A stretch of DNA of 64,000 bases from Patiria pectinifera (taxonomy: Eukaryota > Echinodermata > Asteroidea > Valvatida > Asterinidae), in NCBI GenBank assembly GCA_029964075.1, contig CM057129.1, positions 14,375,430 through 14,439,429 of the forward strand, read 5' to 3'. The notes beneath the pieces are model-generated. The model did no database searches, was not told the origin of the DNA, and saw nothing but the letters and a program-made list of their open reading frames with translations. Position numbers and translations under genes: made by a program. This document shows positions 1-64,000 of this stretch, piece after piece (within the stretch, counting starts at the first letter, position 1; every line of letters begins with the position of its first letter).

Positions 1-370
1 ACTTGCAGACGATGCCGGTGCGTGGAAACCGCTCCTATCCCCCGGCGAAGACGGCCGAGTTGCCCGTGGCCGTTCTTGCGTGCCTTGTGATCCGCCATTA
101 GTAATCGAGTCTCTTGTCGAGAGAGGGCGTCCTTCGGCAGGGCCGCTAGCTGGGTCGGCCGTGTGCAGCAACGAATGCGGGTCGGTTAACGCGCGTATCG
201 CCCGCGCTTGAGCGCGGGTTTGACTCGGTCGCTGAGAAATTTCTCCCGGACCACTCGCCGCTCTGCCCGAACCTGCGACGGCCCCTGCGTCGTCCCGTGC
301 TTTTCGTTTTCTCCCCCGACCTCTCGGCATCCTCGCATCAGTGACGATTCACACTTGGAGGTTTGGAGTC
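1..370. other. GC-rich segment of unknown nature
   Basis: This stretch is much richer in G+C and CpG than the rest of the window and contains short self-complementary words such as GCGCGCGTATCGCCCGCGC near 190. It contains no convincing exon: the open frame from 208 to 528 has biased composition and no recognisable domain. It could be a CpG-rich promoter or first-exon region of a gene outside the window, or ribosomal spacer DNA, but I recognise no rRNA gene sequence. Confidence 0.3.
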
Positions 371-607
371 GGCGTAAGGCCCGAAATTTTTTGGAATTTG
401 TTGACCAAATTTTTTACAATGTCTCCGGTGGTGAATCCGAAGAAAAAGTGAAGGTTCCCGCCAAGTGTGCGCGCGCCGCGAGCCAGTTCTTCCTTGTGAT
501 TGGATGCTCACGCGCGCACCAAGCATAAATGTTATTGGAACAACCGTACTCCCTCCCCCCGGAGCTAAAGTGCGTTTTTCGGAGACAAGCTCCGGAAAAA
601 CTGTATT

Positions 608-671
608 ATACTAACCCCTCAAATAGTTCATTTCTGAAAATTACAGCAAAAGCCAATGATGTACATTTCCT
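608..671 (+). mobile_element. 3' end fragment of the 510-bp TTAA element
   Basis: The 64 bases match the right end of the family described at 5991-6500, from the ACTAACCCCTCAAATAG word through to the terminal repeat. The target-type TTAA follows at 672-675. The left part is absent, so this is a truncated copy. Confidence 0.75.
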
Positions 672-675
672 TTAA

Positions 676-1551
676 ACTAAAGGCACCAAATGATGCTACA
701 TGTACATGTGTACACGTGTATTTTGTAAAAACTCAAAATCTGTTCTACATTGGCTGGAAAGGACCTGTAGTGCTTTACGGTTGGTTACATATGTACAAAT
801 GCAAGCAGCTTTCGATTGTTGTAAATGCTTTGTTGATGGACACACACAATGTACATTGTACATGTACATACCCTACATGTACATGGAATCCTGATAGCTC
901 AGCAAACAAAGCAAAAGAAATAATATATACATTGTACATGTACAGGGTCAGTAAAAAAAAAAAGCGGAACCCAAACCGCAAAAAATATATTTCATATTTA
1001 AAAAATATGTAGCACCAAAAATAATAATAACTGGAAAGCCAATTTCATAAGCTACTTTTGAAATTGATTTTCCTCCTTTTTTTGGGGGGGGGGGGGACTA
1101 CAGCTTACGTGTATTTGTGTGATTGGCAGGTGTATTTTTACTTTTCCTGTACCTGAGATGTATTACCGGTACCTGTATGTCATACTGGGTATGACAGACA
1201 ATGAATCCTGGCAGTGGTACATGTGCTTTTTTCGTATGAAAGTTTCCAATTAACTAGGAGCGCATGGCTTGCATTATTGAATTATTGTGAATACGAGGTT
1301 AACTTTGAAATTGTGAAAACAAGGCTGTCTTAGGGGCCATTCAGAATTTTCAATGTTTTAAAATTTCGATCTTTTTTCCAAATTGTGGGTGGGTGGGTCA
1401 AGCTAAATAATTGAAAATCGAAATTCACTTTCCATGGAAAAAAGATTAAAAAAACAAAGAAAGATAGATCTTTTGACTTGCCTGAACTACGCGCAAACGT
1501 TCCGATATCGCGATGCGTGTTTCTTTTCCAACTTTGTCCCCTGTATGTACT
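676..1551. other. Non-coding, TACATG-rich
   Basis: I see no gene here. The segment has many TACATGTACA words (700-950), short A-runs and a G-run near 1085-1096. Open frames in it are low-complexity translations of the TACATG words. Confidence 0.5.
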
Positions 1552-1697
1552 GTCAGTGGCGTAGCCAGGAATTTTTCAGTGGGGCGCTGGGGGGCTGGAA
1601 CATTTCATGGGGGGGGGCGTCATGTAGATCAATGATAATTTTTTTAGAAACTCAAAATCTCAGTGGGGGAGGCGACGTGGGGGAGGCTACGCCACTG
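1552..1697. mobile_element. Short TIR element (CAGTGGCGTAGCC ends)
   Basis: The segment starts with CAGTGGCGTAGCC and ends with GGCTACGCCACTG, its exact reverse complement, giving 13-bp terminal inverted repeats on a 146-bp element with a G-rich interior. A related copy at 27776-27953 lies in the opposite orientation and has a 9-bp target duplication, so the unit is mobile. A third, incomplete copy starts near 28559. No coding capacity. Confidence 0.7.
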
Positions 1698-3612
1698 CAG
1701 GTCATACAGTTAAAGTTTATGTAAACTTGTATGAAAAGTCAAAGAAAAGTAACTCCCATGATCTATTTGACACCAAGTTTGTGTTAACTTGCCGGTAACG
1801 CCCTAAAAAATTATCCAGACAAATATGTTTATTTTGTAACATTTTATGTTCGTCTGTCGGTCTTCTATGCTGTCATGTTTACTTTTAGGTACCTTCAATG
1901 GTACTATTTTTAATTAACCTGTTCATTTGTTTAATTAAACTAATAACGCACATATAGTTGCCAAATATGGCACTAACAAGTTTGAGGTCGGCAATTTCGT
2001 CTTTAAAAATCTGGGTACGTCGGTTTACCGTACACACAATTGTCCTGGAAACAACAGTACCAAAGTACAGAAAGTCGTACGCAAGAGCTCCCCAGCAAGT
2101 ATCGCTGACGCCATTATGATTCCAAAATTTCTCACTGTGTCACACAGTGAAATATCTAAACAGCGTCGTTGTATTGTGAACACATAAAAGCATTCAAGTC
2201 GCGTTCTTGCACACTTTTTGCAAGTCGACATAGATATCCTTGAACCACTGCCCCTGCTTTGCATAACAAGTGCATATGAATGAACGATTCGACTTTTAAT
2301 CAAAGAAATTTTTATGTACAGTCACCAGACTCTATTCAGTAAAGTCCCCGTACAGTGTGGCAGGGACACCAACAAGTAACACAACAACTAAAATTTTTTT
2401 TAAAAATTGATAAATATTCTGATTGAATTTCGTTAAAAGATACTTGTTGGTGAGGTATCACATATTTTATCACATAAAAGAGGAAGACCGACAACTTCAC
2501 GCCGTCACTGAACTAGACACACATGTACATGGTGTTCAAGTACATGTACATGCAAGTGCATGTACATGTACATATTCAGTTTTTTATTAATCGAAATTAG
2601 GGGTGGGTGGGTGGGTCAAAATAATTTGGAAAAAAAGTCGAAATTTTAAAACATTGAAAATTCTGAATGGCCCCTTAACATGTTAACTATTGTGAAAACA
2701 TTGCCAAGTACTTGTTATCATTCAGAATTTTATCAAGATTTAGCCTTTGTTAGTGTGCTATAAACTTTGCCCATTAGCAACAAATTTCAATATGTGTATA
2801 TTGTGTACCATTTAGGTGTACTGCTGTAATCATACATGTAGTTGACCTTCAGAACCATACACTTCAGAAGCATACAGCCCTCCCCCTCCTATAGGCCTAT
2901 GTATTGTGATTCCGTATATAAATGGGTTTTAAGCACAATTTTGATTATCCCCCATATGTACATGTGTATGTTGGTGATCCTGTGATTGTGTGCGTAGATG
3001 GTTCGTGACTTTGTGGTGTGGAAGCTGTGACAAACGTTTTGTATTTGTCACTTACTTGTGGGGCACCCAATGATGTATTTGTTATAATTTCGGTATTAGG
3101 GTCCTATGCACAGACACATGCATTTAAAAAAAAAAAGATTTGATAAGCACTTTTTTAATTACCGACGCCAGACTATAAACAGAAAATATAAACGAACACT
3201 ACTTCATAATTATTTGAAACCTAAGAAATAATTACTTACAAAAAAAAAGTTTTCTCTCTTCAACTAACCTTTGCAGAATGGAATATTTCATCTCAAGGCG
3301 TGAAGGAAGTTAAATTTAAGGCATCAAGTTCAAGACCAAACTTGTTGGATCTAAATTTAAAATTTATCTGGTCGCCACCTAGTTGATGGATTATCCCCTT
3401 GCAAGGGTCCATCAGGCATGCAACTTTTCCTCGGATCCGCTGATTTCCTCGTTTTTTTTACTTCTCATGAATGCCATTACAAATTGATCAACACTGTACA
3501 AAGTCTTGTGTGGTTTGGAATTTCCTCGTTTTTTTCTAAATTCCCAGTTGCATGCCTGGTCTATGATATGCAACAGATTCAGCGATTAAATTATGCTGTA
3601 ACAAGACTGCCG
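1698..3612. other. Intergenic, no gene seen
   Basis: Repeat-like and AT-rich sequence with TACATG clusters at 2520-2575. The words around 1345-1420 recur in inverted form at 2600-2675 (GGTGGGTGGGTCAA and GGCCCCTTAA/TTAGGGGCCATTC), suggesting the ends of an old inverted-repeat element of about 1.3 kb. Open frames at 2025-2303 (minus) and 3418-3627 (plus) show no domain and are judged spurious. Confidence 0.45.
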
Positions 3613-3787
3613 GCGCATTCTGTATAGGGTCTTTGGTAACCCGTTGTTACAATAAAATTGACCAATCAACAGCCTAGTCCACATTTCTGATCGAAATGAC
3701 GTCACAGTTTTTGACTGGCTGTCGCACGGGGTCACATAAAATATACATATAGTTATCAGCCATTTGACTATGGCTGTGCATACGTGA
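3613..3787 (+). promoter_or_regulatory. Candidate NLR promoter, partly repeat-derived
   Basis: Just upstream of the candidate first exon are a CCAAT box (GACCAATCAAC, about 3660), a CRE-like TGACGTCA (about 3697) and a TATA-like ATAAAATATA (about 3736), about 50 bases before the ATG at 3788. The part from 3613 to about 3705 matches, in reverse complement, a dispersed repeat at 42380-42480 that carries the same CCAAT and TGACGTCA words. Promoter function is inferred from motif order and position only. Confidence 0.4.
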
Positions 3788-3815
3788 ATGTCTAATCCTC
3801 AGACAAGTAGCCGCC
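3788..3815 (+). CDS. NLR gene, candidate first coding exon
   Basis: ATG at 3788 opens nine codons (MSNPQTSSR) plus one base before a GTAAAA donor. This leaves phase 1, exactly what the acceptor at 4530 requires, so the two join in frame through a proline codon. The open frame running on to 4006 enters a dispersed repeat (3958-4065), which favours splicing at 3815. The exon is tiny and rests on splice phase and position; another first exon is possible. Confidence 0.45.
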
Positions 3816-3957
3816 GTAAAAAGATTTTACATGGCAAAAAGAGATTGTTGGCAGAAGCAAGCAATACCAGGAAGAAAATGATAGCACACATTGAGTTTTT
3901 TGCCCGTGCACAAGTCCCCTCTTTAACAGTTTCAAAGAGAGCTCGGGGGAGAGACTC

Positions 3958-4065
3958 TTTAACCCCAACCTCACCTATATGTAAAGCTACAAAATACTAC
4001 TATTAGTAAACTGTAGTATGCAGTACTTCAGTATAAGTGGGCACAGCACTCATAGTGATTTTTAG
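3958..4065. repeat. Dispersed repeat, inverted copy at 48735-48835
   Basis: The words TGTAAAGCTACAAAATACTA and AAACTGTAGTATG, and the following ACTTCAG region, occur in reverse complement in a lamin intron at 48735-48835. No coding capacity; type unknown. Confidence 0.6.
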
Positions 4066-4529
4066 TATTTGGGACCCAAATTTTGGGTGCTGCATACATA
4101 ATTTCTGTAGTACGTGGCACTTTACCCCAAAGTAAGCTTATGGGGGTTAGGTAATAAAAATTTTTTTTCTGTTTCAGATTACATGGCATATGAAAATAGG
4201 GCATGGTAGGTAGGGACTTTTTTTGGGGGGGGGGGCAATTTTTTTTTTGTACGAATATGGAGGTGTCTGCGTGTAGTCAAGGGTAAAAGGTAGTAATTGA
4301 TGATTTTCAGGCTTTTTTCATTTCCCCCCCCCCAAAAAAATTTGTGATGCGCATTTTACTACATGTATATATATACACCATCCAGTACGCACACATGATG
4401 TGTCCCACCCCCTGGGACTCTCAAAATTGGCTGTAAAGCACCATCTTCATGTAATGTTCATTCACAGAGTTTATGTCTAGAGTGCATGAGGTTGATCTTG
4501 GGGAATTTCTTTTCCTGTTATTTCTACAG

Positions 4530-4724
4530 CCCAGTCTACAGAAAAGCCATCCAGAATCCAATCACTACTAAGCCGTCTTTTTCGAAGAGGCAGGCAACGC
4601 AAGAAAGACGCAAGCGCCCCTGATGAACAGGAATGCCCAGAAGGTGAAGTGACATCACAAGAGAAGGTTGATGCCTCAAGTAGAGTGTCACCTAGACATC
4701 ACCAGACACCAGGCGTGTCTCAAG
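4530..4724 (+). CDS. NLR gene, exon 2 (basic N-terminal module)
   Basis: The exon is bounded by a strong acceptor (TTATTTCTACAG) and a GTAATG donor, with phase 1 at both ends. Only one of the three frames is open and it matches the phase of the neighbouring exons. It encodes 64 full codons with a basic stretch (SRLFRRGRQRKK) followed by an acidic, Ser/Pro-rich tail. The pattern SRIQSLL plus a basic run recurs in exon 3 (SRLQSAL plus a basic run), so exons 2 and 3 look like an old duplication. The basic run could be a nuclear localisation signal. No named domain recognised. Confidence 0.6.
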
Positions 4725-4979
4725 GTAATGACCGACTTGATAGTATCCCAATTTGACAACTTTGTAGAGATGAGGTTACATCTGTAGATCACAGAGATAC
4801 AGGCGACCCACAGGTGTGTAAATCGATGACAGTAACACTGTTCTGTTCAGAGCAACGAAAGTATGATATGATATGATAATTTGTTGTCCACAATAAGCAT
4901 GTGAAAATTTGCTTTCCACCAGCAGTACAAATTCAAAACAGAGAGATAATACATGTATACATACAGATACCAGTCGCAA

Positions 4980-5317
4980 TAGGGCTCGCTCAATGACGGC
5001 CATCTCTGTAGAACTGCAACTGCATATTTTACGCAATCAAGCACGCATTGCGCAGTGTTGAAAATGTTCCAAACACGCAAACTTGTTGCTCCAATGACGT
5101 CATTTGAACAAGACCTATAAATAACATGCATGATCAGCATAATTACCGGTCATAAAGTTGCTCCAAATGTGTTCAAAATACGACGCAGCCGATGCGCGTT
5201 ATGCAAGTTGACGCTCAAAATGCTGATGCAAGTGGATGGTCTGTAGGAAATGACGTCATTTGAACGAGACCTATAAATAACATGCATGTTCAGCATAATT
5301 ACCTGTCATAAATTTGC
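4980..5317. repeat. Dispersed element with duplicated 75-bp flank
   Basis: The core (about 4995-5240, from GGCCATCTCTGTAG to TGGTCTGTAGGAAATGACGTCATTTGA) matches 44690-44890 in reverse complement. In this copy a block of about 75 bases starting at AATGACGTCATTTGAACAAG (5092) is repeated at 5233-5317, with few changes. The second copy runs straight into the acceptor of NLR exon 3 at 5323. No protein is encoded. Confidence 0.6.
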
Positions 5318-5323
5318 CCACAG

Positions 5324-5524
5324 TCGTGTCGTCAGCTAAGAAGCCTTCTTCCAGGTTACAGTCAGCACTGCGAAAGGTCAGGGGGAAGAGAGACTGTCGC
5401 AGCGATATGCCTCAAGTCAGTGACCAATGCAAAGTGCCACCTGGAAATGATGAACCCATGAATCAAGGAGAGGAGCCCAATAGACTACCGACTACCAAAG
5501 ATCTGCTCAAGAGTCCTCAACCAG
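5324..5524 (+). CDS. NLR gene, exon 3
   Basis: Acceptor TTTGCCCACAG and donor GTAAAA give a 201-base exon, phase 1 at both ends, open only in the linked frame. It encodes a basic patch (LRKVRGKRDCR) then a hydrophilic Pro/Asn/Glu-rich segment, and resembles exon 2. Because all the upstream NLR exons are phase 1-1, any of them could be skipped or included without losing frame, which would allow alternative isoforms. Confidence 0.6.
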
Positions 5525-5990
5525 GTAAAATAGGATGGAAATATGTCGGAGTAGCACCAGTAAAAAAGCTGTAATTTAGATTCATTAGTAGAAATGTTCC
5601 CGTTTTGTGAATGACTGAAACTGCAAGTTTGACAATGTAAAAGTTAAAATCTTTTTATGTATTTTCTTATATTTCCTTGAAAATGTAACCAGTTTACCAT
5701 TCCACAACTACGGAACAAGACTGTTTGATTGAACTGATCTCAATATTTACGCACAAATACAAACTAGATGTCTTCACCTTCCAAGAGTAAGATTACAGAT
5801 TTCATATCTGGCAGTACTTACTTGCAATCCATCATTCACCTAAGCATCTATCGATTGCACCAGCATTGGCTGATAGTGAAAATATAAGTCAGCGTGGAAG
5901 GGAAGAGATTGCATCTTCTCTAGAAATTGTACACATGTACAAGTTCTGAACTTGCTCCTGTGTTTTTATAACCCGTTGCAGGAAGGTTAA

Positions 5991-6500
5991 AGGGAATATA
6001 CAACATTGGAAAACAAAACTACCAAATTTTTACGAAATACCTAAATAGGATGTTGGTAAATGAAAGTCTAAAGCATCCTGTAAAATTATGGCACCTGGTG
6101 TGAAGTCATTTTCAAGAAAAGTGGTATTTTGTATAAATTTCCAACGGTGGTCGGCCGACCACCGTTGGAAAACCTAACTATTTTTCAACTACTGCTCTAA
6201 ATTTACCTTTTCTCAGTCCAAATTTTGTTTGCTATTGGTTACATGTGCATGAACGGGTGCAGGCCAGCTAGACTGGTTTCCTTACCTTACAATTTTCGGG
6301 CATCAATAAATTGATTCATTTCATCTTTAGTGGAGTCAGGGAACCAGACAACTTGAACATATTTGTCTTTCTTGGTTTTTCCAGTATTTCGAACACAAAA
6401 CTTCAAGCTTGTCAGTGTAACAGTATTTGATCTATTGTACTAACCCCTCAAATAGTTCCTTTCTGAAAATTACAGCAAAAGCCAATGATGTACATTCCCT
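5991..6500 (+). mobile_element. 510-bp TIR element flanked by TTAA
   Basis: The ends are AGGGAATATACAACAT and, in reverse complement, AGGGAATGTACATCAT, flanked by TTAA at 5987-5990 and 6501-6504. TTAA duplication is typical of the piggyBac superfamily. The interior holds a palindrome near 6141-6170 (CCAACGGTGGTCGG and its complement). There is no transposase frame, so it is non-autonomous. Related copies: 26130-26642, 33657-34169, 52718-53231, 60435-60938 and the fragment at 608-671. It sits in the intron between NLR exons 3 and 4. Confidence 0.85.
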
Positions 6501-6602
6501 TTAACCAAAACGCCTCTGGGCTTTGGGTATTCAGATTTTTTTTTTTACAATGGGTTCAGTATGAGGTTGTAAATTTAGCATGTTACTTTTCTTTGCATCA
6601 AG

Positions 6603-6764
6603 TACCACCTGATAGATTTGGTATGCCTCATCAACACGTTCAAGTGTCTTCACAAAATGTTTGCCGTGTGGAGAGTGTCAACGTCAGTGGCGATGGAAAC
6701 CCATGTTTCTTTGCACCAATTATTGAGCCCACCTTCAACGTCACTGTTGTGTCTGCACCAAAAG
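6603..6764 (+). CDS. NLR gene, exon 4
   Basis: The 162-base exon runs from an acceptor at CTTTGCATCAAG to a GTAAAAG donor, phase 1 at both ends. It joins exon 3 in frame and encodes 53 full codons. The C-terminal half is hydrophobic and beta-prone (VSGDGNPCFFAP, then TFNVTVVSAP). It contains the words HVQVSSQN and VNVSGDGN, loosely reminiscent of amyloid-type signalling motifs. I do not recognise a DEATH, CARD, DED or TIR fold. Confidence 0.6.
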
Positions 6765-6898
6765 GTAAAAGAAAACTGCAATTTATATGATCCATCTTAA
6801 TCCATGTTTAACAAGCAGTCTATACACTTACCTGAGGCTGAATTGTTAGTAGACATATCCATTAAGCCCTACCCCATAATATTTTTACCAGTCACAGC

Positions 6899-7758
6899 TA
6901 GGGGTGTGCATATTTGAGTTGTACGGGAACCGGGTACCGATGGAAGAAAAAACCATGGGTACCTGTGATGTAAGTACATATTAACCTGTAGGTCGATAAC
7001 CCATAGCAAGGCCACTTTGGCCAGTGTTGGGATTCTAGGAAGAATAAGGTGGGTGGTAGAGGACATATGTTGTGGTCAATAAATATCCTTACCCTCAGAA
7101 AGAGTGGAAGAGTTGGAAAACAAGAAAGAAGATGTGGAGAACTCCACTGAGGTGGTGGGGCTGACATCTAACAATGGTTTTAGGGACATATAACAAGTAA
7201 GGAAGGAAAGAATGGAAAATCTTGATTGAGGCATTGAGAGAATAGTGCACAGCATTTTGTATAGCTCCAGACTATCCAGAGTATGAGAAAATAGATTAGC
7301 CCAGAGAGTAGCAAGAGTATAGCAAGTGTGAGTCCAGTGTGTAGAGAACTTTAAGAGAACTTTAAGAATAATCAATGTTCACCGAGGTGGACAACGTGAC
7401 ACTACCCCTGAAAGAAACCCAACCCGAAATTCAAATAAGTTGCTGTTTAGATTGTTCATAAAGGTCCGCACGCTAATACTGCCACATTGGTGCACCAGTT
7501 CAGCAAGATACAAGTGGGTACAGTGAGCTTTACAGCTTTACGTTGTAAAGTGCAACTTTCAGGAGCGTCATAAATGGGAAATATGTTTTGTTTTCCCATG
7601 TAGCCTGGTTTGAATTTCCATAATCCTCCCAAAATGGCATTTGAAACCTTTTTAATTTGTAAAGTTAGCTGCGGGTACTCGATGCCATAATCTGGAACCG
7701 GTTCCTGACATTGACGGTCAAGAACTCGGGTACCCCCCAGTACCAATGCACAGCCCTA
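6899..7758. mobile_element. Non-autonomous hAT-type element, 860 bp
   Basis: The ends are TAGGGGTGTGCAT and (reverse complement of the right end) TAGGGCTGTGCAT, flanked by a perfect 8-bp direct repeat GTCACAGC at 6891-6898 and 7759-7766. An 8-bp duplication with TAGGG-type ends is diagnostic of the hAT superfamily. The interior has only short open frames with no transposase motifs. It lies in the intron before NLR exon 5 and directly abuts the element at 7776. Confidence 0.85.
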
Positions 7759-7775
7759 GTCACAGCTGTGATTAA

Positions 7776-8088
7776 CCCTCCTGCTATTTAAACAGTCACA
7801 GACAGTCAAAATTCTCTTCCACTTCCCCTGCTATACTTTTAACAAATGCTAGTCACCAGCAGTCACATCATATGTCAGGCAAAGCACTAAGCAGGCAAGT
7901 TGTGGTCACAGCTGTTTTATCACTCACCCAGAGTCAAAGCATAGCTGTATCAAGTTACTTAAACAGTCCTAGCCAGTCAACCCTGCTTTACGTAGGCTGG
8001 GAATTCTTAACTGTTGAAAACAGTCACTTGTTTGATTTTGACTGATGAAAGGACTGCTTGGCACAGCATGTTTGTTTGCATAGGAGGG
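7776..8088. mobile_element. MITE with CCCTCC ends and TTAA duplication
   Basis: The left end CCCTCCTGC and right end ATAGGAGGG are inverted repeats, flanked by TTAA at 7772-7775 and 8089-8092. CCC ends with TTAA duplication fit the piggyBac type. The 313-bp unit has no coding capacity. A shorter relative lies at 43100-43240. Confidence 0.7.
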
Positions 8089-8155
8089 TTAATGTTCTAC
8101 GAATGTCTGACTTATGTGCACTCATGTAAGATGTGTGTGGCTATAAAATTGTCGT

Positions 8156-8477
8156 GTGCCCGGCAGAAGGGCATATGCGCGTATGCCCTTATGCGCGAAC
8201 GCGTAATCACCAAAATGTTCCCAGCAAAAGGGCATATGCAGAAAAGTTGCCTCTATTTTAATGAAATTTAAACATTTTTGTCAGAAATTAATACAAGTTG
8301 TTCCAAAACTTATGATTCATACGTGTGACAACTTTCAAATTTGTACGATATATATTACGTGCGGGAGAACATTGGATTCACAATACGTGCGGGGTAACAT
8401 TGTAACCCTTCAATGCAATTTTCTTGAAAATGATTTTTGCGTCAGAACGCTCATTTATTTGCCCTTCTGCTGGGCAC
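8156..8477. mobile_element. MITE with 18-bp terminal inverted repeats
   Basis: GTGCCCGGCAGAAGGGCA at 8156-8173 is the near-perfect reverse complement of 8460-8477 (TGCCCTTCTGCTGGGCAC), giving a 322-bp TIR element. The interior contains further GGGCATATGC palindromic words. It lies about 115 bases before NLR exon 5. Related words recur at 41620-41990. Confidence 0.65.
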
Positions 8478-8591
8478 CCAGCGAAATGCAGTGTAACATA
8501 TTGGAGCGGCAGACACATGAATTTTGTTTTGTGTGTGCTGGGCAGGGACTAATGGATATGTGTATTGTATTATGTTGCTGTTGGCTTGCAG

Positions 8592-8711
8592 ACCAAGGGC
8601 AAGACAAACAAGTTACACAACCTCCATACTCTCTTGAAGCTATCTTGGAAAATCAGCATGTCTCACAAGAGGGCCCCACCAGTACACAGGATGGTAAATT
8701 GCCAACACCAG
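8592..8711 (+). CDS. NLR gene, exon 5
   Basis: The 120-base exon has acceptor TGTTGGCTTGCAG and donor GTAAAAC, phase 1 at both ends. It encodes 39 full codons of hydrophilic, Gln-rich sequence (DQGQDKQVTQPPYSLEA). No domain recognised. It joins exon 4 in frame and can feed the acceptor at 9281. Confidence 0.55.
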
Positions 8712-9280
8712 GTAAAACAAAATAATAATTAATAAAAAAATTTTAAAAAAATTACAAGTACATTCCTTGTTCAACACCAGAAACTAAATGGAATGATTCA
8801 CAATTCAGTGTGCCCTCAAAAAGGTTACCATTGAGAGTCTACATGTATATTTGTGGCATATGGGAAAGTAGTCAACAAATGTGTGCCAAATGGTATTCCT
8901 TTCACACAAACTTGCAGCAATTTTCATAGTTTTGGGTGCATGAGACGTAAGTTGAAATTTGTTGTGGGTGAATCATGAAGAGTTTGTTTACAAGGGTTCC
9001 AAAGTGTGTTTATGTTTGTGTGGTATTGCACGTAACTGCAGGATGTAGTTGTATATTGTAGGTGTATATAAGGATTTCGACCTCAAATGTTGAATTATCC
9101 TTTTCCACGCCAACATTTGGTCGTGCACTGTATCTTACATCACTCCTACTGAATAATTTTAAAATTATTGAAACATTTGGTTATTCAGTATACCAAATAT
9201 GGATAGGCCCATGCCAGTTTTGAGACACTGCCACATGTGCCACATTTTTTAGGTACGAGTACGTGTATGTCTTTCTCCAG
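8712..9280. other. NLR intron, nothing recognised
   Basis: Ordinary AT-rich intron sequence ending in a good acceptor (GTATGTCTTTCTCCAG at 9280). I see no repeat family or gene in it. Confidence 0.5.
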
Positions 9281-9347
9281 ATGTGAAGATAAATGTACAT
9301 GTGGATGTTTACACATTCAATCAATACAGAGATCCCGTCATCAAGTG
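9281..9347 (+). CDS. NLR gene, small exon 6 before the NACHT exon
   Basis: After the acceptor at 9280 the phase-1 frame from exon 5 reads DVKINVHVDVYTFNQYRDPV, then meets TAA at 9349. A GTAAGC donor at 9348 removes that stop and leaves phase 2. The only matching acceptors before the NACHT reading frame are very close (exon starts at 9388 or 9397), implying an intron of only 40-49 nt. If that intron is not real, the gene has a frameshift here, or the NACHT exon uses its own start. Confidence 0.4.
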
Positions 9348-12300
9348 GTAAGCCCACAACGCAGCCTTTACCTCATGGAGAAGGCAGTGTAGCTAGCAAG
9401 ATACAGGAAGCGGCACTAGCTGAAGCTGCTGCTGATCAGTGCGAGGCGGCATTACGATCCTGGTACACCTCTACGGGCAGCTACGTTCAAATGATCCCAT
9501 GGGTTGATGATGACACAAAGCATATTATGGATATCTATACCAACCTACAGCTAGTAGGTGTTGGCAAAGAAGGGAAGATCAAGTCATATAAGGGGATATT
9601 TCTAGTTGAAACCAGGGAAGGTGTTGTTATCAGACGGATCATTCTGAATGGTCTGGCTGGTGTGGGGAAGTCCACCCTAATTGACAAAGTCACTTACGAC
9701 TGGGCCATGAAATGTGTTCGTGTGTTGCTGAAGTTCAAACTTGTGTTTGCTCTAAAAATGCACTCACTAGAACAAAGTTCTGAGCTCATTGATGCAGTCT
9801 TTGCACAGCTCTTGGATCGTGACACTCCCATAGATAGGCATGCCCTTACGTCTTACATCAATGCTAACCCTGAGAAGGTTCTCATTCTCTTAGATGGTTT
9901 TGATGAGTTCATGACCACCAACCTCAATGAGCATGCTTTCGGCTCCATCCTCAATATCCTAACCCGCAAGGAATGCAGAGATAGTTGTGTGGTTGTCTCA
10001 ACTCGCTCCTCTCATTTCAACAGATTGGCGAACAACTTGTTGGTTCGGAAGCCTTTCACTCATGTCAAGGTTCTAGGGTTTAGTGCAGAAGATGTTGAGG
10101 AGTATGTAAGGAAATTCTACATTGATGAAGAGCCTGAGAAAGCTCGGCAGCTTTTTGAGAGGATTAAGTCTTCTGATGTGTTACTTGATCTAGCCAGGAG
10201 TCCAATGCTGCTCCTGTTGATGTGTGTGTTGTGGAGAGAAGATTCTTGTCTCCCAGAGACAATGTTCCGCCTGTACAGTGAGGCACTGAGATACATATTC
10301 AAGCGGAAAGCAGACACTTCACCCGATGAAGTGTCCAGAGTAGTCATTGAAATTGGGAAGATTGCTTTCCATGGTCTGATTTCCCCAGTGCAGTTGCTTT
10401 CATTTGATGAGAGTGAGTTTGAGCGTACTGTGCTGAGCATGGCGATTAAAGTGGGTCTTGTCACCAGTCAGAGGGTCTTGAATGGTTTGATCATCCAGAA
10501 CAGTATTCAGTTCATGCACATGACCTTCCAAGAATTTTGTGCGGCTCAGTACTTTCAGAGCTTGTTTACAACTGACCCAAAGGAATTCCAGAAGATTCTG
10601 GAAAAACTAGAGAGAACGATCAAGAACCATCCAGCTGGTTTTGAGTGTCTTCTTCGCTTTTGTTGTGGCGACAACGAGGCATGCGCAAATCATGTCATTA
10701 AGGTGCTGAGAAATCCAGCCAGTGACTCGGCGTTGAAACTGGCCTTAGTGTGTTTCTTTGAGAGTCAGTCCAAGAGCTTGCCATGCCAGAACCTTGTAAA
10801 TGAAGTGTTGACCAAGGCAGTGTGCATTGAAGACTGCAACAGTGATGGTGTGAATGCATACATGTGGTTTGTGAAACAGATCATGGATCAGTCAGAGGGA
10901 AGGAGCAATGCTATCCTTGGCAGTGTAGAGGAATTGGCAATATGTAGATGTAACCTGCAGAGATGGGATGCATCGTTGACATATTGCATTCAGGGATTGA
11001 CTCATCTGTCAATCTTGATCCTCAAAGCATGCTCACTTACAGAAGGAAACATGCAACACATTGCATCATCTCTGGGCAACGCAGCCAACTTGACCGTTCT
11101 AGACCTCTCAGGCAACGAGTGTCTGGGTGGCTCATTGCCATCTTGGGTCTCTCATCTGCAGGCACTGAAAAAGTTGGAGAAACTGAAATTAGAGGACTGT
11201 CATTTGAACCGAAGGGATGTCCGATGCCTTGCTGCAACTGTTGGGCATATTGGCAATCTTCAGGATTGCACTGTCCAAACAGATTTGCATCGTCATTCCC
11301 CAAAGGATGACCTAGTCTGGCCCACTAACCCTCTTGTGAGTAGGACCTGTACAGAAACAAGTGGTATCAGACTAGAGATGATTGAGTGCTCATTGACAGG
11401 CACTGACATGACAGATATTGTCGAGGCAATGACCAAAAGAAGTGACTTGGCTGAGTTGATTCTCAGTAGAAATAAAGGGTTGAGTGGCTCGGCGGCTCTC
11501 TGGTTCAATCCTCTGAAACACCAGAAGTGCCTTGAACAGGTGGACTTAAGTGACTGTTCTCTGGTAGACACAGACATTGAACATATTGCCGAAACAGTGA
11601 GTGAGATGCCTGGTATGGCAGAACTGGATCTGTCGCAGAATAACTTGGGTGGATTGGGTGCTTCCTGGGCCCCCCACATGCAGGTCATGAAGCACCTGCA
11701 GAAGTTGAGCCTCAAGTATTGCTCACTTACGGGTGATGATGCAAAGCTGCTTGCAATTTCACTCAATAGCTTGGCCAACTTTGTTATGTTGGACCTTTCC
11801 TGCAATGAGTCTTTGGGTGGCTCTGCTGGCATGTGGGCACCTTACTTTGACCAGATGAGATCACTCCAACAGCTCTATTTGCGTCAGTGTGCACTGACAA
11901 GCAAAGATGTCAAGCACATTGCTGTGCCTCTGAGCAATATGGCCAATTGCATGGAGTTGAACCTCTCAAGCAACGAGCAATTGAGCAAGCATGCAGTCAC
12001 ATGGGCCCCTCATGTGAGGTCCATGCAGCATCTTAAGAGCCTAGTGTTGTTGGGTTGCAATCTGAACAAGCAAGATTTGAAGCATCTTGCTGCATCCTTC
12101 GGTGACATGCCAAATCTGGTGGATTGTTCAGTCAAGAGTGCTTATTTGAGTGGACGATTTCTTGTCCAGCCGACTGACACTGGCATTAGGCTTGACCTTA
12201 GTCAGCGTTCCTTAACTGGCAAAGATCTGGCCAGCATCCTTGGAGCAGTGAGCAAGAGGAATGACCTCGTAGAGTTTATGCTCAGCGGCAATGATTCACT

Positions 12301-13441
12301 AAGTGGCTCAGCAGAGTTGTGGTCCCCATACTTGAAGCAGTTAAAACATCTGGAACGGTTGGAATTACATCATTGTTCTTTGCAACGCACAGATATGGAA
12401 CACATTGCGGCCATACTAAAAGACATGGCATCTTTGATCAAGCTAGACCTATCTCTGAATGACACTATGGGAGGCTTGTGCAAATTGTGGTCACCCCATC
12501 TGAAACAAATGAAACATCTGCAAATGTTGGACTTGAGTTCATGTGCCTTGACAGGGGATGACATAAAGCATATCGCATCGTCAATGTGTGATATACCAAA
12601 CTTGACAGAGTTGAAACTCTCTCATAATGGTCCTCTTGGTGGCTCGGTGTCTTCATGGGCTGCTTCTGTGCAGTTGTTAAGCCACCTTGAGACACTTGAT
12701 TTGGATGACTGTAATATCAAAAGACAGAAATTCAAATACATAGCTGCATCAATCGGTCATATGGGAAACCTGACAAACTGTTCTGTCCGAAGTAATTACA
12801 TGGGTAGCAGGTTCCAGTGTCTCATTCAGCCAATCAGTTCTGGCATACAGGTTTACCTGAGTGAGCGTTCATTAACGGGTACTGATTTGGCAGATATCTT
12901 GGAGGGCTTAGGTGCAAGGGATGACCTGGTCGAATTGAGTCTTGTTGGTAATAACGCATTGGGAAACTCAGCAATACTGTGGTCCCATCAGTTGAAGCAG
13001 TTGAAGCACCTTGCAGTGTTGGTATTAAATCGGTGCTCACTGCGTGGTTCAGACATTGAACACATTGCCTTGTCATTGAGTGGCATGCCAGCCCTTCGTG
13101 TGTTAGAGTTGGCAGGAAATGCAGCTTTGGGTGGCGTGTGCGGAACATGGGCTTTGTATTTACGCCATGTACAGCACATTCAGAAGTTGCACCTGGGCTC
13201 TTGTTCACTTAAGTTTGATGATATGAAGCACATTGCCGAGGCATGTAGTATGATGCCCGAACTTTCAGCATTAGACCTATCAGGCAATGAGGCTTTAAGT
13301 GGCTGTGCAGTAGTGTGGGCACCATTCTTGAACCAACTACTACAGCTCCGCAAACTTGACCTCCAAGAGTGCTCTCTAACAGGTGAAGATAGGCAGCATG
13401 TGTGCTTGTCCGTGAATGATTTTACCAACTGTTCTTATTGA
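9293..13441 (+). CDS. NACHT-LRR (NLR) receptor, main exon
   Basis: Predicted cytosolic innate-immune sensor. The frame has no internal stop for 1,382 codons. From the ATG at 9293, residues 58-90 (STGSYVQMIPWVDDD) look like the conserved segment before NACHT in invertebrate NLRs. Walker A GLAGVGKST is at 120-128, Walker B LLDGFDE at 199-205, a sensor-like VVVSTRS at 233-239, and a winged-helix type FMHMTFQEFCAAQYF at 407-421. From about 550 to the end runs an array of leucine-rich repeats of the LxxLxLxxCxLTxxDxxHIA type, arranged in larger blocks. The true start is probably in the upstream exons, since their phase-1 chain leads here; the join near 9348-9396 is uncertain. A frame from 9388 with the upstream exons would give about 1,608 residues. 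The stop is TGA at 13439-13441. No C-terminal domain follows the repeats. Confidence 0.93.
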   Translation: MYMWMFTHSINTEIPSSSGKPTTQPLPHGEGSVASKIQEAALAEAAADQCEAALRSWYTSTGSYVQMIPWVDDDTKHIMDIYTNLQLVGVGKEGKIKSYKGIFLVETREGVVIRRIILNGLAGVGKSTLIDKVTYDWAMKCVRVLLKFKLVFALKMHSLEQSSELIDAVFAQLLDRDTPIDRHALTSYINANPEKVLILLDGFDEFMTTNLNEHAFGSILNILTRKECRDSCVVVSTRSSHFNRLANNLLVRKPFTHVKVLGFSAEDVEEYVRKFYIDEEPEKARQLFERIKSSDVLLDLARSPMLLLLMCVLWREDSCLPETMFRLYSEALRYIFKRKADTSPDEVSRVVIEIGKIAFHGLISPVQLLSFDESEFERTVLSMAIKVGLVTSQRVLNGLIIQNSIQFMHMTFQEFCAAQYFQSLFTTDPKEFQKILEKLERTIKNHPAGFECLLRFCCGDNEACANHVIKVLRNPASDSALKLALVCFFESQSKSLPCQNLVNEVLTKAVCIEDCNSDGVNAYMWFVKQIMDQSEGRSNAILGSVEELAICRCNLQRWDASLTYCIQGLTHLSILILKACSLTEGNMQHIASSLGNAANLTVLDLSGNECLGGSLPSWVSHLQALKKLEKLKLEDCHLNRRDVRCLAATVGHIGNLQDCTVQTDLHRHSPKDDLVWPTNPLVSRTCTETSGIRLEMIECSLTGTDMTDIVEAMTKRSDLAELILSRNKGLSGSAALWFNPLKHQKCLEQVDLSDCSLVDTDIEHIAETVSEMPGMAELDLSQNNLGGLGASWAPHMQVMKHLQKLSLKYCSLTGDDAKLLAISLNSLANFVMLDLSCNESLGGSAGMWAPYFDQMRSLQQLYLRQCALTSKDVKHIAVPLSNMANCMELNLSSNEQLSKHAVTWAPHVRSMQHLKSLVLLGCNLNKQDLKHLAASFGDMPNLVDCSVKSAYLSGRFLVQPTDTGIRLDLSQRSLTGKDLASILGAVSKRNDLVEFMLSGNDSLSGSAELWSPYLKQLKHLERLELHHCSLQRTDMEHIAAILKDMASLIKLDLSLNDTMGGLCKLWSPHLKQMKHLQMLDLSSCALTGDDIKHIASSMCDIPNLTELKLSHNGPLGGSVSSWAASVQLLSHLETLDLDDCNIKRQKFKYIAASIGHMGNLTNCSVRSNYMGSRFQCLIQPISSGIQVYLSERSLTGTDLADILEGLGARDDLVELSLVGNNALGNSAILWSHQLKQLKHLAVLVLNRCSLRGSDIEHIALSLSGMPALRVLELAGNAALGGVCGTWALYLRHVQHIQKLHLGSCSLKFDDMKHIAEACSMMPELSALDLSGNEALSGCAVVWAPFLNQLLQLRKLDLQECSLTGEDRQHVCLSVNDFTNCSY
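11362..13438 (+). repeat. Higher-order LRR blocks inside the NLR exon
   Basis: Three blocks start with similar segments: GIRLEMIECSLTGTD (11362), GIRLDLSQRSLTGKD (12182) and GIQVYLSERSLTGTD (12842). Each block starts with a leader, runs through several LRR pairs, and the first two end in a segment like HLAASFGDMPNLVDCSVKS. The first block is longer by about one LRR pair. This indicates internal duplication of multi-LRR units after they were already assembled in one exon. Confidence 0.75.
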
Positions 13442-14049
13442 ACTACTCGCGAAATATTGCAACTGTAGAAGCAGTGAATTGTGTTTTCAGTTAGAATGTT
13501 CAAATACAGAAGACATGACAGGGTTTTATCCCTTTTTTAAAATCTTTCTATGAATAGTTAAGTTTGAAAGAAACTGGACGGCAGTAGCTAGTAGCCACAC
13601 AGCTGTCTTAATTGCCTAGTTGACCTGGACCCGAAAGATTACATGAAGCTGATGGTCAGTCTAAGTTGGACAGTCTCAGCCAAACAAATTACTGCAACCC
13701 GGGCTGGAGTTGAAAAGTCTGCTTAATACCATGAACTACATGAAGAAAACATGGGATTCACTACCACACAGAGTATAATGTATACAAAATGGCCACGTAG
13801 CAGTTAGTAATGCCTTTTGGCCCTAAAGTATACATTTAAGCAGTTTAGGATATCACACTCATCAGAGACTCAGTCAGTCAACTAGTTAGGCACTAATAGG
13901 CAGTGACTGAGTCAGTAACATGGACAGTAGCCTGGCCCTACTGCAATAACACATTATGTCCTATGGGATGTGTGTGTTTTGTAACATCTTGGGCACAAAT
14001 TATCCTTACAATTACATACACGCAGTATTCCAAATGATTGCGTGATTGG
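13442..14049 (+). other. NLR 3' flank / likely 3' UTR
   Basis: AT-rich non-coding sequence after the stop. I find no AATAAA here. The first candidate polyadenylation signals are at 14755-14760 and 15891-15896, beyond a LINE relic, so the 3' UTR may be long or use a variant signal. Confidence 0.4.
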
Positions 14050-14545
14050 ATCCATCTTGATCCTGCGTCATTTGACTTGTGAGTCGGTCAACGCTCTCCA
14101 GTAGGACCTGTCGGCTGTCAGCATCTGCACGTTGTTCCAGCTGCTGTCCACCAGGTGTACATGAAGGTCATGTTGCATGGTTGAATGGTCTCGTGCCAGC
14201 TCATCTGGGCCGGCCTCTCCTTCCCTCTGGGGTCTACCACAGCACCTCGTTGGCAAGCCTTGAGGGGGAAGCCGTGCGATGTGGCCTAACCAGTTCATTC
14301 TCCACCTACATATCACACTGGACACTGGAGGTTGTTTTGTTCGCTCACAGACTTGTTCGTTGGCGATGAAGTTGTTCTACCTGATGCCCAAGATCTTTTT
14401 GATGCATCTTGTGTCGAAGGCATCAAGTGTCTTTTCTTGGTTTGTTTTTCAGCGCCAGGTTTCACAGCTGTAGAGTGAGGTTGGCAAGACATTAGAGTTG
14501 TAGAAACGGAGCTTGGTCTTGAGTGTAAACTTTGCGCTTTCCTTT
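14050..14545 (-). pseudogene. LINE relic (reverse transcriptase C-terminal part)
   Basis: Read on the minus strand, 14545 to 14375 gives NVLPT, CETWR, LDAFDTRCIKKILGIR, and then 14325 to 14068 gives WRMNWLGHIARLP, a GRP word and WRALTD. This order is typical of the end of non-LTR retrotransposon ORF2 (the RT thumb region, then the RRLRWLGHxxRM segment). Stops and frame changes show it is dead. It lies downstream of the NLR gene on the opposite strand. Confidence 0.7.
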
Positions 14546-17500
14546 GGGAGCGAAGTCGGGATGCCAGACAAAGTAGGGACCATCTACTACATAGGAAAGT
14601 GCACCTGTAAACAAAGCGTCTCAGGCCTATCTGTCTGTGTTAGTTCAGTTATGTATAGGACCAATGGATCATATACCGAAGGATCTACATGTACATAGAT
14701 ATTAAATCCTCCAGAGTTTAACTTTCTCTAAATTCTCAGTTATATGCTTTCTCAAATAAAGTGCAATATATTTTCTGGTAATTGAGAAGCATTATCGATA
14801 TCATGTTTTTGTGTAATTGAAAGATGTTGCATCTCATAAGAAGACAACTGTATAGTTTCCAGATGTTTTTATATATGTAGAAATAAGATATTGAGCTGGC
14901 ATCTGTATCGTTTTTGTATGATATCCAAAGAAGTGAATACATCAGTCAACTTTCTCAAATAACCTGCGACACATATTAGTATTTTTTCTATATTTTACAG
15001 TTCAATTTGTTAAGCTGCACTAATACATACTTTTTCTGCATTCAAAGGAGTGGGTCACATCAACGAAACCGTTGTCTTGTTTTCACTTCTGGCTGCTAGT
15101 TAATGTTTTAAGAATGTTGTCACTTAAAAAAAAAATACATGTAGATCGGTTGGTATGATCGTGACAACAAAACTGCCAGAAAAAAAGTATACGAGGTGCT
15201 GTTAAGTACATAAAATTGTGTCACAATTTACAAAACATGAAAAATGTTAGTACATGTACCTATTAAAAGTATTGAAATGTCCACAGGACTTTAAAAAAAA
15301 AAAAAATTGTTCAGTAAATGGTGCAATCATTAATTTTGTATTTAAGTTTACTAAATTGTTCAGAGATCTGGCCAGGTCTACTTTCAGTGCTGCAATGATT
15401 AACCATTCCAGGATATATGACAAACTGAAGTTTTTTTTTATTTTACGGAAATAAGCACATGGTTAGATTGTGTACTCGGGACTTGTGAAGATCATGTCAC
15501 ATGTGAAGTCATGCTTGTTGGTTGCCGAGAGGTAAAACAGCCATACAGCATCACTCTACCTCGTGTTTTCTCCGTTCTTGTACCGTGTAAACTTCAAGTA
15601 ACTCACCATATTTCACGCGAGATACATGCAGTGAAGAACCGCGCTGTTGGCGGCTGGGTCCCCCTCATTGGAAATCGGCTTCATTTGACCGCGTGTGCAG
15701 ATTAGTATTAAAGAATTATATGTGACATGGTCTCTGTTGTTTTTTTTATCTGGGAATTGAAATTATTGGCTGCCTGTAAGCACATTGTATATGTCATCAA
15801 AACGTGAAAGTATTGCCACTTTTCAGATGTTGTAAGTACACGTATGTAATTACTAGTACTAAGTAGGTTACGTTGTTCTGTTGTGCATAAAATAAAGTGT
15901 ACATGTATATTTGTATAGCTGGTTAGTTATGTGCACTTACGTTATTTCATCTGTGATTAGTTGTGTGATTAGTTTTGTAGATTATCCTTCGTCTTTTACA
16001 GTAAATTGTTTCGAAGATTCATTAGCATCAAATATTTGTAAAAGAAAGCTTACACCATTGAATGTTGAAACTACTATTGTGTATGTATAAATTAGTTGAA
16101 AGAGGCACATAAAGTGTTAAAAAATTGGGTGCTAAAAATTTAGAAACACGTTTAATATTTTTGTGATGAATTTTGAGCAACCTGTATGTTTTATTTATTT
16201 TATTTGCAACAGAAAAGTACTTCAACATCTTTCTTTTGTTGGTTGTCTGTAAAACAATTTGATGTCTAACATCTCCATTGATCCATAACTCGACTGATTG
16301 TTTTTCTTCACAATTTCGGTCAAGTGACAGTAAACTTAACAGCCATTATCATCTAATAAGTATTTTGTGACCAGTACTATATTAATCAATTCTAAAACTT
16401 TCTTATGATTGAATTGAAATTGAAAAAAAAAATTGAAATTGTTGCAATAAGCATTTAAATTGGGCAGACTGCATTTATTTTTTACCTTAAGCACAGTACT
16501 TATGTTTTTTTAAGTCCGTTTCTGAAAGCAGTCCTGTCGTTGATGAAAGCTTCACAGCGAAGGGAAAAAAAGTAGTTTAAGAGGTAATATCCCATGCACA
16601 TACCACAATGTTTAATTTCATTGGTCTGAACAATTGGGTGCAAGTGAAGTCTTTCAAAATTTTAGCAAATAACTGAAATGCCTAGGCCTATGTTTGCCTG
16701 TTTAAAATAAACGTATTTTAATTGCCTTTCCAGCTTTGTGTATGAATGCTGCCAGTAATCTTGTCAAAGTGTTTTCCCCCCTCCTTTTCTTTAATTCATA
16801 TTTGAAGCCAAAATATAGTGCTATAGAAATCTGATTCGAGGTAGAATGGACCATTTGCAGCAGTATCCAAAAAGTAACCGACTATCCAAAAGTAACCGAC
16901 CAAAACTATTGTTAAAAAGCTTACACCACCATAAAAATGGGTTATTTTAAGAGTCCGACACCGGAAAGGGAAATCTGCAAGGTGTACTTTTCCTATTGCC
17001 ACGGGTACAAATTGAGTTTAGCCAGCCGTCTTGTTAACGAGGGACCTTTACCATTGAATTATGTTACCACCTTTTTCTATTATCAATTTTGTTTTTCTAT
17101 TAAGAATAACTTGTGAATTTCCATCAGTTTTAAAATCATGAATGGTATTAAAACTGTTCTTGCTGCGAATCATGAATAGTCTGTCTCTTTGGTTTTCATT
17201 GTCGAGGACTGGCGCATATCGTGCGGGGCTGTCAAACATGGACGACTCGTCCCAAAAGTGACCGGCATTTAGAAAGTTTTTAAACTGTTTTTATTTGGGG
17301 GGGGGGGGGGTTGCTATCCCTGCAGGGAAGGAACTCCATACATGGCCATCACTCCTTTTTCCCTGCAATGACCTATCAGCCATCAGAAAGCGATAACATG
17401 TCCTAAAAAGTCAGATTTAGTAGGGAAAATATTGAAGAATTTACTGAGAAAAACACTTAGAATTTTTCAGACCAGTTTGTTGACAGGGTGTCAAGTGATG

Positions 17501-19496
17501 TCCAGGTATGGACTTCTTTCCAACCCCAGTAAATAACCCCACTTCCCAAGATCAAGAAAACACTCACAACTCTACAAGATGTAGGCCTACGAGGCAAATA
17601 TCAAATTAAAACTTATTAATCATCCTTCATTTTCTGTTCCATTTGTTTGGGTAACCCTGTAACTTTCGGGAGAAATGTCCATCCAAAAAAGAGCACCCTT
17701 AAAACCAGTCCTTAATCCCATCGTAATTTTGAAAAAAAAAGAAGAGATATTTTAGGACCCAATTTCGTCGAAATTTTACAGAAATACAAGTTCGCACGGT
17801 CCTATTAACTGCTTCTTCCCTTCTGTTTATTTATAACCCTCAAGTTCATGGCCCACAAAATGCAATGTGAATCGGTTGGCGTAGGCAACTGGGAGCACTT
17901 ACTTGCAGGCATTCTTAATGATGTTAATTAACAGCGAAGAAAATAAACAATATATTTGTTGATAAAGTGCTGGGAGAAAACTGGGAGGGGCACAACTGGG
18001 GGCAAACTGGGGGCCGGGGGACACAAGGAAAACACTGTGGGGGAGGGGAATCCCGATCTCCCCCCCCCCTCCTCGTAGCGCCGCCACTGATTGGAGGCAC
18101 CAAATCCTAGCACGTTCACAGTGAAAATACTCAAATACCGTCACTGAAACATACAACATTAGGCCTACATAGGAAAATTGGTTTTGAAATTAAGCTCACC
18201 GGAAGGTACTTCTTCAGGAAAAGGGGGCCGTCAGAAGCCAGATACAGCTAGGCGAGGCTTCATAACCACAGCAGACTAATAGCAACGGGATACAAAGGAA
18301 GAAACAGTAATGTAGCTGAACTCAGGAAACGCAAAGAACGAAGGAAGAACAGCTCCCTTCAAAAACTCTCAGGACTGCATGTGCAGGCATTATATTCGTG
18401 CTGCACCACCGCCCTAACGGCTAACGCCGCCAGCTAAGCATAGGCATTTCACTTGTTCGCTTTAACAATGCCAACAAAAATTCCTATTCCCAAATAAGGA
18501 GAGCTCCGGGAAGGGAAATGTTATTGAGAGGACTTTAAAACATTACTTCAAACTGTCGCCAGAACAAAGCTGTAGGCAAGTAATGCTGCAACAAGTAAAA
18601 AGACATACGCTGTCCGCAACTTCTTGTCAATCCGGACAGACATATTTGAATCACTTCTATCAACGCCAAAAAAAATACTACAGATTTAGTACATGTAGGC
18701 CTATACCAATTGATGTGCTTTTCATCAGATATACGACACAGCTGGCTGTATGTACCCAAGTTTGCTTTGCAATCAAAGGTCGCATTTAGTTGTCACAGCA
18801 TTGATGTGCGCATTACACGGAATTATTTTAAAAGACCTAGATATCGACCTTTTAGAGAAACTATAGGCTAAAATGGAGTACAAAATGAAAACGTGTATCG
18901 ACTACGAGACTACAAGTTTATTGCGTTTTTTTAATAATCTTATCTGATGATCCAAAGACGTCAGACTAGTTTGATATAAAAAAAACAAGTTAACAAAATT
19001 ATTAATTCATTCTGTTTATCTGATAACGCCCATTTTTGCTATTAAACGTGTTTGCACGAAATATTAGTTTAAGAATAAAATACAATAATATACTTGTTAA
19101 AGTCCATACAAAGATTAGCCAAAAAATCAAGCAGGCACCAAAACAACCGTTGAAAAATGTCAATAAAAAGATTGAATATCAAGTTAAATATACAATTAAA
19201 AACGTGTGTTACATTTATAAAAGTACTTTAAAGTGCTTAAGAAATTTACACTATAGTTACACTTATGCTTTCGGGTCAGTATGCAATCCCTTTGAATCAT
19301 TCATATTCCATATTCCAAGGGTGGATCCGGGGGGCCAAGGGGCCAGCCCACAGACTTCAACAGACTTGCTAATTCTTTTTACATTTTTGTGACTTAAGAA
19401 AAAAATTAATACCCATATTGCCAACCATACTGTTACAAGTTTACAACCACAATTTTGACCATGAACTGTTTCTAATAAGAATAAAATTACAGATTT
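14546..19496. other. Intergenic, no gene seen
   Basis: About 5 kb of AT-rich sequence. It contains AATAAA at 14755-14760 and 15891-15896 (possible NLR poly(A) sites) and a G-run at 17298-17310. At 18045-18090 there is another fragment related to the GTAGCGCCGCCACTG-type repeat. On the minus strand AATAAA reads at 18922-18917, a possible signal for the mutase gene. Open frames are short and lack domains. Confidence 0.5.
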
Positions 19497-21034
19497 CTAG
19501 TTGCGCAAAAGAATGAATTCATTCCTGGAGTCCGGCTCCAGGAATCGACCCGTGTTTTTGCGAGAGTTGACGAGATTTGGGTTGGGATACGTCTCCTCAT
19601 CTATTCCTTGCAAAATCCTGTCCACAACCTCCACCCCTTGCATGAAAGAATGGTCCTGGTTTGCAACCTCGTACCGCCATCCCCCGAACCGACCGCGGGA
19701 GTAGATGTGTTTTGCCTCTAACCAGGGTTGCACAATGTGGAGGACTTTTTCCCTTTCCAGAGAAGGAACTGGGTAGCCGCGATCTAGTCGGCGATAGTAT
19801 TTGGACACTACCATGTCAGCTGAAATGAAACCGTACGTCACCAAAGCCTTGACTGTTGCCTCGACTACGTTTGTCTTTGACCAATAGCTTGGGTCTGGCG
19901 CGTTCTTGGGTTCCGCCGCCTCGCACATCAGAGACCAAAAGGTGTCCGCCCTGGGCACGTGATCGTCAGAGTACGCCGAGAAAACTGTAATGCGGTAGAA
20001 CGGAGAATCGGAGTCTGGAAAGTACATCCAGGATTTGTCGGAGAGAATCTCAGGGGGTTGGCCAAGGAGTCCAATACCTATGACATGAGTGTGAGAGTAT
20101 ATGAGCTGCGATGTGAAGTGGTTCATTTGTGCCAGAGATGGATCGTTACCATGAAGTAAGTTTGCAAATTTGTCCAAGGGTGCCGTCGATATCAACGTGT
20201 CATAAGTCAATGAACGGTGCGAACTCCCTTCAGTTCCTATGTTTATTGTTTTGGTGTCAAAATTGACACTCGTCACTTTGCTTCGGAACTGAAACCATTC
20301 CCGCGGTACCAAGTTTGCCACTCCGCTCCAGATATTCCCGGTGCCGTTGAATCTTGGGAAGCGAAAGTACCGGTTGGGACCCCACCCCGAGTCCTCCACC
20401 GGAGTCCCTTGATCGAAGGCTTTAATCTTGGCTTGGATTTTGTTGACGTCGGGTACGGCGACTCGCTCGTCCACCCAGACCGAGTTCATTCTGGTGGTGT
20501 TGACTGTCCACACCTTCTTGTTGTATTTCCGCATGAACACTTCGCAGAGGCCGACCCCGAATTTCTGCAAAAGCCACTGGTCGAAGTTGCCGGGTTTGGC
20601 CTCCGGTGGGTTGCGGGTGATCTCTTGGAGACCTTCCAGGCTTCTTTTCTGGTCAGTTTTGTCCATGGCTTCGATGTTGTTCTGAACTGGGTAAGGGATG
20701 AATCTCCTTTTGCCGTCTGATCCCATCATGAAGGCAAAGGCCGCGCGGACTCGCTGGTTCCAATGTGGTACTGCACGATCCAGCGTCTTGTCGAAATAAT
20801 CGTAATGAGAGAAGACGACATGGCCTCCCATGTCCCAGAGAAAGCCTTGATCGTCTCGCTCAGAAGAAGCCAGTCCGCCCGGTAGAGCTTCTTCTTCTAG
20901 GATGGTAACCTTGGTGTTAAACTGGTCTCTGAGTTCGGCCAGTCGTCGTGCTGCGCCTAGTGCCGTTGGACCCGAGCCGATGATGACAATATGAAGTGAC
21001 TTTGCGACCCGGCGTTCATGCTTGTTGAACTTGC
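19497..21034 (-). CDS. glf: Mutase exon 2 (whole catalytic domain)
   Basis: The exon starts after TTTTGCAG (acceptor bases at 21036-21035), takes two bases to complete a glycine codon with exon 1, and stays open to the stop at 19497. It holds the complete FAD-binding and mutase fold, so the intron separates the membrane anchor from the enzyme. Confidence 0.92.
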
Positions 21035-24000
21035 CTGCAAAACAAATTTAAAAGGAAAAAAAAAATCAATCATCAGTGGGCTCCTAAACATTTAACATAC
21101 ACGCACAGTCATCAATGAAGGGGAGGTTTAGGTTTTTATTCGGAAAGAAAATGAAAATGGCTGATTACGGAGCATTAGCTGCGTAAATGACAAGTGCTGA
21201 TTACGGAGCATTGGCTGCAGCGTGAAGCACAGAACAGCATGTTCTACAAAAAGTGATGCTGTGTTTTATATATAATAGTGCATTCATAGATGTGTTAAGA
21301 GATTAGCATGGTCCATATCAATAATTCACGACATAGGCAAGAGGGAGGGGAGGGGGTTTGAGGTGGGGGGAGGGGGATGGTACCATCCAATGCATTAATG
21401 AATAACATGTAATGAATAACATCACAGACGTTAGGCCTGTCTATCAAAGAGCAGGTGTTTGATTTTGATGCTTAATTTCCATGTCTGAAAGGTCTATTCC
21501 TGATTCTAATGTTATAGGTTTTCCCAGTCATTTTAACACTTGTATCATGCGAATTCCCTATATCGATACTTTGATTTCGTCCCCGAACATCGCCAAGCTC
21601 AATTCTCAATTTGAATTTCAGAAAGCCACCACTAGATTTCATTTAAGGTTCATAATTCAAATTGTAAGCATACTGATTCGTCCTAAATTTGTGAAATTCG
21701 TCTGGTGTAGCAATCGGCGTTGAATTGAAAAAGCAAATTCGTTTTTTGTCATTCGTTTTAATGTTGCTGTCATTACATTTCGTTTCTAGTGACATAGAAC
21801 GTTACGATAAGAAAATGTGCCCAATCTTTGCTACACAAGACTAATTACACAAATTTAGGACGAATCGGAATGCTAAAAATGTGAATTATACTGAACCTTA
21901 AATGAAATTAGTGGTGGCTTTCCGAAATTCATATTGAGAATTGAGCTTGGCGATGATATTAAAGTATCGATATAAGGAATTTGTGTGGTACAAGTGTTAT
22001 AATAACCGGGAAAACCTATAATTGTATATCACAGAAAAGAGGATTGAAAACTTACAGCTAACTACTGTTATTTTTACATTTAAGGAAATATATGTTGAAA
22101 CTGTAATTTGATTAGGGCGCACAATTCTTCAAATCCAAAGATTGGGCACATTTTCTTATCGTAACGTTCTATGTCACTAGAAACGAAATGTAATGACAGA
22201 AACATTAAAACGAATGACAAAAAAAAACCGAATTTGCTTTTTCAATTCAACGCCGATTGCTACACCAGTCACAAATTTAAGACGAATCGGTATGCGAAAA
22301 GTTTGAATTTTGCTGAACGTTAAATGAAATCTAGTGGTGGCTTTTTGAAATTCAAAATGAGAATTGAGCTTGGCGATTTTCGGGGACGAAATGAAAGTAT
22401 CGACATAAGGAATTCGTGTGATACAAGTGTTAAAATAACCGGGAAAACCTAATCTCGGCAATATCAGGATGTAATGTCCCTTTAATTCTAAGTGAATAAG
22501 ACAAGGTCACTGTGTGGGCGTTTTTCAGTCTATCATTTTTTTCCTCAAATCTAGAGTGCTTTGTCCTGACGGCAACTTTCCATATCATGAACTTGCACGG
22601 ATACGATACCTATATCCTGTGAAAGGCCACTAGTATTTTTTCCAGAAGAGATTGTACTTTTTCGTGGGAGTGCATAAAAGCTCTGTGTAGATGTTGAAAA
22701 CATGTCAAGGGTTAACCACGCACTCCATCAATCCTTGTTTTTATGGTCTGTGAATCCTTTAGTCGTAACAACAAAAGCATAACTTCATATTTTGAATGGG
22801 GAGTGCCGATAAAATCCTAAATCCAGGCACACCATATTAACTACAAATGCACCCTTGTCACGACTATTTCTTTTTTTATTTTACGGATTTTTTTTTGGCC
22901 CCCCCCCCGTAGAACCGCCACTGCATACATGCTTAGCCAACATCCTACCATTTAATGCATTGGGCAATGCAGAATTTCAAGACGTAATTCATGATTTTGC
23001 CCCTAATCTCAATGATGCTGATACTACTGCGAATACAGCCTCTGACCCCCTTACTTTTTAATTTACCTCAGTTTACAAATGTATACGATAGACCCCGCAA
23101 ACCCTGTACCAGATACCCATCACTGTCGCTACTCCACCGAAAATGATTTCTGTAGTCCCCTTTCTAACATTGATGGCAGCCAGAAACTAGAATTCGTTCA
23201 TTTTAATATAAGAAGCCTCCCCAAAAACTTCGATAATTTTAAACTACTACTTCAATCATTAAGTACATTTTCAGTTATTGGTCTCTCTGAGACATGGCTT
23301 AAAGACGACATTACAACGAGGTTCTCTTTACCGGGGTATACAGATAAAAATGGTGGCGGCGTTGCCCTTTTTGTGCAAAATGATATTCAGTATAATATAC
23401 GCCGTGATCTGAATTATTCAAACAACTCAGTGAAATCACTGTTTATTGAATTAAAACAAACATCATCCAAAAATATGAGAATTGGTGTTTTATACAAACC
23501 TCCACAGGTTTTATATAATGATTTCATGAATTATTTGGAGAATACGATCACCTGCATTTTTTACTGAAAATAAACATAGTATTCTTGCTGGAGACCTTAA
23601 TATTAACCTTCTAAATTATGAAGATAATACTTCAGTTCAAAATTTTATTGACATTATGTTTTCACACTCATTTATTCCACTCATAGATAAACCCACAAGG
23701 GTAACCCGAACTTCAGCTACTCTAATTGACAATATATTCACCAACGTTTTACCGATACCAGACTCTGTTATTTTAACTTCGGATATTACTGACCATTTTC
23801 CTATCATCACCTCACTACCAATGGCCAATATTTCCCCCAAAATCAATAGAAAAGCCAACTATCGCTATAATACTAAAGATAATTTAGATGAACTAACACA
23901 AGACCTAAACTCGGCGGACTGGTCTTCTGTACATAACTCTCAAGACCCAAACGTAGCTTTTAATCATTTTACAAATGTATTTAATTATCATCGTGATATA

Positions 24001-27000
24001 AATGTTCCGTGTAGAAACAAGAAGAACAATAAGGCCAATCCCAAATTACCTTGGATCACACCATCCCTTTTTAAATCAATCAAACTAAAAAATAAGCTGT
24101 ATCACAAATTTATTTCTAAACGCAATGAAACTAACCATATCAATTATACTACATACAAAAATATTCTAACTATACTGTTTTACGCACTGCTAAGAAGACT
24201 TACTATTGCTCTCAATTTGAAAAAGAAAAAAAAAACCATAAAAAATACTTGGAAAACTATAAACCATATCGTTCATATAAACGCCCCTAAAACAAGAATC
24301 TCTAATATTACAGTTAACGGAAATCCAACTGATGATCCTCAAATTATGGCTGACAATTCAATAATTTTTTGGTAAACATAGGACCAAATCTGGTAAGAAA
24401 TATTCCCTAATTCAAAAATGCATTCACTGATTATCTCCTTAACCCAAACCCACATTCTTGTTATTTTCATCCAACTACAACAGAAGAAGTTACTGATATT
24501 ATAAACAAATTACCAAATAAAGTTAGTAGTGGTTTTGATTCAATTAATTCCTCTGTCCTTTAACAGACTCTCCCTGCCATTATAAAACCTCTTACATATG
24601 TTATTAATATTTCCCTACAATCTGGTATAATAGTACCAGATAACCTAAAGACAGCTAAAGTTTTTCCTATTCATAAGGCTTCGGACACCGACCAAATACG
24701 CAACTATAGGCCTATTTCAATCTTGCCCCATGTTTGAGAGAGTTGTTAACATGCGTACACTTAATTGTTTACGTAAATTTAATATCATTAATATCAAACT
24801 TCCAATTCGGGTTTCGAGCTAAACATTTCACACAAGGTTGTCACAGGATTTGAAAACTCAGAACACACCCTTGGTATTTTCCTCGATTTCTCAAAAGCTT
24901 TTGACACTTTAGATCGCAATAAATTGTTATATAAGCTTAATTATTACGGTATCCGGGGAATCCCTTTAGCTTGGTTTCAAAGTTATACCTGTCTAATAGA
25001 AAACAATATGTATCAGTAAATGACACTCCCTCAGATATACGACCCTTGACATGTGGAGTCCCTCAAGGATCTATTCTTGGACCACTATTATTTCTTTTAT
25101 ATATAAATGACTTTGTCAATGTCTCTCGACATTTATCGTGTATTTTATTTGCCGATGATTCAAATTTATTCTTCAGTAATAAAAACATTAATGAATTGAT
25201 TGACACCGTAAATTCTGAGCTTGTATTGATATCAGACTGGGTAAAAGCCAACAAACTCTCGTTAAATATAAAAAAGACAAACTGTATGTTGTTTAGTAAT
25301 TCTTTGCAATCATAACCAAGAAATATTCTTATTGATAAAAACAAGATTACTGTGACCGAATGTACTAAATGTCTTGGTTTATATTTTGACAAGCTGATTT
25401 ACCCGATAACAACAAAAACAAGCTCTACGAATTATTAATCATACTAGCTACCTTGCCCATACAGATACGTTTTTTAAACAAGATAGGATTAGTAAAATAA
25501 ATTATTTATTTTATTATCAACTTGGTATTTTTATGTTTCAGCTAAGAAAAAATAATCTTCCAGAATCCATTTCATCGATATTTTACAGTAACTGAACTTT
25601 ACATACCCATTTTACTAGACAGGCCAATGACTTCCATTTGCCTTTAGTAAGGACATCCATTGCAAAGAAAAGTGTTACATTTGAAGGCCCTATACTTTGG
25701 AATTCCCTTGCCAAATCTATTAAGAAATCGCCATCCATTTCTACATTCAAAGTTAAGATCGAACAATTTATTTTCAACAAATATTCATGCTCGTGAGCCC
25801 TATTATTATCCCTTGTTGGTACAAATCCTTTCTTTTGATTTATTTATTAAGTTACCCTGTGCTTCTAGTAATGGTTTCAGCCATATCATTAATTTAATTT
25901 ATTTGTTTCTATTTTTCTCGCATAACGCCATTGTCTATTTTGAGCCCTGTACAAAATGTGGCTTTATATCATTATTTTAATTTTTCTTTAATATTCTGTT
26001 AAATTCATCGTCTGGTCATTCAGTTTATTATCATTCAGCTTTTAGCATGACATTTTTTTTTTATTGCCATTTTTCTTTAATGCCCGTACACAAACTGCAG
26101 TTAATACTCACCTTTCAGTTCACTGTTAAAGGGAATATACAACATTTGCAAACATCAAAAAAATAAAACTATCAAGTTTTTACGAAATACCTTACTAGGA
26201 TGTTGGTAAATGACAGTATAAATTTGCATCCTGTAAAATTCTGGCACCTGGTGTGAAGTCATTTTCAAGGAAATGGTATTTTTGTGTACATTTCCAACTG
26301 TTTGAAAAACCTAACTATGTTTCAACTTCTGCTCCAAAATACCATTTTTTCCCAGTCCAAATTCTGTTTGCTATTGGTTACATGTTCATGAACGGGTGCA
26401 GGCCAGTTACACTGGTTCCATTACCTTACAATTTTCCGGCATCTATAAATTGATCCATTTTATCCTTAGTGGAGTCAGGGAACCAGACTACTTGAACATT
26501 TTTGTTTTTCTTGGTTTTTCCAGCATTTTCGAACAAAAAGCTTCAGACATGTCAGTGTAACAATAAATTTGATATATTTTACTAACCCCTCAAATAGTTC
26601 ATTTCTGAAAATAACAGCAAAGACTAATGATGTACATTGCCTTTAAATTCATCGTCTTTGTCTTTCAGTTAAATTTCTCTTTGCATGTACTATTGCTTTA
26701 AGCATGCCATTTTTTTTCTCCATTGCCATTTTCTTTAGCGCCAGTTTGCATTTTTTTGTCTATTATGGCCCTAGCTTACTTCCATATTAAATTAAATTAA
26801 ATCAAATTAAACTAATTGTTTTAATGCTTCTTTCCAATGATTCATACTCATTGTCCCTGTCATTTACATTCTCGTATTGTCTATGTTTATACGGAGTCCC
26901 TTTTTGTTGTTATTATTTACCTTGTTAATTGTGTTATTGTTTTTGTTGTTCAGGGGACTCGCACTCGACAAGCTTGCTTTTTGTGGGACCCCTGCATCTC

Positions 27001-28318
27001 AGTCTTGGTATTAATACTATTACATTATTTCTTATCTTATTTGTTTTAACATACCTAATTTATTTTGAAGAATTATTTGTATATTTTTTGCATTGTACCA
27101 TATGAGGTGGAAGAAAGTAAAGTAAAGAAAAAAAGAAGCTCTCGGTCTACTTTATTTAATGCTGAACAATCTAGTTTCATATATTCATCCGCGCAAATGC
27201 ACCGTTCATAAAAACGAAGGGGTACAAAACGATCCCCGAAAATTGTACGCACAACGTTCTTCACGGTGCGTGAAACCGAACAGTTCCAGGGTCCCTTACA
27301 GGCATAAATGTTGCTTTATGTGGGTAAAAAGGGACACAGAATGGAAGATAATGAACAGAACTTTCATATCAAACTTCATTTTATTTAAAACGATGATGTT
27401 TTGAGTATTTTGTAATTTATTGAAAATGCATGTATTTCGTCGCTGTGTGCAGTGAGTATATGGGTTGAAGCCTTACCATGCACCTGTATTGATCTATAAA
27501 AATAAATAGTTCTTAAATATAACGCTTGCTTCCAGCTAGCCCCATAAATGTGGCCAATTTACTGGACTACCTCCGTAAATAAAGGCCACACTTCCACCAT
27601 GTACAAAAACATGTTGAACTTTGTCAAATTTGGATTTTCACATGTTGGCTTAGTATGTAGTTTATTTTTGCTTTAGAAGCATATTCACCCTCTTTATAGG
27701 CTAATCAGAAAGTGCTGCCCTTTTCAGATGTCTGTTTTTTGTGAAATTGCTGAAATTTTTTTGATACGCAAACGTGTGGTAGCCATGGGGGGGGCAAGGA
27801 CAGCCCCCCATGAAACCTTGTCGCGCCCCCCCCCCCCAGTCGCCTCCCCCACACTGAGATTTTGAGTTTCTAAAAAAAATTATCATTGATCTACATGACG
27901 CTCCCCATGAAATGTTCCAGCCCCCCACTGAAAAATTCCTGGCTACGCCACTGCGCAAACGTATGCAAACGAATTTGGTAATTTCACGAAAAACAGACAT
28001 CTGAAAAAGGCAGCACTTTCTGATTAGCCTATAAAGAGGGTGAGTATGCTTCTAAAGCAAAAATAAACTACAAACTAAGCCTAAATGTGAAAATCAAAGT
28101 TTGACAAAGTTCGACATGTTTTTTGTACATGGTGGAAGTGTGGCCTTTATTTACGGAGGTAGTCCAGTAAATTGGCCACATTTATGGGGCTAGCTGGAAG
28201 CATGCTGGAAGGAGTACTTACCGTAAGTGTCGCTGTGATAAGCAACGACAATCACTGTTAGCAGGAAAACTGCCGAAGCTAGGATTTGAATGGTCAACCT
28301 TTTACAAAAGATCGCCAT
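19497..28318 (-). CDS. glf: UDP-galactopyranose mutase with N-terminal membrane anchor
   Basis: Exons 28318-28222 and 21034-19497 (minus), phase-1 intron, 544 residues. The enzyme interconverts UDP-galactopyranose and UDP-galactofuranose using reduced FAD. Exon 1 starts at an ATG in a good Kozak context (ACCATGG) and encodes MAIFCKRLTIQ followed by a hydrophobic helix (ILASAVFLLTVIVVAY), a type II signal anchor. Exon 2 carries the FAD site IIGSGPTALG (about 50-59), MGGHVVFSHY (101-110, His104), FRFPRFNGTGNIW (Arg257), SPFYRITVFSAYS (Arg380), RRLDRGYPVPSLERE (Tyr453) and GRFGGWRYEVANQDHSFM (Tyr487, Asn491). These match, from memory, the substrate-binding residues of fungal mutases, including both key arginines. 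The stop is TAG at 19499-19497. All key residues are kept, so it should be active. The odd point is the anchor, since known mutases are soluble and cytosolic. The alternative call of a generic amine oxidase is unlikely. Confidence 0.9.
21514..22452. mobile_element. Fold-back element with 320-bp arms
   Basis: 21514-21831 and 22136-22452 are inverted repeats of each other, starting TAGGTTTTCCC and ending GGGAAAACCTA. A partial third copy (21848-22022) lies between them in the right-arm orientation. No transposase frame. The element lies in the mutase intron. The short open frames within it are arm translations. Confidence 0.75.
22453..23078. other. Mutase intron, nothing recognised
   Basis: Non-coding sequence with a poly-C run and a GTAGAACCGCCACTGC word at 22905-22925 of the widespread GCCACTG type. 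No gene seen. Confidence 0.45.
23079..25800 (+). pseudogene. Broken non-LTR retrotransposon (jockey/CR1-like LINE)
   Basis: Pieces in order on the plus strand: endonuclease (HFNIRSLPKN, GLSETWLKDD, GVLYKPP, then after a frameshift GDLNINLLNY and SDITDHFPI), a linker (23850-24370), and reverse transcriptase (IRNYRPISILP, FLDFSKAFDTLDR, LTCGVPQGSILGP, ILFADDSNLFF). A C-terminal segment follows (FHLPLVRTSIAKKS, GPILWNSLAKSIKK) ending near 25800. Several frameshifts and in-frame stops inactivate it. It is antisense to the mutase gene, inside its intron. Confidence 0.9.
25801..27150 (+). repeat. LINE 3' region, interrupted by a TIR element
   Basis: T-rich sequence after the LINE coding part. Words at 25998-26100 (AAATTCATCGTCT, TAGCATGACATTTTTT, CATTTTTCTTTAATGCCCG) recur in the same order at 26644-26745 on the far side of the inserted 510-bp element. 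The LINE probably ends near the A-rich GTAAAGTAAAGAAAAAAAG at 27117-27137. Confidence 0.45.
26130..26642 (+). mobile_element. 510-bp TTAA element, copy in the LINE 3' region
   Basis: Same family and orientation as 5991-6500. Flanked by TTAA at 26126-26129 and 26643-26646, with intact terminal repeats. It inserted into the LINE tail and is therefore younger than it. Confidence 0.85.
27528..28203. mobile_element. Fold-back element next to the mutase exon 1 donor
   Basis: Arms 27528-27776 and 27957-28203 are inverted repeats of about 245 bp (TGCTTCCAGCTAGCCCC to GGGGCTAGCTGGAAGCA). The right arm ends about 18 bases from the splice donor of mutase exon 1. The centre holds a separate nested element (27776-27953). 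No coding capacity. Confidence 0.8.
27776..27953. mobile_element. CAGTGGCGTAGCC-type element with 9-bp target duplication
   Basis: The G/C-rich unit is flanked on both sides by CGCAAACGT (27767-27775 and 27954-27962), a perfect 9-bp direct repeat. It is the reverse complement of the unit at 1552-1697, and the right end reads GGCTACGCCACTG. The left end is slightly decayed. It sits inside the fold-back element, so it inserted later. Confidence 0.75.
28222..28318 (-). CDS. glf: Mutase exon 1 (signal anchor)
   Basis: 97 bases from the ATG (28318) to a GTAAGTAC donor, leaving phase 1. It encodes 32 residues: a basic N-terminus (CKR), then about 17 hydrophobic residues, then HSDTY. The positive-inside rule predicts the catalytic domain on the lumenal side. 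The frame is open further upstream (ATG at 28486), but the longer N-terminus looks like translated 5' UTR. Confidence 0.8.
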
Positions 28319-28558
28319 GGTTGTAACTAACTGCGCCTCTGTGCGAGTTGAGAGCGTGTTCTTTGGGTATCTAAGTTCCGTGCTCAGCGGTCTGTGGATA
28401 TGATGACCTCGCCTACTTTCAGCTGAATTCAATGCTTCACGTGTAAGCAAAAAGCCCAAGCGCAACGGCTGGGAGCGAGTTAACAATAAGCTGGACGGAA
28501 TCGATTATGCAAACCAAGCATTATAATGTATAGCAATTACCATAATGCGTATAGGTCC

Positions 28559-29260
28559 AGTGGCGTAGCCAGGAATTTTTCAGGGGGAGGGGGCTGGAAC
28601 ATTTCAGGGGGCGTCATGTAGGGGCGCCAATCGCTTCTCAAAAGTGGGGGGGGGGGACATACCTTGATCAGAACTGATGCGAGCGCAAAGCGCGAAGCCC
28701 TTTTTAATACGGCGTGGGGGTTCGGGGCCCGCTTAGGGGCCCTGAAAAAATTGGATTCTAGATGTTCTGTGGTGTGATCTGAAGCAATTTCTTACCACTT
28801 CCCTCCATGCTTTAACTAATATTTTCTTAGCAAAAGATGATTATTTGAACATCGTTTTCGAGGTTGGAGTCATTGAATCAGCTATCGGTATTCTTAGCTA
28901 TAGGCGTGGGGTTCGGGGCCCGCTTTAGGGCCCCGAAAAAAAATTGGATTCTCGATGCTCTGTGGTGTGATCTGAGGCAATTTCTGACCACTTTAACCAA
29001 TAATTAACTTAGCACAAAAGATAATAATTTAAACATAATTTTCGAGGTTTTCTCAGCTAAAGGCATAAGAAAATTTTTTGAACATTGTTTTCGAGGTTGT
29101 AGTCATTGAATCGGCTACCAGAATTCTGAGCTATAGGCGTGGGGTTCGGGGCCCGCTTAAGGGCCCCGACAAATTTTGGATTCTAAATGCTCTGTGGTGC
29201 TATCTGAGGCAATTTCTGACCACTTTAACCAATATTTTCTAAGCAAAAGATACATTGTAG
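28559..29260. repeat. Tandem repeat, about 200-bp unit
   Basis: After an incomplete CAGTGGCGTAGCC element (28559-28650), a unit beginning GGCGTGGGGTTCGGGGCCCGC and containing CTCTGTGGTGTGATCTGAGGC recurs at about 28707, 28906 and 29132. A related single unit is at 54843-54965 in a lamin intron. It encodes no protein. Confidence 0.7.
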
Positions 29261-29410
29261 TACATAATAGGGCCCTGTAAATGAGACACGAGTTCAAAAA
29301 TCTGGGGGGGGGGGGACATTTGATATTATGTATAGTCCGGGCTACGCAGTGGGGCTATGCAGGCTATGGGTGGCAAAGTTCTCCATAGGGGGCGGCGGCG
29401 GCACCCAACA

Positions 29411-29880
29411 TTTCATAGTGGTGTTTCAGCTAGACCTCATTGGTGCTATCATAGTGGTTTTAAAACCTCATATGGTGGTGCCATGGTGTTACAATAGCTG
29501 TCTATGGTGTTCCCGTGGGACACAATGACGTTACTTTGACTATACATGGCGTTCAGATTGGCCACCATGGTGTTTTAAAAGACCACCATAGTATTTAAAG
29601 ATACCACCATGAGACCACATAGTGGTGACATGGGTTTACATTAGCTGCTAATGGTGTTCCAATGGGGCACCATGGCGTTTCTTTACCTGTCCATGGTGTT
29701 CCCATGCGACACAATTCTGTTTTATGATATCGCCATGGTGTTTTAAGAGACCACCATGAGACCACATGGTGGTGCCATGGGGCTACAGTAGCTGCTCATG
29801 GTGTTCTCATGGGACACCATGACGTGTCTTTAGCTGTCCATGGTGTTCCCATGGGGACACCATGGACAGCTCTTTTTCAC
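29411..29880. repeat. Degenerate CCATGGTGTTCCCATGG minisatellite
   Basis: Many imperfect copies of words such as CCATGGTGTTCCCATGGGACACCATG occur in this 470-bp block. The units are themselves partly palindromic (CCATGG, CACCATGGTG), so the array can form many small hairpins. Confidence 0.65.
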
Positions 29881-30041
29881 ACTTCCGCCATGGACATGCA
29901 TGCAGAGCCTCGATCTGGCAACTTTACACAATAAATATAGCCGGTTCAGTGATTCCTGTGTCGGGGTTCAGATCACTGAACCGGCTATTTTTATTGTGTA
30001 AAGTTGCCAGATGAGGCTCTGCACGCCCGTGGCGGAGCGTG
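29879..30041. repeat. Long hairpin, about 72-bp arms
   Basis: 29879-29953 and 29972-30041 are near-perfect inverted repeats around an 18-base loop, with the words TTGCCAGAT, TTTACACAATAAA and GGCTATATTTATT/AGCCGGTTCAGTGA mirrored on both sides. It is probably a palindromic transposon remnant or a replication-type duplication. Confidence 0.8.
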
Positions 30042-30309
30042 AAAAGAGCGAGTTGAAGTCTGTTTCTGGTGATTTTGCAGGCGACGGCGAGGGGGACGTT
30101 TGCACCACATCAAAGCTGACCGTGATATCGTCAGGCTGAAGGGGTGATGTCCTAAATGAGTTAAGTTGATTAACTAAACTGGTTGAAGACCTTGACACGA
30201 TGTTCGGTGAGGGGCTGCAGGATCTGGACGTGATGTTTGGTTGTAGGAATCCGCAGTGGCGCACCCAAGGGGGGGGCCTCGGGGGGCTTGAGCCCCCCCC
30301 CCCCTTCAA
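29968..30309 (-). pseudogene. Possible Penelope-like reverse transcriptase fragment
   Basis: On the minus strand the frame reads LQPDDITVSFDVVQTSP, which resembles the PDDxxVSFDVVSLFT segment at the start of the Penelope-like element RT core. The remainder is Ser/Pro-rich and unlike RT, and the frame runs into the hairpin arm. I treat it as a small decayed fragment; chance similarity is possible. Confidence 0.35.
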
Positions 30310-30718
30310 GAGGTTGTCAATTTTTTTTTTCTAAGTTCCACGATTTGACCTTGGTGATATGTATGTGGCCTATTTACGAGTAGTATAATAGGGGTGTAAG
30401 TGGCACCACAAACGTAAAAATAGTCCGTCCCCACCAAAAACAAAAACACCAATTTTTTTCTGCGGCCCATTTATGGGCAACATTTTTTGACAAAATTTAA
30501 CTTCTAAATTTTCTTTTAGCCCCCCCCCCCACCCCAAAAAACCAAATCCTGGGTGCCCCACTGGGACTCCGTCGTGATGTTTATGATGGGCAGAGGGGAA
30601 CATCTGACAAGAACTGTTCAAATAGCTGATCTCTTCTATAGCGGGAAAGGATGATGTGACGTCACGAAAAAGCAGCATCTATGGTATCCGGTTCAAGAGA
30701 GGCTTGTGGGGAGCCGTT
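30310..30718. other. Non-coding, poly-T and poly-C tracts
   Basis: No gene seen. It contains a GGGTGCCCCACTG word near 30550 and simple tracts, like other repeat debris in the window. Confidence 0.4.
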
Positions 30719-30796
30719 AAATTATGTTCAATATTAAGCAAGATGGCGCCCGATCGAAACCGATTTTAACTCAAATCTTAATATTGAACATAATTT
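30719..30796. repeat. Perfect 20-bp inverted repeat around AAGATGGCGCC
   Basis: 30719-30738 and 30777-30796 are exact reverse complements (AAATTATGTTCAATATTAAG and its complement) separated by 38 bases. The loop holds AAGATGGCGCC, close to the YY1 consensus found near some animal promoters. Confidence 0.7.
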
Positions 30797-31033
30797 CTGT
30801 CTCGATCCATAACTACATGCCTTTTCGAAGTCAGAGCCACATGAAAGCTAAAGTGATCGGGAACCGTCTACACGCATCCCCTGGTATAAGGAACAGCGTG
30901 CGTGAACCAGCGTAGTCCCACCAAAGAAGGCAGCGTTGCTAGGCAAAATTCGCCCTTGCTGTTGGTCACTCACAGAGCGGAATTCTAGTGGAAAGGATCA
31001 CATGTAGGACTAGCCTCCCTATCAATCCACGCT

Positions 31034-31342
31034 TTGAAAAATAAGCAGAAAGATATATCGGCCACACACGAACTTGCAGGCAGTGGTGCGCATGAATTTT
31101 ACGAGAACGACGAAGAGGAAGACGATTTACAAGACATTTTCGATCGGCCCATTATTAAGCAGTGTCAGTCACGTGCTTGTGATTATAGTTATATCTTAAA
31201 AACCAAAGAGTTTGTTCCATTCGTCCCTCAATACGTCGTTGTATCTGATCATGTGGCACCCTCGATCATGATGGAGTGGCTACACTGGTGGGATACTTGG
31301 ACTTCTTTTAAACGTAGAGTATTTGCCACAAGCAAACAATGA
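31034..31342 (+). CDS. Uncertain small ORF, 102 aa
   Basis: The open frame encodes an acidic stretch (NDEEEDDLQDIFD) and a C-terminal part with paired tryptophans (WLHWWDTW). No domain is recognised. The last 16 codons lie in the first unit of a 150-bp tandem duplication. It may be the last exon of an unseen gene or chance. Composition is less biased than in most spurious frames here, which is why it is listed. Confidence 0.25.
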   Translation: MKNKQKDISATHELAGSGAHEFYENDEEEDDLQDIFDRPIIKQCQSRACDYSYILKTKEFVPFVPQYVVVSDHVAPSIMMEWLHWWDTWTSFKRRVFATSKQ

Positions 31343-31593
31343 AAAAAAAATATTACAATGTCGTAAATGTGTACTAATTTAAATTATTTTACATTTTTAT
31401 TTATTTTATGTAAATTATTTTTAATGTTGAATCGCAAATGCATCACTTGGACTTCTTTTAAACGTAGAGTATTTGCCACAAGCAAACGATGAAAAAAAAT
31501 TACAATGTCGTAAATGTGTACTAATTTAAATTATTTTACATTTTTATTTATTTTATGTAAATTATTTTTAATGTTGAATCACAAATGCATCAC
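31295..31593. repeat. Recent tandem duplication, about 150-bp unit
   Basis: 31295-31444 and 31445-31593 are nearly identical (ACTTGGACTTCTTTTAAACG to TGTTGAATCxCAAATGCATC). The only differences I see are A-run length and single bases, which suggests a young duplication. Confidence 0.85.
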
Positions 31594-32925
31594 GCCGGAA
31601 AGTAATATACATGGGCTTTGAGAGATCCCAATGCAACGTACCATAAGTTGGCCCCAACTAAGTTATATATTAAATAAAGCGCCCCCCCCCCCCCGCATTA
31701 TTATTGGGGATCCCAACTAGTGCAGTATGTCCAAACTACAGTTGGGGCTACAACTTAACTGCATGCGTAACATCGACCGACCGTGTCAAGGATAAGGGCA
31801 ATCGAGTATGAATTTATGACTGAGTCAACAGATACTTTTGTGTTGTGGGTTAAAGGTTTGGCTTTTTGTCATAGAGGTGTACATGTACATGTGGTTCGTT
31901 TCGCCTGAATTACAAGTACTTGGCTGTATACTATGACCTCTGTTGCACGTGATCTTGCACTCCACCAGGCAGACATCTGCACTCATGTACATGTATAGAC
32001 ACTTCTCTTCAATAGAAGTGCGCACCTAGTCAAAAGAAAAGCCACCAGACAGAACTTCAAATTGAATAGATGCATGTGCATTATTTGGTAAGTTTAATTA
32101 GACCTATCCGTTTAACTGTAGGCCTACAGCATTGATACATACGGAAGTTAAGCCAGGATAATTCGTATAGGGGTCAATGGTGCACAATATTATTGACTGC
32201 GTCGGATGTGGCATTTGAGAGTGGGATATCGGAGGGTACAAAGCAACTTTGTTCAGTTCTTCCCTGTACATTCCTGATGAGGCCTTAATGATAATGCGTA
32301 CAATTTCTGATTATGGAGGACTTTCTGTCTAGGCCTACTTATAGTCATCGTTAATCATTAGCCCTACGTGAGTAAGATGGACAGATTTGTTTTTGTTCAA
32401 TCAATTATCATGCATGAGTTTACACAAATGTCTTTGTTCAAAATAATCATAATACACCTAGCTTACGGTTTCTGTTTGTGGTTTATTATGCAAAGCCGTA
32501 TATATCCTCTTTGAGTGATCCCATGCTATATCCGACTGTTGCACAGCATTGCTGATGTTGCTAGCATCCCTGGCTACATGGCATATATGCGGGGTTTTGG
32601 TGTTGACAAAATGAGAAAATGCCAACATCTCAGTTAATTTGTTACTCTCTAAATGTAAAAGAGTGAAAAAAACAACACTCGAAGTTGTCCTCCTTAAGGC
32701 TCTTCAAAAAGAGTGGCAGTTAATTCATTCTTTTTTAGAGTGATTTTCACTATGGGCCATAGTGAAAAACCACTCCAAAAGATCCAAACTTCACTCTGGC
32801 GGAGGTCGCACGTTCAAACCCCGATCTAGTCAATTTCTTAGTTGAACTCTAAAAATAAAAAGGGATCAGCTGGAACTATACCTTGTCTTGTTGTTCGATC
32901 ATTCCTTTTCAGATTTGACCACAAT
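31594..32925. other. Non-coding flank before the cathepsin-like gene
   Basis: It contains a poly-C run at 31683-31695 and TACATGTACATG words near 31880. There is a hairpin at about 32736-32775 (GAGTGATTTTCACTATGG paired with CCATAGTGAAAAACCACTC). A CTAAAAATAAAAAGGG stretch at 32848-32863 lies about 65-80 bases before the start codon of the next gene and may act as a TATA-like element. No gene is seen. Confidence 0.45.
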
Positions 32926-35712
32926 ATGAAGACAACATCATTACTGTGCTGTCTCGCAGGATTGTTCGTTTCCTGGGACGTAGCTTCCCCTGCACATATT
33001 GACATACCCTCCGAGATTTGGTGGAAGACATGGAAAGAAAAGTACGGCAAGAAATACGACAGCATGTCTGAAGAAGTCGAGAAGAGGTCTATATGGGAAA
33101 GGAATTATGTCTTCATCAATGAGCACAATTCTAAACTGGATAGAACCTTCGACCTATCGATGAACGAATATGGAGACCAGACACAGGTATCAGCCTTACC
33201 TTTTTCGGAAAATTAGGTCTGTAGCAAAAACAAATTTGCATGATTCTGAGGTTATCTTGTTCTTGTATTTTATTATTCTCTAAAAGGTAGAACTCTGATG
33301 ATGTCGTTTGTAACTGGAGGTATACTCAGTTGCTTTCATCGGGAATAAAAATATAAACATAATTTCGTAATACAAAATAAAAATCCTACCAAACTAATTA
33401 GAACCAACGTGTGTTCTTCCTCAATTTCTGAGCAGATGACCAGAAAGCAATCTACCTTCACCTACCGTCAGCTATCCCCAGTCGTACCATCGCACCACGT
33501 GGTCCTGCCGACGAGCGTGGATTGGCGGACGAAGGGTGACGTCACACCAGTGCGTAACCAGGGCCTGTCTGGCTCAGCGGCAGCGTTTGCTGCAGCCGGT
33601 ACGTGAACGATGCACGGCAGTCAGTATGAGCGGTAGAAGAAAAGGCCAATCTTTAAAGGGAATATACAACATTTACAAACATCGAAAAATACAACTACCA
33701 AGTTTTAACAAAATACCTCACTAGGATGTTGGTACATGACAGTCTAAAGCACCCTGTAAAATCCTGGCACCTTGTGTGGAGTCATTTTCAAGAATATTGT
33801 ATTTTTGTATACATTTCCAACGGTGGTCGGTTATGTTCATAACTATTTTTCAACTGCTGCTCCAAATTCACCATTTTTTTCACTCCAAATTTTGGTTGCT
33901 ATTGGTTACATGTTCATGAACGGGTGCAGGCCAGCTAGACTGGTTCCCTTACCTTACAATTTTCCGGCATCTATAAATTGATCAATTTTATCTTTAGTGG
34001 AGTCAGGGAACCAGACTACTCCACCATTTGTGTGTTTCTTGGTTTTTCCCAGCATTTTCTAACACAAAACTTCAAACATGTCAGTGTAACAATGTTTGAT
34101 CTGTTATAGTAACCTCTCAAATAATTCATTTCTGAAAATTACAGCAAAAGCCAATGATGTATATTCCCTTTAAATGCAGGCAACGAATCACTTAGATCAA
34201 AGGCAAAGGAACCAACTCGACTGCTTGAATATAATTCGTTGAGTGATCTTGGTCTTTCCACAGACGCAGTGGCTAGTTACCATGCTATCCACACTGGCCA
34301 GCTTGCTACGCTGAGCGCTCAAGAGGTGCAAGATTGTTGCCAATCTCACATTGCCGATTTCATCTTTGACTGCATCCACAAATTGGGCGGCCTTTGTAAA
34401 GATAATGAGTACAAGCCAGGCAATGGGACATGCCGTAGCAGATACTGCACACCTTATGCCGAGGTACAGCAAAATATAAGAAATACACTGTGAGCAGTTC
34501 CAAACCCTATAGGCCATATAACCAAAAGGTATTGTAGCGTGAAACTAGTGGGTTCTTGCCCCCCCCACCCCCATGCTGCGAAAAACGCCAGCTAAAGAAC
34601 ACACAAACAGGTTTTCCAGACTCAAGACAACTCCGATTTTGAGTCCACGCCATGTACAAATTACTCTGCACAGAACAAATTAAATCTACAGCAAAAACTA
34701 ACGGGCTACAACAACTGTATACATTGTGCTACATTAGCACGCCCAACCCCGCCTTGAGCTTGGCGTCCGGCCAAACCCTAACTGAACAAAAGATCTTCGA
34801 GACCCACTTTTAGGTTGGTTTAAGAGTGCTTCCTGGCCTTATCAACAATTTAAGAACACAAATATTTTTTATGGCCATCCTCATCATCGTTGTTGTTGTG
34901 ATTGCCCCTTACAGAATCCTTAAGCAAAAAAGGTCTTGTTTTTTAATACCTAGGTTCCAACTGGTGGGAAGAAAGTCAGCTCCGGGAGTGAAGATGCCTT
35001 AGGCGAAGCCGTAACCATAGAGCCAGTCATGGTCAGTATTGATGCTAGTCAGGCATCATTCCAGTTTTACAGCAGCGGTGTGTACGCCAGTGGTAACTGT
35101 TCTTCCACCCTGTTGGACCACAGCATGCTGCTTGTTGGCTACGGGCAACAGAATGGCCAGGAATATTGGATCTGCAAAAACACTTGGGGTAAATGCATTA
35201 TTCTATTCAATGTAGAAGAATGTATTCGAATTTCTAGTTTATCTTCATACCAACTAGCCTCTAGCAGTTAGTATCCAAGTCATCCTAATTTAGCATGGCA
35301 CTAAGATCATTATTTTTTTAGGTCAGTATTAATAATTGGAACATGAGTTGTGTACAAAGTACTTTAAGAAGATATTTACCACATTGGGTCTCCTCCCGCT
35401 AGTCTCAATGTACATTCCAGGGGCACCGATGGCGGTCATGAAACATCATAAAGGTATATTCTAACATGCCCTATTTCATGCTTCTGTCATCAAAGGCACA
35501 CTTTTGCACATATTACCTGCCGATGCCATTTTAGGATGCCATTGTCCCACGCTCACCACAAACACCCCAAAACAAAATGAACTGAGTAAAAAGCTGATCT
35601 TCCCCCTTTTTCCCTTTCAGGTGCATCTTGGGGCATGAATGGCTACGTTCTGATGGCGCGCAACAAGAATAATATGTGTGGGATCGCAACGGATGCAATA
35701 TATCCAAATTAG
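32926..35712 (+). CDS. Cathepsin L-like C1A pseudopeptidase, five exons
   Basis: Exons 32926-33186, 33436-33598, 34180-34463, 34954-35188, 35621-35712; all introns GT-AG and in phase; 344 residues, normal for a procathepsin [23 protein letters not shown] is a secretory signal. Residues 30-87 are an I29 propeptide ([40 protein letters not shown]). The mature domain starts near [19 protein letters not shown]. The active-site segment, normally GSCWAF, reads SGSAAAF, so the nucleophile cysteine is alanine and the oxyanion-side CGS is SGS. The catalytic histidine ([11 protein letters not shown]) and asparagine (CKNTWGASWG) remain, as does the C-terminal [11 protein letters not shown]. The usual CNGG segment is also changed ([17 protein letters not shown]). 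The frame is intact throughout, so this is an expressed-type gene that has lost peptidase chemistry, not a decayed copy. Likely a secreted or lysosomal binding protein; its role is unknown. A possible poly(A) signal is at 35952. Confidence 0.9.
33657..34169 (+). mobile_element. 510-bp TTAA element filling intron 2 of the cathepsin-like gene
   Basis: Flanked by TTAA at 33653-33656 and 34170-34173. The intron runs from 33599 to 34179, so the element plus its duplications make up about 90 per cent of it. The right end stops 6 bases before the AG acceptor, so the element's own TATTCCCTT supplies the pyrimidine tract. Confidence 0.85.
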
Positions 35713-35770
35713 ATCACTGGAGAAACGAATTCATCGACTCCAAAAATAAGTTTAGGTTCCAAATCTATTG

Positions 35771-36815
35771 CAAATATTGAATGCTTCGAGTGGTGTTGTA
35801 AAACTAGCCTCTCGCTCGAGGTGATCCATGGTTATTCTGTTAATTTTTCCCGAGGCGAAGCCGAGTGCTCCATGGATCACCGTGGAGGCTTGTTTTACTT
35901 CACCACGAGATAAAACAGTCAATATTTGTGTTTTTTTTTATACAACACCTGAATAAATCCCCGTCATCTGATTGGTGGATCGTTGATCACGTCTTTTAAT
36001 TATTCGTCCCAACGCATGGCGCGCGCGTGGCGCGCAGCGCACAGTGCAATGGAAGTTATATTGCACGGTGAATAGAACTTCCATTGCACGGTGTCACTGC
36101 TGCTGGTGGTGAAGCTGTTTTAAATCAAGATAAATTGAATATGATTGTTCTCAGCCTGTTGAACAGTTTGCATAAATTTAATACGATGAACTTCTCGAAC
36201 TTTCAAACAGTTTTTAACCTGAATAAATTGGCTATTAAAAGTCAGCCAGTCAGATGACAAGTACTTTTTTAGGTGCTATATAAAACAAATAATGAATGTT
36301 TCACGTTCGTGCAATGGAAAGAATAATTTCATTCGGTGACAGATGAAATGTTCCATTCCACTCGGCTTCGCCTCGTGGAATGAAACATTTCATCTGTCAC
36401 CTCATGAAATTATTCTTACCATTGCACTCACAAACATTCATTATTTGTATAATAATACCTCTCCCACAGATTCTGCTTGGTTTTAATATTGTAACATTAT
36501 CAAAATCTAAATACAGTTACAGTGAACTTTTATTTCAATACAAAATTGGTGAAAATTGTATTTTTCTCATCCAAACCACCCCTTCACGAAATGTTGGAAC
36601 CCAACTCTGTAGCGCTGGCGCAACGCTCGACGCGCACACGATATTTGCACACGAACACCGCGCCATGGTATAGTACTTTGGTTGCCAATGGTGTAGTACT
36701 TAGCTTGCTACGGGTATAGTACTTTTAGCCGTGCACAGAAATATAGCAAAAATAGAAAGTACCATGTGACTCGCCCTCGGCCAATCAAGACACAGAATGT
36801 GCGTGTGAGGTGTTA
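35771..36815. mobile_element. Composite palindromic element, long copy
   Basis: The parts are a palindrome at 35771-35928 with tip GGCGAAGCC (35854-35862), a spacer with a smaller hairpin (36044-36057 with 36076-36089), and a second palindrome at 36286-36447 with the same tip in reverse (36364-36372). A body (36448-36815) follows, with TAGTACTTTGGTTGC-type repeats. The body has ends TATAATAATACCTC and, in reverse complement, ATTATAACACCTCAC. A shorter relative lies at 43363-43940. No protein is encoded. Confidence 0.75.
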
Positions 36816-39800
36816 TAATAATTAGTAGATTTCCGTCGGTTTACTCAGGGCGGGTCCATATTTGGCTCAGGAGGGATGTAGCTGTGAATGAGTGCCACTC
36901 ACACGTGACGCCCGGCTTGTGGGGGGGGGGGGTCCCGGGATGTGCTCCTGGAAAGTTTGAAATCTCCATTTTGTCTGCAGCCTTTTGAATTTAAAATTGA
37001 ATTGTGAACACACAATACAATGGACTCGGATATTTTTGCCTGGGAAGTATAAAGGAAACGTTAACACACGTTTGGTGCCAATAATATCATTTATAATTTG
37101 AAGGAAAAAAGCCCGAAACCATGCATTTGCAGGATATTATGTGGTGGAGTACGAGTAAGACTGTCATACATGTACTTCTACTATTGTAATGAGCCAGAGT
37201 GCACATCACGCGTCAACGTCTACCGTAAACTCCGCGGTCTACTATGAGGACATAATCTGATTTTCCAATAGCTCCGGAAAAGTTCGACACGTGGGCTAAC
37301 TTATATTGGCATTCACTGGGATGTCATATCGGAATCCTCAATCATTTGGGGCGAATGTTGTCAGTTATTTCCTTGGGATTGCTTTTCTAACCAGAAATAA
37401 TATACACGATTGAACTAGCAAGCACATTGTAAAGTTTAGCAAGCACATTCTAATGTTTATTATTAATATTCAAAAGGAAAGAACCTAACACCATTAAAAC
37501 TAGCAGTGTATTATACACAATCTGTAAAACAAATGAACTGAACTTTCTTTATAGTGCTAGTCTTGGCAACATAAGGACTGTTCAGTCGGTGGGGAGACCA
37601 GGGAAAGAATGTAGTATCCAGACGCCACTTCAGCGGTCGTGTACAATGTCTACGGAGAGTCAAGAACATTTTGTAAGTATTTCCTAATCAAATTGGAAAT
37701 GTTTCTCAGTCCTAGATTCATGTCTTTTCAACATTTTTGCAAACTGACCTTAATTGAGATAGATGGTATATGAGTAAAAGAGTGGCGTCATGTTGCATCA
37801 TTCTTTCCAAAATCAGAGCGACCAAAAGAATCGGCAACTATTCCTGTTAACTACTTTGGTCCTAAACCCAAAGATATCCTTTCAGGTTTTCCATCAACAT
37901 ACTGCGATGTTTTTTTTCTGACATCATTTTCTACGAACTATGCGTACCAAATACATTTTTGTGTTCTTTATTTCAGATACAAAGCTGAATTTTTTAAATC
38001 CATTTTTTCTCACACCAGAAATTCCAAATTTTTAACCATCCATTACAAAACACCATCAGTGGCAAAAAAGTCACAGAGGAAAAATGTCTTTTTTTAATTT
38101 CAACGTTTCTATAAAACTAATTCAACAACGAAATCATGATTGTCTAACCTAAAAAAAAACCACTACAGAAATGGTCAAAAGGTACATTGTAATTTTCCTC
38201 CAGGTTTTGACCACCTCCCCAAACATGCAAAGATCGGCATAAGATACGCTATGAAATAATAAACCTAAATCCTCTTATAAAATAAATGAAGTAAGTATTC
38301 AGCCGTGAAGTTGAACTTCGGTGAATCTAAAACTACATATGAAAAATTTTAAATGTACTTTTCTATTTGTAATCATAATCTTGTAATATGATAAAATCAT
38401 GTTAATATCAACAAGGAAATAAAATTAGTTCAAGCTTTTGCTCCTGCAATGTTCCCACTTTTAGCAAGTACTTTTTTGGCAGTTGGTCGACATATGCATG
38501 CAGTCTACCATTTCTAATTCAGCCATTTCTTTTTAGGTGAAAATACAAATACTATTTAAGGTCTACTGTCATTTTGATTTTTAAATGTCATTTGAATAAT
38601 CAGGTTGGCTGACAAATCACATTACATGTGAACTGCATATTCTTCTTATAAAATATAACCATTCGTGTATTACGAATGGTCCAGTTCAAATACTTCGGCA
38701 AGGTACTCCTAGGATTTCAATTGAGATTGTCACATGATAATCAAATTTGGAATGGAAATGAAACCAATCATCGAGCATTATAAAAAAACAAAGGTCAAAG
38801 TACATAAGGCAAGTGTTAGTATTGTCATACAGTGCATTCTATACACATCAGAACCAGTCCACATCTAGAATCCAGAACCAGAACAGCAAACTAGTGCCAC
38901 GTTAAAAAGGGAAAAAAAAAACCAAGAAAAACCACACAACTTACAAATCAATCGAAAAACCTAAACATCCGACAAATTACATCCAACACTTTGTGTATTT
39001 TTCATGACTAAAAGAATCGAAAAGTAGAATAGCCATCCCTACAACAAGAATCCAGCTCGATTTTTCCGCCATAATGAAATTACATTCCAAAAGCTACAAT
39101 ATCATGAAGTAAAAAAATGCATGATAAAACACATGTCGAAGCTCTTTAGTAACTTACCACGTTAAGTTTTTCCACAAGGAAACAAATCAACATACTAGTC
39201 TTTCCAGAGACATGTGCCTTTTCACGATGAAAAGGCAATGTGCATGCAAGTCAATACATAAAAACACGGACCTTCATATCAAACATTCAGCGAACCAATC
39301 TAACAATATTTTAACCTACCTCTCAAGAAATTCAGTAACTTTAATCAAGGTTAATTCTGAGATAGTGGGCTTGCTTCTACTCAAAGAGCACCTTGTGCAA
39401 AAGTTACGCCGTGGTAGTGACACTAGGATTCATGACTGGCCAAATGAGAACATTACACAAAACTGAATAATACTCGTCGGAATTCACATTTATACTGTAG
39501 TCTGTAGACGTCTGGGAGACGTTTATGCGTATTTCACACCGTTTTTTTAGAAATGAAAAACAAAACACAGGGATCCCTTTCCTGTTTTGCCTAGACTGCC
39601 AAAAACTATGGGTACTGTTACTTAAATAACTAACATGTAACGAAAAATAGACTTCAGGTAAGGCCTGCTGTACAGAAACAAACTACGGCACTGAATTGGT
39701 ATCAAACTACCAACAATACTTTGAAGTTCGGTAAGACGGAAAGACCTTGCTGGGTCGACAGGGACACAGGAGCTTCTATTTGGCATTCTGTTCTCGTTTT

Positions 39801-40733
39801 TGTTAAGGTTCCTTTGCAGAACTCTCAAATTTCATCAACTAAAATAATAAACAAGTCAAAAAAAATCCCCCCCCCCCCAAAAAAAATCCTGACTTTGAAC
39901 GGAATTGGTTCCTTGTTTACAATCACCATAATGTTTCTTGTACGACAGATACCTTAAAGTGTATTCTTTAAATCTACAAAAGCACCTATGTGTCTGCCTA
40001 TAAACTAAACACAAAAAGTTCATTATCATCCTGGTCATTTGCTGCATAAAACTAAACTATTAACCTGTACACTAACCAGGTGAGATTTTAAAAAAAAGAA
40101 GCAAAACATGTTATTCGATACCGATGTTGCAAAAGCTACTGCTTTGGATTACATGTAAATCAAAACTTTTCATTCAAAAATACTTTGCTCTACTTCTAAA
40201 TTGAAGCTAAGACTACCTTTGCTCTGTACAAGTTACATTGTTTTCAATCACTCATAAGTTTGTAACCATTTGAAACTACCTGTACCTCCTGTTTGCCATC
40301 TCTAGTGGTCATGGGTTCTGTCTTGAGCCGATGCATTATCAAACTCTTCCTATTATAGGAAGATCAGTGAATGAAGCACGTACACTTGAAAGGCCAAGTA
40401 TTAATCATTTTAATACACAAAAAAAGGGCCTTACACGTGCCCCAACCCTGACTTTCCTACTATCACATAAGTGTCCATACTGTTTGGGGGTGCCTCTGCA
40501 GATACCATCATACGTTCGTGCACAAAATTAAAGCAAGCCGAACCCCCACAAACTTTTATACTTTCTTTAATACATTGCATTGTCAATAATGACTTCTGAA
40601 GGGGCATGACGTATCTCAATAGCTCCACAGCTAGATCCATAACCCTTTTGGAGATTCAGCGTATGCAAAATGGACTCAATAAGTGGCGCTATTAAGGTTT
40701 GGCTAAATTTGGGCAAATACAACTTTGCTCAAA
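36816..40733. other. No gene seen; possible lamin 3' flank
   Basis: AT-rich non-coding sequence downstream (minus-strand sense) of the lamin stop at 41334. Part of it may be lamin 3' UTR, but I cannot fix the polyadenylation site. There is a C-run at 39870-39879. Open frames such as 39212-39466 have no domain. Confidence 0.4.
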
Positions 40734-41003
40734 TTTTGGTTTAACCAGTTCACGTCGGATGATGTGTATACACTCAAAGGTTTTGCGGTATTCGGAATGG
40801 ATGACGGATAAACAAGCAACGAGCGAGGGCGAAAATATCTGTCTGCGACCCACTCGCAGCGAGCGAGGCCAGAAATATCAGGGTGTGCTACCTGCAGATG
40901 ACACCCTGAACCCCTCTGGCATCGAGGTTCGTGAAAAACAATCCCGCGCCTGTGTCCGGTCAGTGTCAAAATAATCCCGGCGCGAACTGGTTAACCAAAC
41001 CAA
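40734..41003. mobile_element. MITE with GGTTTAACCAGTTC ends
   Basis: The left end TTTGGTTTAACCAGTTCACG and right end CGCGAACTGGTTAACCAAA are imperfect inverted repeats around a CpG-rich interior with CGAGCGAGG words. It measures about 270 bp and has no transposase. Confidence 0.55.
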
Positions 41004-41333
41004 ATAGCGCCCTCATCTTTTGTCCACCATATCTCAACTGCCTCTGCACAGTCACTATAATCGAAATCAGCGCAGCACATTGTCATTCCCATACTGAACC
41101 CTTACATATCTAATTAACAGCTATATGGAAGTAAAAAGTACTATTAAAAACAATGATGGATGTTCTTTGTGCGGAGGAAACCAAATTTACGCATGCTCAG
41201 AAGAGCTCCAATTGGGAAGTTTAACTTCCAAAAGTTCACCCTTCTGCAAGTTGACGCTGTCCAACTGTTACTCTCCTGGATGCACTAATGATGACATCAC
41301 AATGACATCATGATGACATCACAGTCGGCGGGT

Positions 41334-41363
41334 TTACATGATGGAGCATCCCCTGTTATCGCC
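41334..41363 (-). CDS. LMN: Lamin last exon with CaaX box (30 nt)
   Basis: The acceptor TCTCGTCTTCAACAG precedes GDNRGCSIM and a TAA stop (41336-41334). Phase 0 matches the previous exon. CSIM is the typical lamin B farnesylation signal. The exon is short, but the motif, acceptor and phase agree. Confidence 0.85.
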   Translation of the reverse strand, partial: GDNRGCSIM

Positions 41364-44300
41364 CTGTTGAAGACGAGACAAGAGTTCGAAATCAGAATCA
41401 TTCACAGTTACAAGTACTTGTTATCAGAAACCCTCGTTGAGATCATGCCAACAGTGATGGCATGTTTCTCATGTCTAATGTGTCTGGACCCGAGTATGGA
41501 CCTTCAGGTATCATCAAGAAGTTTCAGAGTCAGTACAAGGCTTATAATCAGTGAAAGCATGCAACATTCTGTATGTTATGTGTCAACTGGAAATGGCAGT
41601 CACACATAACATAACATATCGTCGGGTGCCTGGAAGAAGGTCGTAAGGGCGAAAAATTGTATCAAAAGGTCCAATTCAGATATTTCGGGTAATTGACAGA
41701 GCTTGGAAATATCTTTCATTTGATATACATATTGTCTCAAGGGGCTACGTCATTCTGACGTAATTTAACAGTAAACAAAAGACGGAAGGAGGTTTTTCAT
41801 TATTTGTGCCCGGCAAAAGGTCGTAAGCGTGTAATTCTCATTTAACAAAAAATGTTCCAAGCGTGCTAACGTCCCCCCCAAAAGGGTACTCAAAGCCAAC
41901 TTTGTTCCTGGCAAAAGGACGTAAGGATTTAACATGCAGCTTTAGCGTACATTTCAGGCTTGGGAAGTTCCCGGTAAAAGGTCGTTAGCATAAAAATTGA
42001 AATAACTTCACAATTAAGTAATATTTTGACATAAAAATGCACGTTATTATTTTAATTATTAACAAGGTTTATCAGTCAAAATTTCAACCTTATGTGATTT
42101 TTAATCTTGAAATGGCAGCACAAAACCTTTCCACTCGATTATCTCCAAAACTCCTTTTTGCGTGCCTGGGCTGCTTACGCCTTTTTCCTTGTCACACGAC
42201 GATATGGTTTTTTTTCTTTTCCATATTTATTTGTTAAATAGTTCTACATCAACAGTAGTCTGAGTATCACCCGTTGTCCAACGAAGCCCCCTCTCCGTAA
42301 CCAACATCTGATATAGCTGAGCAATGCAAATTTTATGCGACCCCGCGCTGCCAGCCAATCGGAGTCGACTTCAGAAAATGTGACGTCATTTCTATCTGAA
42401 ATGTGGACCAAGCTGTTGATTGGTCAATTTGGCTGACATGTTTTTGTAGTACAACAACGGGTTACTGAAGACCCGATAGAAGGCGCCTGCTGAATGGTCA
42501 GAATCATGAGGTCAAGATGCAGTCTTGTTTTGCATAATTAATTGCCGAATTTGCTCACATTGTTGTGCAAGGGGATATTCACACAGACTAGATAAACAAC
42601 AGGTGCACAATAATTACAGTATCACTCATTCATAAAAACGACGACAAGAAACAAGCATGCCTGTCAGTAACTACTAAGGTGATTGGAAGATACCAACACA
42701 CAAACACAGGAAGCTATCAGCATGGGGAATTAGAGCATGCAGCAGGAGAAAAGGGGGGATGGTGTGATCAACCTACCTGGATGCGAAGCAATGAGATAGG
42801 AAGGGGGGAATAGTGGCTTTTTAGCAGACAATGCATTCACATCGAGATGGCTAACAACAAAGAGAAAGAGACACACACAAATGGTATAGGGTAGTGTAGT
42901 CCAGTACTAACTCAAGTACAAGCGCAACTTTCAAGGACTAGTGCGCGCACATGGAAAAAAGAATTTCCAGACAGTACAAGACATACATGAACACAAAATT
43001 GCAAAAGGGATGGTGGCAAGGGTGGGATTAGGACAACAGATGGGTACGCAAGCTATAATGTGAAACAAACCTAAGCAATATTGAATATCTGCTCATTAAC
43101 CCTCCAACTATTTAAGAGGTCACCAATGGTCAAAATGTTTGTATCTCACCTCCTGGCATACTGTGTACAAACCAATGGGGGTCTTGACCAATATTGACCC
43201 AAGTAATAACCAGGCTGACAATGCATGTTCCGTGGAAGGGTTAACCTATGCAACCTACAGCTATTTTAGCTATTGCCTGCACAAGCACTTGTTCACAAAG
43301 AGCAAACTGTTGCCAAAGTGACAAAGGGAAATCCCAGGATCCACTGCTTTCTGTTATAGTATACAAATATTGAATGCTTCGAGTGGTGAAGTAAAACTAG
43401 CCTCCCAAGGTGATCCATGGACCATTCTATTTTCCCGAGGCGAAGCCGAGGGAAAATAGAATGGTCCATGGATCACCTTGGGAGGCTAGTTTTACTTCAC
43501 CACGAGATAAAGCATTCAATATTTGTTTTATAATACTTCACCCACAGATTCTGCTTGATTTTATTATTTTTAATTATTTAAATCTGAACACAGTTGAAAT
43601 TAATTTCAATTTCCATACAAAATTGGTGGAAAATGTATTTCTCTCTTAAAAACTACCCCTTCACGAAATGTTTGAACCCAAGTCTGCGGCGCGCTCTCTT
43701 TGGAATAATACGCGCTACGCACAACGTGCACACCAGCATGCATTTGCACACAAATACCGCGCCGTGGAAATAGTACTTTGGTTGCTAATGGTATAGTACT
43801 TTGGTTGCTATGCGCATAGTACTTTGGTTGCTATGTGCATAGTACTTTTGGCCGTGCACAGAAAGATAGCAAAATTAGAAAGTAACATGTGACTCGCTCT
43901 CGGCCAATCAAGACACAGAATCTATGGGTGAGGTGTTATAATTTGCAATATGCTGATATACATGTAGTACACATGTAACCATGCCCAGTAGAATACTTTG
44001 AGAATAGCTCACTCTCATTCTATTACATGTGCATGTACATGTATATTGCTTTGCCCTTCATGAGCAAGATTTCATGGGCACTATCTAACAATTGTTGACT
44101 GCTGTAATGTGGGATATGGCTTTTAGAACACCGCCGGAGCGCATATCACCCGAGGTAAAGCCGACAGAACCAATGGATTTACAGTATCCGAAGAAACAAT
44201 ATAACATGTATATATATACTCAAGGCTGTCTGAAACCGTGCCAAAAATTCACAACTTTGCCTGGGTGAGACTCCAAGCAATGACCTTCTGCTTCAATGCG

Positions 44301-47300
44301 GACAACTCAATTACTACTTGACCACTGAGGTTGCATGGGTTGGCTGACTGGTTTAGGGAATCTGACCCAATAGCAGGTTGCACAGTCAGTGACTTGTGAT
44401 GCAATTTTAACAGACTCCAGAGAAAACTTGGGTTAAATCATGTTGACAAGCCTGTGGTTAAACTGAAGTTTGCTTGCAGACTTGCTTGTACAGAAGTACT
44501 ACACACAATTTGAAGACAAGTGCTACATGTGAGAGGAGACCGCTCCTATTCAAGTTTGTTTCCGAAATACCCAAACCTTGTTAGTTAGTGCCCGAATGTC
44601 ACTGGATCTGATCCAAAAAACTGCGATAAACTGAGGAAGATAAGATTCCATTTATGTTTGAAACTTGTTGCCATTCTATAAGTCTCTCTCAAATGACGTC
44701 ATTTCCTACAGACCAGCCATCTGCATCGGCATTTTGAGCGTCAACTTGCAAAACGCGCATCGGCTGCATCATATTTCTAACACATTTCAAGTAACAAGCG
44801 CGCGTGTTTGGAATTTTTTTTAACACTGCGCAATGCGTGCTTGATTGCGTAAAATACGCAGTTGCACTTCTCCTACAGAGATGGCCGTCTTTGCGAAAGA
44901 CCTATGAAGGTTCTCTTTAATAACAACCGTTTGCAGAGTCAGCGGAATTCGCTTGCAAAATATTTCCTTAGTCACCGGCCAGCTGCGAGCTCTGCAGGCT
45001 CGTTTGCTCCAGCCGCTGAGTTCCTTTTACACCTAATCCCACTGCTACTAATCCTAGGGAGTTCCTGAATCTGCATTAATCTGCTATCCTGCAGTAATCC
45101 AAAGGCCAAATCTTTGTCCAAACTAAGAAATCATAGTATGAAATCCCAAACCCTTCAAAATCCATGGAAATCAGATGCTATTTTGGATGGATCTGTTAGG
45201 TCACTTCCTCGTACAAGCAATGTTTCCTAAATACCCTATGCAAAAAGACAGTTAGGCTATTTCCTTTACTTACAAGACTTATAAAAAAATCGTTGTATTT
45301 TTAAATGTAAACGCCTGATTGAGATTAACGTGCGAAATAAACTGAACTGAAAAAACAAATGCACAAGGAGTGATGGACAGCATACAGCAGATGACACCCT
45401 AACCCAGTGATAAAATGAGTCTTCATTGGTGAGAGCCCCCCTAACCTGCTGATGAAATAATTCTTCATTGCCCACCTCCTGAGAGTCGCCGTCATAGCTG
45501 ACCGATGTGGTGCTCATGGTGCGTGTAGCCATCACCTGAACAAAAACCACAAACAACAAAAATACACAGAGTCACAATTGAAATGGACAAATGTGCTTCA
45601 TAGGTGGTTGCAGTAAACCAACTAAGATAGTAAGATACTGATAATATTCACACTGCAAAAACACTAAAAAGCCACCATAGCCAGTCAGTCAATGGACACA
45701 GCTTGGACACATGGCACAAGACACGCATGTTTACGTTACAAACGTAGTGTGGACATTCATTTGTTTTCGTGTTGTTCAGAAAAACCTGTGAAAAAAACTC
45801 ATTTTACTCACACTGTGAAAACTCTTTCAACCCAATTTTTGTCTATGAGTCCCTTTAGTGTTTCTCTTCATATTGACACTGCTACACCTAACCCCAAAAT
45901 GCCTATAAACATGTTTTCCAGAGAGGGGGAAACCTTGTGTGGACGTGGGCAAGTCCGCACAACGTATCTGAAAACTGGTTTATGTGGACATCTTTTGTTC
46001 GGAAGTCCACACAGTGAGTGTAATGCTTGTACACATGGCACGAGACACCCATGCCTGTACAACACACATACCTGTATGCCAAACTGGATTTTTGGTGTTT
46101 TCCCCAAATTCCTTGACTTTTCCCTGACTAAAAAAAATGGAAACTCATTTTCAAGGCTTCCCCTTATTTCCAGAGTGGTTCGGAACCCGGTATTGACCTA
46201 TCAGCGTTTGTGAGTTAGCCACGCCCCTTAGACAACACTATGGAGTTTTTGTACACTAACTTTTGTTTGTCTCAGATTTTGCGCGTTCCGCGTCCATTTG
46301 TATATCATGTAATTGGACAATATTTCAAAAGCTGTGTTGACGCAATTCTTACGCAACTCTACCACGATAGATCAGTTACTATCCTTCCCCTGCCAGGGTT
46401 TAATGGGAACAGCAGGTCACCCAAGGGAACAAAGTTGCTCTTACCTCCCCAGATGCATCCACCAGTGTGCTGACAACCTCCTTGCCAGAACCCCAGGTCT
46501 TCTGGTTCTTAAAGACCAAGTCCGAGGGTGGGTTGTGACCATGGCCGCTCCCGGAGGCCCAGACCGTCACCTCTTTGCCAGACTTCAGGACGTACTTGGA
46601 GGAGAACTTGTAGCTCAGCTCCTCCCCGCCGTTGACTTGACGCTTGAGGAGCCAGCCACCTAAGGCTTGATCCTATTAACAAAATAATACAAAACAAGTC
46701 AGAAAAAAAATGTTAGCTATGATAAATGATGTAATTCAGGATAGGTAGACCAAGAGAATTCAGGACAGGTAGAGCCACATATGAATGTGAGCACTCAGCC
46801 AAACAGACAGCAATGGCTCCTCGCGGAATGGAGGAGGACTCAGCCCGGAGATAGACTGACAACCACGCTACCAGTCTCAACATCCCCATCTGAAAGGAAC
46901 CTCCCCCGCAAGCAATGGTGCCGCCTCAACCGGCTTCGGACTGGAGTAGGGCAGTTCAATGCCTGTAAGCATGCATGAAACCTAGCGGACTCAGACAGGT
47001 GTGAGTGTGGCGAGCCGCAGACAGCTGACCACCTCATCATGGCCTGCCCCATCCACCACCTAGGAGGAGGCTGGGACTCCCTCAATGAGCTCACTCCTGC
47101 AGCAAAGACCTGGCTCAAGACAGCTACCTTTCCCAGCTAGGAAGACCACACGCAAGAAGAAGATGTAATTCGTTTTGGACCTATATCACTAACTTAATGA
47201 CCCACTCACTGATCACACAACCGCACATATGGGTAGTTATGGGGTACCACTATGGGCTCCGTGCACAAGTACCCCATCAACGGCCAGAAAAGGAGAGTTG

Positions 47301-50300
47301 GGGGTGACCTAGACTGGTTCCCGATCCATCCACTGCGTATTTCAAATGATATCCAAAGTTATTGGGGTCGGGGATTAGTCTGGGAGACCGTTGCAAGTTA
47401 CATTTGAACGTATTCAACGAATCAAGCGCCGAAGACGCCTGACGCTCACGCGCGAAGACGCTGTGGCTTGGCTTTGTGCACATTCAGGAAATTAAAAAGT
47501 CGTGCGTACTTCACCCGCAAACTACAGTTAGCACACGCGGTGTCCCCTCCAAGGGGCGCACAGAAGTGGTAAAAGCGCGCCCTCTTTTGTTGGCGCACGG
47601 AGCCCATTTTCCACCTTTATTTCCTACTATTGTTCTCCTCTGTTTCTAATGAAATCTCAAACTACATACCGTTTCACTCCTAGGATACTGAGACTTCTAA
47701 AGACCAACTTACGAGGTACCATTATTCCTACAGTTACCCTTTGTTCCTGGTACCCCACAAGACCGCGTTAACACTGTCACTTGTGAATTTGACTGGTTAC
47801 CCATCTCACTGACTGACTGTCACTTGTGTCTTACACTGGTCTGGGACCAACTTTACGAGGCTTGCCTATTCATGTATAAAGTGACGAAACACCCAGACCA
47901 CACATGCATTAGTCTGGTGCCACTTGTTTCAGGGTGCACACCAGTATTAATAGGCCAAAACCCAGCCGCCGAGCTCATGAATAACAGTTATTCCCTCAAA
48001 ATATTCTTTACTAGAGAGTTCTGAGAGCCATAAAATTGGGGAATTGAAGAGATATGGCAAGGAACCTCTGGCCCGAACTTAAGGCCTCCAATTCTGAACA
48101 TTTTGGATGCAATTGGGCTCGAAAGTGGCGCTATTTTGCCATGTTGTGGAGGGATCGTTTTTCAAGATGGCTACTTTTCCGCTTTGGGAAAAATAGGGGT
48201 CGACTTTTTTGAGTGAGAATTTCTCGAAAAGTCAATGGTCAACCCACCCAAAAATAAAAAATAAAATAAAAGATAATATGTTGATCATCATTTTTCTGTG
48301 CATTCCAACCTGATCCGATGCATTCTGAAGCTTGATGAAATCGCCCTTGAGGTCACTCTCAACGATAACCACCAGGCCGGTGGTGGTAGAGCTCTGGACC
48401 ATACTCTCCTCCTCATCAAGCCTGCGTCTCTTGGTTCCACGAGCTTGACGCTGAGTAGGGTGGGACTTGTGGCGGGGTGGGGATGGCGTGATTTTCAGCC
48501 TGTGGAAAAAATTTAAAATCATCAGAAGGTCACTCTTGGATCCAAATTTTGCCAACCACCTGAAGACCACAGTTTTAGTACAACTTGAAATGAACTTGTC
48601 CTAGCAACACTGGTATCAACAAGCCACTAATAGTACTAGTTTTGAACATCGATGTTAAAATGTCCACAGTTTTAACTCCAGCAGACTTTTAAGGGGATAG
48701 TACTGAGTACTACAGAATACTATGAGTGTTATGCACACTATAAGTGACTTATATGCTGAAGTATTTCATACTACAGTTTACTACTAGTAGTATTTTGTAG
48801 CTTTACATGAGGCGAGGGTTAAAACAAGCTTAGGGGTCTGCCACATGATAATGGCCCTTGCTGAAAGCCATACATATCGTTTCCATCAAAACCCTAAAAC
48901 TTCAACAACCGGACTTGGTTCTGACATTTTGTGTTGTATTGCTATCCATGCCTGGGCCAGTTCTATGGTGTGCGTGTTGCGCTAGGTGTAGTCCAACTGT
49001 ACAAGGTAGTCCATGCGGGGAGTGTGGGGTAGTGTGCGAATTAACACTTCTTAGCAGTGTTTAAATGGTAGTTAATTGAATATTTAATATACTCTTTGGG
49101 ACGGGTGAAATGCTATAAAGAGAAGCCCACTGAAAAAAAATAATATTTTACTCACTACTGATATAAAATATTCCCGAAATTGACTTTTGCAAGCTCAGCG
49201 TCGGTCTTGGCCCACGATGATAGTGATCAATAGTGGACGGTGCATAGTGTGCCCTCTAGTGGCACAACAATTAGACCAGTGGGCCTACTCGCACAAACGT
49301 CTTAAACATTTTGTTTCAGCGGTTTAACTTTGTCTTTATTTTCTCCCTAGGCTTTCCTAGGGAGCCAATCAGCAATCGAGAAAAGGTTCAAAGGCTCGTC
49401 CAACGGTTGTAAACATATGCACTACGTGCGGTACGTGATCAAGCATCATCACTTTCCTACGGAACCAATCAGCGATCAAGAAAAAGTTTCATCATGGCTC
49501 ACTCGACGGTTGTAAACATACGAGCTATACGTGCGGTGATCAAGCATGGAGCTATAGACCTTTCTTTTGTTTGTAAACATTGACGCCATTTCATACGGGC
49601 TGCTGCAAGCGCATAAATTGAAGCCGTGGTTGGCAACATATTTTTCCAAAAAAAGTCACCATAACGCCCTCAATACATAATAAAAAGCCATGTTTAGGAA
49701 TTATGTTGTAGCTTTGTTGACAATGTTGTATTTTCAACAATCAAATAATATTTTGGTTATCTGTAATAACTCTTCTTCACTTTTGCAGTGTTGGACCTTG
49801 CACAGTTTAGCACCCCGTGGTTGGCAAAATGTGCAGTTTGCCAACCAAGCGTAGAAAGGTCTATAAAAAGAACCTGGTGTTGGTTCGAATTGATACAGAC
49901 GGTCTTATTTACATAAAATGGCCCCGCCCCCATTGCTACAAAATGATTGTAGCAATGATCGCTCTTGATTACTGACGTCTTGGGCCAAGACTCGCTCAGG
50001 GTAAGAAGTTGGGGGTGTTTCTGACCTGGTCTCCTCTCCTTCCAGCAGCTTGCGGTAGGCAGCGATCTCGGTATCCAAGGACAGCTTGATGTTCATCAGC
50101 TCTTGGTACTCCAGCATCTGGTGGGCCATGGCATCCCGTAGCTGCTGGAGCTCCTTGTCGCGGTCATTCAGAGCCTCGTAGTGGTTGTCCTGCTCCATCT
50201 TCAGCTGATCCTCAAGGTCCTTGATGCGAGCAATCAGAGCATCATTCTGTCGCAAAAAGAAGAAAGAGTAATATCATTGGACTGGCCCATTGCTCCTTGT

Positions 50301-53300
50301 CAAGCCCCAAGCCACCCTGCTTGTTACTCCCCATGCTGCCCAAAACCACAAACACTGTATGGTGCAGGGTGAGATTGGGGGGAAATGAAATATCCACCAA
50401 ATAATCTGCAGAGGATTTAGGTGCCGCTGAGGGCCCTAGAGCAACGTAGCTGTCCACTTTCCACTTGTGCATTTTTCTGAAAGTATCAAAGGCGGCAATT
50501 GCCGGCTTCTTTCAGTCTTGTCAACATATTCATTTCTTATTAAATTCAAATTGTGGTTTTTGTGTAGCTATGTAATAATAATAATAATACCAGAGTCTTA
50601 TATAGTGCACGTATCTACCAACAATCAGGCGCTGGTAATAATGTCTATTTTTAAAGACAGGTAAATGAAGTTTATGAGAAATGCGAGACCCGTTATGTAG
50701 CACCTTATCAGGGCTTACAAGGTGCTGCGGCGCATTAAGCAGCCACTGCCAGAAACACCGTGGCAAACCCCCTTCTCTTAGCGACAAGTGTTACTGGGTT
50801 CTTTAACGTATATTACACAACACATGAGACCTACGGCTTTACGTCCCATCTGAAGGACAAAGCAATAATGGTAAAGTGCCTTGCTCAAGAGCACAAGCAC
50901 TATGTTCCCAATCAGGATTCGAACCCATGTACCACGGTACACAAGTTGAACACTGTAACCACTGGACCACAGCACCCCATAATTGCAGGCTGTAGTGAGG
51001 GGATTTTAAATACCTGTTGGCAAAAGAAGCCTTTATAATGGAGCACTAGGTGAACCTCTTACCTGAGCCTTGATGGAGTTCAGTTCAGACTGCAGGTTAT
51101 CCACCCTGGTACGCATGATTCGCAAGTCATCCTGGCTGGTGACTGAGGCGTTACGGTAACGCTCAGCAAGGGCCTTCAAGTCACTCAGCTGTATCAGGAG
51201 AAAAAAAAAAGAAATAACACGTTGAAAAAAAGGAGGAATACTGCAGGTGTAGGGATTCATTTTTCTGCTTTAGTGGAAAAAGTAAACAGAATTAGCCCTA
51301 ACAGTCCTGAATCCTTCAATTTCAATATGATTTTGCACACCCCCTAGGGAGTTAGGGTTAACGGCACAAAGTTTGAAGCGGAGTTCAGGTTTTTGAAAAA
51401 ACCCATAGTTGTGCACTAAGGGGGCCCCCCCCCAAAAAGTCTCCGGTTTCTGGTATGGAGCTTGCCCAAAAATTGGTGCGGCGACGCGGATTTTGTTTTT
51501 TTCCCCCTGATTTTTTTTGCCTCAAATGTCGGCTGATGACTGCAAATGGTGCCCGACTAAACTTAGTGCAATTATATGGGAGTCCAGAGAGGCCACATAA
51601 AGCTTATTCTCGATCATAACCCCATCCACAAACACGTTAAAATTGTGCAGCAGCAGGATTCCAGTCAAACCAGTGAGTTTGGCGGTTTTGAGACACCATC
51701 TTTTATTGAAAAACCACTTTTTCATTTTGCCGACGCGCATGGCTACGGCGACGCGCGTGCATACCAGAAACCGGAGACTTTTTTGGGGGGGGCCTTAGGT
51801 TTTGGGGATACGAAGACAAAACAAGCGTAGTAAAGTTGGTCCCAGAGAGAAACAAAATCGTATTCTATTGATTCAAAATTGCTTTTCACCGGAAGTCTTT
51901 TTATATGGTGTACACAATGGGCCCGATATAGCACACTATGCAGTAGTTATAATGTGTATTTATAAAGCGCACATATCAACCACTATTGGTGCTCAAGGTG
52001 CTACATCATTATTACCCTGCTCAGTGGGCCAATGAAACATTCCAAATACCATCTCAGCTCCCTGGGGAGTATACAGTTCCTTTGGCCAAACAGCTAAAAG
52101 CAATCACAATAACCATCTCTGCCCTCACAGGTACTTACTCCTAGGTGGAGAGAAGCAACGAGTGGCACAGTGCCTTGCCCAAGGGCACACGCACCTTTAT
52201 TAGGTGAAAATTGTTTGTATTGCTACAAACAATGGTAATTTAAAAAACTAGGGGGATAACACTAGGAAATGGGTGATTTAACTTTTGTATTGCTAGAAAC
52301 AATAGTTATTTTGAACACAAATTCTTTTGGCAAAGGGGGGGGGGGGGTTGAAACTGGGAAATTTGTCACCTTGGATTCAAACATGGACTCGGTCTCCTCA
52401 CGTAGCTGCATGGTCTGCAGCTCATGCTGTTCCCTCAGCTCCTGTAGACTCTCGATCAGTTTGCTCTCATACTGGCTGCGAGCCTGGCTGTCAATCTCAG
52501 TGAAATCGATGGCCGACTTGCTACGCAGCTCCTTCACCTCCTGCACAATTGTCACAAGGTACAGCAATCCATTTCAAAGCTCGCAATGTCAATGAAATGT
52601 CTATCATTGTGTTGGTGCAACTAAAGAAGGTTCACATGTACGCACTTGTACGTAGCAAATTTGCAAATTGCACAGTTTTACATTACAAAAGCATTTGCCA
52701 GAGTTAAAATGCTTTAAAGGGAATGTACAACATTTGCTTTTGCTGCAATTTTCAGAAATAAATGGATTTGGAGGATAAGTATGTTATAGCAAATCATTAC
52801 GCTGACTTGTTTCACGTTTTGGGTTCGTAGATGCTGGAAAAACCAAGAAAACCAATCGTATTCTTGTAGTCTGGTTCCCTGACCCCAGTTAAGATAAAAC
52901 AGAGAAATGTATAGACTTTGGGGAATTGTAAGATCAGAGAATCAGTCCGAGCAGGCTTGTAGTCTTCACAGGTGTGTAATCAATTGCAAGGAAAAGGAAG
53001 ACAAACTAAATATTACAAATTAGGAGCACTTTTAAAAAAAAATCTAGTTTTCTCCAACGCTGGTCTTCCGACCAGCATTGGAAAAATACTTTTTCTCTTG
53101 AAAATGTCAGCACACCCGGAGCCACAACTTTACAGGATGCTTTAGACTGCCATTCCCTAACAATCCAGTAAGATATTTCATGATAATTTGATCATTTCGT
53201 TTTTTATGTTTTCAAATGTTGTATCTTCCCTTTAACTTTTCAACTTTAACTTTCATAAATTTGCAGCCGAAGCATGTACTTCTATAAAGTCGCCAATACA

Positions 53301-56300
53301 CGTTCCCTTTATACACCTACCGGGTACCATGAACCACAGCCTTCATGTTGATGTTTTGATGACTTCACAAGTTCCTTTCTATTCTTTTTGATCCTCTCGT
53401 TTAATACCAACAATCCAAACTCAGCAAAATTTCAAATCTTTACTGCCTAGTATAGAGTTCAGGAAACGTTCTAGTTAAAAAAAAGATTCCCGAGGTACTG
53501 GTACTACATTCACCAAAGGAAAGTGTGTTGGGAAAGCATGTTAGAAAAGCGTTACGGGCATCTAACAACTTGGTAATTTGTAAATAGCTCTAAATCTATC
53601 CAAGCCCATGAATACCCTGGTTCATTTTATGGCTTCCACATTATCCCTATAAACCCGGGTCAATCCTCCAAAATCCTCATGGCAGTTTGGAGGATTTTGG
53701 AGGATCGAGGATGAATGGTGTTTGAGAAACATGAGGATTTTGGAGGATTGAGGATGAATGGTTTTTGAAAAGGAGGAGGATTTTGGAGGATTACGGATGA
53801 ATGCATTTTCTTGAGGCAGGACGATCTGACGATTTTGATGCATGCACACAACAACCGCAGTACGTAATACACCAGATGGTGGACTGTACTTCACCGGAAG
53901 AGAGAGAGAGAGATTGAGGTACTGGGTATCCTTCATTTGAAACAGAAGTGCAAAATTTTGAAGGACTGAGGATAGTTCCTAGCAAAAAAGGCTTCGGGAG
54001 TTAGGGTCAAGACACGATGTGCAATTATTCGCACTCCTGGGGAAGATTTTAGGCGTGCGATGACATGCAGGTGCAATCACACGCCTCAAATATCAGGACT
54101 GCGTATAGCATTACCTCATCGTACAACTGCTTCTTAAATTCCAGCTCTTCCTTGAGACTCTGCAGACGGTTCTCCAAGTCAACACGTAGCACTGTCTCCT
54201 CCTCAACCTGTAGGCATCAACAACAAAAATGAAATGTATTTTTTTAGGTTTGGGGTCTGCTTTTTTGGACTCACCCTGTATAATCCTGAACGACACTAGT
54301 TAAACTAAGTTCCACTTGAATAGGTTTGAGCAAATTAACCCTAACCCACCTCACTCCTCCAAAATCCTCCTGGCGGTTTTGGAGGATTGAGGATGAATGG
54401 TGATTGAATCAAATGAGGATTCTGGAGGATTGAGGATGAATGGTGATTGAAGCACATGAGGATTCTGGAGGATTGAGGATGAATGGTGATTGAAGCACAT
54501 GAGGATTCTGGAGGATTGAGGATGAATGGTGATCGAAGCACATGAGGATTCTGGACAGTGTTGGAGCAAAGGCTTTGACCCTCAAGGCCAAGGCCAAGGC
54601 CAAGGCTTTGACCCTCAAGGCCAAGGCCAAGGCTAAGACCCTCAAGCCTCGAGGCCAAGGCCAAGGCTTAACCCTCAAGGCCAAGGCCAAGGCCAAGGCC
54701 CTGTTTTATGAAATGACCACTAATATAGAACTAATTATAGTCACATGAGTGACACATCATCACGCAAGGGCGCATCCAGAACGCAATTTGCGGGGCCAAA
54801 GAAATTTTGCTCCCCCCAAAAAAGTGGGTAAAAAAATTACGGCTTGGGCTACGGGGCCCACTTAAGGGCCCCAAAATTTTTTTTGGATTCGAGATGCTCT
54901 GTGGTGCGATTTGAGGCAATTTCTGACCATTTTAACCGATGTTTTTTTGAGGAAAAGATGGTGGTGTACTAATTGCCTGCCTTTATTACGACGTCACATA
55001 AAAAAAAAATGGTTTCTTTTTTTTTGGGGGGGGGGGGCATGGCCCCTTTTGGCCCCCCTGGATCCGCCCTTATTATCACGAATTGCTCGTTACGAAGAAC
55101 AACATTTCTTTAATTGCAATCAACATGCTTGCATAGGCCTACACCGTTTTATGACTGCACTGTATCTATTAAAGTATAAGTTCAGGTCTTCAATATGGTT
55201 TAACTAAACAAAATAATGATTTACTTCTATATTGACACACAATTCTCCCAAGTGTAACAAAGGGGGATTAAAGAAACTGATTTGGGAAATTTTTATTTGC
55301 TGGCCCAACATGGTCAGAAATATCAGCATTATCTAAAACAGATACATGCAAATCTTTAGCACTTATCGGGGAGACATATACAACCAATCAGATCTATTCC
55401 ATAGTTATATGCAATTAAAGTGATCATCTCATTAGCCCCACAAGTGTACGGAATATTTTTGCAGCAAATCTACTACAATGGTAACAAAATGTGATGCTAC
55501 AAAAGTGGAAGTGTGCCCAACAGACAAATCTATAGGGTGCTTCCCTCCTCCATGGTAATACGATTAAAATGGTAACAGCAAAATTTCGAACGGATTTATC
55601 TGGAAAATGCAAAAATCTATGGGCCTTGAAGAGCTTTGACTCAAAATTGCAAGGCCCTGAACCCTCAAGGCCAAGGCCAAGGCTTTTGCCCTCAAGCCTC
55701 GAGGCCAAGGCCAAGGCCCTAAAATCCAGCCTTAAGGCAGCCTTAAGGCCAAGGCCCAGCATCAAGGCACTACATCACTGATTCTGGAGGATTGAGGATG
55801 AATGGTGATTGAAGCACAAGAGGATTTTGGAGGATTGAGGATGAATGCATTTTGAGGCAGGACTGTCTGATGATTTTGAAGGATTTGGCGTTGGTTATCC
55901 TTCATTTAAAATCGAGTGCAAAATTTTGGGATGAGGAGGATTTTGGAGGATTGACGATGAATGCATTTTGAGGCAGGACTGTCTGACAATTTTGAAAAAT
56001 GTAGGCGGAGTTGCAAAATTTTGGAGGATTGAGGATGGTTCTAAGCAAAAAGGGCCTAGGGGGTTAGGGTTAAGGTAACCATATAGCTATCAATGGAACT
56101 TGTTTATCTTCCTGGATGTCACATCACAGACGGGACTATAACCTTTGACCTGGAATCCGCTCAACCGTCTCACCTGCTTCTTAGAAGAATTCAGCTGCTT
56201 CTCTTTATGTGCCAGGTTCTTCCTGAGTTCATTGATCAGATCATCCAGTTGCTTCTTCTCATACATCATAGCGCTGATGCGGCCATCTCTCTCCCCAAGG

Positions 56301-56363
56301 GAGGTCTCCAGAGCCTGGATGCGTTTGTTGGCCGCTTCAAGATCTTTCTCCAGCCTCCGGTAC
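41334..56363 (-). CDS. LMN: Nuclear lamin, partial (first exon outside the window)
   Basis: Nine exons on the minus strand: 56363-56174, 54207-54115, 52540-52370, 51188-51063, 50246-50026, 48499-48310, 46672-46445, 45535-45446, 41363-41334. All junctions are GT-AG and in phase, giving 446 residues without the head and coil 1A. The product is a type V intermediate filament protein that forms the nuclear lamina. Order: coil 1B, coil 2, the rod-end motif YRKLLEGEE, a CDK-type TPSP site, a nuclear localisation signal ([11 protein letters not shown]), the Ig-like lamin tail domain ([42 protein letters not shown]), an acidic tail and the C-terminal CSIM prenylation box. The farnesylation box and single gene point to a B-type lamin. 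From memory, the 171-, 126- and 221-nt exons match vertebrate lamin exons. No exon for the head is found up to 64000, so intron 1 exceeds 7.6 kb. Confidence 0.95.
42380..42480 (-). repeat. Second copy of the NLR-promoter repeat
   Basis: It is the reverse complement of about 3613-3705, sharing GTAACCCGTTGTT, TTGACCAATCAACAG and AAATGACGTCA. So the CCAAT and CRE-like words upstream of the NLR gene belong to a dispersed repeat. Confidence 0.65.
43100..43240. mobile_element. Short TTAA MITE with CCCTCC ends
   Basis: Flanked by TTAA at 43096-43099 and 43241-43244. The ends CCCTCCAAC and GGAAGGG relate it to 7776-8088. At 141 bp it is probably an internally deleted form. Confidence 0.6.
43363..43940. 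mobile_element. Palindromic element, short copy
   Basis: 43363-43525 is a nearly perfect palindrome: arms of about 75 bp centred on GGCGAAGCC (43439-43447). The body (43526-43940) matches 36448-36815, has three to four TAGTACTTTGGTTGCTATG-type units, and ends GTGAGGTGTTATAA, the inverted counterpart of TTATAATACTTCAC at its left end. Confidence 0.8.
44690..44890 (-). repeat. Inverted copy of the 4980-5317 repeat
   Basis: Shares, in reverse complement, GGCCATCTCTGTAG, ACGCAATCAAGCACGCATTG, AAGTTGACGCTCAAAATGC and TGGTCTGTAGGAAATGACG. It lacks the 75-bp insert seen in the other copy. Confidence 0.7.
45446..45535 (-). CDS. LMN: Lamin penultimate exon
   Basis: 90 bases, phase 0 at both ends. 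[20 protein letters not shown] then [10 protein letters not shown] corresponds to the acidic segment after the tail domain. Reading through the donor would give a tail without a prenylation box, so splicing to 41363 is preferred. Confidence 0.88.
46445..46672 (-). CDS. LMN: Lamin exon, lamin tail domain
   Basis: 228 bases, phase 0 at both ends. [35 protein letters not shown] and [17 protein letters not shown] form the core of the Ig-like tail domain. Confidence 0.96.
46790..47140 (+). pseudogene. LINE relic, C-terminal ORF2 segment
   Basis: The plus strand encodes [20 protein letters not shown], then after a stop [17 protein letters not shown] and [12 protein letters not shown]. This pattern of LRTG, a CxC...H...CP finger-like segment and AxxWL is typical of the end of many non-LTR retrotransposon ORF2 proteins. 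It lies in a lamin intron on the opposite strand. Confidence 0.75.
47141..48309. other. Lamin intron, nothing recognised
   Basis: No gene or repeat family identified. Open frames are short. Confidence 0.4.
48310..48499 (-). CDS. LMN: Lamin exon, NLS and start of tail domain
   Basis: 190 bases, phase 2 to phase 0. It encodes [11 protein letters not shown] (mitotic kinase-type TPSP), then [13 protein letters not shown] (nuclear import signal), then [20 protein letters not shown], the first strands of the lamin tail domain. Confidence 0.93.
48735..48835 (-). repeat. Inverted copy of the 3958-4065 repeat
   Basis: The words CATACTACAGTTTACTA and TAGTATTTTGTAGCTTTACA mirror those at 3958-4065. 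Confidence 0.6.
49349..49540. repeat. Diverged tandem duplication, about 95-bp unit
   Basis: Words such as CTTTCCTAxGGAxCCAATCA, GACGGTTGTAAACATA and ACGTGCGG...TGATCAAGCAT occur in the same order in 49349-49445 and 49446-49540. Confidence 0.65.
50026..50246 (-). CDS. LMN: Lamin exon, end of rod
   Basis: 221 bases, from phase 0 to phase 2. It carries the intermediate filament consensus at the rod end: [20 protein letters not shown] then GEE. This is the most conserved part of the family and fixes the identification. Confidence 0.96.
50565..50985 (-). repeat. tRNA-derived SINE
   Basis: In reverse complement, 50985-50920 reads GCTGTGGTCCAGTGGTTACA (A-box like) and CATGGGTTCGAATCCTGAT (B box), the internal Pol III promoter of tRNA-derived SINEs. 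The body follows to about 50565, ending in an ATAATAATAATA tail. It sits in a lamin intron in the same orientation as the gene. Confidence 0.65.
51063..51188 (-). CDS. LMN: Lamin exon, coil 2
   Basis: 126 bases, phase 0 at both ends, acceptor CTCCTGATACAG. It encodes [20 protein letters not shown] and [15 protein letters not shown], a coil 2 coiled-coil segment. Confidence 0.9.
51950..52205 (-). repeat. SINE-like fragment
   Basis: It contains CAGTGCCTTGCCCAAGGGCACACGCAC and GTATTTATAAAGCGCACATATC, matching body words of the SINE at 50565-50985 but without the tRNA-like head. Confidence 0.5.
52370..52540 (-). CDS. LMN: Lamin exon, start of coil 2
   Basis: 171 bases, phase 0 at both ends. It contains [20 protein letters not shown] and ELREQHELQ, matching the lamin segment with VEID and LQELRAQHE. 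Confidence 0.93.
52718..53231 (-). mobile_element. 510-bp TTAA element, lamin intron copy
   Basis: Flanked by TTAA at 52714-52717 and 53232-53235, in reverse orientation to the copy at 5991-6500. Includes the internal CCAACGCTGGTCTTCCGACCAGC hairpin. Confidence 0.8.
53655..53820. repeat. GAGGATTTTGGAGGATTGAGGATGAATG minisatellite, block 1
   Basis: About three units of roughly 45 bp in a lamin intron. Related blocks are at 54351-54560 and 55782-56045. Confidence 0.7.
54115..54207 (-). CDS. LMN: Lamin exon, end of coil 1B
   Basis: 93 bases, phase 0 at both ends. [20 protein letters not shown] and KKQLYDE match the VDAENRLQxxKEEL segment of lamins. Confidence 0.92.
54351..54560. repeat. GGAGGATT minisatellite, block 2
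   Basis: Four nearly identical units of about 42 bp (GAGGATTCTGGAGGATTGAGG, ATGAATGGTGATTGAAGCACAT). The minus-strand translations ([12 protein letters not shown] repeats) are not genes. Confidence 0.8.
54565..54705. repeat. AAGGCC hexamer array
   Basis: Runs of AAGGCC interrupted by CTTTGACCCTC words. A second array is at 55660-55770. The frames encoding [11 protein letters not shown] are artefacts. Confidence 0.8.
54843..54965. repeat. Single copy of the GGGGCCCGC-type unit
   Basis: ACGGGGCCCACTTAAGGGCCCC, GGATTCGAGATGCTCTGTGG and GAGGCAATTTCTGACCA match the tandem units at 28707-29260. Confidence 0.7.
55660..55770. repeat. AAGGCC hexamer array, second block
   Basis: Same words as 54565-54705 (CCCTCAAGGCCAAGGCCAAGG), followed directly by minisatellite block 3. 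Confidence 0.75.
55782..56045. repeat. GGAGGATT minisatellite, block 3
   Basis: Diverged units including GGAGGATTGAGGATGAATG and GAGGCAGGACTGTCTGA; these longer words are also in block 1 (53790-53830). Confidence 0.7.
56174..56363 (-). CDS. LMN: Lamin exon, coil 1B
   Basis: 190 bases, starting in phase 2 after CCGTTAG and ending in phase 0 at a GTGAG donor. It encodes [19 protein letters not shown] and a heptad-rich stretch ending NSSKKQ, matching lamin coil 1B. The phase-2 start shows that at least one coding exon lies further upstream. Confidence 0.9.
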
Positions 56364-56404
56364 CTAACGGGTCAAAGAGAAATTCATGTAACCAAACTTA
56401 ATTT

Positions 56405-56680
56405 AATGCTAACCCCCTAGTAGTTCCTCAGGACTACCCTGCTAATTCCAACAGAGTCCAACCAGAGTTTCCTGCTCAATCCACTGTGCCTTATTTTCAG
56501 TTGTCTGCTGAATCCAACGGAGTCCAACTTGGCACTATAATGCAGTTCAGTTGCCTGCTGAATCCAACATTTTGCATCAGGAATCTACACAAGGGGTTTA
56601 CTGCTCAATCCAACAGGCTCCACCGAGTATATGATGTAGTTGGATCCTGTTGAATTCAGCAGGGTTAGGGCTTTAATATC
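56405..56680. repeat. CTGCTGAATCCAAC interspersed repeats
   Basis: Five or more copies of CTGCTxAATCCAAC with GGAGTCCAAC or similar, spaced 30-60 bases apart. No coding capacity. Confidence 0.55.
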
Positions 56681-59600
56681 AGTGTTCACTAAAACTGCAT
56701 CGATGGGAATAAAAAATATTCAATTACAATTGAACAGATCTTAATGACTTTTCAAGGATAAATGGTCAGAAAAAGTATATATTTCTGACATCGGCAAGTG
56801 GTCAGAGATTTGATACGCCAACAAATTTCCATCCATCTTGCGTCTGGGAACTGGGTCACTTCAAATGGAATTAAAAATCCTACATGTTTATGGTATTGAC
56901 ACTAAAAATTCCTTGCGACATAGGAACCTTATCATACAGAAATTAGTGTGATATTAGATGTTTTTACATGTACATGTATATTGATTATTATTTATGGTCA
57001 ACAAGACTCGCTCAGCTAGTTTGTGATACATGTAGTTGCAGTTGTAAATACAGAGCAAGAATTTTAGACTTGGTGTGCAGCTAGAATTTTTAAGCTTGGC
57101 GGCTCCTTATGCATGAAGCACGATGGCAGTTGAAGCCGCCAGACTTGTTATTCATGTTGAAAAATACTGCTTAATAATTTAAAGGTTAAATTACAGAAAA
57201 ATGTATCCTAGTATCATGGCTCTTGTGTGAAGTAAAGCCTATAATTATAGTGTTTTTGGTTAAACCTAACACCCTAGCGTCTTTACTGGGAACAGGACCT
57301 AGTCCATCAAAACCCATCAATCACTGTGCTTCCAATACAAAACTGTGCATGACATAGTGGAATCCACCACTGACGCACTGGTTGACATTCATGGACTTGC
57401 TGCTACACATGGCTTTTATCACAATAGCAGTACAGGAAGCTACCGGTAGGCAAAATCATTCGGATACCCTTAGCACTGCTTCAGGCCATTAAGCCCAAGT
57501 CCATTGTACTCCATCAATATTTAGTCACGCCAGGCCTTCTGGACTAAGTCCCCCAAAATCCACCAAAATGGGAGGATAGATTTTGATGGAGTTGAGGTGG
57601 TTAGGGTTAATGTGGGTTCCCTTTTAAACTATTTTGAATAAGATTTTGGATGTTTTCATTTTAGAAATGTAAACATCAGAGGTATTTCAAAATTAAATGA
57701 TCCATTTAAGATTATCTGGAGAACAGATCCCATTAAAGTTTTATGTACAATCACCACTGATCTCCTTAACTTGTTTGATTCATCAGAGTGAATGCAGCCT
57801 GGACAAGGTGGTCCTTCATTAGGATGTTGCTATGAATGTGATAAGCCAATAACCAGGGTTGATACTACATGTTTGAAGATTATCACCAGAGATAATGGTC
57901 AAGGTGTTTCATGTGAGTTCATTCATGGTTTATTGTGTGGGCTTGAGTACACATTGAAGGCACACTTCCACATTGTTATCTATTGACCAAGTCAATCAGT
58001 GAAGTGATTTATAAATAGTGGCACAAAGACCTGTTTGCCAACTTTAGCACATATCAACAGCACCACCTGGGCTTGTCAGTTGTAGGTCAGGTATGCATTT
58101 AAACGTGCACAATGCCAGCAAGACAGTTAGGTCAGTGGAAAATCATGTACAGAGAATAATTATGATCCCATACATGTAGTACATTTATCAGAGAAACACA
58201 ACTGAACCAGTAGTTCCTCGATTGTCAGGAACTAACCACAGAATTTTAAAGGAAAAATCTGGTGCTAAAACAAGGTGTTTGTAAATTGTAGCACCTTTTT
58301 CATAAGTACACATGATTCCTGTCTTTTCCAGCATCACTTAACACTGGCAGTACTGACATCACAATGAAATCAGGGGCAGTTACAACATTTGGGTTTCTTT
58401 TAAAAATAAAAAATTAACTGCAGTGAACCACTATGATTGAATTCACGCTGTCCCCAGACAACCTTCGAAGTTCAGTCACTGGAGTTGTGAATAGAAAAGC
58501 GTCTGGCACACTGGAATGTGTTTGCCCAGGGGTTCAAATGTCAAGGGTGCCGTAATAGTGTGGGTGCACGTACAGTGTGTATTGGCAACGGCCACTCCCT
58601 ACCAGCTGCACGTGTGTGTGTGTGTGTGCAACAATGGTAGGAACTACCATACTTCCCAGCACGTGGGTTGTCACCAGCAGGACATGTTTCACACAGGCAA
58701 ATACATGTAGTAGGCCTAAATGGGCATGTACCCTAATTCACTGAATGTTTACAGCAATCTACAGATGAAACTTTGCTCTTTAATTCTTGTTATGCATAGC
58801 TTGAGTAATGGGTGTCCGGGCTCATTTTGAATGCACTGCACTTTGTCATTCGTAATTTTTCGGAATGTAAGCCGCGCTGAGTATAAGCCGCTGCACGCAA
58901 AAATCTGCAAATTAAGATTTGAAGTCGGCGCATAAGCCGAACCAGCGTATAAGCTGCACCGACCGCAGCTGTTTCAATGTTGTAAGACCTCCAAATTCTA
59001 GTCAAAATGCTCTGGACATTGGAATTCCGTTTCACTTTCATGTAAATTTTCCTTAAGTTTTCAATTGCATACATGTGTATGCATGGTCATTCTATAAACT
59101 TGGGGTCCACTGGCACTATTTCCCATGTCCCTGTTACATCTGACATCTATGATTTCATAATTCTGATGCACTCCTTAATAATGTACTCGTCGTCCGGCAG
59201 TGATTATGACTAGTATTGTACATGTACATACCCAACAAATAAAAACATATCCTTTGTGAAAGCTACAGTCCATCATTTGCAGCTATCCAAAAAGTGACTG
59301 ACGTAATTATTGTTGAGAAACGTACTTGGTTGAAAGATAGTAAGGGAACTAAACTCCCTGTCCCCGTGAAATTATTCTTTCTGGCACGCTGTCATTTTGA
59401 AGACATCAACGAAAGAAGGCTTTTCCAATGATGCGTAGTTCGGTTTTTTTTATGCGGCGAAGCGCGCGCAAGCGTTGACACGACGCACACGCCCTCTATA
59501 ATTCGTCAGATCAGTGCGCGCCTGTAGTTGCATTCGGCTCAGTAAGAACGTGTCTCGGATGCTGAATTCAGGCCCAATTCAAAACATGATTCAGAAATTT

Positions 59601-60434
59601 TTGATTTGAAATCGAGATCCTAGAATGCTGTGTTTCTCGACAAATACAGCCAAAGCTGAGCTGAAACTTCATCAGGTTGGTTGTTCAGCACCCTTCTTTA
59701 GATTTTGAGCACTTTTGTTGCTCCAAACAAACGAAATGCACAAATTACAAATGATGGACGCTACCTTTTAGTCATTCTTACTTGAATGGCAAATTACAAA
59801 GTACATGTAGCAAGTTAATGGGGACAGGAAAAATGTCAACACTTTGGAGGTGGACCCTTAATTTGCAGAATGACCCAAATTCAAATTAGTTACCAAGACT
59901 ACATGTGTGATTGATGCTGTCAATTTCAATTAAATCTTTTTGGGGGGTTAGGCTGAAATTACAGTAACTGACTTAGTTCCTGAAACATGTAAATGTACAC
60001 TTGTAGGTACATGTAGCTGGAATTTTAGAGTCGATGAACTCCTTCACAGAAAAACAAAAGCAGTGTGGTGATGACATCACTTCCCTATCAGCCAAGCCAC
60101 GTACTCATTGACGCCTCCTGCCCTTAAATAAACGTGGAAGTAGCTTATGAAAAAAGTTTAGCCTACTTCCTTAGGATGTGAACGAATAATATGCTAAATA
60201 ATAGTGACGTCTAGATTTTGACCACAATACATTTAGGCAGGGACTTCAGTGCATAGTGGTGTTACTTCATAGTGTGTAGTATCAGGAAATAAACCATTAG
60301 AAATGTTCTGAATTGAAAGTGATAAAAAAAAGGAATTTTTGCAAATGACCCATTTGACATGTTTTGCTAAAAAGTTGTTATGTTGGAGACAAGGTAGATT
60401 TAATAGGGAGACATTTGACTAGCATGTCTCGTAA
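56681..60434. other. Lamin first intron or 5' flank, no exon seen
   Basis: I searched both strands for the lamin head and coil 1A exon and found none. Contents: a GTGTGTGTGTGTGTG run near 58612 and scattered TACATGTA words. A short element at about 58855-58965 has direct TATAAGCCGC words (GGAATGTAAGCCGCG, GAGTATAAGCCGCT, GCGTATAAGCTGC). Confidence 0.5.
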
Positions 60435-60938
60435 AGGGAATGTACAACATTTGCTTTTGCTGTAATTTTCAGAAATGGATGGATTTGGGAGATTGGTATT
60501 TTATAGCAAATATTGTCACACCGACTTGTTTGAAGTTTTGCGTTCGTGGATGATGGAAAAACCAAGAAAAAAAAATCATGTTCCTGTGGTCTGGTTCCCT
60601 GGCCCCACTTAAGATGAAACGGAGCAATTTATCTACGTCGGGGAATTATAAGGTCAGACTTGTACCCGTTCATAGGTGTGTAATTGATTGCAAAAGAAAT
60701 GCGTACCAATTACCCGTATAATGTGGTAAACTGGGAGCAAGTTTTAATTGGGGGCAGTTTTTTGCAATGTTGGTCAGCTGACCAATACAAAAACACCACT
60801 TTTCTTGAAAATTAGAGCACACCATGTGCCATGATTTTACAGGATAATTTAGACAGTCATTCATTAACAGGCAAGTAAGTATTTCATAATAATTTGGTAT
60901 TTTTGTTTTTTGATGTTTGCAAATGTTGTATATTCCCT
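60435..60938 (-). mobile_element. 510-bp TTAA element, sixth copy
   Basis: Reverse orientation. The right flank TTAA is intact (60939-60942); the left flank reads GTAA (60431-60434). It is more diverged than the other copies. Confidence 0.75.
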
Positions 60939-61263
60939 TTAACGATCAAGTCTTATTCCTAGGCATGTTGTTGCAAATAGCCTAAATTGCTTCCTCGTGA
61001 TGAAGTGTGCTTCTAATGTTTTCATGGCTGAAAAGTTTATGTTGATGCAATCAATATACCATAATACTGTAAGACAACAAACTCAGACTTATGTAGACGT
61101 CTTGCATTCTGGGGACAGTTATTTTTCATTACACAGCTGAAGCAAATTTAAAACATCTGTGCTGATCCTTCACAATTGTACACTGCTGTACATTGAACAT
61201 TTTAGTTTACAATTCATTTTTAGTCACACAAGCATTGATAGGTCAGTGCCAGCAGCGTCACAA

Positions 61264-61505
61264 ACATGTACATGTACATCATGTACATGTACATTATGTG
61301 TGTACATGTACATTATGTGTGTACATGTACATTATGTGCGTACATGTATATTATGTGCGTACATGTACATTATGTGCGTACATGTACATTATGTGCGTAC
61401 ATGTACACTATGTGCGTACATGTACATGTACATTATGTGCGTACATGTACATGTACATTATGTGCGTACATGTACATGTACATTATGTGCGTACCTGTAC
61501 AGTAC
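61264..61505. repeat. TACATGTACATTATGTGCG minisatellite
   Basis: About eleven units of 19-26 bp, expanding the TACATG palindrome. Three overlapping plus-strand frames through it (Cys/Val/His-rich) are repeat translations, not genes. Confidence 0.9.
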
Positions 61506-61559
61506 ATAATATACCGGTGTAGCGTGAATTTACGTTTCTATGAAATTCGGACTCATTTG

Positions 61560-61635
61560 TAATACTGCGCATGCGTAAGTATGGTAATTAGGAAAGTAAC
61601 CGGTCACGTGACAGGGATTAACCAATAATAGGGAA
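61560..61635. promoter_or_regulatory. Cluster of promoter-type motifs
   Basis: Within 75 bases lie CTGCGCATGCGTAA (NRF1-like palindrome), CCGGTCACGTGACAGG (E-box/USF-like palindrome) and AACCAATAA (CCAAT). On either side are mirrored TATGAAATTCGGACTC and GTCCGATTTTCATA words, so it may instead be the interior of a short TIR element. No adjacent start exon is seen. Confidence 0.3.
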
Positions 61636-62287
61636 AAGGGGTCCGATTTTCATAGGAGTCGGATTTTCATGTGACACCGGTACTGTGCATGTGTTCATGT
61701 AGTCCAGTCGCACGAATGTTGCATTGTACACCGAACAAAAATGCGGTGTAGTTGTACACTGAGCAAAATGTGGTGCATACATTATACAGGCTACCACAGC
61801 CTACTGGGATATATCACAACTAGAAGCTTTTTCTGAACAGCCCATTTTGGATCATTTCTATAATCCTTTCAACTGGGTATTGCCTCAAGCTTACCATACA
61901 AGAATCTGATACTAATTCAAACAGTTTGTACATGTACATGTTGGCTTCATCAAAATGACCTTTAATAAATCCCTCAAACAAGAATTACAGGATCAACACT
62001 GTATTGATCAAAATAGAATGAACATTGATTATGAACACCCAGTCACTACAGAAACTTAAGCCAGCAGGTCAACGCGTGGATATTCTTTTGTTCCACGCAT
62101 CACTGACTTGGAATCATGATCATCTGACAGGTAAGGCGGGAAAGTACTCAGGAAAGTACAAATTTTACAAACCATAGTGTAATTGCATTTTACATTGTAA
62201 GTACATATGACAGCTAAAAATGTTGGGTTTTTTTTTTTGCTACATGTAGGTTCTTCTGAGCTCAATATGTTTGGACCAGTTTCTATA

Positions 62288-62654
62288 GCCCTTTTCACAC
62301 TGGAGCCTTTCAACCTGGGTTGAACTCAACCCCAGGCAAACCCAGTGCCGCCCCGGGTTGAGTTTTTTATTTTTCAACCCCGCGTTCACCCTGCATTGTT
62401 TCACACTTGTTTCATGCAAATCAAGCTTATCATGCTCAGTTACTGAGTACTGTTTTGAACCCTGGCAAGAATTTCAACCCGGGTTGAAAATCTCAACCCT
62501 CGTCTGGAGCAGGGTTGAGTTCGACCCGGGACGAAATCAATCTCGGGGTTGACGCAGGGTTGACGCAGGGTTGAAATTCTTTAAGTGTGAAACGATGCAT
62601 GTTTTCAGCCCTGCGTCAGTCAACCCCAAGATGTATCTAGTGTGAAAAGTGCTT
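62288..62654. mobile_element. MITE with CTTTTCACACT ends, AACCCGGGTTGA-rich
   Basis: The left end GCCCTTTTCACACTGGAG and right end CTAGTGTGAAAAGTGC are inverted repeats. The interior is full of CAACCCGGGTTGA palindromes and CGCAGGGTTGA direct repeats. No coding capacity. Confidence 0.7.
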
Positions 62655-63105
62655 ATGTGTCACTTCACACACTGTCAATGGTCCGTATTGAAAAGGCAAT
62701 CTGGGGTTCAAAGTGGAAAAGGCCCTCGAGCTGTGTACAAGGGGTCACAAAAGGTTCTCTGGTCAAAATACAAACGAATATCTGAAGGGGCACATCATCC
62801 TGAAATCGGCAAAACTTTTCTCTCTAATACTGGAGCTTTTACATCTAGATAGATACATAGATTTCTTTATTGTCATGCTCATAATTACATGGAAATTGTC
62901 ACTTGGTGGTCTTTTGGTCTGTCTGTCTGTCCCTGGAAAATTCAGCATAACTAATTGACTAATTGACCAAATACCATGCCGTGGTCATACATGTACATGT
63001 ACAATGTATGTAATAAAATGCAAGCTTGCTGACGGTTCTCAGAACAGCGATTTTGTTTCGATCGATGCTATGTACATCGGATTTGAACCAGCCAACCGAT
63101 CCCAT

Positions 63106-63186
63106 TAGCTCGGTGGTCAAGTGGTAAGACGTCTGCACTAGAAAGCAGGGGGTCGTGGGTTCGAGCCCCATCCGAGTGATTTTTTC
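63106..63186 (+). tRNA. tRNA-Ser(AGA)-like Pol III unit (degenerate tRNA or SINE head)
   Basis: GCTCGG (63108) pairs with CCGAGT near 63172. TGGTCAAGTGGTAAGAC resembles an A-box/D-arm. CTAGAAA resembles the tRNA-Ser anticodon loop (AGA). GTGGGTTCGAGCCCCAT is a proper T arm with B box. A TTTTTT Pol III terminator follows at once. The anticodon stem is imperfect and the long serine variable arm is missing, so a tRNA-derived repeat is as likely as a working tRNA gene. Confidence 0.45.
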
Positions 63187-64000
63187 CCAATTTTCACTCG
63201 GGGAGGTAACACACTGAGTATGCAGTGTTTAAACGTCAGTGAAGGGCAAACCCTAATTTGATTTACACCACCTCAAAGCAAAAATCCCATCTTATGAATA
63301 AAATATAATGTACTACCATTGACTGTGAACATGTCAAGTCCTTCATTTTTAAGGAGCGCGATCGCACAGGCGCTCCTACTGCGCTCCTCGACTGTCTAGA
63401 AGGAGCGCAAAAAATAGCGCTCCTCAAAAATCCAAAAGAGGGCTCATCAAACACAGGAAGTTTAAAAATATGAAGTGATAAAAACGCCAAGGATTTCAAG
63501 TCTTAAGCTACACGCATTATTCGTTTGTATTAATGCCCAAACTCACGTTTATTCTGCCGGATTTTGCTATAAATGAACGAACACCGAGCTGGTACATACC
63601 ATCCAAGATCGTGTGTGTACAGCGGCTGTATACTAGTACGTGCACTATCTGCATATTACATAGACACTTGAGCGTATTATTATGCAAAAACTAATAATAA
63701 TGCAGCACCTTGAACAAATCCTGATATTCAAAACAAAACAAAAACAGTGTTAACCCGTCGTTTCACCGCTGTTTATCCATGGATTTTAAGGAGAGCGATT
63801 TGAGGAGAGTGATTTATAGCTCTCCTGGATTTTCTTTAATTAAATGAAGGACTGTATGTCCATTATTAAGTAAAACAAAATGTAGTGTAAGCCAAATGGG
63901 GCCGATTTTATTGTATTCAATGGTACACATAAATTACAAATGAACACCAAACCAGTATATTAATTAATCCTGTTTACAACCAAATGACAGTAGCACCACA
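63187..64000. other. No gene seen; GGAGCGC hairpins
   Basis: At 63350-63425 GGAGCGC and GCGCTCCT words alternate and can fold into several GC-rich hairpins. Related GGAGAGCGATTT and AGCTCTCCT words occur at 63790-63825. The rest is AT-rich and featureless. Confidence 0.45.

Follow-up and report, generated by a model that had tools for sequence, protein, structure and literature searches.

We lean toward the view that the gene under study encodes an active, lumenal UDP-galactopyranose mutase (UGM) with a predicted type II membrane anchor, that it became a mutase-only gene by losing a DUF3431 domain, and that DUF3431 is a galactofuranosyltransferase of the GT-A fold. The gene is on the minus strand of the window, i.e., the whole stretch of 64,000 nucleotides of Patiria pectinifera DNA that was analysed, and has the following features:

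28222..28318, minus strand: exon 1, with a start codon in strong context (ACAACCATGG) and a phase-1 donor, GTAAGT
21035..28221, minus strand: phase-1 intron of 7.2 kb
About 23046-25796, plus strand: reverse-transcriptase-like element, inverted within the intron and spotted by eye in translated frames
19497..21034, minus strand: exon 2, a complete UGM ending ...NTGRFLEPDSRNEFILLRN and a stop codon where the fused paralogs go on into DUF3431
19497..19544, minus strand: C-terminal tail FLEPDSRNEFILLRN and stop codon; the same place in a fusion on contig C15 reads FLNQPLEYEFVIAHYNE...

Exon 2 is contained in an open frame of 516 codons (19497-21047, minus strand), and its protein matches the Aspergillus fumigatus UGM, UgmA (PDB 3UTE), from residue 17 to 503 of the query and 10 to 500 of the chain with an E value of 1.5e-114 (phmmer). 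The homology to this enzyme, and to the PDB mutase 4DSG, is full-length, and the FAD motif and the GGH loop are held in common. Equivalents of the substrate-diphosphate arginines of the fungal enzyme, R182 and R327, and of its His loop, G61-G62-H63, are all present, and 19 of the 21 mapped active-site positions are kept, the exceptions being S93, where the window protein has Ala, and N203, where it has Gly. The preliminary description had called exon 2 a complete mutase with both key arginines, and that is what these comparisons find. Bacterial long-form UGMs (80 loci among the matches listed) are 33-46% identical to the window protein over the matched part; NCBIfam names its best matches 'hypothetical protein' PRK07208. 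Between the window gene and a twin on contig C21 dN/dS is 0.168 over 482 codons, and purifying selection acts between the two genes. We predict that the product is an active FAD-dependent UGM.

Counted along the joined protein, the first in-frame Met of exon 2 comes at residue 101, past the FAD motif GxGxxG, and an in-frame stop is present just 5' of the exon 2 acceptor. Therefore, a full-length mutase needs a coding exon upstream. Within 20 kb upstream, 29 phase-1 first exons are mechanically possible (donor score of 5 or more, with generic, unfitted scoring matrices); the one at 28318-28222 ranks first of the 29 on the sum of donor and start-context scores and second on donor score alone, and it is the sole candidate of at least 20 aa whose hydrophobic segment exceeds KD 1.6. 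Its sequence was found at a single place in the whole 613.5 Mb genome, so exon 1 is not repeat-like, and the idea that it is a repeat is unsupported. Joined to exon 2 in phase 1 (exon 1 end ACG/GTAAGT, exon 2 acceptor TTTTGCAG/GC), it would give a protein of 544 aa.

The product of exon 1 consists of MAIFCKR, the hydrophobic stretch LTIQILASAVFLLTVIVVA and YHSDTYG. The hydrophobic segment is 19 residues long, with a KD peak of 2.53 at residues 8-26, and the most hydrophobic part of exon 2 reaches KD 1.22. The protein thus has one N-terminal hydrophobic segment and a basic N-tail, as signal-anchor proteins require, and the prediction that exon 1 encodes a membrane anchor is well supported.

Two of the fused UGM paralogs in the same genome, on C15 and on C22 (7.077 Mb), are preceded by a first exon built in the same way, i.e., MA..., basic residues, a hydrophobic segment and a phase-1 donor, and the segment is at residues 8-26 in all three UGM anchor exons. 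Similar anchor exons are present 5' of six of the 13 stand-alone DUF3431 genes; four of five stand-alone DUF3431 exons examined have a strong phase-1 acceptor, and acceptors of other phases occur too. A search for exons of this kind over 398,108 strand-bases (both strands of the window and of 14 fetched stretches picked for holding these genes) returned nine distinct exons, and all nine lie, on the same strand, upstream of an exon for UGM or DUF3431. Since the background stretches, the window excepted, were chosen for carrying family genes, the opposite strands of the same stretches are the fairer control, and they gave none. A chance first exon was rejected because every exon that the search accepted precedes a member of the UGM/DUF3431 family.

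The pattern among the UGM genes is patchy. An anchor exon is present for three of the seven genes with at least 3.8 kb of readable upstream DNA and was found for none of the five with 1.5 kb (L086-L090). A looser, any-phase scan of 3.8-4 kb upstream found no anchor exon for the mutases on C2 or C22 (7.70 Mb), and gave one weak phase-0 candidate for that on C9, which is not counted as support. These gaps, and the fact that exon 1 was placed by sequence with its splicing predicted, would fit a gene to which exon 1 is foreign, with the true first exon elsewhere and an ordinary cytosolic UGM as the product. We regard this as highly improbable, given the need for an upstream coding exon, the first rank of 28318-28222 among its 29 competitors, the similarly built exons of the two paralogs and their absence away from the family in the strand-bases searched. 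We expect, then, that exon 1 and exon 2 are spliced together in vivo. In the preliminary description, exon 1 joined exon 2 in phase and added a type II membrane anchor; the phase and the anchor have held up, also against the paralogs, and the type II orientation is a prediction, to which we return below.

The P. pectinifera genome has at least 22 near-full-length, stop-free UGM places, a number that is a lower bound. In 20 of the 22 genes, PF11913 (DUF3431) follows in the same frame (for L090 with an E value of 5.8e-13), and this C-terminal domain sets them apart from Aspergillus UgmA. Another 13 places have DUF3431 without UGM. This family, mostly mutase-DUF3431 fusions, lay beyond what the window alone could show. 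DUF3431 is absent from the window gene and from its 91% identical twin on C21. At the window gene there is no PF11913 match and the reading frame stops at 19497. A DUF3431 remnant downstream was also considered and rejected, as none was detectable (best score 0.1 bits). The window gene is therefore a relative of the UGM-DUF3431 fusions and itself no fusion.

A tree favours a fused ancestor for the window gene and its twin, with DUF3431 since lost. The tree included 18 of the 22 near-full-length genes of this genome (C20:18547775, C20:18532904, C20:20402450 and the C9 gene were left out, and the short frames L119 and L115 were dropped), together with 16 bacterial and two viral rows hand-chosen from 82. 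The placement of the Aspergillus enzyme relative to the bacteria is unsure (86/57, long branches), and we therefore draw no conclusion about where the animal UGM gene came from. PF11913 was found in none of 14 control genomes, to which we give little weight.

What does DUF3431 do? The portions of the literature that we examined give no function for DUF3431/PF11913 and record the domain in Aspergillus. An AlphaFold model of one viral DUF3431 domain is confident and resembles GT-A glycosyltransferases. When the DUF3431 alignment was searched against PDB sequences, it matched solely G-protein alpha chains, with E values of 0.015 and above, which were taken as chance and discarded as relatives. 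The mutase gene glf is present at 59 of the 79 viral-contig DUF3431 loci among the matches listed; after clustering at 70% identity it accompanies the domain in 28 of 42 such clusters, in 22 of them within 60 bp. TIGR00031 is the top hit for all 18 viral glf ORFs tested, and 13 score above its cut-off. Two control sugar genes, queries taken from the DUF3431 locus L192, are near glf at only one of 13 and one of 74 loci among the matches listed; for the reverse count, the query was the glf of L210, itself a DUF3431 locus. Among bacteria, two planctomycete loci with a long UGM have DUF3431 within 3 kb.

The model, the fusions and these neighbourhoods make a galactofuranosyltransferase family with the GT-A fold the likeliest reading of DUF3431, and the domain fused to the mutases is probably the enzyme that attaches galactofuranose to glycans; we infer both its transferase activity and its Galf products. 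It may instead be some other enzyme of the same glycans, e.g., one that transfers a different sugar or modifies them, because the GT-A match is generic, glf was not found at 20 of the 79 listed viral loci (nine of the 20 without full flanks), and the domain also occurs beside other sugar genes, such as the GT10 and epimerase of L192. That alternative is possible, if on the unlikely side, and is opposed by the fusion to UGM in 20 of the 22 animal mutase genes, by the adjoining classical glf in viral contigs, by the planctomycete pairs and by how seldom the control genes are near glf. The galactofuranosyltransferase assignment is the one we use here.

The charge difference across the anchor is negative, which favours a lumenal C terminus, in seven of eight anchors, weakly so (-1) for the window gene, and the C-flanks of the five DUF3431 anchors are just two to 11 residues long. 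Four cysteines are invariant in the DUF3431 domain of 15 of 15 animal copies, and PMC5519750 predicts the C terminus of an Aspergillus nidulans DUF3431 protein to be outside the cell. The mutase could nevertheless be anchored and face the cytosol (N-out/C-in, like microsomal P450s), making UDP-Galf beside a UDP-Galf transporter. The stretch that follows the anchor is basic (KFNKHERRVAK), NADPH reduction of FAD would be easy in the cytosol, and the review PMC7278926 places the mutases of eukaryotes in the cytosol, with UDP-Galf then carried into the Golgi. We consider this arrangement unlikely, as the anchor charges, the cysteines of the partner domain and the A. nidulans prediction all speak for the opposite one. 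Less probable again is cleavage of the segment as a signal peptide, which would leave a soluble mutase, either lumenal or secreted: the N-tail is short and the sequence has a possible V-x-A cleavage site, but signal peptides usually have a hydrophobic part shorter than these 19 residues. The predicted signal-anchor exon argues against a soluble, cytosolic mutase. The suggestion of a lumenal, Golgi-type enzyme has thus gained support from the charges and the cysteines, and a lumenal orientation remains our prediction.

Golgi type II glycosyltransferases have a short basic tail, a single hydrophobic segment, a linker and a catalytic domain. The window protein is similar in all of these, except that its catalytic domain is a flavin mutase and not a transferase. 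Presumably, an N-terminal signal anchor of this kind would hold the mutase in the secretory-pathway membrane with its catalytic domain in the lumen, where UDP-Galp would enter through an ordinary UDP-galactose transporter and be turned into UDP-Galf on the spot. Since UDP-Galf would be made in the lumen, no UDP-Galf transporter would be needed. The usual family form would be UGM and DUF3431 in one chain, with an anchor exon identified in some of the genes to date, and DUF3431 would act as the transferase either fused or stand-alone. The wider proposal is that anchor-mutase-DUF3431 chains are bifunctional and both make and use UDP-Galf in the lumen, that DUF3431 is an unrecognised galactofuranosyltransferase family of animals, fungi, phages, planctomycetes and giant viruses, and that the window gene, descended from a fusion, serves as a mutase-only source of lumenal UDP-Galf; we see the case for this whole as evenly balanced.

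The Galf transferases of fungi and Leishmania belong to the GfsA and LPG1 families; DUF3431 would share their donor, UDP-Galf, and goes under a different Pfam family name. The UGM/DUF3431 family supplies an animal's candidate genes for both Galf steps, that of the mutase and that of the transferase, and a domain of unknown function gains a testable activity. The portions examined of the literature on these enzymes name no echinoderm UGM or Galf transferase. Galactofuranose itself occurs in starfish gangliosides, according to PMC3509529, so the preliminary description was correct on sea-star galactofuranose; its statement that known mutases are cytosolic also agrees with the review PMC7278926. 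The same review has galactofuranose as not reported from mammals. The predicted N-terminal signal-anchor exon distinguishes the window gene from Aspergillus UgmA, and a lumenal mutase, if true, would break the rule in that review by which UDP-Galf arises in the cytosol and is transported afterwards.

The bacterial and viral long UGMs among the matches listed display a different pattern. A hydrophobic N-terminal extension above KD 1.8 was found in none of 82 (80 bacterial and two viral), a loose count because several bacterial frames were anchored on the wrong place (L017, L018, L043 and L051 among them) and because only extensions of sufficient length were scored. DUF3431 is in the 3-kb flanks of two of these 82 loci. 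An alignment query of viral contigs found no eukaryote-type UGM beyond two loci already known. A protein of 769 aa from pithovirus LCPAC202, accession A0A481Z5S5 and named 'Flavin containing amine oxidoreductase', has a DUF3431 fold inside it, and its name and length suggest that the N-terminal part is a UGM.

The mutase gene of the window is predicted to consist of two exons on the minus strand, and a transposon-like stretch lies in its intron. Lamin-like frames were also seen by eye in the window; together with an NLR-type frame, the size of the genome and the presence of beta-Galf (galactofuranose) gangliosides in starfish, they would be consistent with an echinoderm.

Features of the window
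28318-28222, minus strand: exon 1, joined in phase 1 to exon 2
21034-19497, minus strand: exon 2, a single exon encoding the whole UDP-galactopyranose mutase (UGM)
23046-25796, plus strand: endonuclease/reverse-transcriptase fragments in the mutase intron, on the opposite strand, non-LTR type by eye
9293-13441, plus strand: NLR-type-looking gene (NTPase, then leucine-rich repeats), one 1382-aa open frame, by eye
63106-63180, plus strand: tRNA-like gene (ARAGORN, incomplete anticodon call; Rfam tRNA match of 43 bits)

The preliminary description took exon 2 to encode a complete mutase, and this is borne out by its match to Aspergillus fumigatus UGM (AfUGM; E 1.5e-114) and by the retention of 19 of the 21 mapped AfUGM positions, the exceptions being S93 (Ala) and N203 (Gly). 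An in-frame TAA stop lies immediately 5' of the exon 2 acceptor, and the earliest in-frame Met of the exon falls past the GxGxxG motif, at residue 101 once the two exons are joined. Therefore, exon 2 alone cannot produce a full-length protein. The in-phase junction with exon 1 also holds as predicted from sequence, as does the hydrophobic segment in the putative exon 1 product. The 20 kb upstream offer 29 candidates for a phase-1 first exon. Of these, exon 1 is first by summed score and second when only the donor is scored, and no other candidate of at least 20 aa has a hydrophobic segment. Its sequence was found at a single place in the genome.

A search of the 613.5 Mb assembly with the window mutase found 28 UGM places, of which 22 are stop-free and nearly complete, both counts being lower bounds. 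The open frame is 516 aa long in the window gene, 543 aa in its 91% copy on contig C21 and 722-797 aa in the remaining 20 genes. The added C-terminal part is DUF3431 (PF11913; E 5.8e-13 and 49.5 bits at locus L090, cut-off 25). PF11913 itself occurs at 37 places, which were grouped by coordinates: 20 are in frame with the 20 long mutase genes, four adjoin mutase fragments and 13 stand alone (12 clustered on C20 at 9.55-9.65 Mb and one on C16).

A tree built from 18 of these 22 genes places the window and C21 genes as sisters and the C15 fusion as sister to the pair (support 100/99); the deepest own-genome branch, on C2, is also a fusion, with support of only 80/77 for that fork. The simplest reading is that the ancestor of the window and C21 genes lost DUF3431, so that the present window gene derives from a fusion by loss of the domain. 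The window protein ends in ...RFLEPDSRNEFILLRN*, and C15 has ...RFLNQPLEYEFVIAHYNEELDW at the same point; no recognisable DUF3431 remnant was found in the DNA downstream of the window gene. Because dN/dS between the window and C21 genes is 0.168 (dS 0.20, 482 codons), the mutase-only form looks to be kept by selection.

Two fusions, C15 (MATKSRK-SITIALALTLASVVVYVCC-...) and the C22 gene at 7.077 Mb (MAARFNR-VFVSLTSVMAVLLFVSIVI-...), are preceded by the same kind of first exon. In these two and in the window anchor (MAIFCKR-LTIQILASAVFLLTVIVVA-...), the hydrophobic segment occupies residues 8-26 and the donor is in phase 1. Such an exon is present in three of the seven mutase genes with at least 3.8 kb of readable upstream DNA; the 17 kb preceding C21, the 3.8 kb preceding C2 and the 4 kb preceding the C22 gene at 7.70 Mb yielded none, and the C9 fusion has only a weak candidate (MGFRCRLGGTLSFLICVGLYLSLF..., L384:3108-3248, plus strand) in phase 0, not phase 1. 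Five further mutases, each with only 1.5 kb upstream, gave none. A background scan with fixed criteria covered both strands of the window and of 14 other stretches (398,108 strand-bases), and it is not a neutral background since these other stretches were chosen for holding mutase or DUF3431 genes. It returned nine distinct anchor exons; each lies 5' of an exon for a mutase or DUF3431, in the sense orientation, and the opposite strands gave none. Three precede mutases and six precede stand-alone DUF3431 genes (6/13); four of the five stand-alone DUF3431 exons inspected have a strong phase-1 acceptor, along with acceptors in other phases.

The lumenal enzyme proposed earlier stands in part: given the anchor, the catalytic domain is probably lumenal. 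The charge difference is negative in 7/8 anchors, and four cysteines are invariant in all 15 animal DUF3431 domains, whereas an alignment of 39 viral and one bacterial domain has no Cys among its near-invariant columns; total cysteine is alike in animal and microbial domains (4.1 and 3.8 per 200 aa). N-glycosylation sequons exceed those of microbial relatives in the mutase (3.3 vs 2.1 per 500 aa, n=18 and 16) and in DUF3431 (1.85 vs 1.13 per 200 aa), a modest difference that points to the lumen. Against it, the window anchor is nearly charge-balanced, a eukaryotic mutase prefers NADPH, and eukaryotic UGM is described in PMC7278926 as cytosolic, as the preliminary description had it of known mutases, with a UDP-Galf transporter.

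The GGH of the His loop is kept in the window, C21, C15 and C2 genes, and 11 of 18 mutases have GVH (G62V). Three fused C22 paralogs (7.077, 7.093 and 7.70 Mb; L102, L108, L123) have lost further active-site residues, including R182 (to K or Q) and R447 (to L), and some members of the enlarged family may therefore retain DUF3431 while having little or no mutase activity.

Viral DUF3431 proteins of 460-490 aa carry an extra N-terminal part (L138:4212-5672; similar in L137, L139 and L179-L183). That of L138 matches PF03407 (Nucleotid_trans), and the protein is perhaps a double glycosyltransferase. Pithovirus LCPAC202 has a 769-aa protein (BFVD A0A481Z5S5), named a flavin-containing amine oxidoreductase, with a DUF3431 fold inside; its length is within the range of the animal fusions. 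Genes may have passed between giant viruses and eukaryotes.

Long UGM of the eukaryote type occurs widely among bacterial contigs (L003-L082); the best NCBIfam matches of the window protein are PRK07208 models titled 'hypothetical protein' and TIGR00031 is barely matched, which suggests an annotation gap. The preliminary description's mention of Galf in sea star glycolipids agrees with PMC3509529, in which beta-Galf gangliosides occur in starfish.
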